Below are positions 1-38,736 of a DNA stretch of 38,736 nucleotides, piece by piece. Location of the stretch: positions 1 to 38,736 of the forward strand of contig JAWXAU010000070.1 in NCBI GenBank assembly GCA_034439655.1, in the 5' to 3' direction. Source of the stretch: Bacteroidota bacterium (GTDB lineage Bacteria > Bacteroidota > Bacteroidia > UKL13-3). A program made the position numbers and the translations under genes. Numbering within the stretch: position 1 is the stretch's first letter; each line of letters begins with the position of its first letter. Under the pieces are notes generated by a model. The model made no database searches. It saw nothing but the letters and a program-made list of their open reading frames with translations, and was not told where the DNA came from.

Positions 1-285
1 AATATATTCTTAGTTTATTATTCATGAGCTTTGTTTTCACAAAAGATAAAGTATTTAAAGTTCGTAGTTTTGTTTTCCTTATTACTTATATTGCAAATAT
101 ACCATACCTGCACACACCGACCAAATTCAATCAGGCGTCAGCCCCATATTCCTCACTACTTGTTCCTCCATCCTAAAAATCATGCGTCAGCCACTTACTC
201 CTTAATCCTTCGTACTACTAAAAAAAGGTACGAACATTTCTGCCCATACCTTCTTAATTTAATAATTCAAAAAATATACAAAAAA
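1..285. other. Left-edge non-coding stretch
   Basis: No convincing gene is visible here. A plus-strand open frame from about 31 to 498 runs antisense to the FAS1 gene, has no recognisable domain, and looks like a shadow. The word GCGTCAGCC occurs twice, at about 134-142 and 184-192. A related word (CAATCAGGCGT) recurs at the right end of the window near 38535, so these may be fragments of a dispersed intergenic repeat. No clear terminator hairpin was found for the minus-strand gene that ends at 286. Confidence 0.4.
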
Positions 286-858
286 CTATTTCGCTGCTGG
301 GGGAAGCAATACTGCGTCAATAACATGTATTATGCCATTACTAGCTGGTACACTTGCTATGATAGTTGCCGTTCCGTTTATCATTGTTTTCCCATCCTTT
401 TTCGAGATAGTAATATTGCCACCGTTAACTTGTCCTATTACCTGACCATCTTGCAAAGCATCTTCTTTATACACCCCAACCGATACATGGTATTGTAATA
501 TATCCTGTAATGTTTCTTTTTTGTCAGTTTTCAATAATCCTTCTACAGTGCCTGCGGGAAGTTTATCAAAAGCAGCATTGGTAGGTGCAAAAACCGTGAA
601 TGGCCCTGCATTACTTAATACGTCTACCAATTCGGCAGCCTTAACTGCGGTAACCAAGGTAGTATGATCCTTGCTACCAATAGCAATACCTACAACATTC
701 TTTACTGAAGTCTCGTCCTTTACTCCCGATTGTCCTGTTTGTGGTGTAGCTTCGGTGTTTGAAGTAGCATTTGATGCATTTTCTCCATTACCTGAGTTGC
801 ACGACACACTTATTACAAGTGCACCGATAGCAATAAATAGTTGAAATTGTCTTTTCAT
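286..858 (-). CDS. FAS1 (fasciclin) domain lipoprotein
   Basis: This is probably a periplasmic or outer-membrane lipoprotein of about 190 residues carrying one fasciclin domain, a fold linked to cell adhesion. An in-frame upstream ATG exists at 891. The ATG at 858 is preferred because it starts a clean lipoprotein signal (MKRQFQLFIAIGALVISVSC), with the acylated cysteine at about residue 20. A low-complexity Ser/Thr/Asn/Gly linker follows. The FAS1 hallmarks are FTVFAPTNAAFDKLP (H1), QYHV (the YH motif) and GIIHVIDAVLLP (H2) near the C-terminus. The length fits a single-domain bacterial FAS1 protein. It is divergent from the gene at 1113, and a TGAY-N4-GTCA dyad lies about 60 bases upstream of its start. 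The family is clear; the ligand and biological role are not. Confidence 0.9.
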   Translation of the reverse strand: MKRQFQLFIAIGALVISVSCNSGNGENASNATSNTEATPQTGQSGVKDETSVKNVVGIAIGSKDHTTLVTAVKAAELVDVLSNAGPFTVFAPTNAAFDKLPAGTVEGLLKTDKKETLQDILQYHVSVGVYKEDALQDGQVIGQVNGGNITISKKDGKTMINGTATIIASVPASNGIIHVIDAVLLPPAAK

Positions 859-919
859 AATAATATATATGTTTTTATTATACGGGTACAAAAATATAGG
901 TATCTATAATTATGATTAT

Positions 920-933
920 ATGATTACAGTCAT
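920..933. promoter_or_regulatory. Candidate operator, dyad copy 1
   Basis: The sequence ATGATTACAGTCAT is an imperfect dyad in the divergent intergenic region between the FAS1 gene and the gene at 1113. It shares the ACwGTCAT half with the dyads at 1022-1035 and 2951-2964. That it is a regulator binding site is an inference from the recurrence. It is the weakest of the three copies. Confidence 0.4.
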
Positions 934-1021
934 ACATTTCCAAATTAAATAAATAAAATCATAAAAACACTTCAATATCATTCTATCTTTAATGAAGGAA
1001 AAGGTCACTTTACAATAAAAC

Positions 1022-1035
1022 ATGACAACTGTCAT
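1022..1035. promoter_or_regulatory. Candidate operator, dyad copy 2
   Basis: ATGACAACTGTCAT is a 6-bp perfect inverted repeat (ATGACA/TGTCAT) with a 2-bp spacer. It lies about 24 bases upstream of a TACTTTG -7-like box at 1059-1065 and about 80 bases upstream of the ATG at 1113. This places it near the -33 region, where a repressor could block transcription. It is the best-formed of three related sites in the window. Confidence 0.55.
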
Positions 1036-1112
1036 ATTTTTACCAATACAATGAAACGTACTTTGCACTCCAATTAGGACATTGTAATTTGTATAATATT
1101 TAATATTGCAAA

Positions 1113-2921
1113 ATGAAAAATTCGATTGCTCATTCATTTCATATACCCGTTATGGGACTTGGCTTCACCATTGACACGCCAATAAAAGTGGCTCATTTTG
1201 GTATTTCTTCTGTTATCTCCATTGGAGAGGATCAACTAGTAGAAGATATGCGTAAGCATTATTGTGAATGCTATCAATTGCCCTATATCGCTATTTCCGA
1301 AAAAGAAGAAGATTACCGAGCCCGAAGAATCACATCTTATCTAAATTTGGTAAACGAATTGGTTATTCAAAGTACAGAAATACTGAGACAACAACCCTTT
1401 ATAATTGGTTCTGATATCATGAAATATTTTGATTTACTGCCTGACAATTCAAGTGAGAGGATAAAATATCATATCATGCTTCAAACAAATCATAAGGCGG
1501 CAAAAGAAATATTGCAACAAGAATTACGTTCATCAATTTGTGCAGGAGCAATCGACGTTAATATTATGTCCAAATTAAACAAAACCAATTATGGTAAAGA
1601 CGGTTCCCCGCTGCCCAATGAATACTCCGATGCCTTGTCAGCACTGCGTGGGTTTGCATTAAGTGGGCTTGAATCGTCAGTAGTTTTCTCAGCAGGATAT
1701 AATCCAAGACTATATAGCTATATTGAATCGTTTGCTGATTTTTATCCCAACAAAAAAGGAGAAGTAAAAAAGAAAATTATATTAAAAGTAAGTGATTATA
1801 GAAGTGCGGTAACACAAGGAAAAATACTAGCAAAAAAAGGTTTGTGGATTTCTGAATATAGAATTGAATCGGGCTTAAACTGCGGTGGGCATGCTTTTGC
1901 CACCGAAGGACTGCTATTGGGGCCTATACTAGAAGAATTCAAATTAAATAGAGAAGAACTTGCTCAAGAATTATATACTATTTGTAACCAATCATTGGTT
2001 TTAAATCAAAAAAATAGTTACCCTACAATACCTGATTTGAAAATAACAGTACAAGGAGGTATCGGTACCAGTTTCGAAAATAAATTATTAATGGAGTATT
2101 ACGATATTAATGGAACAGGTTGGGGAAGCCCATTTTTGCTGGTTCCTGAAGCTACTAATGTAGACGAAGAAACTTTGCAACAATTGGCCAATGCAAAACA
2201 AGATGATTATTATTTAAGTAATTCTTCACCCTTGGGAATACCCTTCAATAATTTTAGAAAAACATCATCAGAAAAGCAAAGATTACAAAGAATTGCAAAA
2301 GGAAAACCAGGTAGTCCTTGCTATCGTAAGTTTCTATCTTCAAATACCGAATTTACGGAGAAGCCTATATGCACCGCATCTCGACAATATCAGAATCTTA
2401 AGCTCAAACAATTGAAGGAACAAGATCTTTCGGCTGATGAATTTAAAAAGGTATATAATGAAATAACTGAAAAAGATTGTCTTTGCACTGGACTAAGCTC
2501 TTCGGCGTTTTTAAAAAACAATATAGTTCCCAAGCATCATTTAACCGCTGTCGTTATATGTCCTGGGCCAAATCTAGCTTATTTTTCTGGTGTGTTTACA
2601 CTGAAACAAATGGTAGATCATATTTACGGAAGAGTTAATATTCTCAATAGTGTGAAGCGACCAAATATGTTTGTAAACGAATTGGGTATGTATGTAGAAT
2701 ATTTAAAAAAAGAAATTGATAAAAATATGAACTCACTTAATAATAATAAGATTCGATACCTCAAAACATTTCAATCCAATTTGCTAGAAGGTGTGAACTA
2801 TTATAAAAACATGAAATCCAATATTATTAAAGAACTTGAAGGGTTCAAAAATGAAATGAATCAAGAACTAAGCAAATGGGAAAGTGCCATCAATGGATTG
2901 ATGATTCCTGTGCAGGTGTAA
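1113..2921 (+). CDS. Uncharacterised NPD-like FMN-barrel protein with Cys-rich C-terminal region
   Basis: The 602-residue product has no assigned function that I know of, though I believe it is conserved in Bacteroidota. The N-terminus (IPVMGLGFTIDTP, residues 11-23) and the motifs GLNCGGH (254-260) and VQGGIGTSFEN (313-323) resemble the G-x-x-x-GGH and GGI signatures of nitronate monooxygenase/FabK-type FMN TIM barrels. This is inference from motif shape only. The C-terminal third carries conserved-looking cysteines (C403, C420, C456, C458, C483), including CLC and ICPGPN, which could bind a metal or an Fe-S cluster. A charged, probably helical tail follows. It precedes hmgA by about 100 bases, and both genes carry a similar upstream dyad, so a role in aromatic or tyrosine catabolism is plausible. 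The start was chosen as the first ATG after the -7-like box. Confidence 0.8.
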   Translation: MKNSIAHSFHIPVMGLGFTIDTPIKVAHFGISSVISIGEDQLVEDMRKHYCECYQLPYIAISEKEEDYRARRITSYLNLVNELVIQSTEILRQQPFIIGSDIMKYFDLLPDNSSERIKYHIMLQTNHKAAKEILQQELRSSICAGAIDVNIMSKLNKTNYGKDGSPLPNEYSDALSALRGFALSGLESSVVFSAGYNPRLYSYIESFADFYPNKKGEVKKKIILKVSDYRSAVTQGKILAKKGLWISEYRIESGLNCGGHAFATEGLLLGPILEEFKLNREELAQELYTICNQSLVLNQKNSYPTIPDLKITVQGGIGTSFENKLLMEYYDINGTGWGSPFLLVPEATNVDEETLQQLANAKQDDYYLSNSSPLGIPFNNFRKTSSEKQRLQRIAKGKPGSPCYRKFLSSNTEFTEKPICTASRQYQNLKLKQLKEQDLSADEFKKVYNEITEKDCLCTGLSSSAFLKNNIVPKHHLTAVVICPGPNLAYFSGVFTLKQMVDHIYGRVNILNSVKRPNMFVNELGMYVEYLKKEIDKNMNSLNNNKIRYLKTFQSNLLEGVNYYKNMKSNIIKELEGFKNEMNQELSKWESAINGLMIPVQV

Positions 2922-2950
2922 AATCGAACGTATCAAAATCATATTAAAAA

Positions 2951-2964
2951 CTGACAACAGTCAT
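2951..2964. promoter_or_regulatory. Candidate operator, dyad copy 3
   Basis: CTGACAACAGTCAT lies 56 bases upstream of the hmgA start. It matches copy 2 at 12 of 14 positions and keeps the TGAC-N4-GTCA core. Finding it upstream of both hmgA and the gene at 1113 supports a shared regulator. No transcription factor gene is present nearby. Confidence 0.5.
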
Positions 2965-3019
2965 AAAGTGATTGGGGTGTTTTGAAATAATTTTACAGCA
3001 TCATTTTAAACACCATATT

Positions 3020-4207
3020 ATGCCACTTTATCGTCAAGTAGGATTAATACCACACAAACGTCATATTGTATTCCGTCAGCCCAATGGCAGCTTGTATCAC
3101 GAGGAATTATTTGGGACGGAAGGATTCGCAGGAATTTCTTCTTTACTATATCATTTGTACCCGCCCACAATGGTGAAGGAACACGGACAACCTTATAGCA
3201 TCAAACCGGTAATTGATATAGAAGATAATTTGCAAGCCCGCAGCTATTTGGGATTTGAAGTTGCAGCAGAAGATGATTATATCCAAAGTCGTAAAGTACT
3301 TTTTGTGAATGATGATTTGCATATAGGTTTGGCATCGCCACGCAAAAGTTTTAATGATTATTTTTTTAAAAATGCCGATGCAGACGAAATAATTTTTGTA
3401 CACCGTGGTTCTGGCACCCTAAAAACAATGTATGGTAAAATTCCATTTGAGTACGGCGACTATATAATAATACCACGAGGAACTGTATATCAAATTGATT
3501 TTGATACTGAAGATAATAAATTATTATTTATTGAATCGTTCAGTCCTATTGAAACGCCTGCCAGATATCGTAATCAGTACGGACAGTTCTTAGAAAATTC
3601 TCCTTTCTGCGAACGTGATTTTAAATTTCCAGCAGACATGGAAACGCATGATGAAAAAGGAGATTTTAAAATTAATATTAAAAAGCGTGGATTAATATAT
3701 CCTTATATATATGGTACCCATCCTTTCGATTTGGTGGGATATGATGGCTGCAGTTATCCCTATGCCATTTCTATTTTTAATTTTGAGCCCATCACAGGTC
3801 GTATACATATGCCACCACCTATCCACCAACAGTTTCAAGCAAATAATTTTATGATTTGTTCTTTTGTTCCACGTTTATATGACTATCACCCCAATGCAAT
3901 TCCAGCACCATATCATCATAGTAATATAGATAGCGATGAATTATTATATTATGTAGATGGTGATTTTATGAGCCGAAATAATATACAAAAGGGACAGATT
4001 ACGCTACACCCTGCAGGATTGCCTCATGGGCCGCATCCAGGAGCCATAGAACGTAGTATTGGCAAGAAAGAAACACAGGAATTGGCGGTAATGATTGACC
4101 CTTTCAAGCCCGTAAAAGTAACAACCGAAGCATCCAAGATTGAGGTGCCCGACTATTATCATTCATGGCTTGAAAAAACTCCCGAAAAAGAATTACTAAT
4201 TGACTAA
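3020..4207 (+). CDS. hmgA: Homogentisate 1,2-dioxygenase
   Basis: This Fe(II) enzyme opens the ring of homogentisate with O2 to give maleylacetoacetate in tyrosine and phenylalanine catabolism. The protein has 395 residues. The N-terminus MPLYRQVGLIPHKRHIVF and the segment EELFGTEGFAGISSLLYH are typical of the Bacteroidota form of the family. The C-terminal cupin half holds the likely iron ligands in PYHHSNIDSDELLYY (H299 or H300, and E307) and HPAGLPHGPHPG (H336). The frame opens further upstream to a TTG at 2972, but the ATG at 3020 begins the conserved N-terminus, so I use it. It is followed 18 bases later by hppD, the preceding step of the pathway, which strongly supports the call. Fumarylacetoacetase and maleylacetoacetate isomerase are not in the window. 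Confidence 0.95.
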   Translation: MPLYRQVGLIPHKRHIVFRQPNGSLYHEELFGTEGFAGISSLLYHLYPPTMVKEHGQPYSIKPVIDIEDNLQARSYLGFEVAAEDDYIQSRKVLFVNDDLHIGLASPRKSFNDYFFKNADADEIIFVHRGSGTLKTMYGKIPFEYGDYIIIPRGTVYQIDFDTEDNKLLFIESFSPIETPARYRNQYGQFLENSPFCERDFKFPADMETHDEKGDFKINIKKRGLIYPYIYGTHPFDLVGYDGCSYPYAISIFNFEPITGRIHMPPPIHQQFQANNFMICSFVPRLYDYHPNAIPAPYHHSNIDSDELLYYVDGDFMSRNNIQKGQITLHPAGLPHGPHPGAIERSIGKKETQELAVMIDPFKPVKVTTEASKIEVPDYYHSWLEKTPEKELLID

Positions 4208-4225
4208 ATATATATAATAATCAAA

Positions 4226-5386
4226 ATGGAGACTTTAGATTTAACTACAGTAGAAAATTATCAATATTCTGAAAATAAAAAAGTATTCGATAAAGCTCAG
4301 GATTTTTTGCCCATCAATGGAACAGACTATGTAGAATTATATGTAGGCAATGCAAAACAGGCGGCTCACTATTATAAAACTGCTTTTGGGTTTCAGGATT
4401 TGGCTTATGCAGGATTAGAAACTGGCGTTCGCGACAGAACTTCTTATGTACTACAACAAGGAAAAATTCGTTTGGTGCTTACTACTCCTTTTGAGGGCGA
4501 GAGTGAGATCGCCAAGCACCTAGCAAAACATGGTGATGGCGTGAAGGTAATTGCACTTTGGGTGGACGATGCTTATGATGCATTTCATCAAACAGTATCG
4601 CGTGGTGCAAAACCCTATATACAACCAGAAACGATTATAAGTGCAAATGGAACTATTTGCAGAAGTGGCATACATACTTATGGAGATACTGTTCATATAT
4701 TTATTGAACGCAAAAATTATAACGGGTTGTTTTTACCTGGATATGAAAAATTAGAAACCGAATATCATCCTATTGCTACTAGTTTGAAATATATAGATCA
4801 CATGGTAGGAAATGTGGAATTAGGTTCGATGAATACTTGGGCCGATTTTTATGGAAATGTAATGGGATTTGCAAACCTTGTAACCTTCGATGATAAAGAT
4901 ATATCAACGGAGTACACGGCTTTGATGAGCAAAGTAATGAGCAATGGAAATGGTTATATCAAATTTCCAATTAATGAGCCCGCAATTGGAAAAAAGAAAT
5001 CGCAAGTAGAAGAATACCTAGATTTTTACAAAGGTCCAGGTTGCCAACATATAGCAGTTGCAACGGATAATATTATATTTACCATTTCGGAAATGCGTAA
5101 ACGAGGTGTAGAATTTCTATATGTTCCAGGAAGTTATTATGATACGGTAAGGGATAGAGTAGGTATTATAGAAGAAGATTTGGAACAACTGAAAAAATGG
5201 GGAATTATGGTGGACAGAGATGAAGAAGGATACTTATTGCAAATATTTACAAAGCCTGTAGAAGACCGCCCAACCTTATTCTTCGAAATTATACAACGCA
5301 AAGGAGCAAAATCATTTGGCAAAGGAAATTTTCAAGCTTTGTTCGAAAGTATAGAGGCCGAACAAGCCCGCAGAGGAACCTTATAG
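4226..5386 (+). CDS. hppD: 4-hydroxyphenylpyruvate dioxygenase
   Basis: This enzyme converts 4-hydroxyphenylpyruvate and O2 to homogentisate, the substrate of the neighbouring hmgA product. The protein has 386 residues, the usual length, with two vicinal-oxygen-chelate (glyoxalase-like) halves. The iron triad is visible as H192 (KYIDHMVGNV), H275 (GPGCQHIAVAT) and E354 (PTLFFEIIQRKG). The C-terminal signature GKGNFQALFESIE is present. The gene sits 18 bases after hmgA and very likely shares its transcript. An inverted repeat that may terminate that transcript begins 4 bases after its stop codon. Confidence 0.97.
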   Translation: METLDLTTVENYQYSENKKVFDKAQDFLPINGTDYVELYVGNAKQAAHYYKTAFGFQDLAYAGLETGVRDRTSYVLQQGKIRLVLTTPFEGESEIAKHLAKHGDGVKVIALWVDDAYDAFHQTVSRGAKPYIQPETIISANGTICRSGIHTYGDTVHIFIERKNYNGLFLPGYEKLETEYHPIATSLKYIDHMVGNVELGSMNTWADFYGNVMGFANLVTFDDKDISTEYTALMSKVMSNGNGYIKFPINEPAIGKKKSQVEEYLDFYKGPGCQHIAVATDNIIFTISEMRKRGVEFLYVPGSYYDTVRDRVGIIEEDLEQLKKWGIMVDRDEEGYLLQIFTKPVEDRPTLFFEIIQRKGAKSFGKGNFQALFESIEAEQARRGTL

Positions 5387-5390
5387 GAAC

Positions 5391-5439
5391 TGTCAGTCTG
5401 AGTTTATCGAAGGCGGTCTTCGATAAACGCAGACTGACA
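5391..5439. repeat. Hairpin repeat TGTCAGTCTGAG..., copy 1
   Basis: Two 22-bp arms (5391-5412 and 5418-5439) match as an inverted repeat with one mismatch around a GCGGT loop. The arm reads TGTCAGTCTGAG followed by TTTATCGAAG. Nearly the same arm recurs at 32018-32039, so this belongs to a dispersed intergenic family. The position just after the hppD stop suggests it acts as a transcript end or as an RNA stabiliser. There is no strong T-run. Confidence 0.75.
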
Positions 5440-5479
5440 AGAATAAGAAAATAACAAATGAATAACTGAATAATAGAAA

Positions 5480-6544
5480 ATGAAACAAAAAGTAACGTTT
5501 AACAATAGCACTACTCCGTTTATGGATAACCTGAACGAGAAAGTAAACAAATATTTCAAAGATCGAAATATAAAGAGAACAGGGAATTGGAAATTATATA
5601 CAAAATCCCTTATTTTATTTCCAGCCCATATCGGATTATATATATTGATGATTTCGCTACACCTCAATCCGATATATAATGTTTTGGCAGCGATTCTACT
5701 CGGAATTTCCTCGGCATTGATTGGGTTTAATGTGATGCACGATGGCTCTCATGGCGGCTATTCAAAGAATAAAATTTTAAATTCTTTGATGGCTTATTCT
5801 GCAAATCTAATTGGAGCCGAAGCTCATTTTTGGAGAACAAAACATAATGTGTTGCACCATACTTATACCAATGTAGTTGGAATGGATGATGATATTGACA
5901 AACATCCTTTGTTCCGTTTTTGTGAGCAGCAAGAGCATAAACCCATGCATCGTTTTCAATATATCTATTGGATATTTTTATACCCACTTTCATCTATCGG
6001 TTGGCTATATTATGGTGATTTCAAAACCTATTTTACAGGAAAAATATTAGACTATAGTTTCCCTAAAATGAGCACCCAAGAACATATCATATTTTGGATC
6101 ACTAAACTTATAAATCCAGTACTGTTTATTATCATACCGATATACTCGCTTGGCATTGTACCTGGGCTATTATGTTTCCTTTCCATGCACTTTGTATTGA
6201 GTTATATATTGAACATTGTATTCCAACTGGCACACGTGGTTGAGGGTACTTCGTTTGCAAGGAAACAAGATGGAAAAATACAAAAAGAATGGGCCATACA
6301 TCAGGTAGAAACTACTGCTGATTTTGCCACAAAAAGTAAACTGGTAAGTTGGTTTGTGGGAGGTCTCAATTTTCAAGTAGAGCATCATTTATTTCCAAAA
6401 ATAAGTCATGTACATTATCCCGCTATCAACAAATTTGTGAGAGAAACCTGCAAACAATTTAATGTGAAATATATAGAAAATCCAACATTTATTGGAGCAT
6501 TTTGGTCACATATCCGATACTTAAAGCAACTTGGCGTTAATTAA
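5480..6544 (+). CDS. Membrane fatty-acid desaturase
   Basis: This integral-membrane diiron desaturase inserts a double bond into an acyl chain using O2 and two electrons. It has 354 residues. The three histidine boxes are HDGSH (87-91), HNVLHH (122-127) and QVEHH (299-303). The Q in the third box is typical of front-end (linoleoyl-CoA or delta-6-like) desaturases. Hydrophobic segments near 43-60, 66-85, 160-178, 205-232 and 232-252 fit the expected membrane pairs. There is no N-terminal cytochrome b5 domain, so a separate electron donor is needed and none is encoded nearby. It lies between hppD and paaA in the same direction, 29 bases before paaA. Substrate and regiospecificity cannot be read from the sequence. 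Confidence 0.92.
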   Translation: MKQKVTFNNSTTPFMDNLNEKVNKYFKDRNIKRTGNWKLYTKSLILFPAHIGLYILMISLHLNPIYNVLAAILLGISSALIGFNVMHDGSHGGYSKNKILNSLMAYSANLIGAEAHFWRTKHNVLHHTYTNVVGMDDDIDKHPLFRFCEQQEHKPMHRFQYIYWIFLYPLSSIGWLYYGDFKTYFTGKILDYSFPKMSTQEHIIFWITKLINPVLFIIIPIYSLGIVPGLLCFLSMHFVLSYILNIVFQLAHVVEGTSFARKQDGKIQKEWAIHQVETTADFATKSKLVSWFVGGLNFQVEHHLFPKISHVHYPAINKFVRETCKQFNVKYIENPTFIGAFWSHIRYLKQLGVN

Positions 6545-6573
6545 TAAAACTATTATAATATATAAAATAATTT

Positions 6574-7524
6574 ATGATATCCGAAGACCAAAAATTAGTA
6601 AAATTCCAAAAAAGAATTGATGCTGAAGAAAAAATTGAACCATTGGATTGGATGCCCGAGGCCTATCGCCAGACGCTGCACAGACAGATTTCGCAGCATG
6701 CACACTCGGAAGTGATAGGTATGCAACCCGAAGCAAATTGGGTATTGCGTGCACCAACTTTACGTGCGAAAAAAATATTATTAGCCAAAATACAAGATGA
6801 AGGCGGACATGGATTATATCTTTATTCTGCTGCGGAAACTTTGGGTGATGATCGTGCGGAAATGATTAACCAACTGCAAACAGGAAAAGCCAAGTACTCG
6901 AGCGTATTTAATTATCCCACGCTCAACTGGGCTGATATGGGTGCCATCGGCTGGCTAGTAGATGGAGCTGCAATTGTGAATCAAACGATGCTGGCAAAAT
7001 GTTCTTATGGTCCTTATTCACGAGCTATGATTCGTATATGCAAAGAGGAAGGTTTTCATCAAAGACAAGGATATGAAATTATGGGAAAGATGATGAATGG
7101 AACTGCTGCCCAACATAACATGGCACAAGATGCAATGAATCGTTGGTGGTGGCCAGCACTTATGATGTTTGGCCCAGCAGATTCTGAATCGGCACATACC
7201 ACAGAATCGATGAAATGGAAAATAAAAGTGGAAACAAATGACCATCTTCGTCAACGATTTATTAATAGAACTGTGGAGCAAGCTTATCATTTAGGATTAA
7301 CGATTCCCGATCCTTTATTAAAGTATAATAAAGACACCATGAATTGGGATTTTGGCCCCATCAGTTGGGATGACTTTTGGGATGTGGTAAAAGGCAATGG
7401 ACCCTGTAATCATCAGCGTCTGAATCATCATATCAAATATCATAAGGAAGGTAATTGGGTGCGTGAAGCAGCTTTAGCTTTTGATGAAAAAATGAATAAA
7501 AAAATAGCAATCGTATCACTATAA
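6574..7524 (+). CDS. paaA: Phenylacetyl-CoA 1,2-epoxidase, catalytic subunit A
   Basis: PaaA is the diiron catalytic subunit of the multicomponent monooxygenase that epoxidises the ring of phenylacetyl-CoA, the first dedicated step of the aerobic phenylacetate pathway. The protein has 316 residues. Likely iron-binding stretches are HSEVIGM (E46), KIQDEGGHG (E76, H79) and, in the second half, [10 protein letters not shown]. The conserved stretch [14 protein letters not shown] is also present. It begins the paaA-paaB-paaC-paaD run, with gaps of 15 and 9 bases and then a 7-base overlap, so co-transcription is very likely. Electrons normally come from PaaE, which is not found in this window. Confidence 0.97.
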
Positions 7525-7539
7525 AAAATATATTATATT

Positions 7540-7830
7540 ATGGAAAATAATAATCAATTTCCCCAATGGGAAGTATTTATGCAAACAAAAAATGGTGGTC
7601 CACACGAACATCAAGGAAGTGTGCATGCAGCCGATAAGAATATGGCTCTGCAAAATGCAAGGGACATATATACCCGACGCAACGAAGGCCGCAGCATTTG
7701 GGTAGTTCCCACCGATTTAATCGCGGCTACGAACCCACAAGATGATGCGGAATTTTTTGACCCTGCAATTGATAAAATATACCGAACTCCTAATTTTTAT
7801 AAAATGCCACAAGGCTCCACCCACCTATAA
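7540..7830 (+). CDS. paaB: Phenylacetyl-CoA epoxidase subunit B
   Basis: A 96-residue PaaB, the small structural subunit thought to bridge PaaA-PaaC heterodimers in the epoxidase. Family features are the opening WEVFMQTKNGGPHEHQGSVH, the AADKNMALQNARDIYTRR stretch and SIWVVPTDLI. The length is normal. It lies 15 bases after paaA and 9 bases before paaC, which fits translation from one message. Confidence 0.95.
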   Translation: MENNNQFPQWEVFMQTKNGGPHEHQGSVHAADKNMALQNARDIYTRRNEGRSIWVVPTDLIAATNPQDDAEFFDPAIDKIYRTPNFYKMPQGSTHL

Positions 7831-7839
7831 TATATAATT

Positions 7840-8598
7840 ATGAATACCAGAGATGCATTATATAATTTCTGCTTGCGATTGGCAGATAATAATTTGATTT
7901 TAGCACAACGTTTGGCTGCATGGTGCAGTCGCGGCCCTATATTGGAAGAGGATTTGGCCATGACCAATATATCACTCGATTTATTTGGGCAAGCGGAAAG
8001 TATGTTTGAATATGCAGCATCATTATATGACAATAAATATACTACCGATGATTTGGCTTTTGGTAGAAACGAAAGAGCGTATTATAATAATTTATTGGTG
8101 GAGCAGCCCAATGGAGATTTTGCGTATACAATGATGAAACAATTTTTGTATTCAACTTTTGCAAAACATTTATATGAGGCTTTGTCGAGTAGTAATGATG
8201 AAATGATAGCGGGCCTGTCGGCAAAGGCATTGAAAGAAGTAAAATACCATGTACGGCACAGTAGTGAATGGGTGATTCGTTTTGGAAATGGAACTGAGGA
8301 AAGTATTGGTAGGGCACAGTTTGCATTGGATGAACTTTGGAGATATACCAGTGATATGTTCTTGATGAACGAAACTGATACAGAACTTATTTCTACAGGA
8401 ATAAGTACAAGTTTGGATGATATATATACCAAATGGGAGTATGAGATAACTGAAATTTTGAATGAAGCCAATATGCTTATTCCTGAATATAATAATAATA
8501 TAGTAGGAGGCCACAATGCTATACATACCGAACATCTTGGTCATTTACTTACTGAAATGCAATATTTACACCACGCACACCCAGAAGCAAAATGGTAG
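7840..8598 (+). CDS. paaC: Phenylacetyl-CoA epoxidase subunit C
   Basis: PaaC is the ferritin-like scaffold subunit that pairs with PaaA and lacks the catalytic metal centre. The protein has 252 residues. Recognisable stretches are LADNNLILAQRLAAWCSRGP, EEDLAMTNISLDLFGQAE, EVKYHVRHSSEWVIRFGNGT and, at the C-terminus, GGHNAIHTEHLGHLLTEMQ. The last four codons overlap the start of paaD by 7 bases, which implies translational coupling. Long minus-strand open frames inside it are shadows. Confidence 0.95.
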   Translation: MNTRDALYNFCLRLADNNLILAQRLAAWCSRGPILEEDLAMTNISLDLFGQAESMFEYAASLYDNKYTTDDLAFGRNERAYYNNLLVEQPNGDFAYTMMKQFLYSTFAKHLYEALSSSNDEMIAGLSAKALKEVKYHVRHSSEWVIRFGNGTEESIGRAQFALDELWRYTSDMFLMNETDTELISTGISTSLDDIYTKWEYEITEILNEANMLIPEYNNNIVGGHNAIHTEHLGHLLTEMQYLHHAHPEAKW

Positions 8599-9101
8599 AC
8601 CATAAAATACATATTACAGAGAAAAAGGTATGGGATTTACTATTTGAAATTCCTGATCCTGATATACCTGTTATCAATATTGTCGAATTAGGATTGGTAA
8701 GAAATATAGAAATAACAGATGATGAAAAGGTGATTGTTACAATCACACCGAGTTACTCTGGATGCCCTGCTATGCCAGTGTTTAAGGAAGATATATATAA
8801 TAAGATGAGCGAAGCAGAAATAGAGGATGTAGAAATAAAAATATCCTTATTACCTCCTTGGACAACAGATTGGCTAAGCAATGCTACCAAAGAAAAAATG
8901 AAGCAACATGGAATTGCTCCTCCTGAACAAAGTTCGCACCATGATATAAAATTATTTACCAATTCGAAAAATAAGATCACTTGTCCGCATTGCAATAATA
9001 ATGATACGCAGCTAACAAGTCAATTTGGCTCCACACCCTGCAAAGCCCTATGGTATTGCAAAAGCTGCCAGCAACCGTTCGAATATTTTAAATGCCATTA
9101 G
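8592..9101 (+). CDS. paaD: Phenylacetyl-CoA epoxidase accessory protein D (DUF59, zinc ribbon)
   Basis: PaaD is thought to help mature the metal centre of the epoxidase. The protein has 169 residues. The N-terminal MIP18/DUF59 domain shows DPDIPVINIVELGLV (22-36) and the cysteine motif TPSYSGCPAM (C58). The C-terminus is a zinc-ribbon-like module with CPHC (C131, C134) and C150, C156, C159 (CKSC) plus C168. The start ATG at 8592 lies inside the end of paaC (7-base overlap). In many genomes paaE follows directly. Here a truncated haemoglobin gene follows after 12 bases. Confidence 0.95.
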   Translation: MVDHKIHITEKKVWDLLFEIPDPDIPVINIVELGLVRNIEITDDEKVIVTITPSYSGCPAMPVFKEDIYNKMSEAEIEDVEIKISLLPPWTTDWLSNATKEKMKQHGIAPPEQSSHHDIKLFTNSKNKITCPHCNNNDTQLTSQFGSTPCKALWYCKSCQQPFEYFKCH

Positions 9102-9113
9102 TATATATAATAT

Positions 9114-9497
9114 ATGAAGCTGGATATTGCAAACAGGACAGATATTACAAAAATAGTTGATCAATTTTATAATAAAATTAAAGAGGACAAATTGTTGGGA
9201 ACAATTTTTACAGATGTAGCACACGTAAATTGGGAAAAGCACTTGCCAAAGATGTATGACTTTTGGGAATTTATACTACTTAAGACCGGTGAGTATAATG
9301 GTCGTCCGTTCCCACCACATCTGGCACTTAATCACGTGGTTCCTTTAAAAGGTATGCATTTTGAGCGGTGGCTTAGTTTATTTCATCAAACAATTAATGA
9401 TTTATTTGAAGGAAAAAAAACAGAAGAACTTAAACTCAAATCATCACAACTAAAGGAAATCTGGAATGCAAAATTTGATTATATAAATAATAATTAA
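9114..9497 (+). CDS. Group III truncated haemoglobin
   Basis: A 127-residue 2-on-2 globin that binds haem and O2 or NO. Group III features are FYNKIKEDKLLGTIF, HLPKMYDFWEFILLKTGEYNG and PPHLALNHVVPLKGMHFERW. The histidine in the HFERW stretch (about residue 82) is the likely proximal haem ligand. The physiological role of this group is poorly defined; O2 or NO chemistry is usual. It sits 12 bases after paaD and 7 bases before a persulfide-dioxygenase fusion in the same direction. It is therefore probably co-expressed with O2-using enzymes. The context suggests O2 handling or protection, which is inference. Confidence 0.92.
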   Translation: MKLDIANRTDITKIVDQFYNKIKEDKLLGTIFTDVAHVNWEKHLPKMYDFWEFILLKTGEYNGRPFPPHLALNHVVPLKGMHFERWLSLFHQTINDLFEGKKTEELKLKSSQLKEIWNAKFDYINNN

Positions 9498-9504
9498 TAC
9501 AGCC

Positions 9505-10890
9505 ATGTATATACAACAACTTTATACCAATTGCCTGGCACAAGCTGCCTACTATATAGAAAATAATGGCCAAGCAGCTATCATAGATCCCATGCGTGAT
9601 GTGGATGAATATATAAATTTGTTGCACAACAGGGGGGCAAAATTAAAATATATATTTGAAACACATTTTCATGCTGATTTTGTTTCGGGACATATAGACT
9701 TGGCAAAAAAAACGGGAGCAAAAATTATTTTTGGTCCAGGAGCTAAACCCAGCTATGAAGCCGATATAGCTGGAGATGGAGATACTTTGTTTCTTGGTGA
9801 ATGTCAAATAAAAATACTACATACTCCTGGTCATACTATAGAATCTATATGTTGTTTGCTCATGGATGAAAATGAAAAACCGTATGCACTTTTTAGTGGC
9901 GATACACTGTTTGTAGGTGATGTGGGGAGGCCTGATTTATTGAGCGGTAATTTATCTGCTGCAGAACTAGCATCACAATTATATGATTCGCTCAATAACA
10001 AAATAAAAAATTTGCCTGATGATGTTATAGTATACCCTGGTCATGGGCCTGGCTCGGCTTGTGGACGTAGCTTAGGCCAAGAATTACAATCAACTATCGG
10101 TATGCAAAAGCAGTTGAATTATGCATTACAACCAATGGACCGAAAAGATTTTATTGAAGCCGTTACAGCAGATCAACCTGCTCCTCCACCCTATTTTTTT
10201 AAAGATGCAGCGATTAATAAATATGGATATGAACCACTTGAAAAAGTGACAAAAAAAGCACATCGAAAATTATCAACCAACGATATAAATGAGCAACTAA
10301 AAAAAGATATTACTATCCTGGACGTGAGAACGGAAACTGAGTATACCAATCTACATATTAAAGGCTCTATACATATTGGGCTAAATGGCTCTTACGCAGT
10401 GTGGGTAGGCACTTTGATAGATATCAATCAACCTATAATAATAGTTTGCGAAAAAAATACAGACAAGGAAGCTATAACAAGATTGGGAAGAATAGGTTAT
10501 GAAAACATTATAGGATATTATGATGATGATATTATACATTTGACTGAAATTGGAAAGGAACTTTGTGGGTTGAAATGTATAGAAGCAAAAAAACTATTAC
10601 CTGAATTGTCAAATGAAAAAAATATAGTACTGGATGTGAGGACTGTGAATGAATATAATACTTCTAAAATACCAAATTCTCTTAATATACCCTTAAACGA
10701 ACTTCTTTCAAACCTACATAAACTGAACAAAACTGATTCATACTTAATAAATTGTGCAGGCGGATATCGTTCGTTGATTGCTGCGTCCCTCATGGAGAAG
10801 AATGGATTCACCAGTATCACGAATGTGAATGGAGGCATGAGTGCTATAGAAAAGGAAGCTGCGGAAATATTATATAGTTCTGTTTCATAA
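9505..10890 (+). CDS. Persulfide-dioxygenase-like MBL hydrolase fused to two rhodanese domains
   Basis: A 461-residue fusion. Residues 1-235 form a metallo-beta-lactamase fold of the ETHE1-like persulfide dioxygenase group. The metal motif is THFHADFVSGH (H54, H56, D58), with further ligands H110 (HTPGHT), D133 (SGDTLFVGDVGRPDL) and H180 (PGHGPGSACG). The residue after D58 is F, so the second-metal histidine of hydrolytic MBL enzymes is missing, as expected for a mono-iron dioxygenase. Rhodanese domain 1 (about 255-345) has C315 but an atypical loop, CEKNTDK. Rhodanese domain 2 (about 355-455) has the standard loop CAGGYR (C417-R422). The likely role is O2-dependent oxidation of persulfides and sulfur transfer. 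It is the last gene of the co-directional run. Confidence 0.9.
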   Translation: MYIQQLYTNCLAQAAYYIENNGQAAIIDPMRDVDEYINLLHNRGAKLKYIFETHFHADFVSGHIDLAKKTGAKIIFGPGAKPSYEADIAGDGDTLFLGECQIKILHTPGHTIESICCLLMDENEKPYALFSGDTLFVGDVGRPDLLSGNLSAAELASQLYDSLNNKIKNLPDDVIVYPGHGPGSACGRSLGQELQSTIGMQKQLNYALQPMDRKDFIEAVTADQPAPPPYFFKDAAINKYGYEPLEKVTKKAHRKLSTNDINEQLKKDITILDVRTETEYTNLHIKGSIHIGLNGSYAVWVGTLIDINQPIIIVCEKNTDKEAITRLGRIGYENIIGYYDDDIIHLTEIGKELCGLKCIEAKKLLPELSNEKNIVLDVRTVNEYNTSKIPNSLNIPLNELLSNLHKLNKTDSYLINCAGGYRSLIAASLMEKNGFTSITNVNGGMSAIEKEAAEILYSSVS

Positions 10891-11080
10891 TTTGGAGCAT
10901 GGCGTCGCGAGGGCAAAGAAATTTTATCCCGAAATTTTCGGCACGTTGAAGTCAATCTAGCAGAAGTATTGACTACATTACAATTGTGTCTTCGCTTTAA
11001 ACAGATACTTCGTCTCGCCTAAAATCTGTTCTATTTTTTTAAGGCTATTCTAGGCGAGACTCAGAATGACGAATTCTAAC
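10891..11080. repeat. Intergenic palindromic repeat region before upp
   Basis: There is no gene in this gap. A GTCTCGCCTA arm near 11012 pairs with TAGGCGAGAC at 11051-11060, forming a long-looped hairpin. Directly after it, CTCAGAATGACG (11060-11071) repeats the arm of the inverted repeat upstream of lptB (17803-17814). These are pieces of a dispersed GTCATTCTGAG-type intergenic repeat. The region could also carry the end of the transcript that finishes at 10890. Confidence 0.6.
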
Positions 11081-11088
11081 TATATTTG
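11081..11088 (+). promoter_or_regulatory. Candidate -7 box for upp
   Basis: TATATTTG matches the Bacteroidota -7 consensus TAnnTTTG. It lies about 100 bases upstream of the upp ATG. No clear -33 TTG is seen at the usual spacing. Confidence 0.35.
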
Positions 11089-11151
11089 CATTGTTGTTTT
11101 TCGTTAACCATTCTATAAATTGCCGTTCCGAGGCATCAGAAGACCATTAAC

Positions 11152-11165
11152 CCCGCCGCGGCGGG
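11152..11165. repeat. GC-rich palindrome CCCGCCGCGGCGGG
   Basis: A perfect 14-bp palindrome in an otherwise AT-rich intergenic region, flanked by ATTAACC-type words. A close variant (CCCCGCCGCACCGGG with the same ATTAACC flanks) occurs at 16676-16690. Relatives occur at 15611-15622, 36335-36349 and 38421-38435. It belongs to a dispersed family of unknown function. Confidence 0.7.
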
Positions 11166-11188
11166 AACCATTAATCATTAACAATTAT

Positions 11189-11833
11189 ATGCATATCCTC
11201 AACAAAGAAAACTCCATCGCAAACCTATACCTGGCCGAACTGCGTGACAAAAGTATTCAAAATGACCGCATGCGTTTTAGAAATAATATAGAAAGAATTG
11301 GGATGTTGATGGCCTATGAAATATCCAAAAAATTTCATTATCAGGAAAAACATATTATAACACCGCTTGCTGATACAACAGTATTTTTACCTACTGGCGA
11401 TTTGGTAGTAGCCACCATTCTGCGAGCTGGAATGCCTTTTATGAATGGGTTCTTAAACGTTTTTGAAAATGCAGAGGCTGCCTTTATTGGAGCCATGAGG
11501 GGCAAACATAAAGCAGACCATTCCTTCGATATTGATTTGGATTATGTTGCTTGTCCTTCACTTACAGGAAAAACTTTAATTATATGTGATCCGATGTTGG
11601 CTTCTGGAAAATCATTGGTAGAAGGATGTAATTCTTTGATGGAACATGGGATGCCTACACATGTACATTTGGCCTGTGTAATTGCAAGTCCTGAAGGAAT
11701 TGCCCATGTACAAAAACATTTACCTGATGCTACGCTTTGGTTAGCTGCGGTTGATGATAGTTTGAATGAGGATTTTTACATAATTCCTGGCTTGGGCGAT
11801 GCTGGAGATTTGTCTTTTGGGGAGAAGTTGTAA
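11189..11833 (+). CDS. upp: Uracil phosphoribosyltransferase
   Basis: This pyrimidine salvage enzyme makes UMP from uracil and PRPP. The frame extends upstream to 11120, but that extension is translated from the GC-rich repeat. The ATG at 11189 begins the natural N-terminus (MHILNKENSIANLYLAELRD) and gives 214 residues, the usual size. The PRPP-binding loop appears as IICDPMLASGKS. RAGMPFMNG and the C-terminal uracil-binding stretch IPGLGDAGDLSFG are both characteristic. The gene is single and converges with the minus-strand methyltransferase gene. An A/T-rich inverted repeat overlaps its stop codon. Confidence 0.95.
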   Translation: MHILNKENSIANLYLAELRDKSIQNDRMRFRNNIERIGMLMAYEISKKFHYQEKHIITPLADTTVFLPTGDLVVATILRAGMPFMNGFLNVFENAEAAFIGAMRGKHKADHSFDIDLDYVACPSLTGKTLIICDPMLASGKSLVEGCNSLMEHGMPTHVHLACVIASPEGIAHVQKHLPDATLWLAAVDDSLNEDFYIIPGLGDAGDLSFGEKL

Positions 11834-11870
11834 TATATTGCAGTTACAATAAAGCAACTACAATATATTA
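11831..11870. terminator. Bidirectional hairpin between upp and rsmF-like gene
   Basis: The arms TAATATATTGCAGTT (11831-11845) and AACTACAATATATTA (11856-11870) pair with a single G-U-type mismatch and a 10-base loop. The hairpin sits between two convergent genes and includes the upp stop codon. It is AT-rich, so termination strength is uncertain. Confidence 0.55.
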
Positions 11871-11875
11871 TAGCA

Positions 11876-13216
11876 TTATAAATTCCTAATTCTCCACTCA
11901 GTAGGATAATAATTATTACTTCTATTTTCCAAATTTTTTATCAAACCTAAAGGCAAATTTTCATAGCATAACATTGCCCACCCCATTGCATCATCAAGCA
12001 TTACAGGGCTTTTTCGTAGAAAGTTTAAAGCTGTTTCTTTATCAATATCTATTTTATTAAATTGTATATTATGACTATGCATCATACACAATTCATGATC
12101 AGCGATTAATTCATTTCGTATCACTTTTCCAAGCTTTACACCGCGTTTATATATATTCAAATAGTTACCGACAAACTGCAATTCGGCAGGATGCTTTTTA
12201 TAATATATATCCCTTTTCATATCAAACAAATTTTCCTTATCCAAAACTATATATTTATCTAATACCGCTCTGTCGTGCTTGGTAATCATGGGCAAGCCGA
12301 GTTTGGTATTATAATAGGGAACTTTGCTATCACCCACCAATTCTTCAGTTTTTTGTAATACAGAAATAAAAAATCCTTCCGAATCTAATTTGTTGGGGTA
12401 AAAACGATAACCATATTTTGTTTGATAAATATGTGAATAGGGCAAAGGGATATTCACCACTTCTGCTCCCAAAGTATTACATATATATTCTACAATTTCT
12501 TCATTTTCTTCAACACTATAGCTACAAGTTGAATATATCATAAAACCACCTGCTTTAATTGATGGCCACACATCTTCAACAATTCGCTGCTGCCTTAAAC
12601 TACAATGTACTACACTATCTACACTCCAGTGCTCGATACTTTGTGGGTCTTTACGAAACATACCCGAACCACTGCATGGAACATCAGCTACTACCAAATC
12701 GAAAAAGCCTTTGATATTGGAAAAACTCTTAGGGTCATTTTGCGATATATATATATTATCATTTCCCCATTTCACGATATTTTCATATAATATACTGACC
12801 CGTGTTTTATTGGTTTCGTTGGCTAAAATAAATGTATCTTTATCCAAAACCGAAGCCAAATCCGTAGTTTTCCCACCCGGTGCTGCACAAAGGTCTAGAG
12901 CATTTTTAATTTTATTGGTTTTAAGCAATTCTTGTATAATAGTACCCACAAACATACTCCCTGCTTCTTGCACATAATAAGCACCTGCATGATAAACAGG
13001 ATCAAGAGTAAATGAAGGGCGTTCGGGCAAATAAAATCCCTGAGATGCCCATGGAATTTGCTCCCTGTTTTCTATATAAGATGACGAGGGTTTATTTGGA
13101 TTTAAACGAATACTTACAGGCGGAATATCGGCAATGGCTTCAGTCAATGAATCTATATCTGCACCAGGCTGGTGACGCAAATGTTCTATAAAGGCGGGTG
13201 GGAGTGATTTATTCAT
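11876..13216 (-). CDS. RsmF/NOL1-NOP2-Sun family rRNA (cytosine-C5)-methyltransferase
   Basis: This enzyme uses SAM to methylate C5 of a cytosine, most likely in 16S rRNA. The protein has 446 residues. The SAM-binding motif is DLCAAPGGKTTDLAS (108-122). The catalytic cysteines are in DVPCSGSGMFRKDP (C181) and IYSTCSYSVEENEEIVE (C231). A C-terminal region of about 150 residues, ending in GLIKNLENRSNNYYPTEWRI, resembles the RNA-binding tail of RsmF (YebU). The start ATG overlaps the end of the upstream gene by 8 bases (13209-13216), so the two are probably one transcript. The exact target base cannot be deduced. Confidence 0.9.
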   Translation of the reverse strand: MNKSLPPAFIEHLRHQPGADIDSLTEAIADIPPVSIRLNPNKPSSSYIENREQIPWASQGFYLPERPSFTLDPVYHAGAYYVQEAGSMFVGTIIQELLKTNKIKNALDLCAAPGGKTTDLASVLDKDTFILANETNKTRVSILYENIVKWGNDNIYISQNDPKSFSNIKGFFDLVVADVPCSGSGMFRKDPQSIEHWSVDSVVHCSLRQQRIVEDVWPSIKAGGFMIYSTCSYSVEENEEIVEYICNTLGAEVVNIPLPYSHIYQTKYGYRFYPNKLDSEGFFISVLQKTEELVGDSKVPYYNTKLGLPMITKHDRAVLDKYIVLDKENLFDMKRDIYYKKHPAELQFVGNYLNIYKRGVKLGKVIRNELIADHELCMMHSHNIQFNKIDIDKETALNFLRKSPVMLDDAMGWAMLCYENLPLGLIKNLENRSNNYYPTEWRIRNL

Positions 13217-14306
13217 AATATATAATTGTTCGTTCTACAAACTCTTTTGCTTCGCTATTTACAAAGGTAGTTTTGCTAAGCCAATTTCCTTTTTTATCGT
13301 AAGTATATTGGTAAGTAGTTTTGCTATTGATATCATCATTAGGTTTTATTTCAACTACCTCTTTCACATTTCCATATTTGTGATACGAATAAGATATGTA
13401 ATGCTGAGAACTGGTATCTTTTAAAAGTTTGCCATGCCAATCGTGCTGCTGATACTCGGTTGCTGGCACTCCTTTTTCATCGTAAGAGATTACTACGGTC
13501 TCTTTAATTTTTTTCTTCTTATCATAACTTATCGCTTCCCTCCTAGACAAGATAGAATCCATGCTATAAACTATTTTTTCAACAAGTGTATCTTTACTAT
13601 CATACTTATATTGAACTATTTCATATATTCGCCCATCTCCCAATACCCACTTGTGCTGAATCTCTTTCCCTGTAGAACTGTATTGGTTATTTTTTATGAA
13701 GTTTAATTCATACTTTTTATAGTTTTCTACATAATTATAGGCTCTTGATTCTGCAATTGTACCTTTAGCATAATTGATATAGGTGTTTTTCCAATTAAAT
13801 CTTTCATAAGGATTTATTATATAACTTTCAACTAAAAATCCTTTGTTATCATAAATAAATGTATCGATATATAATGTGCTACCATTGGCACGATAGGCAG
13901 TTGCAGTGATTTTATGTCCGGCATTATTATACACATTTACAAACTTGCTGTCTAAGTATGACTCAGGATTAAAATATTCACGCACTTCTATTTCGTGATC
14001 CCACTTATCATAAGTGTATATAGCCTTATGCGAGGAATTATCTTCCATACTATAACGGCCATCTAGTATTATATTTTTTGCAGAATCGAATTCAAGTTCA
14101 AACTTCATGATATTGGCAACCTTTTGAACTTGAGCTATAGTACCCTTGGCAGCATATACATTTCTGCTAATATATTTTACCTTGCCTTGCACATTCTCCT
14201 CTAGCAATCGGTCGTTCTTGCTATATTCCTTTACCTGTGCATGCAACTTTTGATTTACCAAAAGCCACAAACAACAAAGCAGGGGTATTAAAAAACGATT
14301 ATTCAT
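13209..14306 (-). CDS. Secreted or periplasmic protein with YD-like repeats, function unknown
   Basis: The product is about 365 residues. An upstream in-frame ATG exists at 14336, but the ATG at 14306 starts a good signal peptide (MNNRFLIPLLCCLWLLVNQK, then LHAQ), so it is preferred. The mature part is a series of beta-strand-like units with recurring Tyr-Asp words: YTYDKWDHE, FIYDNKGFLVE, YKYDSKDTLVE, ISYDKKKK, ISYDEKGVP, YTYDKKGNW. This resembles the YD/RHS-like repeats of many Bacteroidota surface proteins and does not indicate an enzyme. No T9SS sorting domain is visible. It overlaps the methyltransferase gene by 8 bases. A functional link between the two is not obvious. Confidence 0.8.
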   Translation of the reverse strand: MNNRFLIPLLCCLWLLVNQKLHAQVKEYSKNDRLLEENVQGKVKYISRNVYAAKGTIAQVQKVANIMKFELEFDSAKNIILDGRYSMEDNSSHKAIYTYDKWDHEIEVREYFNPESYLDSKFVNVYNNAGHKITATAYRANGSTLYIDTFIYDNKGFLVESYIINPYERFNWKNTYINYAKGTIAESRAYNYVENYKKYELNFIKNNQYSSTGKEIQHKWVLGDGRIYEIVQYKYDSKDTLVEKIVYSMDSILSRREAISYDKKKKIKETVVISYDEKGVPATEYQQHDWHGKLLKDTSSQHYISYSYHKYGNVKEVVEIKPNDDINSKTTYQYTYDKKGNWLSKTTFVNSEAKEFVERTIIYYE

Positions 14307-14381
14307 TCTGAACGAGTTAATTTGCAAATCTAACAATTTATAGTGATTCTAATTTTTTATTTAACAATTTAATTTTGAAGT

Positions 14382-14554
14382 AAAAGGTCGTCGCTACAGG
14401 ACTAGGCTTTGCAGTGATGCTTTCTTTTTACCAAAAGGCCACCCCTATTGGGTTTGAATAGCTCGTCCTAAAATAAGTTTACATTTGTTTATTAGTCCCA
14501 GAGCGACGACCTTTTGGTAAAAAATGCCTGATGCGATTAATAAAAGTCCTGTAG
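14382..14554. repeat. Interleaved inverted-repeat element upstream of trhO
   Basis: The 360-base gap between the divergent genes at 14306 and 14667 holds no ORF but contains three perfect inverted repeats that overlap. They are AAAAGGTCGTCGCT (14382-14395) with 14502-14515; CTACAGGACT (14394-14403) with 14545-14554; and TTTTTACCAAAAGG (14425-14438) with 14510-14523. The arms at 14502-14523 overlap, so two of the pairings are mutually exclusive. It may be a degenerate mobile element or a switchable RNA structure. Confidence 0.6.
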
Positions 14555-14619
14555 AGAGGGCCTTATAAAAACATAAATCTTCTACCAAAATAGTAATCGT
14601 AAGCTTTTATAAGCTTCTA

Positions 14620-14650
14620 TTGATTAAGTTGAGATTAAGCGTTAATTTTG
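14620..14650 (+). promoter_or_regulatory. Candidate promoter for trhO
   Basis: TAATTTTG at 14643-14650 matches the Bacteroidota -7 consensus TAnnTTTG. A TTG at 14620-14622 sits about 20 bases before it, the usual -33 spacing. The predicted start of transcription would leave a leader of roughly 10 bases before the ATG at 14667. Confidence 0.5.
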
Positions 14651-14666
14651 CAAACCGAAAAAGAAC

Positions 14667-15605
14667 ATGGCTCCTTATCATATACTTTTATATTATTTTT
14701 ATACACCCATTGAGGATGCTGAAACATTTGCTTTAGAGCATTTGAAATATTGCAAAACCCTTGGTGTGCGTGGTCGCATCATTGTGGCCCACGAAGGTTT
14801 GAACGGTTCTATTAGTGGTTCGCCCGAGCAATGCCAGCAGTATATGGACGACCTTAGAGCAGATAAAAGATTTGAAGGAATTGAATTTAAAATTGACGAA
14901 AGTGAGGACCATGCGTTCAACCGCCTGCATGTGCGTTACAAATCGGAAATAGTACATAGTGGTCTTCGTGACCCCAGTATTATCAACCCCCGCCAAAAAA
15001 CGGGCGTACATATCGATGGCAAAACTTTCCTTGAAATGAAAGAACAAGACGATGTAGTGGTGGTGGATGTCCGCTCGAATTATGAGCATGGCGTTGGCCG
15101 ATTTAAAAATGCCATCACATTCGACATGGAAAATTTTCGTGAGTTTCCTGAGAAAGTAAAACAACTGGAAGCACTAAAAGGTAAAAAAATAATTACTTAC
15201 TGCACGGGCGGTATTAAATGCGAGAAAGCTTCTGCGTTGTTATTGGAGCATGGCTTTGAAGATGTATATCAACTACACGGAGGTATAATAAAGTATGCCA
15301 AAGAAACAGGCGGAAAAGATTTTGACGGCGTTTGTTATGTTTTTGATGGACGTATTACAGTACCAGTAAACGAAGTTAATCCAACTATTATTTCCAATTG
15401 TCATATATGCAATATCCCTACCCTACGCATGGTGAACTGTGCCAATGTTGAATGCAATGAACACTTGCCCATTTGCGAAGACTGCGGTGAAAAACTAGAA
15501 GGTGCTTGCTCCGAAACCTGCAAAGAACACCCACGAAAAAGACCCTATAATGGAACGGGATATTATGTACGACCTCCAGTAGAAGTGGCAAATAGTATCA
15601 AGTAG
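14667..15605 (+). CDS. trhO: tRNA uridine-34 hydroxylase (rhodanese-like)
   Basis: TrhO (YceA family) uses O2 to hydroxylate uridine 34 of some tRNAs, the first step to 5-(carboxy)methoxyuridine. The protein has 312 residues. The N-terminal acylphosphatase-like domain contains RGRIIVAHEGLNGSISG. The central rhodanese domain has VVVDVRSNYEHGVGRFKNAI and the active loop YCTGGIKCEKAS (C179, plus C185, which is typical of the family). The C-terminal Cys-rich zinc-binding region includes CHIC, VECN and CEDCG. It is a single gene with its own promoter-like box, and its stop codon borders a GC-rich inverted repeat. Confidence 0.93.
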   Translation: MAPYHILLYYFYTPIEDAETFALEHLKYCKTLGVRGRIIVAHEGLNGSISGSPEQCQQYMDDLRADKRFEGIEFKIDESEDHAFNRLHVRYKSEIVHSGLRDPSIINPRQKTGVHIDGKTFLEMKEQDDVVVVDVRSNYEHGVGRFKNAITFDMENFREFPEKVKQLEALKGKKIITYCTGGIKCEKASALLLEHGFEDVYQLHGGIIKYAKETGGKDFDGVCYVFDGRITVPVNEVNPTIISNCHICNIPTLRMVNCANVECNEHLPICEDCGEKLEGACSETCKEHPRKRPYNGTGYYVRPPVEVANSIK

Positions 15606-15747
15606 CTTGCCCGCCGCGGCGGCAAGTATCAAGTATATTGCATCCTTATTCTGATAAATTCTCTAATTAATTTTCAACAATATATAATATACTTTTTTAA
15701 TCCCGCTAGTTCCTGCCTCGGCGGGCAAGCAACTTGATACCTGATAC
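15605..15747. repeat. Inverted-repeat-flanked intergenic element
   Basis: GCTTGCCCGCCG (15605-15616) is perfectly inverted at 15719-15730, and TATCAAGT (near 15627) is inverted as ACTTGATA just outside. The left end also contains the palindrome CCGCCGCGGCGG (15611-15622). The AT-rich centre has no ORF. The two arms bracket about 100 bases between trhO and the LOG gene, as a small non-autonomous element might. Confidence 0.6.
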
Positions 15748-15748
15748 C

Positions 15749-16279
15749 ATGAAAATAAAATCTCTCGCTGTATACTGCGGCTCATCCTCTGGCACTAAAA
15801 CTATATATAGTGAAACTGCTCACCAGCTTGGAACTTTACTGGGCCAAAATAAAATCAATATGATATATGGTGGGGGCAATATTGGACTGATGGGAATTAC
15901 TGCCGATGCTTGTATTGCTGCGGGTGGACATGTGACAGGAGTTTGTCCAGGATTTTTAATTGAACGCGAAGTTGGGCACCATGCATTGGATGATTTGATT
16001 GTGGTTAACAATATGCACGAACGGAAAATAAAAATGTTCGAACTTGCAGATGCTTTTGCGATATTGCCAGGAGGTATTGGAACCCTTGATGAATTTTTTG
16101 AAATCCTCACTTGGAAACAATTAGGCCAACACGATAAACCAATATATATAATAAATGTGGATAGATTTTATGACCCATTATTAACGATGATGCAGCACAT
16201 GGTAACGCAAGGTTATTTGGCCGAGAAGAATTTGGAATTATATGAGGTGGTGGATGGTGTGGAAAATATAATGTTATAA
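15749..16279 (+). CDS. LOG family protein (cytokinin riboside 5'-monophosphate phosphoribohydrolase-like)
   Basis: A member of the TIGR00730/LOG group that releases the base from nucleoside 5'-monophosphates. The protein has 176 residues from the ATG at 15749, which starts the conserved MKIKSLAVYCGSSSG. An earlier ATG at 15734 lies in the repeat and adds five residues. The signature PGGIGTLDEFFEILTWKQLG contains the PGGxGTxxE motif, and YGGGNIGLMG is the nucleotide-phosphate loop. In bacteria the biological role is often nucleotide salvage or unknown, so the cytokinin name should be read with care. Confidence 0.92.
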   Translation: MKIKSLAVYCGSSSGTKTIYSETAHQLGTLLGQNKINMIYGGGNIGLMGITADACIAAGGHVTGVCPGFLIEREVGHHALDDLIVVNNMHERKIKMFELADAFAILPGGIGTLDEFFEILTWKQLGQHDKPIYIINVDRFYDPLLTMMQHMVTQGYLAEKNLELYEVVDGVENIML

Positions 16280-16304
16280 TAGACCTCTTTCATAATTCAA
16301 ATAA

Positions 16305-16659
16305 GAAAAGCCAAATTCTAACGGACACTTTATTTTAGCTGCAATTTTTAAAGAAGATGTTAAGTTTCTTCAAAGACAAATTGACATATACGTGAACGAT
16401 GAGAATACCATTCCAAATATAATTATTGCTTGTGGTTCAGTTGTCTCTAATCATTTTGATTATTATATAGACTTGAAGAAAAAAAAAAGGTTGGAAAGTT
16501 ACTACTAAAGGTATTTGGTATTTTAGATTTGGACCTAATAATTATTTTATTTCATACTCTCATCCAGAGGCAAGAGTTCAAGACAGCATACTATATTATG
16601 GGTTAATTGATGCCATTAAGGAATTAATGATAAATAAACCAGTAAGCATTAATTTGTGA
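16305..16659 (+). pseudogene. Broken gene remnant, possibly uracil-DNA-glycosylase-like
   Basis: No intact ORF exists here, but two frames join into one protein-like sequence. The first frame (from 16305) reads HFILAAIFKEDVKFLQRQ and then IPNIIIACGSVVSNHFDYY. After a run of ten A (16479-16488) the sense continues in another frame: KGWKVTTKGIWYFRFG, then YFISYSHPEARVQ and YYGLIDAIKEL, ending with TGA at 16657-16659. A run of nine A would restore the frame. There is no start codon at the 5' end, so it is also truncated. The ISYSHPEARV word and preceding IIACG resemble the C-terminal half of UDG-like proteins, which is a weak inference. Confidence 0.6.
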
Positions 16660-16712
16660 TGCAACAGCTCATTAACCCCGCCGCACCGGGAACCATTAAC
16701 CATTAACCATTA
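16660..16712. repeat. ATTAACC / GC-rich intergenic repeat
   Basis: The stretch contains CATTAACCCCGCCGCACCGG followed by three ATTAACC-type words. It closely matches the region at 11145-11180 upstream of upp. The tandem ATTAACC words supply the stop codon of the minus-strand CPBP gene that ends at 16696. Confidence 0.6.
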
Positions 16713-17640
16713 AAATCGCTCCCACTTCCATCAACCAAGCTATCCCCAGATGCACCATAATACCTCCATATATTGATTTTGTTTCCAAAGCAAGAACGCC
16801 TAATATTAATCCGCCGAAAAAGGAACTTGCTGTTTCGGCCATCGGTTTCCAAAAGTGAATTCCGACATAAAAACAAGCAATGGGTATAATACATTTATAA
16901 CCACAAATTCTTCCTAAAAGTAACATCATAAATCCACGAAAAAAAGATTCGATAGAAATAAAATCTATACCATAACATAATTCAAATAATGCAATTGGCT
17001 TCCAATTTTCGGCAGTTAAACTATGATAATGAAATATAGCATATACTTTTGGATATTGTGCCAAAAAATCTGTTTGGAACGATGCCCATACAATCAATGG
17101 AACCATCAGTAATAACAGCACCCAATAAGGTTTGGCTTCAAAGTTTTTGGTAGAGAATCCATAGAACGGCATTTGCTTTCGGTGCCAAAAAATCCATAGC
17201 ATAAAGACAGGAACAATAGTGAGCAAACACATCACCAAATTATCAGCACAATTATATGCTAATGATTTAAGTTCCTGATTGTCTTTTAGCCATTTTGAAA
17301 TTAAAACATTGTGATAGGTAAATGAAGAACGCAGCGAAAAAATTGCACAGCCAATGAGTATAATAGTCCATAGTTTTTTACTGTGTAGTTTGGGGTCTCG
17401 ATCGAATAAATATAAAATAATAAATGGATATAATATACTGGCAAAATAGAATACAAAGTATTTAAAATACGACTCTGTAAAACTATCTGAATCGTTGACC
17501 CATGCCTTGGGGAAACGGTATTCATAATTCAAATATATAAACAATGCATTTAGGCCAATTATAATAACCAAATAAGTCCTGTTTACTTCCTTGGTAAAAT
17601 AATTTTTGAGATACCCTATTATTTTTTTCACAGTGGGCAA
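16696..17640 (-). CDS. CPBP family intramembrane protease-like protein
   Basis: A 314-residue polytopic membrane protein with about eight hydrophobic segments (for example near 22-38, 58-80, 90-104, 132-152, 171-190, 236-262 and 270-288). The C-terminal half carries the CPBP (Abi, Rce1-like) motifs in degenerate form. FISIESFFRGF gives E231 and R235, with S where the family usually has a second Glu. FYVGIHFWKP gives H262, and GGIMVHLGIAWL gives H297. These may form a metalloprotease site. Substrates are unknown. The C-terminal codons and stop are supplied by the ATTAACC repeat, so the end may have been altered by repeat insertion. It is divergent from lptB. Confidence 0.82.
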   Translation of the reverse strand: MPTVKKIIGYLKNYFTKEVNRTYLVIIIGLNALFIYLNYEYRFPKAWVNDSDSFTESYFKYFVFYFASILYPFIILYLFDRDPKLHSKKLWTIILIGCAIFSLRSSFTYHNVLISKWLKDNQELKSLAYNCADNLVMCLLTIVPVFMLWIFWHRKQMPFYGFSTKNFEAKPYWVLLLLMVPLIVWASFQTDFLAQYPKVYAIFHYHSLTAENWKPIALFELCYGIDFISIESFFRGFMMLLLGRICGYKCIIPIACFYVGIHFWKPMAETASSFFGGLILGVLALETKSIYGGIMVHLGIAWLMEVGAILMVNG

Positions 17641-17707
17641 AGTTATTGGATTAAATTTAATATTGGAATTCTCGGGTTTTTATGTGCAACTTTGCGAGAT
17701 AATTAAA

Positions 17708-17814
17708 CGTCATTCTGAGTGGGCCGATAGCTATGGGCCTTCCCATGAAGAATCTGCCAGTAGCGTCTCCGATTCCGACAGATTCTTCGCATTGAAGCAA
17801 TGCTCAGAATGACG
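17708..17814. repeat. Nested inverted repeat GTCATTCTGAG upstream of lptB
   Basis: The outer arms CGTCATTCTGAG (17708-17719) and CTCAGAATGACG (17803-17814) are perfectly complementary. Inner arms GAAGAATCTG (17747-17756) and CAGATTCTTC (17779-17788) are also perfect. A CCGATAGCTAT word lies inside. The right arm recurs at 11060-11071. It is a long foldable intergenic repeat ending 10 bases before the lptB ATG, so it may influence lptB expression. Confidence 0.75.
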
Positions 17815-17824
17815 TAAATGAAAT

Positions 17825-18550
17825 ATGATTCTCCGCTCAGAACACCTCATGAAACGCTACAAGAAACGCCTTGTAGTTAATAATGCCAGCATACAAGTGG
17901 CACAAGGAGAGATAGTGGGATTGCTTGGCCCAAATGGTGCAGGCAAAACCACCAGTTTTTATATGATAGTGGGGTTGATACAACCTGACAGCGGAAAAAT
18001 ATTTCTTGACGACAAAGACATTACCCGACTGCCTATGTACAAAAGGGCAAAACGAGGCATCGGTTATCTGCCACAAGAAGCATCCGTATTTCGTAAACTG
18101 AGTGTAGAAGACAATATAAAAGCGGTTATGGAAATGAGTAATCTTCCCAAAGCCGAGCAGAAAGATAGACTAGAACAACTTATAGATGAATTCAACCTGC
18201 ACAAGGTTCGTAAAAGTATGGGCAATGTGCTGTCGGGCGGTGAGAGAAGGAGGACTGAAATAGCAAGAGCTTTAGCCGTTAACCCACATTTTATTTTGCT
18301 CGATGAACCTTTTGCCGGGGTGGACCCAATAGCAGTGGAGGATATACAAATGATTATAAAAAAGCTGGCAGAGAAAAATATTGGGGTGCTCATTACCGAC
18401 CACAATGTGCACGAAACGCTCAATATTACTGACCGAGCTTACCTCCTATTTGAAGGGGCCATTATGAAAGCGGGCACCGCCGAAGAACTTGCAGCCGACG
18501 AAATGGTGCGTAAAGTGTATCTGGGACAGAACTTTGAGCTAAGAAGATAA
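17825..18550 (+). CDS. lptB: LPS export ABC transporter ATP-binding protein
   Basis: LptB is the cytoplasmic ATPase that drives lipopolysaccharide transport from the inner to the outer membrane with LptF and LptG. The protein has 241 residues, the usual length. The Walker A motif is GPNGAGKTT (35-43), the Q-loop stretch is [19 protein letters not shown], the signature is [15 protein letters not shown] (136-150), Walker B is [13 protein letters not shown] (156-168), and the switch histidine is H193 in TDHNVHE. The SGGERRR signature and the [16 protein letters not shown] stretch are characteristic of LptB among ABC ATPases. Other lpt genes are not adjacent. Confidence 0.95.
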
Positions 18551-18635
18551 GCTGCCATATTTTTTTTTCTGGTGTACATTGTATTGTGAAATAAATACCC
18601 GAATATTGGGTACTTATTAGCACATAATTTATACA

Positions 18636-21600
18636 ATGAAAAATATCTACCACTCAATTATTAAATCCTGTTATTTGGTTCTTTTGTTAGTAACCCTTAG
18701 TTCAATCTCTAGCAAAGGGCAATCCTACTGTAAACCCTCTATCTCTAATCAAGGACTTCCTTACAATTTGTACATAGAAAATGTAGCACTTGATTCTATT
18801 GACAATACAACCACAGCCCCATCATCATCTCCCTATTATACCTTATATAATACCATGTCCACCACCATAAAGACTGGTTTTGGCTATTGGGTTAAAATTA
18901 CGCCAGGTAATTCAGGTTATTCAAAAAATATGGCTGTCTGGATAGATTTTAACGGCAATGACACATTTGAAAGCAAAGAAAAATTGGGTGAGAAAGCCAA
19001 TATGCCAAATGGACAAGATAGTATATATTTTAGTGTGCCTAACAATGCCGATACGGGTGCAACTAGGATGCGTGTGATTTTTGCTTATAACCAGCAAAAT
19101 CTCACTCCGTGCGGAAGTTATAGTTATGGCGAGGCTGAAGATTATGTCATAAATATACAATATGTAGCTTGTACTACCCCACCTACTCCAGGTATTGTTA
19201 TCACTAATAATACTGCACCTTGCACGGGTATTCCATTTATATTGTCATTACAAGGAAATAGTAATGGGGCGGGGCAGAGTTACCAATGGCAGAAATCTTC
19301 TGACAGTGTTAACTGGAGCGATGTATCAGGGGCTACATACGATACTACCAATCAATACCAAAGTGCGAGTACTTACTACCGTTGTATGGTAACATGCAGT
19401 AGTAATTCCGATTCCACCGCAGCATTTGAAGTTGTACAAAATCCATTTTACAATTGTTATTGTAGTTCCAGACCTAGCAGTGGTAAAACAACCAATATAG
19501 CAAATGTTACGTTTGGCAACTTCAGCAATGGGGTAGACACATTACCTGCCACCAATAATACGAATGTCTCAGCCACTTATTCTGATTATACAGGTATTGG
19601 TAAAATAGGACTTATACGAGGAAGCACCTACCCATTTTCTGTTACACAAATTGATGCCAGCAGTTGGGCGGTTTGTTATATAAAAGTCTGGATTGATTAT
19701 AACCAAAATGGGGTTTACGAAACATCGGAAGTTATATATGGTGGGAATACAAAAAGTGGTTCAAAAGGAAATACGATACATGCAAATATTACGATACCAT
19801 CTGGAGCAACTTATGGTATCACCCACATGCGTGTGCATTTAGAATATAGCGGTGCTTCTTCTGGCAGTCCCTGCGGAACTTATTCTGCTGGCGAAACTGA
19901 AGATTATACTGTGGTGATATTCGACAAGGCAAAAAAAGACGTTGCTATTAAATCCATAGTAAGCCCTGCTGTTAAATCATGTTTTTCAGGTACTGAACCT
20001 GGCAAGGTTGCAGTATTTAACCAAGGAACTGATACTTTAGATTTTTCTTATACCAATTTGAATGTTCACCTTGAAATGAGCAATTTGAATACTGGAACTT
20101 TAGATACGGTAATTACTTCTGGGAAGTTAGCTCCTAGTGCATCCATGACAGTTACGTTCAACCAAACACTTGATATGAGCCAAACTGGTGGCGATTACGA
20201 ATTTGTAGTATCTGTTTCAATGGCAGGCGACAGCATTCCTTATAATGATACAGTTAGACTAACCGTTACGCCAACCGTAGCAATCCCTTTGGGTTATTTG
20301 CAAGATTTCAATTTATCATATACCATACCTGCTTCCTATACCAACAATGGGTTTAGTTATAGTAACAATACAGGACTAAACGGATCCGATGCCTTGGAAG
20401 TAAGTATGTCGAGCTCAGCGAAAGCTACTGCTACATCAGAACTCATAGGAACCACAACGAGTTTGAGTGCCTTAAAGCTATTTTACAAAACCGCTGGAGC
20501 TATGCCAAATAAAGATACGATATTTATACAAGTTTCTACAGATTGTGGCTTAACCTTCAAAAGTGTTTATAGCATAATTACTAAGAATAGCCATGCCAAC
20601 AAGTGGGATAGCATACAATACGACTTAGGAGCTTCTGCAGGCAACAATGTAATTGTAAAACTATTAAGATCTGCTAATGCGGCTTCATCATATACTATAT
20701 ATTTTGATAATTTAGCAATTGCCGACAGGCCTGACCTTAACTTTGGCAATGATACCGCCGTTTGTAATTCTATAACACTATTTGCCAACCCAAATTATAA
20801 TAGTTGGGAATTTGCGTGGAGCAAAGCAAAATGGATACAAGACACACTGAAAGTTACCTCAACAAGTGTGGTATGGTGCAGGGCAATGGATGCAATATAC
20901 GGCGTGTGGACTATAGATACAATCAAGATTACAGTATACCCCACACCAATAGCCAACCTTGGTGCCGACCAAAAAATATGTTCAGGTGTTAATACTATTT
21001 TAAATCCGGGAACTTTCCCAGCATCATACACCTATTTATGGAATACAGGAGATACCAGTTCTACGCTTACCGTATCTACCAGCGGAACTTATATAGTATC
21101 AGTAACAGCCCCTGCAGGTTGTTATGATGCGGATACCGTAAAAATAACAGCAAGCAACCAACCCAAAGGTGTATATATTATAAAAGGCTCTCCCTATAAT
21201 GGACAGTATAATTCGGGCACAGCTACTGCACCTGACAATGTGTGCGTAGGCAATACGGTTACTTATGAAATAACGCCACCATCTGGTCATACAAATGCGA
21301 AATTTGGAATTACTTGGAATATTCCACTGGCCGTTGTTGCTACTATAAATGGCAACACTCCAGCAGGCAATGTAACTGTTACACCGCCAAGTGCCATCGG
21401 CAATGGAAGTTTGAGTTACGCAGCCAATGCTGCTGATGCGGATTCATTATATATAATAACGACTACGGTTATTGATAGTATTACAGCATGCGATACTTCG
21501 GTGATGCGTTATATATCGGTGAACTCTTTGCCAAGTGTTAATCTTGGTTCCGACGAAACTGTTTGCCCCAATACTCAAGTATATTTATCGAGCAGCGGTT

Positions 21601-22466
21601 CATTTGCACAATATAAATGGAGTGATGGCAGTACCAGTAATATGCTGGGGATATCAGCCCCGGGCGATTATTGGTTGAAAGTTACTGATAACAAAGGCTG
21701 CACTAATAATGACACAATTACTATTAACAATCATACAGTAACAAATCCAAATCTTGGCCCTGATAAAAATATTTGTCCTAACGATAAAGTTTTATTGGAC
21801 GGCGGAAATGCGAATGCATACCTGTGGAGTACCAATGCTTCCACAGCAAAAATTACTATATCGACCGCCGGAACATATTGGCTCAAAACTACTGATGCCA
21901 ATGGTTGTTTTGCCGCCGACTCAATTGATGTAAACTTGCTTCCCACACCCGATGCCAGCTTTACTTATAATATAACAAACGGAAAATCGGCAGTGCAGTT
22001 TACTGCAACTAATACGACACATAATAAATATACTTGGACTTTGGGTGATGGCGGGAATAGTGCACAAATATCGCCTGCACATACCTATACACTAACTGGT
22101 GCGTATATTGTAAAATTAGTTGTTACCGGAACCAATGGTTGCAGCGACTCCAGTACACAAACGATTAATGTAAATACGGCTATCAATATGCCGAATGCCT
22201 TGGTGAATGAACTAACCGTGTTTCCAAATCCATATAATCACGAAGCAAGCCTTAATTTTAATTTGATTAAAAATGCGGTAGTGAATATAGAACTGTATGA
22301 TATATATGGTCGCAAAATAAATACACTCGCCAATGGGCAATTGGCCGAAGGAAAACACCAAATGCAAATTGCTACCAACAATTCCGCTCAAGCAGTATAT
22401 ATGTTGCGTATAACAATTAATGGTCAATCAACCGTGATTCGTTTGATAGACTTAGGAAACAATTAA
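18636..22466 (+). CDS. Large T9SS-secreted multidomain surface protein A
   Basis: A 1276-residue secreted protein with an N-terminal signal peptide ending near residue 29 (SSKGQ). The domains, with rough positions, are: GEVED domain 1 (about 30-176, with GEAED at 165-169 and an acidic loop DFNGNDTFE near 104); an Ig-like domain (about 185-268); GEVED domain 2 (275-430, with GETED at 419-423); a CARDB-like segment (VAIKSIVSPAVKSC); a carbohydrate-binding-like region; several Ig-like repeats with the motif GTYxxxVT...GC; a PKD domain (YTWTLGDGGNSAQ) near 1105-1185; and a type A T9SS sorting domain (VFPNPYNHEASLNF, ELYDIYGRKINTL) over the last 80 or so residues. It is tandem with a paralogue of the same architecture. 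The role is probably surface attachment or gliding-related; no enzyme motif was seen. Confidence 0.9.
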   Translation: MKNIYHSIIKSCYLVLLLVTLSSISSKGQSYCKPSISNQGLPYNLYIENVALDSIDNTTTAPSSSPYYTLYNTMSTTIKTGFGYWVKITPGNSGYSKNMAVWIDFNGNDTFESKEKLGEKANMPNGQDSIYFSVPNNADTGATRMRVIFAYNQQNLTPCGSYSYGEAEDYVINIQYVACTTPPTPGIVITNNTAPCTGIPFILSLQGNSNGAGQSYQWQKSSDSVNWSDVSGATYDTTNQYQSASTYYRCMVTCSSNSDSTAAFEVVQNPFYNCYCSSRPSSGKTTNIANVTFGNFSNGVDTLPATNNTNVSATYSDYTGIGKIGLIRGSTYPFSVTQIDASSWAVCYIKVWIDYNQNGVYETSEVIYGGNTKSGSKGNTIHANITIPSGATYGITHMRVHLEYSGASSGSPCGTYSAGETEDYTVVIFDKAKKDVAIKSIVSPAVKSCFSGTEPGKVAVFNQGTDTLDFSYTNLNVHLEMSNLNTGTLDTVITSGKLAPSASMTVTFNQTLDMSQTGGDYEFVVSVSMAGDSIPYNDTVRLTVTPTVAIPLGYLQDFNLSYTIPASYTNNGFSYSNNTGLNGSDALEVSMSSSAKATATSELIGTTTSLSALKLFYKTAGAMPNKDTIFIQVSTDCGLTFKSVYSIITKNSHANKWDSIQYDLGASAGNNVIVKLLRSANAASSYTIYFDNLAIADRPDLNFGNDTAVCNSITLFANPNYNSWEFAWSKAKWIQDTLKVTSTSVVWCRAMDAIYGVWTIDTIKITVYPTPIANLGADQKICSGVNTILNPGTFPASYTYLWNTGDTSSTLTVSTSGTYIVSVTAPAGCYDADTVKITASNQPKGVYIIKGSPYNGQYNSGTATAPDNVCVGNTVTYEITPPSGHTNAKFGITWNIPLAVVATINGNTPAGNVTVTPPSAIGNGSLSYAANAADADSLYIITTTVIDSITACDTSVMRYISVNSLPSVNLGSDETVCPNTQVYLSSSGSFAQYKWSDGSTSNMLGISAPGDYWLKVTDNKGCTNNDTITINNHTVTNPNLGPDKNICPNDKVLLDGGNANAYLWSTNASTAKITISTAGTYWLKTTDANGCFAADSIDVNLLPTPDASFTYNITNGKSAVQFTATNTTHNKYTWTLGDGGNSAQISPAHTYTLTGAYIVKLVVTGTNGCSDSSTQTINVNTAINMPNALVNELTVFPNPYNHEASLNFNLIKNAVVNIELYDIYGRKINTLANGQLAEGKHQMQIATNNSAQAVYMLRITINGQSTVIRLIDLGNN

Positions 22467-22476
22467 TATGTATTTT

Positions 22477-22514
22477 AACTTTCCAATCTCAAATGCATTC
22501 GGGATTGGAAAGTT
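22477..22514 (+). terminator. Terminator-like hairpin after protein A
   Basis: AACTTTCCAATC (22477-22488) pairs perfectly with GATTGGAAAGTT (22503-22514) across a 14-base loop, 11 bases after the stop codon. Only a short T-rich tail follows. It separates the two large paralogous genes, so they may be transcribed independently. Confidence 0.6.
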
Positions 22515-22552
22515 ATTTAAAAATTAGACTACGAATTTAAATAATCACAGGT

Positions 22553-25500
22553 ATGAAAAACACCAAATTAATTTCAAAATTTTTGGCAGTTGCCATAGTT
22601 TTATTATATACTACTTCGGTATGTAGTTCGCAAGTCTGCAAACCAAGTTTTGTGGGCTCTGGCCTAAGTTGGGGCTTGTACACCTCCAATGTAACGCTTG
22701 ATTCTATTAACAACACAAGCACTATACCCGCCAATTCTCCTTTTTATACTTATTATAATACACAATCAACCACAGTTAAAACTGGTTATGGATATTGGGT
22801 AAAAGTTACTGCGGGTCCTTCAACACTGGGATATAATAATATTGCAGCATGGTTAGATTTTAATGGCAATGATACTTTTGAAACGAAAGAAAAAATTGGT
22901 GAACTCGACGATATGGCTGCATCTGCACAAGACAGTATATACTTTACCGTACCCAACAATGCAGATACTGGTCAAGTGAAAATGCGTGTGATATTTTCCT
23001 ATTACTATAAAAACATTACTGCTTGTGGCACTTTGTATTATGGCGACTGCGAAGATTATAATATCAATATAAAATATGTGCCTTGTACTTCGCCACCCAC
23101 TGCAGGTTCGGTTATTACAAATAAAAATCCCGTTTGCACGAGCGATATTTTCACACTGTCGCTACAAGGCTCTACAACTGGTGCCGGCCAAACATACCAG
23201 TGGCAAAAATCGGCTGACTATAATAATTGGAGCAATATAGGAAGTGCTCAAAATCAAAACTTCATATCTTCTCAAGGTGATTCTACCTATTACCGATGCA
23301 TGTTAACCTGTGGTGGGTATACAGATTCGACGCAGGTATTACTTATGGTACAAAAACCTGCTACCAATTGTTATTGCAATCCAACGTCATATTATCCTAC
23401 TTTCGTCAATATTGGCAATGTGAGCTTTGGTAAATTTTCTAATGGTGCAGATACCTTGCCCGATGAATATAATCCCAATGTAAATTCCGGTTATCATGAT
23501 TATGCCAATATAGGATATATTCCTTTAATAAGAGGCGATACATTTCCATTTGCGGTAACGCAAATTAGCAGCACCCTATTTTATTCATGTGATATAACTG
23601 CCTGGATTGATTATAATCAAAATGGAGAATTCGAAGCCTCTGAATCTATATACAGTGGAAGTACGACTAGCGGTTTATATGGAAATACAGTCCGCAAAAA
23701 TATAACCATACCTGCTTCTGTAAAAACTGGAATTACAGGTATGCGAGTAAAAATTGAATACTTCTCTTCATCAACCGGCGTATGCGATACAGCTTATTAT
23801 GGCGAAGCCGAAGACTATAATGTATATATATATGACCAGAAAAAAATAGATGCATATATATATAATATTGAAAGCCCCTTAGTAAAATCGTGCTACTCAA
23901 ATGCTGAGCCTGTAAAAGTAGCAATCTATAATTCGGGAACTGATACCCTCAAATTCGCTAACAACAATATGCAGGTCCATTTAGATATGAGCAACCTCAA
24001 CAATGCCAGTCTGGATACGGTAATCAAAACAGGTTATTTGGCTCCTGCCTCGTCCATGCATGTTGGTTTCAGTAGCACCCTGGATATGAGTAAATATTCA
24101 GGCAGCTATGATATAAAGGCAACTATAAAAGTGGCTAACGACAGCATACCGTATAATGATATCATAAATAGAACCTATAGCCCCGATATGCCTATAAAAA
24201 CTGGATATCTTGCAGTATTTGAAAACTATAATGGGATCCCAAAATCATATATCAATAATGGTTTTGTTTGGAGCTACGCCAATGGTTTAAACGCTTCAAA
24301 TTCACTTAGGGCAAGTATGCTCAGTAGCAAAAAAGGATCTGCCACATCAGAGCTTATTGGACCCCTTACCAATATTTCTGCTTTGAAAATATATTATAGA
24401 CCAACAGCTAACATGCCCAAAACTGATACGGTATTTATTAAAATCTCTACCGACTGCGGAGCAAGTTTCCAAACTATATATAAAATACTAACGGCTAATT
24501 CCAGTTCTTTTAGTTATAGTAGTTTTCAATTTGACCTTGGTAAATATGCGGGTAATAATCTCATCGTTAAAATAATCACATCCCCTCATTCAGCTTCTAA
24601 CTATAGTATGGATTTTGATAATTTTGCCGTTGCAGATAAGCCACAAATAAATTTAGGTAACGATACTGTTGTTTGCGATAAAATCACTTTATATGGAAAT
24701 CCCTTACATAAAAAATGGGATATGGTATGGAACAAATACAAAGCAACAGAAGACACTTTAGTGGCTAAATCTTCTGGAAATTATTGGTGTACCGCAACCG
24801 ATTCTATATATGGAATTTCTAATTCTGATACCGTGCATGTGGATGTATATCCCACTCCCAATGTTAAGTTCGGCCCTGACCAAATTCTTTGTATTGGAAA
24901 TACTGTTACCCTCAATCCAGGTAAGTTTAATGGATATAAATTAAATTGGAGCACGGGCGATACTACCGCTACTATTGATGTATCAACTGGTGGCACCTAC
25001 AGGGTTACCGTTACTGCACCTGCAGGTTGTTATGGAATGGATACTATTATAATAACAAGTGTAAATAAACCCAGTGGTGTGAGTATATCAAAAGGTTCAC
25101 CTTATGATGGAAAGTATAATAGTGGAACTGTAGCGAATCCTGATGATGCGTGTGCAAACAATACCTTAACTTATGAAATAACGCCACCTTCAGGATATAC
25201 AAATTCTCAATACGGCAGCAACTGGTTTATTACACCCAGTATTATATCAATAAATGGAGCAGCAGCTATTGGAAAATATAGTTTGACAACTCCTACCTCA
25301 ACAACGAATGGCAGCATCAGTTTCATGCCAGACTTAGCCGACGCCGATTCAACATTTATGATATCTTTTACGGTAAAAGATGCAAATACAACCTGCGATG
25401 TTTCTGTAATGCGTTTTTTGAAAGTAAACCCCGCACCCACAGTTAATCTTGGTTCCGACCAAGAGGTTTGCCCAGGTACAGCAGTATATATGAATACAGG

Positions 25501-26365
25501 TGGAAATTTTTCACAGTATTTATGGAGTAATGCTAGCACTGCTGCTATGATATCCGTTAGCACTCCCGGCAGCTATTGGTTAAAAGTTACCGACAGCAAA
25601 GGTTGCTCAAATTCCGATACCGCCGATTTGCTCAATTTTCCTTTGCCTACCGTTAGTTTGGGCAATGACAGAGGTACTTGCTTTGGAAACGCATATATAT
25701 TGGATGCGGGAAATCAATCGGGATATTTATGGAGTACCGGTGCTAATTCCCAAACTATTAAAGTAACAAAATCGGGAACTTATTGGGCTGAAGTATATAG
25801 TAATGATGGCTGCACTGCCCGTGATACGGTAGTTATAGAAATATTGCCAAAACTAAAAGCCACATTTAGTTATACCAAAAACACACCTACAGCTATAAAG
25901 TTCACACCCGATTCTACACAATATAATATATATAATTGGAATTTTGGCGACAGCAGTTCTTCCAATTTAATGTCTCCTGTTCATTCTTATAATAATGATG
26001 GAAGTTATATAGCAAAATTAAATGTAATTGCTAAATATGGATGTACCGATTCAGCCACAACAACTATAAATATCAATACGGCAATTAACCAAGTACAAAC
26101 GATTGCCAATGAAGTTTCGGTATTCCCAAACCCCTATAATCATGAAGCAAATCTGAATTTCACTTTAGCTAAAAACAGCCAAGTAAATATAGAACTTTAT
26201 GATATATATGGCCGAAAAGTAAGCACACTTGCAAATTCAGCAATGAGTGAAGGTAAGCACCAGATCATCATCTCCACCAGTGGCAGTGCACAGGCAGTAT
26301 ATATACTTCATATAATGGTAAATGGACAAAGTACTATTATACGTTTGGTGGATTTGGGTAACTAA
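22553..26365 (+). CDS. Large T9SS-secreted multidomain surface protein B (tandem paralogue)
   Basis: A 1270-residue secreted protein with the same domain order as its upstream neighbour: signal peptide (ending near SSQ), GEVED domain with GDCEDYN, Ig-like domain, second GEVED with GEAEDYN, CARDB-like segment, Ig-like repeats, PKD domain (YNWNFGDSSSSN), and a T9SS type A sorting domain (VFPNPYNHEANLNF, ELYDIYGRKVSTL). By eye the two proteins align over their full length, with the sorting domain and the ASVMR/SVMRF region close to identical and the first Ig-like domain more diverged. This indicates a recent tandem duplication. The function is probably surface adhesion or matrix; nothing catalytic was seen. 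Confidence 0.9.
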   Translation: MKNTKLISKFLAVAIVLLYTTSVCSSQVCKPSFVGSGLSWGLYTSNVTLDSINNTSTIPANSPFYTYYNTQSTTVKTGYGYWVKVTAGPSTLGYNNIAAWLDFNGNDTFETKEKIGELDDMAASAQDSIYFTVPNNADTGQVKMRVIFSYYYKNITACGTLYYGDCEDYNINIKYVPCTSPPTAGSVITNKNPVCTSDIFTLSLQGSTTGAGQTYQWQKSADYNNWSNIGSAQNQNFISSQGDSTYYRCMLTCGGYTDSTQVLLMVQKPATNCYCNPTSYYPTFVNIGNVSFGKFSNGADTLPDEYNPNVNSGYHDYANIGYIPLIRGDTFPFAVTQISSTLFYSCDITAWIDYNQNGEFEASESIYSGSTTSGLYGNTVRKNITIPASVKTGITGMRVKIEYFSSSTGVCDTAYYGEAEDYNVYIYDQKKIDAYIYNIESPLVKSCYSNAEPVKVAIYNSGTDTLKFANNNMQVHLDMSNLNNASLDTVIKTGYLAPASSMHVGFSSTLDMSKYSGSYDIKATIKVANDSIPYNDIINRTYSPDMPIKTGYLAVFENYNGIPKSYINNGFVWSYANGLNASNSLRASMLSSKKGSATSELIGPLTNISALKIYYRPTANMPKTDTVFIKISTDCGASFQTIYKILTANSSSFSYSSFQFDLGKYAGNNLIVKIITSPHSASNYSMDFDNFAVADKPQINLGNDTVVCDKITLYGNPLHKKWDMVWNKYKATEDTLVAKSSGNYWCTATDSIYGISNSDTVHVDVYPTPNVKFGPDQILCIGNTVTLNPGKFNGYKLNWSTGDTTATIDVSTGGTYRVTVTAPAGCYGMDTIIITSVNKPSGVSISKGSPYDGKYNSGTVANPDDACANNTLTYEITPPSGYTNSQYGSNWFITPSIISINGAAAIGKYSLTTPTSTTNGSISFMPDLADADSTFMISFTVKDANTTCDVSVMRFLKVNPAPTVNLGSDQEVCPGTAVYMNTGGNFSQYLWSNASTAAMISVSTPGSYWLKVTDSKGCSNSDTADLLNFPLPTVSLGNDRGTCFGNAYILDAGNQSGYLWSTGANSQTIKVTKSGTYWAEVYSNDGCTARDTVVIEILPKLKATFSYTKNTPTAIKFTPDSTQYNIYNWNFGDSSSSNLMSPVHSYNNDGSYIAKLNVIAKYGCTDSATTTININTAINQVQTIANEVSVFPNPYNHEANLNFTLAKNSQVNIELYDIYGRKVSTLANSAMSEGKHQIIISTSGSAQAVYILHIMVNGQSTIIRLVDLGN

Positions 26366-26378
26366 ATAAAAAAATACA

Positions 26379-26418
26379 AATTAAAGCCCGTTCCGAAATT
26401 TTGGAACGGACTTTAATT
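26379..26418 (+). terminator. Strong intrinsic terminator after protein B
   Basis: AATTAAAGCCCGTTCC (26379-26394) and GGAACGGACTTTAATT (26403-26418) form a 16-bp stem with one mismatch and an 8-base loop, followed by T-rich sequence. It begins 13 bases after the stop codon of the second large gene. The stem is symmetric, so it could act in both directions. Confidence 0.8.
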
Positions 26419-26515
26419 TTAAAATTTTACAAAAATAAATTTGTTTTAATGAATTATAATACTTTCATTTGTCCTTAAATAAATATGTTACTATGAAAAA
26501 ATTATTCTTTTATTA

Positions 26516-27523
26516 ATGGTTTCATTCGCATTACATGTTACCACCAAAGCCCAATATTGGATTCCTTCCAATTCGGTTACCACAGCCACACTCAGTCCTG
26601 TTAGTATTAGTATACCCACACCTAATACCAATACCACAAATCATTTCTTGATAAGAAGAAATTTACTAAATGTGATACAAAATCCACCACCAACCTATTA
26701 CACACAAAACTATTTAAGGATTGAAAATTATACGCCACCTATCTTAGGCTTTCCAGCAATTACTACTCCTATATTTACCATAAACGATGATGGATATATA
26801 GGGCTTGGCGTAAACGATCCAACAAGTCCTCTGCATGTCAGTATCCCCTTCGATTATAACTTTAAAAGTTTTCACTTTACAAATAATAGTAGGCCTTCAA
26901 ACATATTAATCATTGGCGGGCAAACCCCTCCTTATGATAGACAACTGTTCTATGTTAATAGGTTATTCCAAGGAAGCTATGGTAAGATACCTCAAACCGA
27001 TGACCAAGGAATATTTTGGAGCGATGGCAAAACAAAAGCTACCAATGTGAGTGAGAATGTATATGATGAAACCGGTGAAATAACAGGCACAAGAACAGTT
27101 ACCAACTACTATAATACCAGCTCGGGTTTTGTTATTGCACCTTGGTATAACCCCACAAATACGAGCGATTTTAGAGGACTGCGAATAGCTAATAATGGTT
27201 TTGTGAGCATTAACAGCTCTAATAATTTTGGTTATGCTTTGGCGGTTAATGGCACTATAGGTGCTAAAGAAATAGAGTTGGATATAGCTATTAATTGGCC
27301 CGATTATGTGTTTGATAGTTCTTATCAGCTATACGATATTGATTCTCTGCGACACTATATAAATGCTAACCACCATTTACCAGGAATTCCCCCCGCAAGT
27401 AAAATGCAAGATCAAAAAATGAATGTGGCAGAAATGAATATTGCCTTGCTCAAAAAAATAGAGGAAATGACTTTGTATATGATACAGCTTGAAGAAAGGA
27501 TTAAAAAAGTGGAAGGGAAATAA
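26516..27523 (+). CDS. Secreted tail-fibre-like protein with out-of-frame signal peptide
   Basis: The 335-residue open frame has a C-terminus typical of Bacteroidota tail-fibre or cell-surface proteins: NWPDYVFDSSYQL, HHLPGIPPASKMQ and ALLKKIEEMTLYMIQLEERI, the last forming a short coiled coil. The open frame starts at an internal ATG. Upstream, an ATG at 26493 begins MKKLFF and then runs into a stop in the neighbouring frame. One additional T in the run at 26508-26511 would join this to LLMVSFALHVTTKAQ, a normal signal peptide. So the sequence as given lacks an intact secretion signal. This could be a real frameshift or a sequencing error. Confidence 0.7.
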   Translation: MVSFALHVTTKAQYWIPSNSVTTATLSPVSISIPTPNTNTTNHFLIRRNLLNVIQNPPPTYYTQNYLRIENYTPPILGFPAITTPIFTINDDGYIGLGVNDPTSPLHVSIPFDYNFKSFHFTNNSRPSNILIIGGQTPPYDRQLFYVNRLFQGSYGKIPQTDDQGIFWSDGKTKATNVSENVYDETGEITGTRTVTNYYNTSSGFVIAPWYNPTNTSDFRGLRIANNGFVSINSSNNFGYALAVNGTIGAKEIELDIAINWPDYVFDSSYQLYDIDSLRHYINANHHLPGIPPASKMQDQKMNVAEMNIALLKKIEEMTLYMIQLEERIKKVEGK

Positions 27524-27526
27524 TAA

Positions 27527-28053
27527 ATGAGAACCTTAAATTTTTTATTAATCTGTATTGTCATATTTGCAAGCTCAATTTTGCATGCAAGAGATATACA
27601 TGGGTATATTTCTTTTGGGGGGAATTTAGGGTATAGAACAAAGGGGGCTATTACATTAATACTAATAATCAAAAAAAAGTTGGTTTTTACGATTTAAAAC
27701 TTGGTATTGCTTATAATCTAAAAAAGAATACATTTATTACTGGCATTAAAGCCTATAGGGATATTGATATGGAAACACCTAATATGCTTGGCCATGTTAA
27801 TCGACACGGATTATTTATAAAATGGAATTATAAAATAAAAAATCAATATTATATTGGTGCTGAATATTCTAGATTAATAGCAGACAAGCATAACACATTT
27901 ACAAACAACACAATCAATATTTATTCAATATGTGCTGGTAAAACATTGTTAAAGAACCGCATAGGTTTTGAGGTAAAATGTGATTATGTTTCAATAACGC
28001 CAAAATGGATGAGCCATTTCAATAATTTTATAATTTTATATGTTAAAATATAA
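27527..28053 (+). pseudogene. Frameshifted small secreted beta-barrel-like protein
   Basis: ATG at 27527, 3 bases after the previous stop, starts a signal peptide (MRTLNFLLICIVIFASSILH) and then GYISFGGNLGYRTKG, after which the frame closes. One extra G in the run at 27643-27647 would lead directly into KGGYYINTNNQKKVGFYDLK and on through the open frame that ends at 28053. The joined product would be about 175 residues with alternating strand patterns (YYIGAEYSRL, IGFEVKCDYV) that suggest a small outer-membrane barrel or secreted beta protein. No family was recognised. The sequence as shown encodes no complete product. Confidence 0.65.
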
Positions 28054-28072
28054 TATTATATTATATTATATT
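28053..28072 (+). repeat. Tandem ATATT x4 microsatellite inside a signal-peptide region
   Basis: Four perfect ATATT units run from 28053 to 28072, just after an ATG at 28040. With four units the ATG frame closes after about 18 codons. With five units (or two) it would continue into the secreted protein at 28128. Such a repeat could switch expression on and off by slippage. Confidence 0.75.
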
Positions 28073-28127
28073 ATTATTACTTCTAAGTTTTATTAAGTGC
28101 GGTGCATTTAATCGACCCAATGATTCT

Positions 28128-28637
28128 ATGAAAAATGTGATTTTAATTCAGCCTACTTTGAATTTTAAAAAAACTTATAGTGGTAATTATTATTTGGATT
28201 TACAATATATACGTTTCACAAAACGAAATATTGGTGGGTATGCAGGTGTTGGTTATGGATATTATAGTTCAATCGGCTATTATCAAAAGAAGCCTTACTT
28301 TGCTAATCGGTTAATTAATTATGAGGTGGGTGTAGCATATAAAGTTTGCATGGCTAAAAATTTATACAACATAACAACTTTGGGTTATTATCAATTGACC
28401 GACAATACTTTAATATATCAAATGGATTCTACTTTTAAAAAATTCACAGGAGTACAAATTGCTGATATTTTATTTGTTCCAATTAATAATCATTTTTACG
28501 CTACTATAAATATTGGTTATTCAATTTCTAAAATTATTTTTAACTTTACTGATATTAATAACTATAATAAAATATCAACCATAAAATACAATGCCAATAA
28601 AGTATCTTTCCAAATCGCTTTTGCTTATAAATTTTGA
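28128..28637 (+). CDS. Small secreted beta-rich protein, possibly phase variable
   Basis: The open frame from 28128 encodes 169 residues rich in Tyr and alternating strands (YAGVGYGYYSSIGYYQ, FYATINIGYSISKIIFN, and a terminal FQIAFAYKF). The terminal aromatic residue resembles outer-membrane barrels. It has no signal peptide from this ATG. Reading the same frame upstream gives LLLLLSFIKCGAFNRPNDS, a lipoprotein-like signal, but no start codon. The matching start is probably the ATG at 28040, which overlaps the previous coding end by 14 bases and lies out of frame by one base because of the ATATT tract. No known family was recognised. Confidence 0.65.
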   Translation: MKNVILIQPTLNFKKTYSGNYYLDLQYIRFTKRNIGGYAGVGYGYYSSIGYYQKKPYFANRLINYEVGVAYKVCMAKNLYNITTLGYYQLTDNTLIYQMDSTFKKFTGVQIADILFVPINNHFYATINIGYSISKIIFNFTDINNYNKISTIKYNANKVSFQIAFAYKF

Positions 28638-28641
28638 ATAT

Positions 28642-29646
28642 ATGAAAATTATTTACTTATCTATATTTTTTTTATGTGGCATTTGCAAAGGCATCGCACA
28701 AAATATGATAATTAATGGCGGATTTGAAGATGCTCAGAAATCTAGTTTTACTGACAATCCCAATGAGTTTCTGGATCCAAGTAATTGTAGTGGAAATGGT
28801 TGTAATTGTAGTGGCCATGTTGCTGAATGGGGATCATCGTATGGTTCACCAGATATAACTTATGGCTCACCTAATAGTGGCCAATATGTAACCAACCAAT
28901 GTGGCGTTAGTGTTATAAGTATATACTCTTTCGATTGTTGCCCCATACCACAACTAAGCACCGTTAATATTGAAATATGCAATAAAAGTTTTTATCAACT
29001 GGGCCCGCAGGCTTTTACTTTTCTTAGCACCTACGGTTATATATTTCAATGGACAGCCACAAACCCAACCGATTTAAATTATTTAAGCAGTACAACTATT
29101 ATAGACCCTTCAATTACATTAGACCCCAATAATCCATTACCTACCTTCCCAATGCATTTATATTTAACAGGTACCAATGCTTGCGGCGTTTCTTTTAGCC
29201 AGGAGTATATATTGGATGGCAATCCGCAACAACCCATCGTACATTATATATCACCTGGTTATTGTTGGAATGCATCAGTACAAGCTTATGTATCTTGCAA
29301 TCCATTTTATCACAGTTCAACACAAATACTCGAATTGCCTTATCAGCTTTCAGACCAAACCGCTCCTCCTTTAACTATAGAGTACAAACAGTTAGTAGTA
29401 GAAGTATATAATGGAGGAGTACTTTTAGGCAATCCTATAATATTTAACTATGATGATCCCACTATGATAAATCAATTAAATAATAATTTAACAGCATTGG
29501 CAAAAAACAATACTTACAAATTAAATACTCCAATAAACATAGATTGTACAAAATCTATTGGTGTAGTAATTTATTACAGGAGAGATTGCGATATTTTTCC
29601 TCTACTTGGATTTGATTATGGCAATACAACTTTATGCATTTACTAA
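28642..29646 (+). CDS. Secreted protein, function unknown
   Basis: A 334-residue protein. The start is placed at the ATG at 28642, 4 bases after the previous stop, because it begins a signal peptide (MKIIYLSIFFLCGICKGIAQ); an ATG at 28591 lies inside the previous gene. The mature N-terminus, NMIINGGFEDAQ, is a common opening in Bacteroidota secreted proteins with galactose-binding-like folds. A Cys-rich stretch follows (CSGNGCNCSGH). No sorting domain is visible at the C-terminus, so T9SS export is not supported. The next gene starts 1 base after the stop, so the two are co-transcribed. No function is proposed. Confidence 0.75.
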   Translation: MKIIYLSIFFLCGICKGIAQNMIINGGFEDAQKSSFTDNPNEFLDPSNCSGNGCNCSGHVAEWGSSYGSPDITYGSPNSGQYVTNQCGVSVISIYSFDCCPIPQLSTVNIEICNKSFYQLGPQAFTFLSTYGYIFQWTATNPTDLNYLSSTTIIDPSITLDPNNPLPTFPMHLYLTGTNACGVSFSQEYILDGNPQQPIVHYISPGYCWNASVQAYVSCNPFYHSSTQILELPYQLSDQTAPPLTIEYKQLVVEVYNGGVLLGNPIIFNYDDPTMINQLNNNLTALAKNNTYKLNTPINIDCTKSIGVVIYYRRDCDIFPLLGFDYGNTTLCIY

Positions 29647-29647
29647 T

Positions 29648-30616
29648 ATGAAGAAATTATATATTATATTACTTTTATTTACCAGCACAGCATTTTATAA
29701 ATGTTACGGACAAATAGACACTATACCCAATGGTGGCTTTGAGCACTGGGAAGGACAGCAGAATTGTCAATATTATATCCCCAAACCCTGGGAAAACTAT
29801 TGCACAGATTATACAGGATTTATATTTACACATTTACTTCCTCATTCCTTTGAGCCATATAAAGACACAGCTACTTTATATCTTTTTTCACCTAATGATA
29901 AATCTCCCAACTTTGTAGAACAAACTTTCATCATACATTCCCGTCCAAAGGCATTTAGTATGATTGCTGGCTATAACTCTGGTATTAAAATAGCTGGGTT
30001 CAATGTTGTGATATTGATGTTAAAAGGGAAAGATACAGTAGCATATAATAACGAAAGCTCTGACCCAAAATATTACCGTTATTTAGGAGATACAGTATTG
30101 CCATTTGACTTTATTTTCCCAATTAAATACTATAATAATAATATACCTGATTATTGTTATATTAGACTAAATTCTGTTTCTAGACAATATACAAACTTTA
30201 CTAAAGGCGGAGGTACCTTATACGCAGATAATGTAAAATTTCTTGATACTGTTATGGAAAAAGGCGTTTGGCATCCTGATACAACAACACATAATGATAC
30301 AACCACCCATACAGATACTACAAAACACACTTCTATATATTATACTGCCGCACCCCCGCCACAACTTACTGTATGGCCCAACCCATCAAGTGGCGAAGTG
30401 TCTTTTAGTTTCAAAGCAACAGGCAACGGGTTATATACTTTAACTATATATGATATCACAGGCCGTTTGGTTTCTACACCCATCAAACAAACCCTGCAAA
30501 CAGGCAGCGATACCAAAGCCAATTGGGACTGCCCCAACTGCAACAGCGGCATATATACTTATATATTGCAAAGCCCTAGTGGTGTGCAAGCGGGCAAGGT
30601 GGTTTTGGTGAAGTAG
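29648..30616 (+). CDS. T9SS-secreted protein, function unknown
   Basis: A 322-residue cargo of the type IX secretion system. The ATG at 29648 begins the signal peptide (MKKLYIILLLFTSTAFYKCY); the ATG at 29606 lies inside the previous gene. The mature part opens with IPNGGFEHWEG, related to the neighbour's NGGFED. A Thr/His/Asp-rich linker (DTTTHNDTTTHTDTTKHT) precedes a type A sorting domain: LTVWPNPSSGEVSFSF, LTIYDITGRLVSTPI, GIYTYILQS and the final KVVLVK. The middle domain resembles a PCMD- or galactose-binding-like region, with low certainty. Confidence 0.85.
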   Translation: MKKLYIILLLFTSTAFYKCYGQIDTIPNGGFEHWEGQQNCQYYIPKPWENYCTDYTGFIFTHLLPHSFEPYKDTATLYLFSPNDKSPNFVEQTFIIHSRPKAFSMIAGYNSGIKIAGFNVVILMLKGKDTVAYNNESSDPKYYRYLGDTVLPFDFIFPIKYYNNNIPDYCYIRLNSVSRQYTNFTKGGGTLYADNVKFLDTVMEKGVWHPDTTTHNDTTTHTDTTKHTSIYYTAAPPPQLTVWPNPSSGEVSFSFKATGNGLYTLTIYDITGRLVSTPIKQTLQTGSDTKANWDCPNCNSGIYTYILQSPSGVQAGKVVLVK

Positions 30617-31190
30617 AACTATCTATTACATCATGTCCACGACAATAATTGTTGGGAGGATAATAGGATAATTTTTGGCCACCCATTAGACCTTTTTAAT
30701 AATCGCAAAGCACAAACCTTCTTACAATAACGTAACTAAACAATTGAAAGATATTTTAAAATACAGCAGTGATAGTTGAATAAATAACAGCATCCAAAAA
30801 GCAGTCGCTATGCATAAGCTACCGAGAATAAACGCAAGGAGGTAGCAGAAATAGGCTGATATTTATACAACGGTTTTTGCGAGGGGTTTCCCCGAAGGAA
30901 AAAATCATCTTTGTATTTTAAAACACTTTTGCTTACTTTTTGTGTAAAAAGTAAGGTCCTCGTGGCGAACGAGGCGACAAATAAAGCATTACAGTATTTT
31001 CGCTCCTAATATAATACCACTTGTAGGAATGCGTTAACGGTATAATGTAGCGACAACACAAGAATACAGGCTAAGATATTATGTATTATGCATTGAAATA
31101 AACATATACCCAATTTTCGAATTATGTAAGAGTTCTTTTACATAATTGCACTGACCGTACTATATTTGTCTCTTTAAAAAGATAAATTAA
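30617..31190. other. 574-base non-coding region with several hairpins
   Basis: No ORF with recognisable content was found on either strand. Hairpins are visible: GCTACC (30818-30823) with GGTAGC (30841-30846); GGGGtttCCCC (30883-30893); CTTACTTTTT/AAAAAGTAAG (30932-30941 and 30946-30955); and CCTCGT/ACGAGG (30958-30963 and 30969-30974). The last two adjoin. A small RNA or a decayed repeat cluster is possible. The right end carries the candidate promoter of the glycosyltransferase gene. Confidence 0.5.
31161..31168 (+). promoter_or_regulatory. Candidate -7 box for glycosyltransferase gene
   Basis: TATATTTG matches TAnnTTTG and lies 22 bases before the ATG at 31191. No clear -33 element was seen at the usual spacing. 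Confidence 0.4.
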
Positions 31191-32012
31191 ATGCTCTCCA
31201 TCATCATCCCAGTATATAATAAAATAGAAATCACTATTTCTTGCATTCAAAAAAACATAATACACTGTGAGCAAAAATCAGAATGGATTATTATAGACAA
31301 TAACTCCGATGAAGCTACCAAAGCAGGTTTGCTGCAATTGAAAAAATTTGCCGAAGAGAAAAATCATACATTTACTATCATACATGAAACAGAAAATACA
31401 GGTACCGCCCGTGCTTGGAACACAGGACTAGCTAAAGCCACAGGAACTTATATAGTAATTTTGAACAATGATTGTGTACTGATGCCCCATTGGGATACCG
31501 CAACAATTAAAGAAATTGAAACTGGCAAATTAGAATTGTTTACACCTTTCATTATCGAGCCACCCATGCTAAAAAACAAATACAATGAAAGCGATTTTTG
31601 GGAAGGGAAAAAAAACTGGAACTATTATCTTCAAAAGAATAAAAGACGAATTTGCAACGGAATTTTTGGTGGTGTTGTATTTGCGGCTAAAAAAGAAACA
31701 TTTGCGAAGATAGGATTATTTGATTCTAAATTCTGGCTCACTTTAGATGATATGGATTATATATACAAAGCGATGAAGATGGGTATAAAAACTGGCATAT
31801 CAGGAAATATCATAGGGTTTCACCATGTGTCATCTACGCGAAAAGAAATGAATATTAATGAGCAGGTGGCCGTTAATTATTTTAAAGAGAAATGGAACTG
31901 CGACTATGCCAAACAGGAAAATTCTTTTTGGAATAAGTTGAAAAGAAGTTACAGGAAAAAGTTGTTTTTATATACTGGAAAGTTGGGTAGAATTAATATG
32001 ATATTAAAATAG
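31191..32012 (+). CDS. Family 2 glycosyltransferase
   Basis: A 273-residue GT-A fold enzyme that transfers a sugar from a nucleotide-sugar donor, probably for surface polysaccharide or glycoprotein. The N-terminus LSIIIPVYNKIEITISCIQ is the typical GT2 opening. ENTGTARAWNTGLAKATG and the metal-binding-like YIVILNNDCVLMP follow. The second half has FGGVVFAAKKETFAKIGLFD and FWLTLDDMDYIYKAMKMGI, the usual acceptor-side acidic motif. It has no membrane segment. Acceptor and donor are unknown. It is followed by a hairpin repeat at 32018-32079 and converges with folK. Confidence 0.9.
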   Translation: MLSIIIPVYNKIEITISCIQKNIIHCEQKSEWIIIDNNSDEATKAGLLQLKKFAEEKNHTFTIIHETENTGTARAWNTGLAKATGTYIVILNNDCVLMPHWDTATIKEIETGKLELFTPFIIEPPMLKNKYNESDFWEGKKNWNYYLQKNKRRICNGIFGGVVFAAKKETFAKIGLFDSKFWLTLDDMDYIYKAMKMGIKTGISGNIIGFHHVSSTRKEMNINEQVAVNYFKEKWNCDYAKQENSFWNKLKRSYRKKLFLYTGKLGRINMILK

Positions 32013-32017
32013 AAACT

Positions 32018-32079
32018 TGTCAGTTTGAGTTTATCGAAGACGCTACCGTTTGTTAAACTTCGATAAACTCAGCATGGCA
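32018..32079. repeat. Hairpin repeat TGTCAGTTTGAG..., copy 2
   Basis: The left arm at 32018-32039 matches the arm at 5391-5412 with one base difference. The right arm at 32058-32079 is its imperfect inverse (CTTCGATAAACTCAG). It lies between convergent genes and so may work as a two-way transcript end. Confidence 0.7.
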
Positions 32080-32147
32080 ACCTAGACTTAACATAATTGA
32101 AACATTTATATGCAGAGCGGAAGAATAGTCCGCACGAATAAATTCCG

Positions 32148-32624
32148 CTAAACCCGTTCCACCTCCAAATCATCAGCACAAACCTCCAACAATTCTTTGA
32201 GCTTCTTATTTTTTACAGGATGTATAAACTCTGGGGCCAACTCACACAAAGGCTCTAATGTAAATCTTCTTTTATGCAATTGTGGATGCGGAACAGAAAG
32301 CAGATTACTATAATATATCACACTTCCCAAAAACAATATATCAATATCTATCATTCTTGGGCCCCATTTTTCTTTGCGTTCACGGCCCATTTCTTTTTCT
32401 ACCTTTTGCGTAATTTTAAATATTTGCTGTGGCCTAAGCGAAGTATGATATATAATAACTTGGTTGTAAAAATCGGGCTGCTGGGTATTGCCCCAAGCTT
32501 TGGTTTTATATAATGATGATAATTGATGATTGCCAAATTGGGCATCCAACAAACTTACAGCTTTATGAAGTTGCTCCACACTATTGCCCATATTGCTGCC
32601 TAACAATATATATAAATCCCTCAA
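32148..32624 (-). CDS. folK: 2-amino-4-hydroxy-6-hydroxymethyldihydropteridine pyrophosphokinase
   Basis: FolK transfers pyrophosphate from ATP to 6-hydroxymethyl-7,8-dihydropterin in folate synthesis. From the TTG at 32624 the protein has 159 residues, the usual size. The longer frame from an ATG at 32675 would run through the end of tsaC and adds an unlikely basic leader. The TTG overlaps the tsaC stop as TTGA, which fits coupled translation. Motifs are LYILLGSNMGNSVEQL at the start, KAWGNTQQPDFYNQV, and the signature EKEMGRERKEKWGPRMIDID, followed by VPHPQLHKRRFTLEPL. These give a confident family call. Confidence 0.93.
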   Translation of the reverse strand: MRDLYILLGSNMGNSVEQLHKAVSLLDAQFGNHQLSSLYKTKAWGNTQQPDFYNQVIIYHTSLRPQQIFKITQKVEKEMGRERKEKWGPRMIDIDILFLGSVIYYSNLLSVPHPQLHKRRFTLEPLCELAPEFIHPVKNKKLKELLEVCADDLEVERV

Positions 32625-33235
32625 GGCAATTCTCCTTTTCCCTGCCTGATAATTTCTGGCTCGTCGCCCGTACAATCAACTACGGTCGATGGAATATTCC
32701 CACCTGTTCCGCCATCAATCACGGCATCCACTTGCTGCTCGTAAGCTTCGTGAATTAATTCTGGGTCTGTTAAATATTCTTCCACCAAATCGGTACTATG
32801 CAATGAGGCTGACACCAGAGGTTCATCGAGCATTTCTATTAAAGTGCGGGTTATACTGCAGTCGGGCACACGGATACCAATAGTTTTTTTGGAGGTGTTT
32901 CTGAAAATTTTCGGGACATTATTATTGGCATTCAATATAAAAGTGAATGCTCCAGGCAAACAGGTTTTCATCATCCTGAAAACTGGATTGTTTATCTGCT
33001 GACAAAAATCGGAAAGGTGGCTCAAATCAGAACACAACAAGGACAAATTCGCCTTTTCAGGTTTTTTACCGATGAGTTTGCAAATGCGTTCAATTCCATT
33101 TTTATTATTTGCCCTACAAGCTATGGCATAGATGGTATCGGTAGGGATTATAATAATTCCATCCTTTTGCAAAAGCTCTACAGCTTTTTTGCATTCACGC
33201 TCATTGGGCGTTTTGGGATGGATAGTGAGCAGCAT
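32621..33235 (-). CDS. L-threonylcarbamoyladenylate synthase (Sua5/YciO/YrdC family)
   Basis: This protein belongs to the family that makes threonylcarbamoyl-AMP for t6A modification of tRNA. It has 204 residues. Family features are DGIIIIPTDTIYAIACRANN, RICKLIGKKPEKANLSLLC, LPGAFTFILNANNNVPKIF, TIGIRVPDCSITRTLIEML and the C-terminal VDAVIDGGTGGNIPSTVVDC. YciO-type paralogues share this plan, so TsaC or YciO cannot be separated by eye. It overlaps folK by 4 bases (TTGA), so the two share a transcript. Confidence 0.88.
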   Translation of the reverse strand: MLLTIHPKTPNERECKKAVELLQKDGIIIIPTDTIYAIACRANNKNGIERICKLIGKKPEKANLSLLCSDLSHLSDFCQQINNPVFRMMKTCLPGAFTFILNANNNVPKIFRNTSKKTIGIRVPDCSITRTLIEMLDEPLVSASLHSTDLVEEYLTDPELIHEAYEQQVDAVIDGGTGGNIPSTVVDCTGDEPEIIRQGKGELP

Positions 33236-33330
33236 AATATTTATATTGCTGCAAATTTACTAAGTTATTTACGATTTACGATTACCATACGGGCGAATGC
33301 TCTTCGTAATTTGTAAATCTGGCATATATC

Positions 33331-33362
33331 TACTCAAGTCCGATAGCTATCGGACCTGAGTA
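33331..33362. repeat. 32-bp palindrome with CCGATAGCTATCGG core
   Basis: The 16-base arm TACTCAAGTCCGATAG is inverted at 33347-33362 with one mismatch. The core CCGATAGCTAT also appears within the lptB upstream repeat near 17723. It is probably a dispersed repeat or a terminator between tsaC (divergent) and the small gene pair. Confidence 0.65.
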
Positions 33363-33416
33363 TATAAATGCCCTAATTCGTAAATCAACAATCGGAAAAT
33401 CGCAAATAAAAAAAAC

Positions 33417-33437
33417 CACCGTTAATCAGACGGTGGC
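33417..33437 (-). terminator. Intrinsic terminator of the small-gene pair
   Basis: Read on the minus strand, CCACCGT, a 7-base loop and ACGGTGG form a GC-rich hairpin followed by eight T. It lies about 38 bases after the stop codon of the gene at 33476. This is a textbook intrinsic terminator and supports the two upstream small ORFs being transcribed. Confidence 0.8.
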
Positions 33438-33475
33438 AATATCATTAATCCAAATTAATTATATATGTATCTATC

Positions 33476-33685
33476 TTATAAAAACATGAAGGGGTTGGTG
33501 CAAAACACTTTAATAATCAATAAAGAGAAAAATGTTTTGTTTGCATAAGCATTGATGTTCCTTGTAATACCTACAGGCATCAAGGCAGGAGTGTACTGCA
33601 TATTGGGCTGCCCCAAAGTGAAACGGTTATTACCTTTACGAAGGTTTTTGATTCTTTTTAACAAATTGGTGATTGTGCTTTTCAT
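33476..33685 (-). CDS. Small protein of unknown function (69 aa)
   Basis: This small ORF is supported by context. It has an intrinsic terminator 38 bases downstream and an AAGGAGAG Shine-Dalgarno-like sequence about 10 bases before its ATG, which is unusual for Bacteroidota. The product is basic at the N-terminus (LLKRIKNLRKGNNR) with a hydrophobic C-terminal stretch (FFSLLIIKVFCTNPFMFL) that could be a membrane anchor. No family was recognised. It follows the 90-residue gene by 19 bases. Confidence 0.5.
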   Translation of the reverse strand: MKSTITNLLKRIKNLRKGNNRFTLGQPNMQYTPALMPVGITRNINAYANKTFFSLLIIKVFCTNPFMFL

Positions 33686-33704
33686 TATTGTGCTCTCCTT
33701 TTAA

Positions 33705-33977
33705 TTATTTTTTGAATGTTTGACGGGCATACGAAGCTTTCAAAAGTGTTTTTTCGATAAGGCTCATATGGCAATAAGCGATTTCTTTAATAGTAACACT
33801 ATTAAGAAAGGCAACAACGTTCTCTTTCGAGTCGATGTTTTTTGTTTTTGTATTGAGTGTTACTTGTATCATTTTGTTGTCGCTTTTGATTGAGACAAAA
33901 TTGCAGGATACGGAAAGTTGAGAAACTTCAAGTTTTAGGTTTTTCTTACGGATGATTTGGGATTTAGAAAAGCCCAT
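33705..33977 (-). CDS. Small protein of unknown function (90 aa)
   Basis: A 90-residue ORF, upstream partner of the 69-residue gene. Content includes QIIRKKNLKLEVSQLSVSC, MIQVTLNTKTKNI and EIAYCHMSLIEKTLLKASYA. It looks like a small alpha/beta cytoplasmic protein with several lysines. No signal peptide, membrane segment or known motif was found. The shared terminator and close spacing (19 bases) suggest a two-gene operon. No function is proposed. Confidence 0.5.
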   Translation of the reverse strand: MGFSKSQIIRKKNLKLEVSQLSVSCNFVSIKSDNKMIQVTLNTKTKNIDSKENVVAFLNSVTIKEIAYCHMSLIEKTLLKASYARQTFKK

Positions 33978-34149
33978 TTAGTATGACCTATATCACCTTT
34001 CATATATTAACAATTGATTTTAAATACTTTATAAAACAAGCAAGTCCCTCAAAAAAGGTCTTATCTTACTTACATATCGATTTGCAAGGTGCTCACTTTT
34101 TGCAAGAAAATTAAAAAACCGCGTTTGAGGCTTCTAGATTTATCCCAAA

Positions 34150-34218
34150 TTCAGCATTATAAATGCTGAATCGATTAAGAAATTGTAATTCAATTTATAT
34201 AAAATTGAATTACAATTT
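34150..34218. repeat. Two adjacent perfect hairpins
   Basis: Within the 337-base gap (33978-34314) two perfect AT-rich inverted repeats lie side by side. ATTCAGCATT (34150-34159) pairs with AATGCTGAAT (34162-34171), and a 17-base arm AAATTGTAATTCAATTT (34180-34196) pairs with 34202-34218 across a 5-base spacer. They lie 96 bases before the deacetylase start, between divergent genes. The rest of the gap has no ORF. Confidence 0.75.
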
Positions 34219-34314
34219 CCATCCTCTGGCGGCGGCGTGATAAACCCAACCAAACCAAATAGTTCGGTTTTGCAAACCTTCAATTGATTAATTTGGGTTT
34301 ACTTTGCAAACGCA

Positions 34315-35235
34315 TTGCTAAAGCTCCTCAAAAAAATCACCGGCCAAAAATTGCTGTTGCCTTTCTACCATGAGGTTTCTGATAAACAATTGCCACATCT
34401 CAGCGGATTGTACCATGTTCGAACACCTCAGCAGTTTGAAACCGAAGTGGATTTCCATTTAAAACACTATACTCCCATCACTTTGGATAGTTTAGTGGAT
34501 CATATATATAATAGTATACCTATTAATAAGCCTACCTTTTTATTGAGCTTCGATGATGGGCTGCATGGTGTTCATGAATTTGTGATGCCCATACTGCAGC
34601 GTAAAGGATTGGAAGCAATGCTATTTGTGAACCCAGCGTTTATTAACAATAAAGATATGATGTTCAGGCTAAAGGCTGCTCTCATTGCCCATGAACTCAA
34701 GAAACAAAAAAACAAAGGGATGAAATATGTGGCCAAGTATTTATTCCATCTAAAACATGAACACACCGAACATTTAAACGAACTAGCCAAAGAACTCGAA
34801 TTCGATTTTTCCGACTATTTGAAAACACATCAGCCTTATCTGAATTTAAATGAATTAAAAGAACTTAAAACAAACGGCTTCCATATTGGGGGACATACCG
34901 ATACCCATCCCGAACTTAGGTATTTGCCTTTGGATGACCAAATTTCAGAAACGCTCAAAAGCATGGACTGGGTAAAACAAAACTTAAATCCCAAACATCA
35001 CCTCTTTTCATTTCCGTTTACAGATTATGGAATAGGCACTGAATTTTATAAAGGTACTGAAAAACATATTGATTTATATTTTGGAGGAGCTGGACTAAAA
35101 ATTGAATCAAATCCCAAACATTTGCAAAGAATTCCTGTTGAGAATTTTTCAAATGCAAAATGGATGATTTATTACCAATATATATACTGGTTACTTAAAA
35201 TGCCCTTTGGCAAAAACAATATTAAACGCAAATAA
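34315..35235 (+). CDS. Polysaccharide deacetylase (NodB-like)
   Basis: A 306-residue carbohydrate esterase family 4 protein that removes acetyl groups from an amino sugar polymer. The NodB motifs are FLLSFDDGLHGV (D80, D81) and GFHIGGHTDTHPELR (H194, H198). The first is the catalytic base and metal site; the second gives the two metal histidines. The start is a TTG, since no ATG occurs before residue 102. A -7-like box (TACTTTG) ends only 9 bases earlier, so the message could be nearly leaderless. No signal peptide is evident, suggesting a cytoplasmic or undetected export route. The next gene begins with the base after its stop codon. Confidence 0.85.
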   Translation: MLKLLKKITGQKLLLPFYHEVSDKQLPHLSGLYHVRTPQQFETEVDFHLKHYTPITLDSLVDHIYNSIPINKPTFLLSFDDGLHGVHEFVMPILQRKGLEAMLFVNPAFINNKDMMFRLKAALIAHELKKQKNKGMKYVAKYLFHLKHEHTEHLNELAKELEFDFSDYLKTHQPYLNLNELKELKTNGFHIGGHTDTHPELRYLPLDDQISETLKSMDWVKQNLNPKHHLFSFPFTDYGIGTEFYKGTEKHIDLYFGGAGLKIESNPKHLQRIPVENFSNAKWMIYYQYIYWLLKMPFGKNNIKRK

Positions 35236-36312
35236 ATGTTAAAAGAAGGAATCAATATATTATATAAAGATGATTTGACTCAATTTATCCATAGCGAATT
35301 GTTTGGCAAATTCAGAGACGTTCCGATCAGTAAAATCAGAGCAATCTCGCAACTTAACAATCCTAGTAGGTTGGACGACAAACCCATGCTCCTTGTGCAA
35401 ATTAAAGCAGGCGAAATTGTTGCCTACCTAGGAGTTTACCACGATTGTATCATAAAAGACCAAACCAAAATAACTATAGGTTGGACCAATGATTTGTGGG
35501 TAGCACCCAAAGACCGTGGACGAGGCTATGCAGGTAATTTAATTGTAGAATTATATAAACATTTCGAAGGGAATTTAATAGTAGCCGATTATGTACCAAA
35601 CACCTTTCATATATATAATAGCAAAGGTGTGTTTCAAAAATTAAATCCAATAAAAGGCAAACGAATTTTCCTCGAAAAACCCAATATCGAATGGATAGAC
35701 AAGCGTTTTGGGCTATCTTTCAAAAAAATATTGTTCAATTATTATTTAAAATTGAAACCTGAGAAACATAATCAGATTGATTCCGCAATATTATTATATA
35801 AACAAAATACAATATATAAAATAGGAACAGAACAGGAAAATTTTATAGTTAGCTGCAAGCAACAATCAATATTTAATGAGGATATCAACAAATGGAACCA
35901 TTGGCTCGCTGCTCCATGGCTTAGCGAAACAGAAACAGAAAATCGTTTTTATTTTTCTACCCAATGCAAGCCTTTTAAACAGTTTTGTTTAGAATTGAGA
36001 GATGAATCGAATGTGATAAAAGCACTGGTATTCATACTAGTGAGGGGTGATGAATTGAAGGTAAAACAAATTTATGCTACCGCAGAAAGCTATGATGAAG
36101 TGATAAAATATATTATACACACGGCTCAATTTTTTGAAAGCAAACAGATTCTATTACATGATACCAAAATGTTTCCTTCACTAAAAAAATACTCTAGCAA
36201 TTATTTATTTGCAGTAAACAGTAAAAAACATTTATTGGCTGGCAATACAATTTTCAACCTGATGGAAAATGTACACGTTCAAGTTTCAGATGGCGACCTA
36301 GCCTTCACCTAA
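35236..36312 (+). CDS. GNAT family N-acetyltransferase-like protein
   Basis: A 358-residue protein with a GNAT fold in its N-terminal half. The acetyl-CoA motif is APKDRGRGYAGNLIVELY, followed by FHIYNSKGVFQKL. The C-terminal half may be a second, degenerate GNAT-like domain (FCLELRDESNVIKALVFILV). The ATG follows the deacetylase TAA directly (TAAATG), implying translational coupling. A combined acyl-editing role on a surface sugar or lipid-linked substrate is inference from the pairing. Confidence 0.75.
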   Translation: MLKEGINILYKDDLTQFIHSELFGKFRDVPISKIRAISQLNNPSRLDDKPMLLVQIKAGEIVAYLGVYHDCIIKDQTKITIGWTNDLWVAPKDRGRGYAGNLIVELYKHFEGNLIVADYVPNTFHIYNSKGVFQKLNPIKGKRIFLEKPNIEWIDKRFGLSFKKILFNYYLKLKPEKHNQIDSAILLYKQNTIYKIGTEQENFIVSCKQQSIFNEDINKWNHWLAAPWLSETETENRFYFSTQCKPFKQFCLELRDESNVIKALVFILVRGDELKVKQIYATAESYDEVIKYIIHTAQFFESKQILLHDTKMFPSLKKYSSNYLFAVNSKKHLLAGNTIFNLMENVHVQVSDGDLAFT

Positions 36313-36334
36313 TCCCAACTACCGAATGGCTCCA

Positions 36335-36349
36335 TTCGCCGCCGGCGAA
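36335..36349. repeat. GC-rich palindrome TTCGCCGCCGGCGAA
   Basis: A near-perfect 15-base dyad (TTCGCCG, C, CGGCGAA) sits just after the GNAT gene in AT-rich surroundings. It belongs to the dispersed GC-rich palindrome family seen at 11152, 15611, 16676 and 38421. It may form a transcript-end hairpin. Confidence 0.6.
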
Positions 36350-36391
36350 CCAAATCCCGAATCCTGACCCTCATCATTAAACCTTTTGCAT

Positions 36392-36399
36392 TATATTTG
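36392..36399 (+). promoter_or_regulatory. Candidate -7 box for the sigma factor operon
   Basis: TATATTTG matches TAnnTTTG and lies 33 bases before the sigma factor ATG at 36433. No -33 element was identified. Confidence 0.45.
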
Positions 36400-36432
36400 T
36401 CATACCCAACAAGCTAAACTAAATTAACGACT

Positions 36433-36981
36433 ATGAGTACCATAGAAGACAAGGATATATTGGCGGGATTTCGTGATGAAAAAACTCGCAACCACTGCTT
36501 TGAGCAATTGGTAGACAAGTACCAACGCAGAATTTATTGGCATGTCCGCAAAATTGTACTTGCCCATGATGATGCTGATGATGTAGTTCAAAATACTTTT
36601 ATCAAAGTATGGAGCAGTCTTGAAGGCTTCAGAGAAGATTCAAAATTATTTACTTGGCTATATAGAATCTCCACCAACGAAGCCATCAATTTCCTGAATA
36701 AGAAAAAAGCAAACTTATATAATGATTGGGAAACTGTAGAATATAGTCTAAGCGAAAATTTAGCAAGTGACCCCTACTTTAACGGCAATGATATACAAAT
36801 GAAATTGCAGCAAGCCATTCTCACCTTGCCTGCAAAACAAAGGCTCGTATTCAATATGAAATATTTTGACGAGGTGAAATATGAAGAGATGAGCGAGATA
36901 TTGGGCACAAGTGTTGGGGCTTTAAAGGCTTCTTACTTTCATGCTGTGAAAAAAATCGAAAAATATTTCGGAGTGTCTTAA
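36433..36981 (+). CDS. ECF-type RNA polymerase sigma factor
   Basis: A 182-residue group IV sigma factor. Region 2 (about 22-92) contains YQRRIYWHVRKIV, DADDVVQNTFIKVW and LFTWLYRISTNEAINFLNKK. Region 4 (about 127-178) has LPAKQRLVFNMKYFDEVKYE and the helix-turn-helix-like SEILGTSVGALKASYFHAVK. Its two downstream neighbours look like a membrane-bound antagonist and an effector. It likely directs transcription in response to an envelope signal. Confidence 0.95.
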   Translation: MSTIEDKDILAGFRDEKTRNHCFEQLVDKYQRRIYWHVRKIVLAHDDADDVVQNTFIKVWSSLEGFREDSKLFTWLYRISTNEAINFLNKKKANLYNDWETVEYSLSENLASDPYFNGNDIQMKLQQAILTLPAKQRLVFNMKYFDEVKYEEMSEILGTSVGALKASYFHAVKKIEKYFGVS

Positions 36982-37013
36982 ACCATTATGTCACAAAAGC
37001 GTCAGAACACTAA

Positions 37014-37898
37014 ATGAAACCTTTTCCATCCCATAACGATAACGCCGATCAAGAACTCAAAAAACTTTTGGGAACAGAAACGGGCTTTGTGAGTCCTGAT
37101 GGATATTTTGAAGAATTGCCCACGAGTATCAAATTACAATTGGGTGCATTTCCAGAATCAGACTTCACCTCACTTCCCAAACACGAATATCCTTTTACAA
37201 ATCCTGCCAGTTATTTTGATGAATTAAAAAATATAATTAATAAACAAATAGTGCAAGAAGAAAACTTTGAAGTAGTTCCACTAATTCCCGCAAATGAAAC
37301 AGGATTCGATTTGCCTGAAGGATATTTTGAACAGGCAAAGTTTAATATATTGGATGAAACTACAAAACATCAAAGTACTATAGAAACAGGGAGTGAAAAT
37401 GCATTTAAAATAGACGATAATTATTTCGAAAAATCAAAGAAAAATATACTTGCACAAACTGTCGGTACTACCAAAAATAAAAATACAACTATATATAGTC
37501 CTTTGGTACGCAGACCGATACTCAAAACCTTTCTTCGCTATGCAGCAGTTGTGGCCGTAGCATTTGGTTTGGGATATATGACCAACCACAAACAAAACAT
37601 TGTAGTATATAATAATAATGGTCAATTAAGCAAACCTGTTATTATAGAAGATATCACTTATGAAGAATTACAAGCAGCTTTGTTTGATGAAGATTTGGAT
37701 ACTGAGGATTTGATAGAATTGGCAAATATGGAACAACAAACTGCAAATAATAATGACATTCAAAAGCCAAGTAGTAAATCAAAAAATAATATACAAAAAA
37801 GCAAAGAGGACTATACTCCAAAAGCTGATAAAGCCCCAAACCAACAACAAATAGAACAATATATAATTGATAACGAAATTAATCCCGAAGAATTATGA
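37014..37898 (+). CDS. Single-span membrane protein with four YF[ED] repeats, putative anti-sigma factor
   Basis: A 294-residue protein located 32 bases after the sigma factor. The N-terminal cytoplasmic part holds four degenerate repeats of the pattern [GPA]F-x-x-P-x-x-YF[ED]-x-x-K-x-x-I. They are centred on YFE (31-33), YFD (67-69), YFE (104-106) and YFE (137-139), at a spacing of 33 to 37 residues. A single membrane helix follows (about 172-189, FLRYAAVVAVAFGLGYM). The C-terminal tail is acidic and Lys/Gln-rich. The order of cytoplasmic N-terminus, membrane helix and periplasmic tail fits an anti-sigma factor, but no ZAS or FecR domain is seen. It ends in an ATGA overlap with the next gene. 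Confidence 0.75.
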   Translation: MKPFPSHNDNADQELKKLLGTETGFVSPDGYFEELPTSIKLQLGAFPESDFTSLPKHEYPFTNPASYFDELKNIINKQIVQEENFEVVPLIPANETGFDLPEGYFEQAKFNILDETTKHQSTIETGSENAFKIDDNYFEKSKKNILAQTVGTTKNKNTTIYSPLVRRPILKTFLRYAAVVAVAFGLGYMTNHKQNIVVYNNNGQLSKPVIIEDITYEELQAALFDEDLDTEDLIELANMEQQTANNNDIQKPSSKSKNNIQKSKEDYTPKADKAPNQQQIEQYIIDNEINPEEL

Positions 37899-38386
37899 AG
37901 AATATTATAATAGTGATGGTCTTTATGCTGAGCTTCTCAGCATTTGCTCAAGGGCAGCCATCCAAAGAGAAAAAAGAAGATAAGGTGAAAGCATGGAAAA
38001 TAGCGTTTATAACTGAACGCTTAGATTTAAGCTCGGACGAAGCACAAAAATTTTGGCCGCTGTTCAATGCTTTTGAAGCAGAAGGAAAAGCTATTAAAGA
38101 AAAATACAAACTCGATCCCGATGCTAATAAAGATGGACAAGTAAGTGAGGAAGAAGCCGAGAAAGCATTGACGAAACAAGTAGAAATGCACCAAGCCCAA
38201 GTCGACTTGCTCAAAAAGTATAATATTGAATTTAAAAAAGCAATACCCGCAAGCAAAATTGTGAAGCTGTATCAAGCAAATGAAGACTTTAAAAAAGTAT
38301 TACTGCAACGCTTGAAAAAGATGCAGCAGAACAAACCGCAAAGACCTGGCGGCGGCGGTACTCCTGACCTTGAGGGTGGGGAGTAA
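37895..38386 (+). CDS. Spy/CpxP-like periplasmic protein with an EF-hand-like loop
   Basis: A 163-residue protein with a signal peptide (MKNIIIVMVFMLSFSAFAQG). The mature part is helical. It carries features of Bacteroidota proteins found beside ECF sigma factors (FITERLDLSSDEAQKFWPLF near the start and FKKAIPASKIVKLYQANEDF later), resembling Spy/CpxP LTxxQ proteins. Between them lies DANKDGQVSEEE, a canonical 12-residue EF-hand calcium loop (D, N, D, G, S and E at positions 1, 3, 5, 6, 9, 12). The C-terminus is a Pro/Gly tail. The start ATG overlaps the preceding stop by 4 bases (ATGA), so the three genes form one operon. It may sense or buffer stress. Confidence 0.8.
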   Translation: MKNIIIVMVFMLSFSAFAQGQPSKEKKEDKVKAWKIAFITERLDLSSDEAQKFWPLFNAFEAEGKAIKEKYKLDPDANKDGQVSEEEAEKALTKQVEMHQAQVDLLKKYNIEFKKAIPASKIVKLYQANEDFKKVLLQRLKKMQQNKPQRPGGGGTPDLEGGE

Positions 38387-38633
38387 TATACTTATACCAT
38401 TTCTTAAATTATAATAATTCTCCGCCCGAGGCGGATTACTTCGCTTGGTTGGGTGGAAACACCACACTCCACACAAAAATTATAGACCCTGAATCCCGAT
38501 AAGTCGGGATCAGGGTGACGTTGCAACGGCAACGCAATCAGGCGTAAGCGTCATGCTGTTCGCCGCCTGCGAATAATTATCATCGTAGCAGACTTGTGGT
38601 TATATATGAAATAAAAGTCTTTGTACTTGGCTC
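38387..38633. repeat. Right-end intergenic region with dispersed palindromes
   Basis: No ORF is supported here. It holds TCCGCC-cga-GGCGGA (38421-38435); a CCCTGAATCCCGA/TCGGGATCAGGG hairpin (38487-38515) with a single bulged A; GTTGC-aacg-GCAAC (38520-38533); and a GC-rich segment TTCGCCGCCTGCGAA near 38559-38573. Hairpins occur between convergent genes (the Spy-like gene and the minus-strand T9SS gene), so some may end transcripts. Confidence 0.6.
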
Positions 38634-38736
38634 CTATTCTATCATAACCTTAACCATTTCGCTCCCCACAGAAAGTATATACAATCCTTTCGGTAAAACT
38701 CCTACATTTATACTATATATATTCTCGCCATTTGTA
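38634..38736 (-). CDS. C-terminal end of a T9SS cargo protein (partial)
   Basis: The gene runs off the right edge. On the minus strand the last 33 codons read INVGVLPKGLYILSVGSEMV and then KVMIE, ending with TAG (38634-38636). The GLYILSV...KVMIE ending is typical of a type A T9SS sorting domain. Everything upstream of this tail lies outside the window, so the catalytic or binding part cannot be described. Confidence 0.75.
   Translation of the reverse strand, partial: TNGENIYSINVGVLPKGLYILSVGSEMVKVMIE

Follow-up and report, generated by a model that had tools for sequence, protein, structure and literature searches.

In Neisseria, the reading frame of the opa genes is set by CTCTT pentamers that lie within the leader-peptide codons (PMC3960869). 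A survey of Neisseria repeats set the minimum for pentamers at five units and scored opa loci carrying one to four repeats as non-variable (PMC5953494). Intergenic tandem arrays of heptamers are also known, such as the TAACTGA arrays of the Beggiatoaceae (PMC4679880). Multi-locus phase variation is known largely from pathogens and commensals, for which database bias is a possible reason (PMC11868660). Here, a locus resembling the opa genes is described in the window, the whole 38,736-nucleotide stretch of DNA that was analysed (Bacteroidota bacterium, assembly GCA_034439655.1, contig JAWXAU010000070.1, positions 1 to 38,736, forward strand).

The locus, gene 2 (28040-28637, plus strand), encodes a small secreted protein that is OFF in the present assembly, the frames of its ATG and of its body being different. 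The sequence-only reading had placed the start at an ATG overlapping the previous coding end by 14 bases and followed by four ATATT units. Both statements were borne out by reading of the sequence: the overlap runs from the ATG at 28040-28042 through the upstream stop, TAA 28051-28053, and the four units at 28053-28072 are all perfect, within a period-5 run of 4.4 copies (28053-28074). The array lies between the start and the gene body, within the codons that specify the hydrophobic core of the signal peptide, and its unit is not a multiple of three. Translation from the ATG yields an 18-residue peptide (MLKYNIILYYIIITSKFY, 28040-28096, plus strand) that closes at TAA 28094-28096, as had been claimed. 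The leader LLLLLSFIKC and the 188-residue body are read in another frame, which stays open between 28047 and the stop at 28637. Simple arithmetic agrees with the original proposal that adding one unit, or removing two, would join the ATG frame to this leader and body. The body contains no stop codon and no second indel in its 188 codons, and the sole fault of gene 2 is at the array.

Production of gene 2 from another start, whether an ATA or ATT codon or the ATG at 28128, or through ribosomal frameshifting, would be compatible with a body frame that is open from 28047. However, this frame has an in-frame TAA at 28044-28046 and contains no ATG, GTG or TTG before 28128; initiation there would cost the whole of the remaining leader (LLLLLSFIKCGA..., 28071-28127, plus strand), which disfavours the downstream start that the earlier reading had named as a challenge to its own proposal. 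Folding of the RNA at the overlap of genes 1 and 2 detected nothing beyond shuffled sequences (z = -0.08), and so no stable structure that would support ribosomal frameshifting. The ortholog described below also uses the overlapping ATG, and production by these routes is extremely improbable. A frameshift that would fuse genes 1 and 2 was considered separately and rejected, as there is no fitting slip codon between TAA 28044 and TAA 28051. Since the ortholog starts with the same 14-nt overlap, ATG 28040 is most likely the true start of gene 2.

Among 97 relatives, a clear ortholog of gene 2 was found in one genome, the same-genus MAG RH-26jul17-255 (G002; contig CANJUD010000005.1), presumably of freshwater source, given the RH sample series to which it belongs. 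The G002 gene is intact, reads MLRYSTLIWILFFTFAKCEGG..., and has no ATATT repeat; its ATG overlaps the stop of the upstream gene by 14 nt (ATGTTAAGATATAG, versus ATGTTAAAATATAA in the window). The body of gene 2 is 41% identical to this ortholog, with identities of 62, 66 and 45% at codon positions 1, 2 and 3, respectively. An open body frame of 588 nt was obtained in 0 of 20,000 composition-matched random sequences. Because the body frame is open beyond chance and identity follows this codon-position pattern, the body of gene 2 was under protein constraint until recently. The claim that the downstream frame encodes a real protein was upheld by its conservation in G002. Searches for wider homologs returned just marginal matches in the class (E about 1e-3), no relatives in IMG/VR, and in genome_contigs nothing besides the G002 genome itself.

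An alternating hydrophobic C-terminus with a terminal Phe is a known signal of outer-membrane barrels. The C-terminus of gene 2 (...KVSFQIAFAYKF; FQIAFAYKF) displays alternating hydrophobic residues and a terminal Phe, and that of the G002 ortholog (...KIYFQIGLSYSF) shows the same alternation and also ends in F. Judged by eye, gene 2 thus combines a signal peptide with a C-terminal beta-signal whose last residue is aromatic. These two features suggest that the gene 2 product is probably a small outer-membrane beta-barrel. AlphaFold2 modelling from a two-sequence alignment gave a pLDDT of 31, which does not confirm a barrel; neither gene 2 nor its ortholog matched a Pfam family, and no sequence homology to the Opa protein family was detected.

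The ATATT array was found to be far from chance expectation. In dinucleotide shuffles of the window, 0.01 matches were expected even when two mismatches were allowed. The exact (ATATT)4 20-mer occurs at two sites in the whole 3.5-Mb genome to which the window belongs (G000) and is absent from the 63 other genomes of the family. Both sites start 6-10 nt past an ATG, within a signal peptide. ATATT alone was searched across the whole genome; the survey of pentamers in general was made on a 766-kb sample of it, in which no other pentamer reached four copies.

The translation of both arrays, ILYYII, would make a good core for a leader, and the genome is 37% GC, such that the arrays could be mere AT-rich codons of a hydrophobic leader (I, L and Y) with no tendency to slip. 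However, in simulations that drew on the codons used by leaders of this genome, a pentamer in four copies (a 20-nt run) was produced in 1 of 400,000 leaders, and scaling from 178 sampled leaders to the whole genome gave an expectation of a few thousandths of an array, versus the two seen. A further point against this explanation is the absence of (ATATT)4 from the 394 other genomes of the class (395 were searched, including the present genome). It is thus very improbable: AT-rich codon use alone does not account for the arrays, and slippage does. Because shuffles, genome searches and leader simulation all place the array far from chance, the ATATT tract most likely arose by slippage and switched gene 2 off. 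That slippage at the array put gene 2 out of frame is well supported.

The second (ATATT)4 site lies on the minus strand of another contig (G000:C127:8946-8965; L063 8944-8965), in the leader of a gene whose product carries a type IX secretion (T9SS) C-terminal domain. There the sequence ATGAAAAAA(ATATT)4ATTCTGC... is in frame and reads MKKILYYIILFCIPMQLMAQYDPSAG..., so that four units correspond to the ON frame at this gene, and to the OFF frame at gene 2. Relatives of the C127 gene were found in 40 of 40 genomes searched, many of the lower-scoring matches spanning the C-terminal domain only. Two same-genus orthologs, 66% identical, both lack the repeat, which argues for a lineage-specific origin of the array at this gene; by the same kind of comparison, the ATATT arrays appear to have arisen within the present lineage at both genes. 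Copying of one array to the other locus was considered and rejected, there being no similarity beyond the repeat and the next three bases. A cobalamin riboswitch lies about 3 kb upstream of the C127 gene on the same strand (L063 12080-12289).

Other repeats were observed in the genus. Heptamers, among them AACCATT, CTACTGA and AAATCGT, commonly form arrays of 3-6 copies, which are almost always intergenic; two are in the window (16691-16713 and 11166-11187), and many are in L017, L038, L043 and L063. An (ATTTATT)6.4 array at L067 5875-5919 (G000:C24) stops roughly 30 nt short of the ATG of a small secreted gene, the first of a similar pair, where it could change promoter or leader spacing. The far longest dinucleotide run in the sample, (AG)16.5, follows (TA)7 at L070 2543-2588 (G000:C27), apparently between genes. 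Possible contingency tracts, in genomes of 37% GC, are a C10 run at a contig end (L118 5341-5350, G000:C55) and G9/C9 runs at L037 5655 and L044 886 (G002).

Gene 2 is part of an operon of orphan secreted proteins on the plus strand that collects frame breaks in both species. It is preceded by gene 0 (26516-27523, 335 aa) and gene 1 (27527-28053, a secreted protein) and followed by gene 3 (28642-29646, a secreted protein with its frame intact) and gene 4 (29648-30616), which encodes a type IX secretion-tagged protein (Por_Secre_tail). Gene 1 changes frame at a GGGGG run (27643-27647), a break absent from the sequence-only reading; in G002 its ortholog is unbroken and encodes a secreted protein of 177 aa, with 50% identity across the aligned part. 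The GGGGG run is short and is not a typical contingency tract. Gene 1 also holds a GGGGGG run at 27617-27622. In G002 it is gene 0 that is frame-broken, at a run of A that is one base too long, with about 75 internal residues of the window gene missing (L016 minus strand, about 5700; G002:C5 about 117,700). No homology was found between genes 1 and 2.

Because gene 1 is frame-broken as well, decay of the operon is a serious rival to a switch. Under this explanation, slippage at the array would have knocked out gene 2 as one event in the breakdown of a fast-evolving operon, and gene 2 would be a young pseudogene. Elsewhere, strict criteria gave 2 frameshift candidates among 334 aligned genes in sampled contigs. 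A looser count gave 6-7 per about 300 genes, which is an upper bound, since most of these candidates are confined to the outermost 15-30 residues at either end and many probably reflect where an alignment ends. Both counts are incomplete, having missed the known breaks in gene 1 of the window and gene 0 of G002; they can therefore overlook short terminal segments. Set beside this background of about 2-7 candidates per about 300-330 genes, the breaks in genes 1 and 0 favour decay, as do the restriction of clear gene 2 orthologs to one other genome, which marks the gene as dispensable, and the expectation that four ATATT copies should slip rarely. In contrast, a body that has kept all its codons free of stops and of a second indel, with its only fault at a repeat, counts against decay, as does the second ATATT array, which has been kept in frame in a conserved gene. 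The pattern of frame breaks is about equally compatible with a decaying operon and with one made up of contingency genes, and we regard decay as a real possibility that falls somewhat short of probable.

The frame breaks might also be errors of sequencing or assembly in the ATATT count and in the GGGGG run, with genes 1 and 2 intact in reality. The genome is a 205-contig draft, and repeats and homopolymers are typical points of assembly failure. However, at 20 nt the array would fit within a read of any common length, and frameshifts are rare in the sampled contigs, as the strict count indicates. Error is thus an improbable source of the two breaks.

In the mechanism proposed for gene 2, replication slippage would have expanded codons of the signal-peptide core into an ATATT microsatellite, and each 5-bp unit gained or lost would shift the gene 2 body into another frame relative to the ATG. 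The unit count would thereby determine whether the cell produces and exports the protein. With four units, ribosomes starting at 28040 would make the 18-residue peptide, the OFF state, and the like array in the C127 leader would represent the ON state. The position of the array, the paired ON and OFF leaders and the rarity of the repeat together make reversible use as a switch plausible, with the case for and against it about evenly balanced. Four full units (4.4 copies) fall below the cut-off of at least five for pentamers, which counts against a switch. The comparison draws on one assembly of the species, in which ON and OFF are seen at two different genes. Thus, of the original proposal of a phase-variable secreted gene, the start, the conserved body and the non-random leader array stood and were joined by a second site in the ON frame, while reversible switching is at most plausible. 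Collectively, these findings suggest, at roughly even confidence, that gene 2 is a low-rate translational ON/OFF contingency locus in which unit count sets export, and from which the cell may derive some benefit by switching. We advance more tentatively, as a reading we hold somewhat doubtful, a two-gene phasome in which slippage of leader ATATT arrays switches two genes independently, one for an orphan protein of the outer membrane and one, in the neighbourhood of a cobalamin riboswitch, for a protein exported through T9SS.

Compared with known systems, the layout of gene 2 resembles the opa switch in anatomy without gene 2 being a relative of Opa. In both cases the unit is 5 bp, the array lies in signal-peptide codons just past the ATG, the pentamers encode part of the signal peptide, and the unit count decides the frame; the gene 2 product, like Opa, is probably a small outer-membrane protein. 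In contrast to opa, the gene 2 unit is AT-only and there is no sequence relation; its four copies are fewer than those of variable opa alleles and are known from one assembly; its host belongs to another phylum and has another lifestyle; and two unrelated genes are targets here, one of them apparently T9SS-exported. Phase variation in Bacteroides, through invertible promoters and invertase-controlled surface genes, likewise concerns surface or secreted products in Bacteroidota. However, recombinases invert DNA in those systems, whereas the candidate mechanism here is slipped-strand mispairing in coding sequence. The heptamer arrays of the Beggiatoaceae are also tandem arrays of a short unit, and the present genus likewise has many heptamer arrays several units long, but such arrays lie almost entirely between genes and leave frames unaffected, whereas the ATATT arrays are inside leaders.

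If unit number varies naturally, gene 2 would provide repeat-driven switching of an exported protein in a free-living, probably freshwater bacterium, through an independently derived leader-codon pentamer whose length changes spare the mature protein. If the phasome is true, it would place a mechanism based on coding repeats in a phylum whose known switches mainly invert DNA, and would have arisen by convergence with Neisseria opa. The kind of switch is already known; coding pentamers in the leaders of environmental Bacteroidota would be unusual, because inversion is the mechanism of the Bacteroides switches that a recent review cites (PMC11868660).
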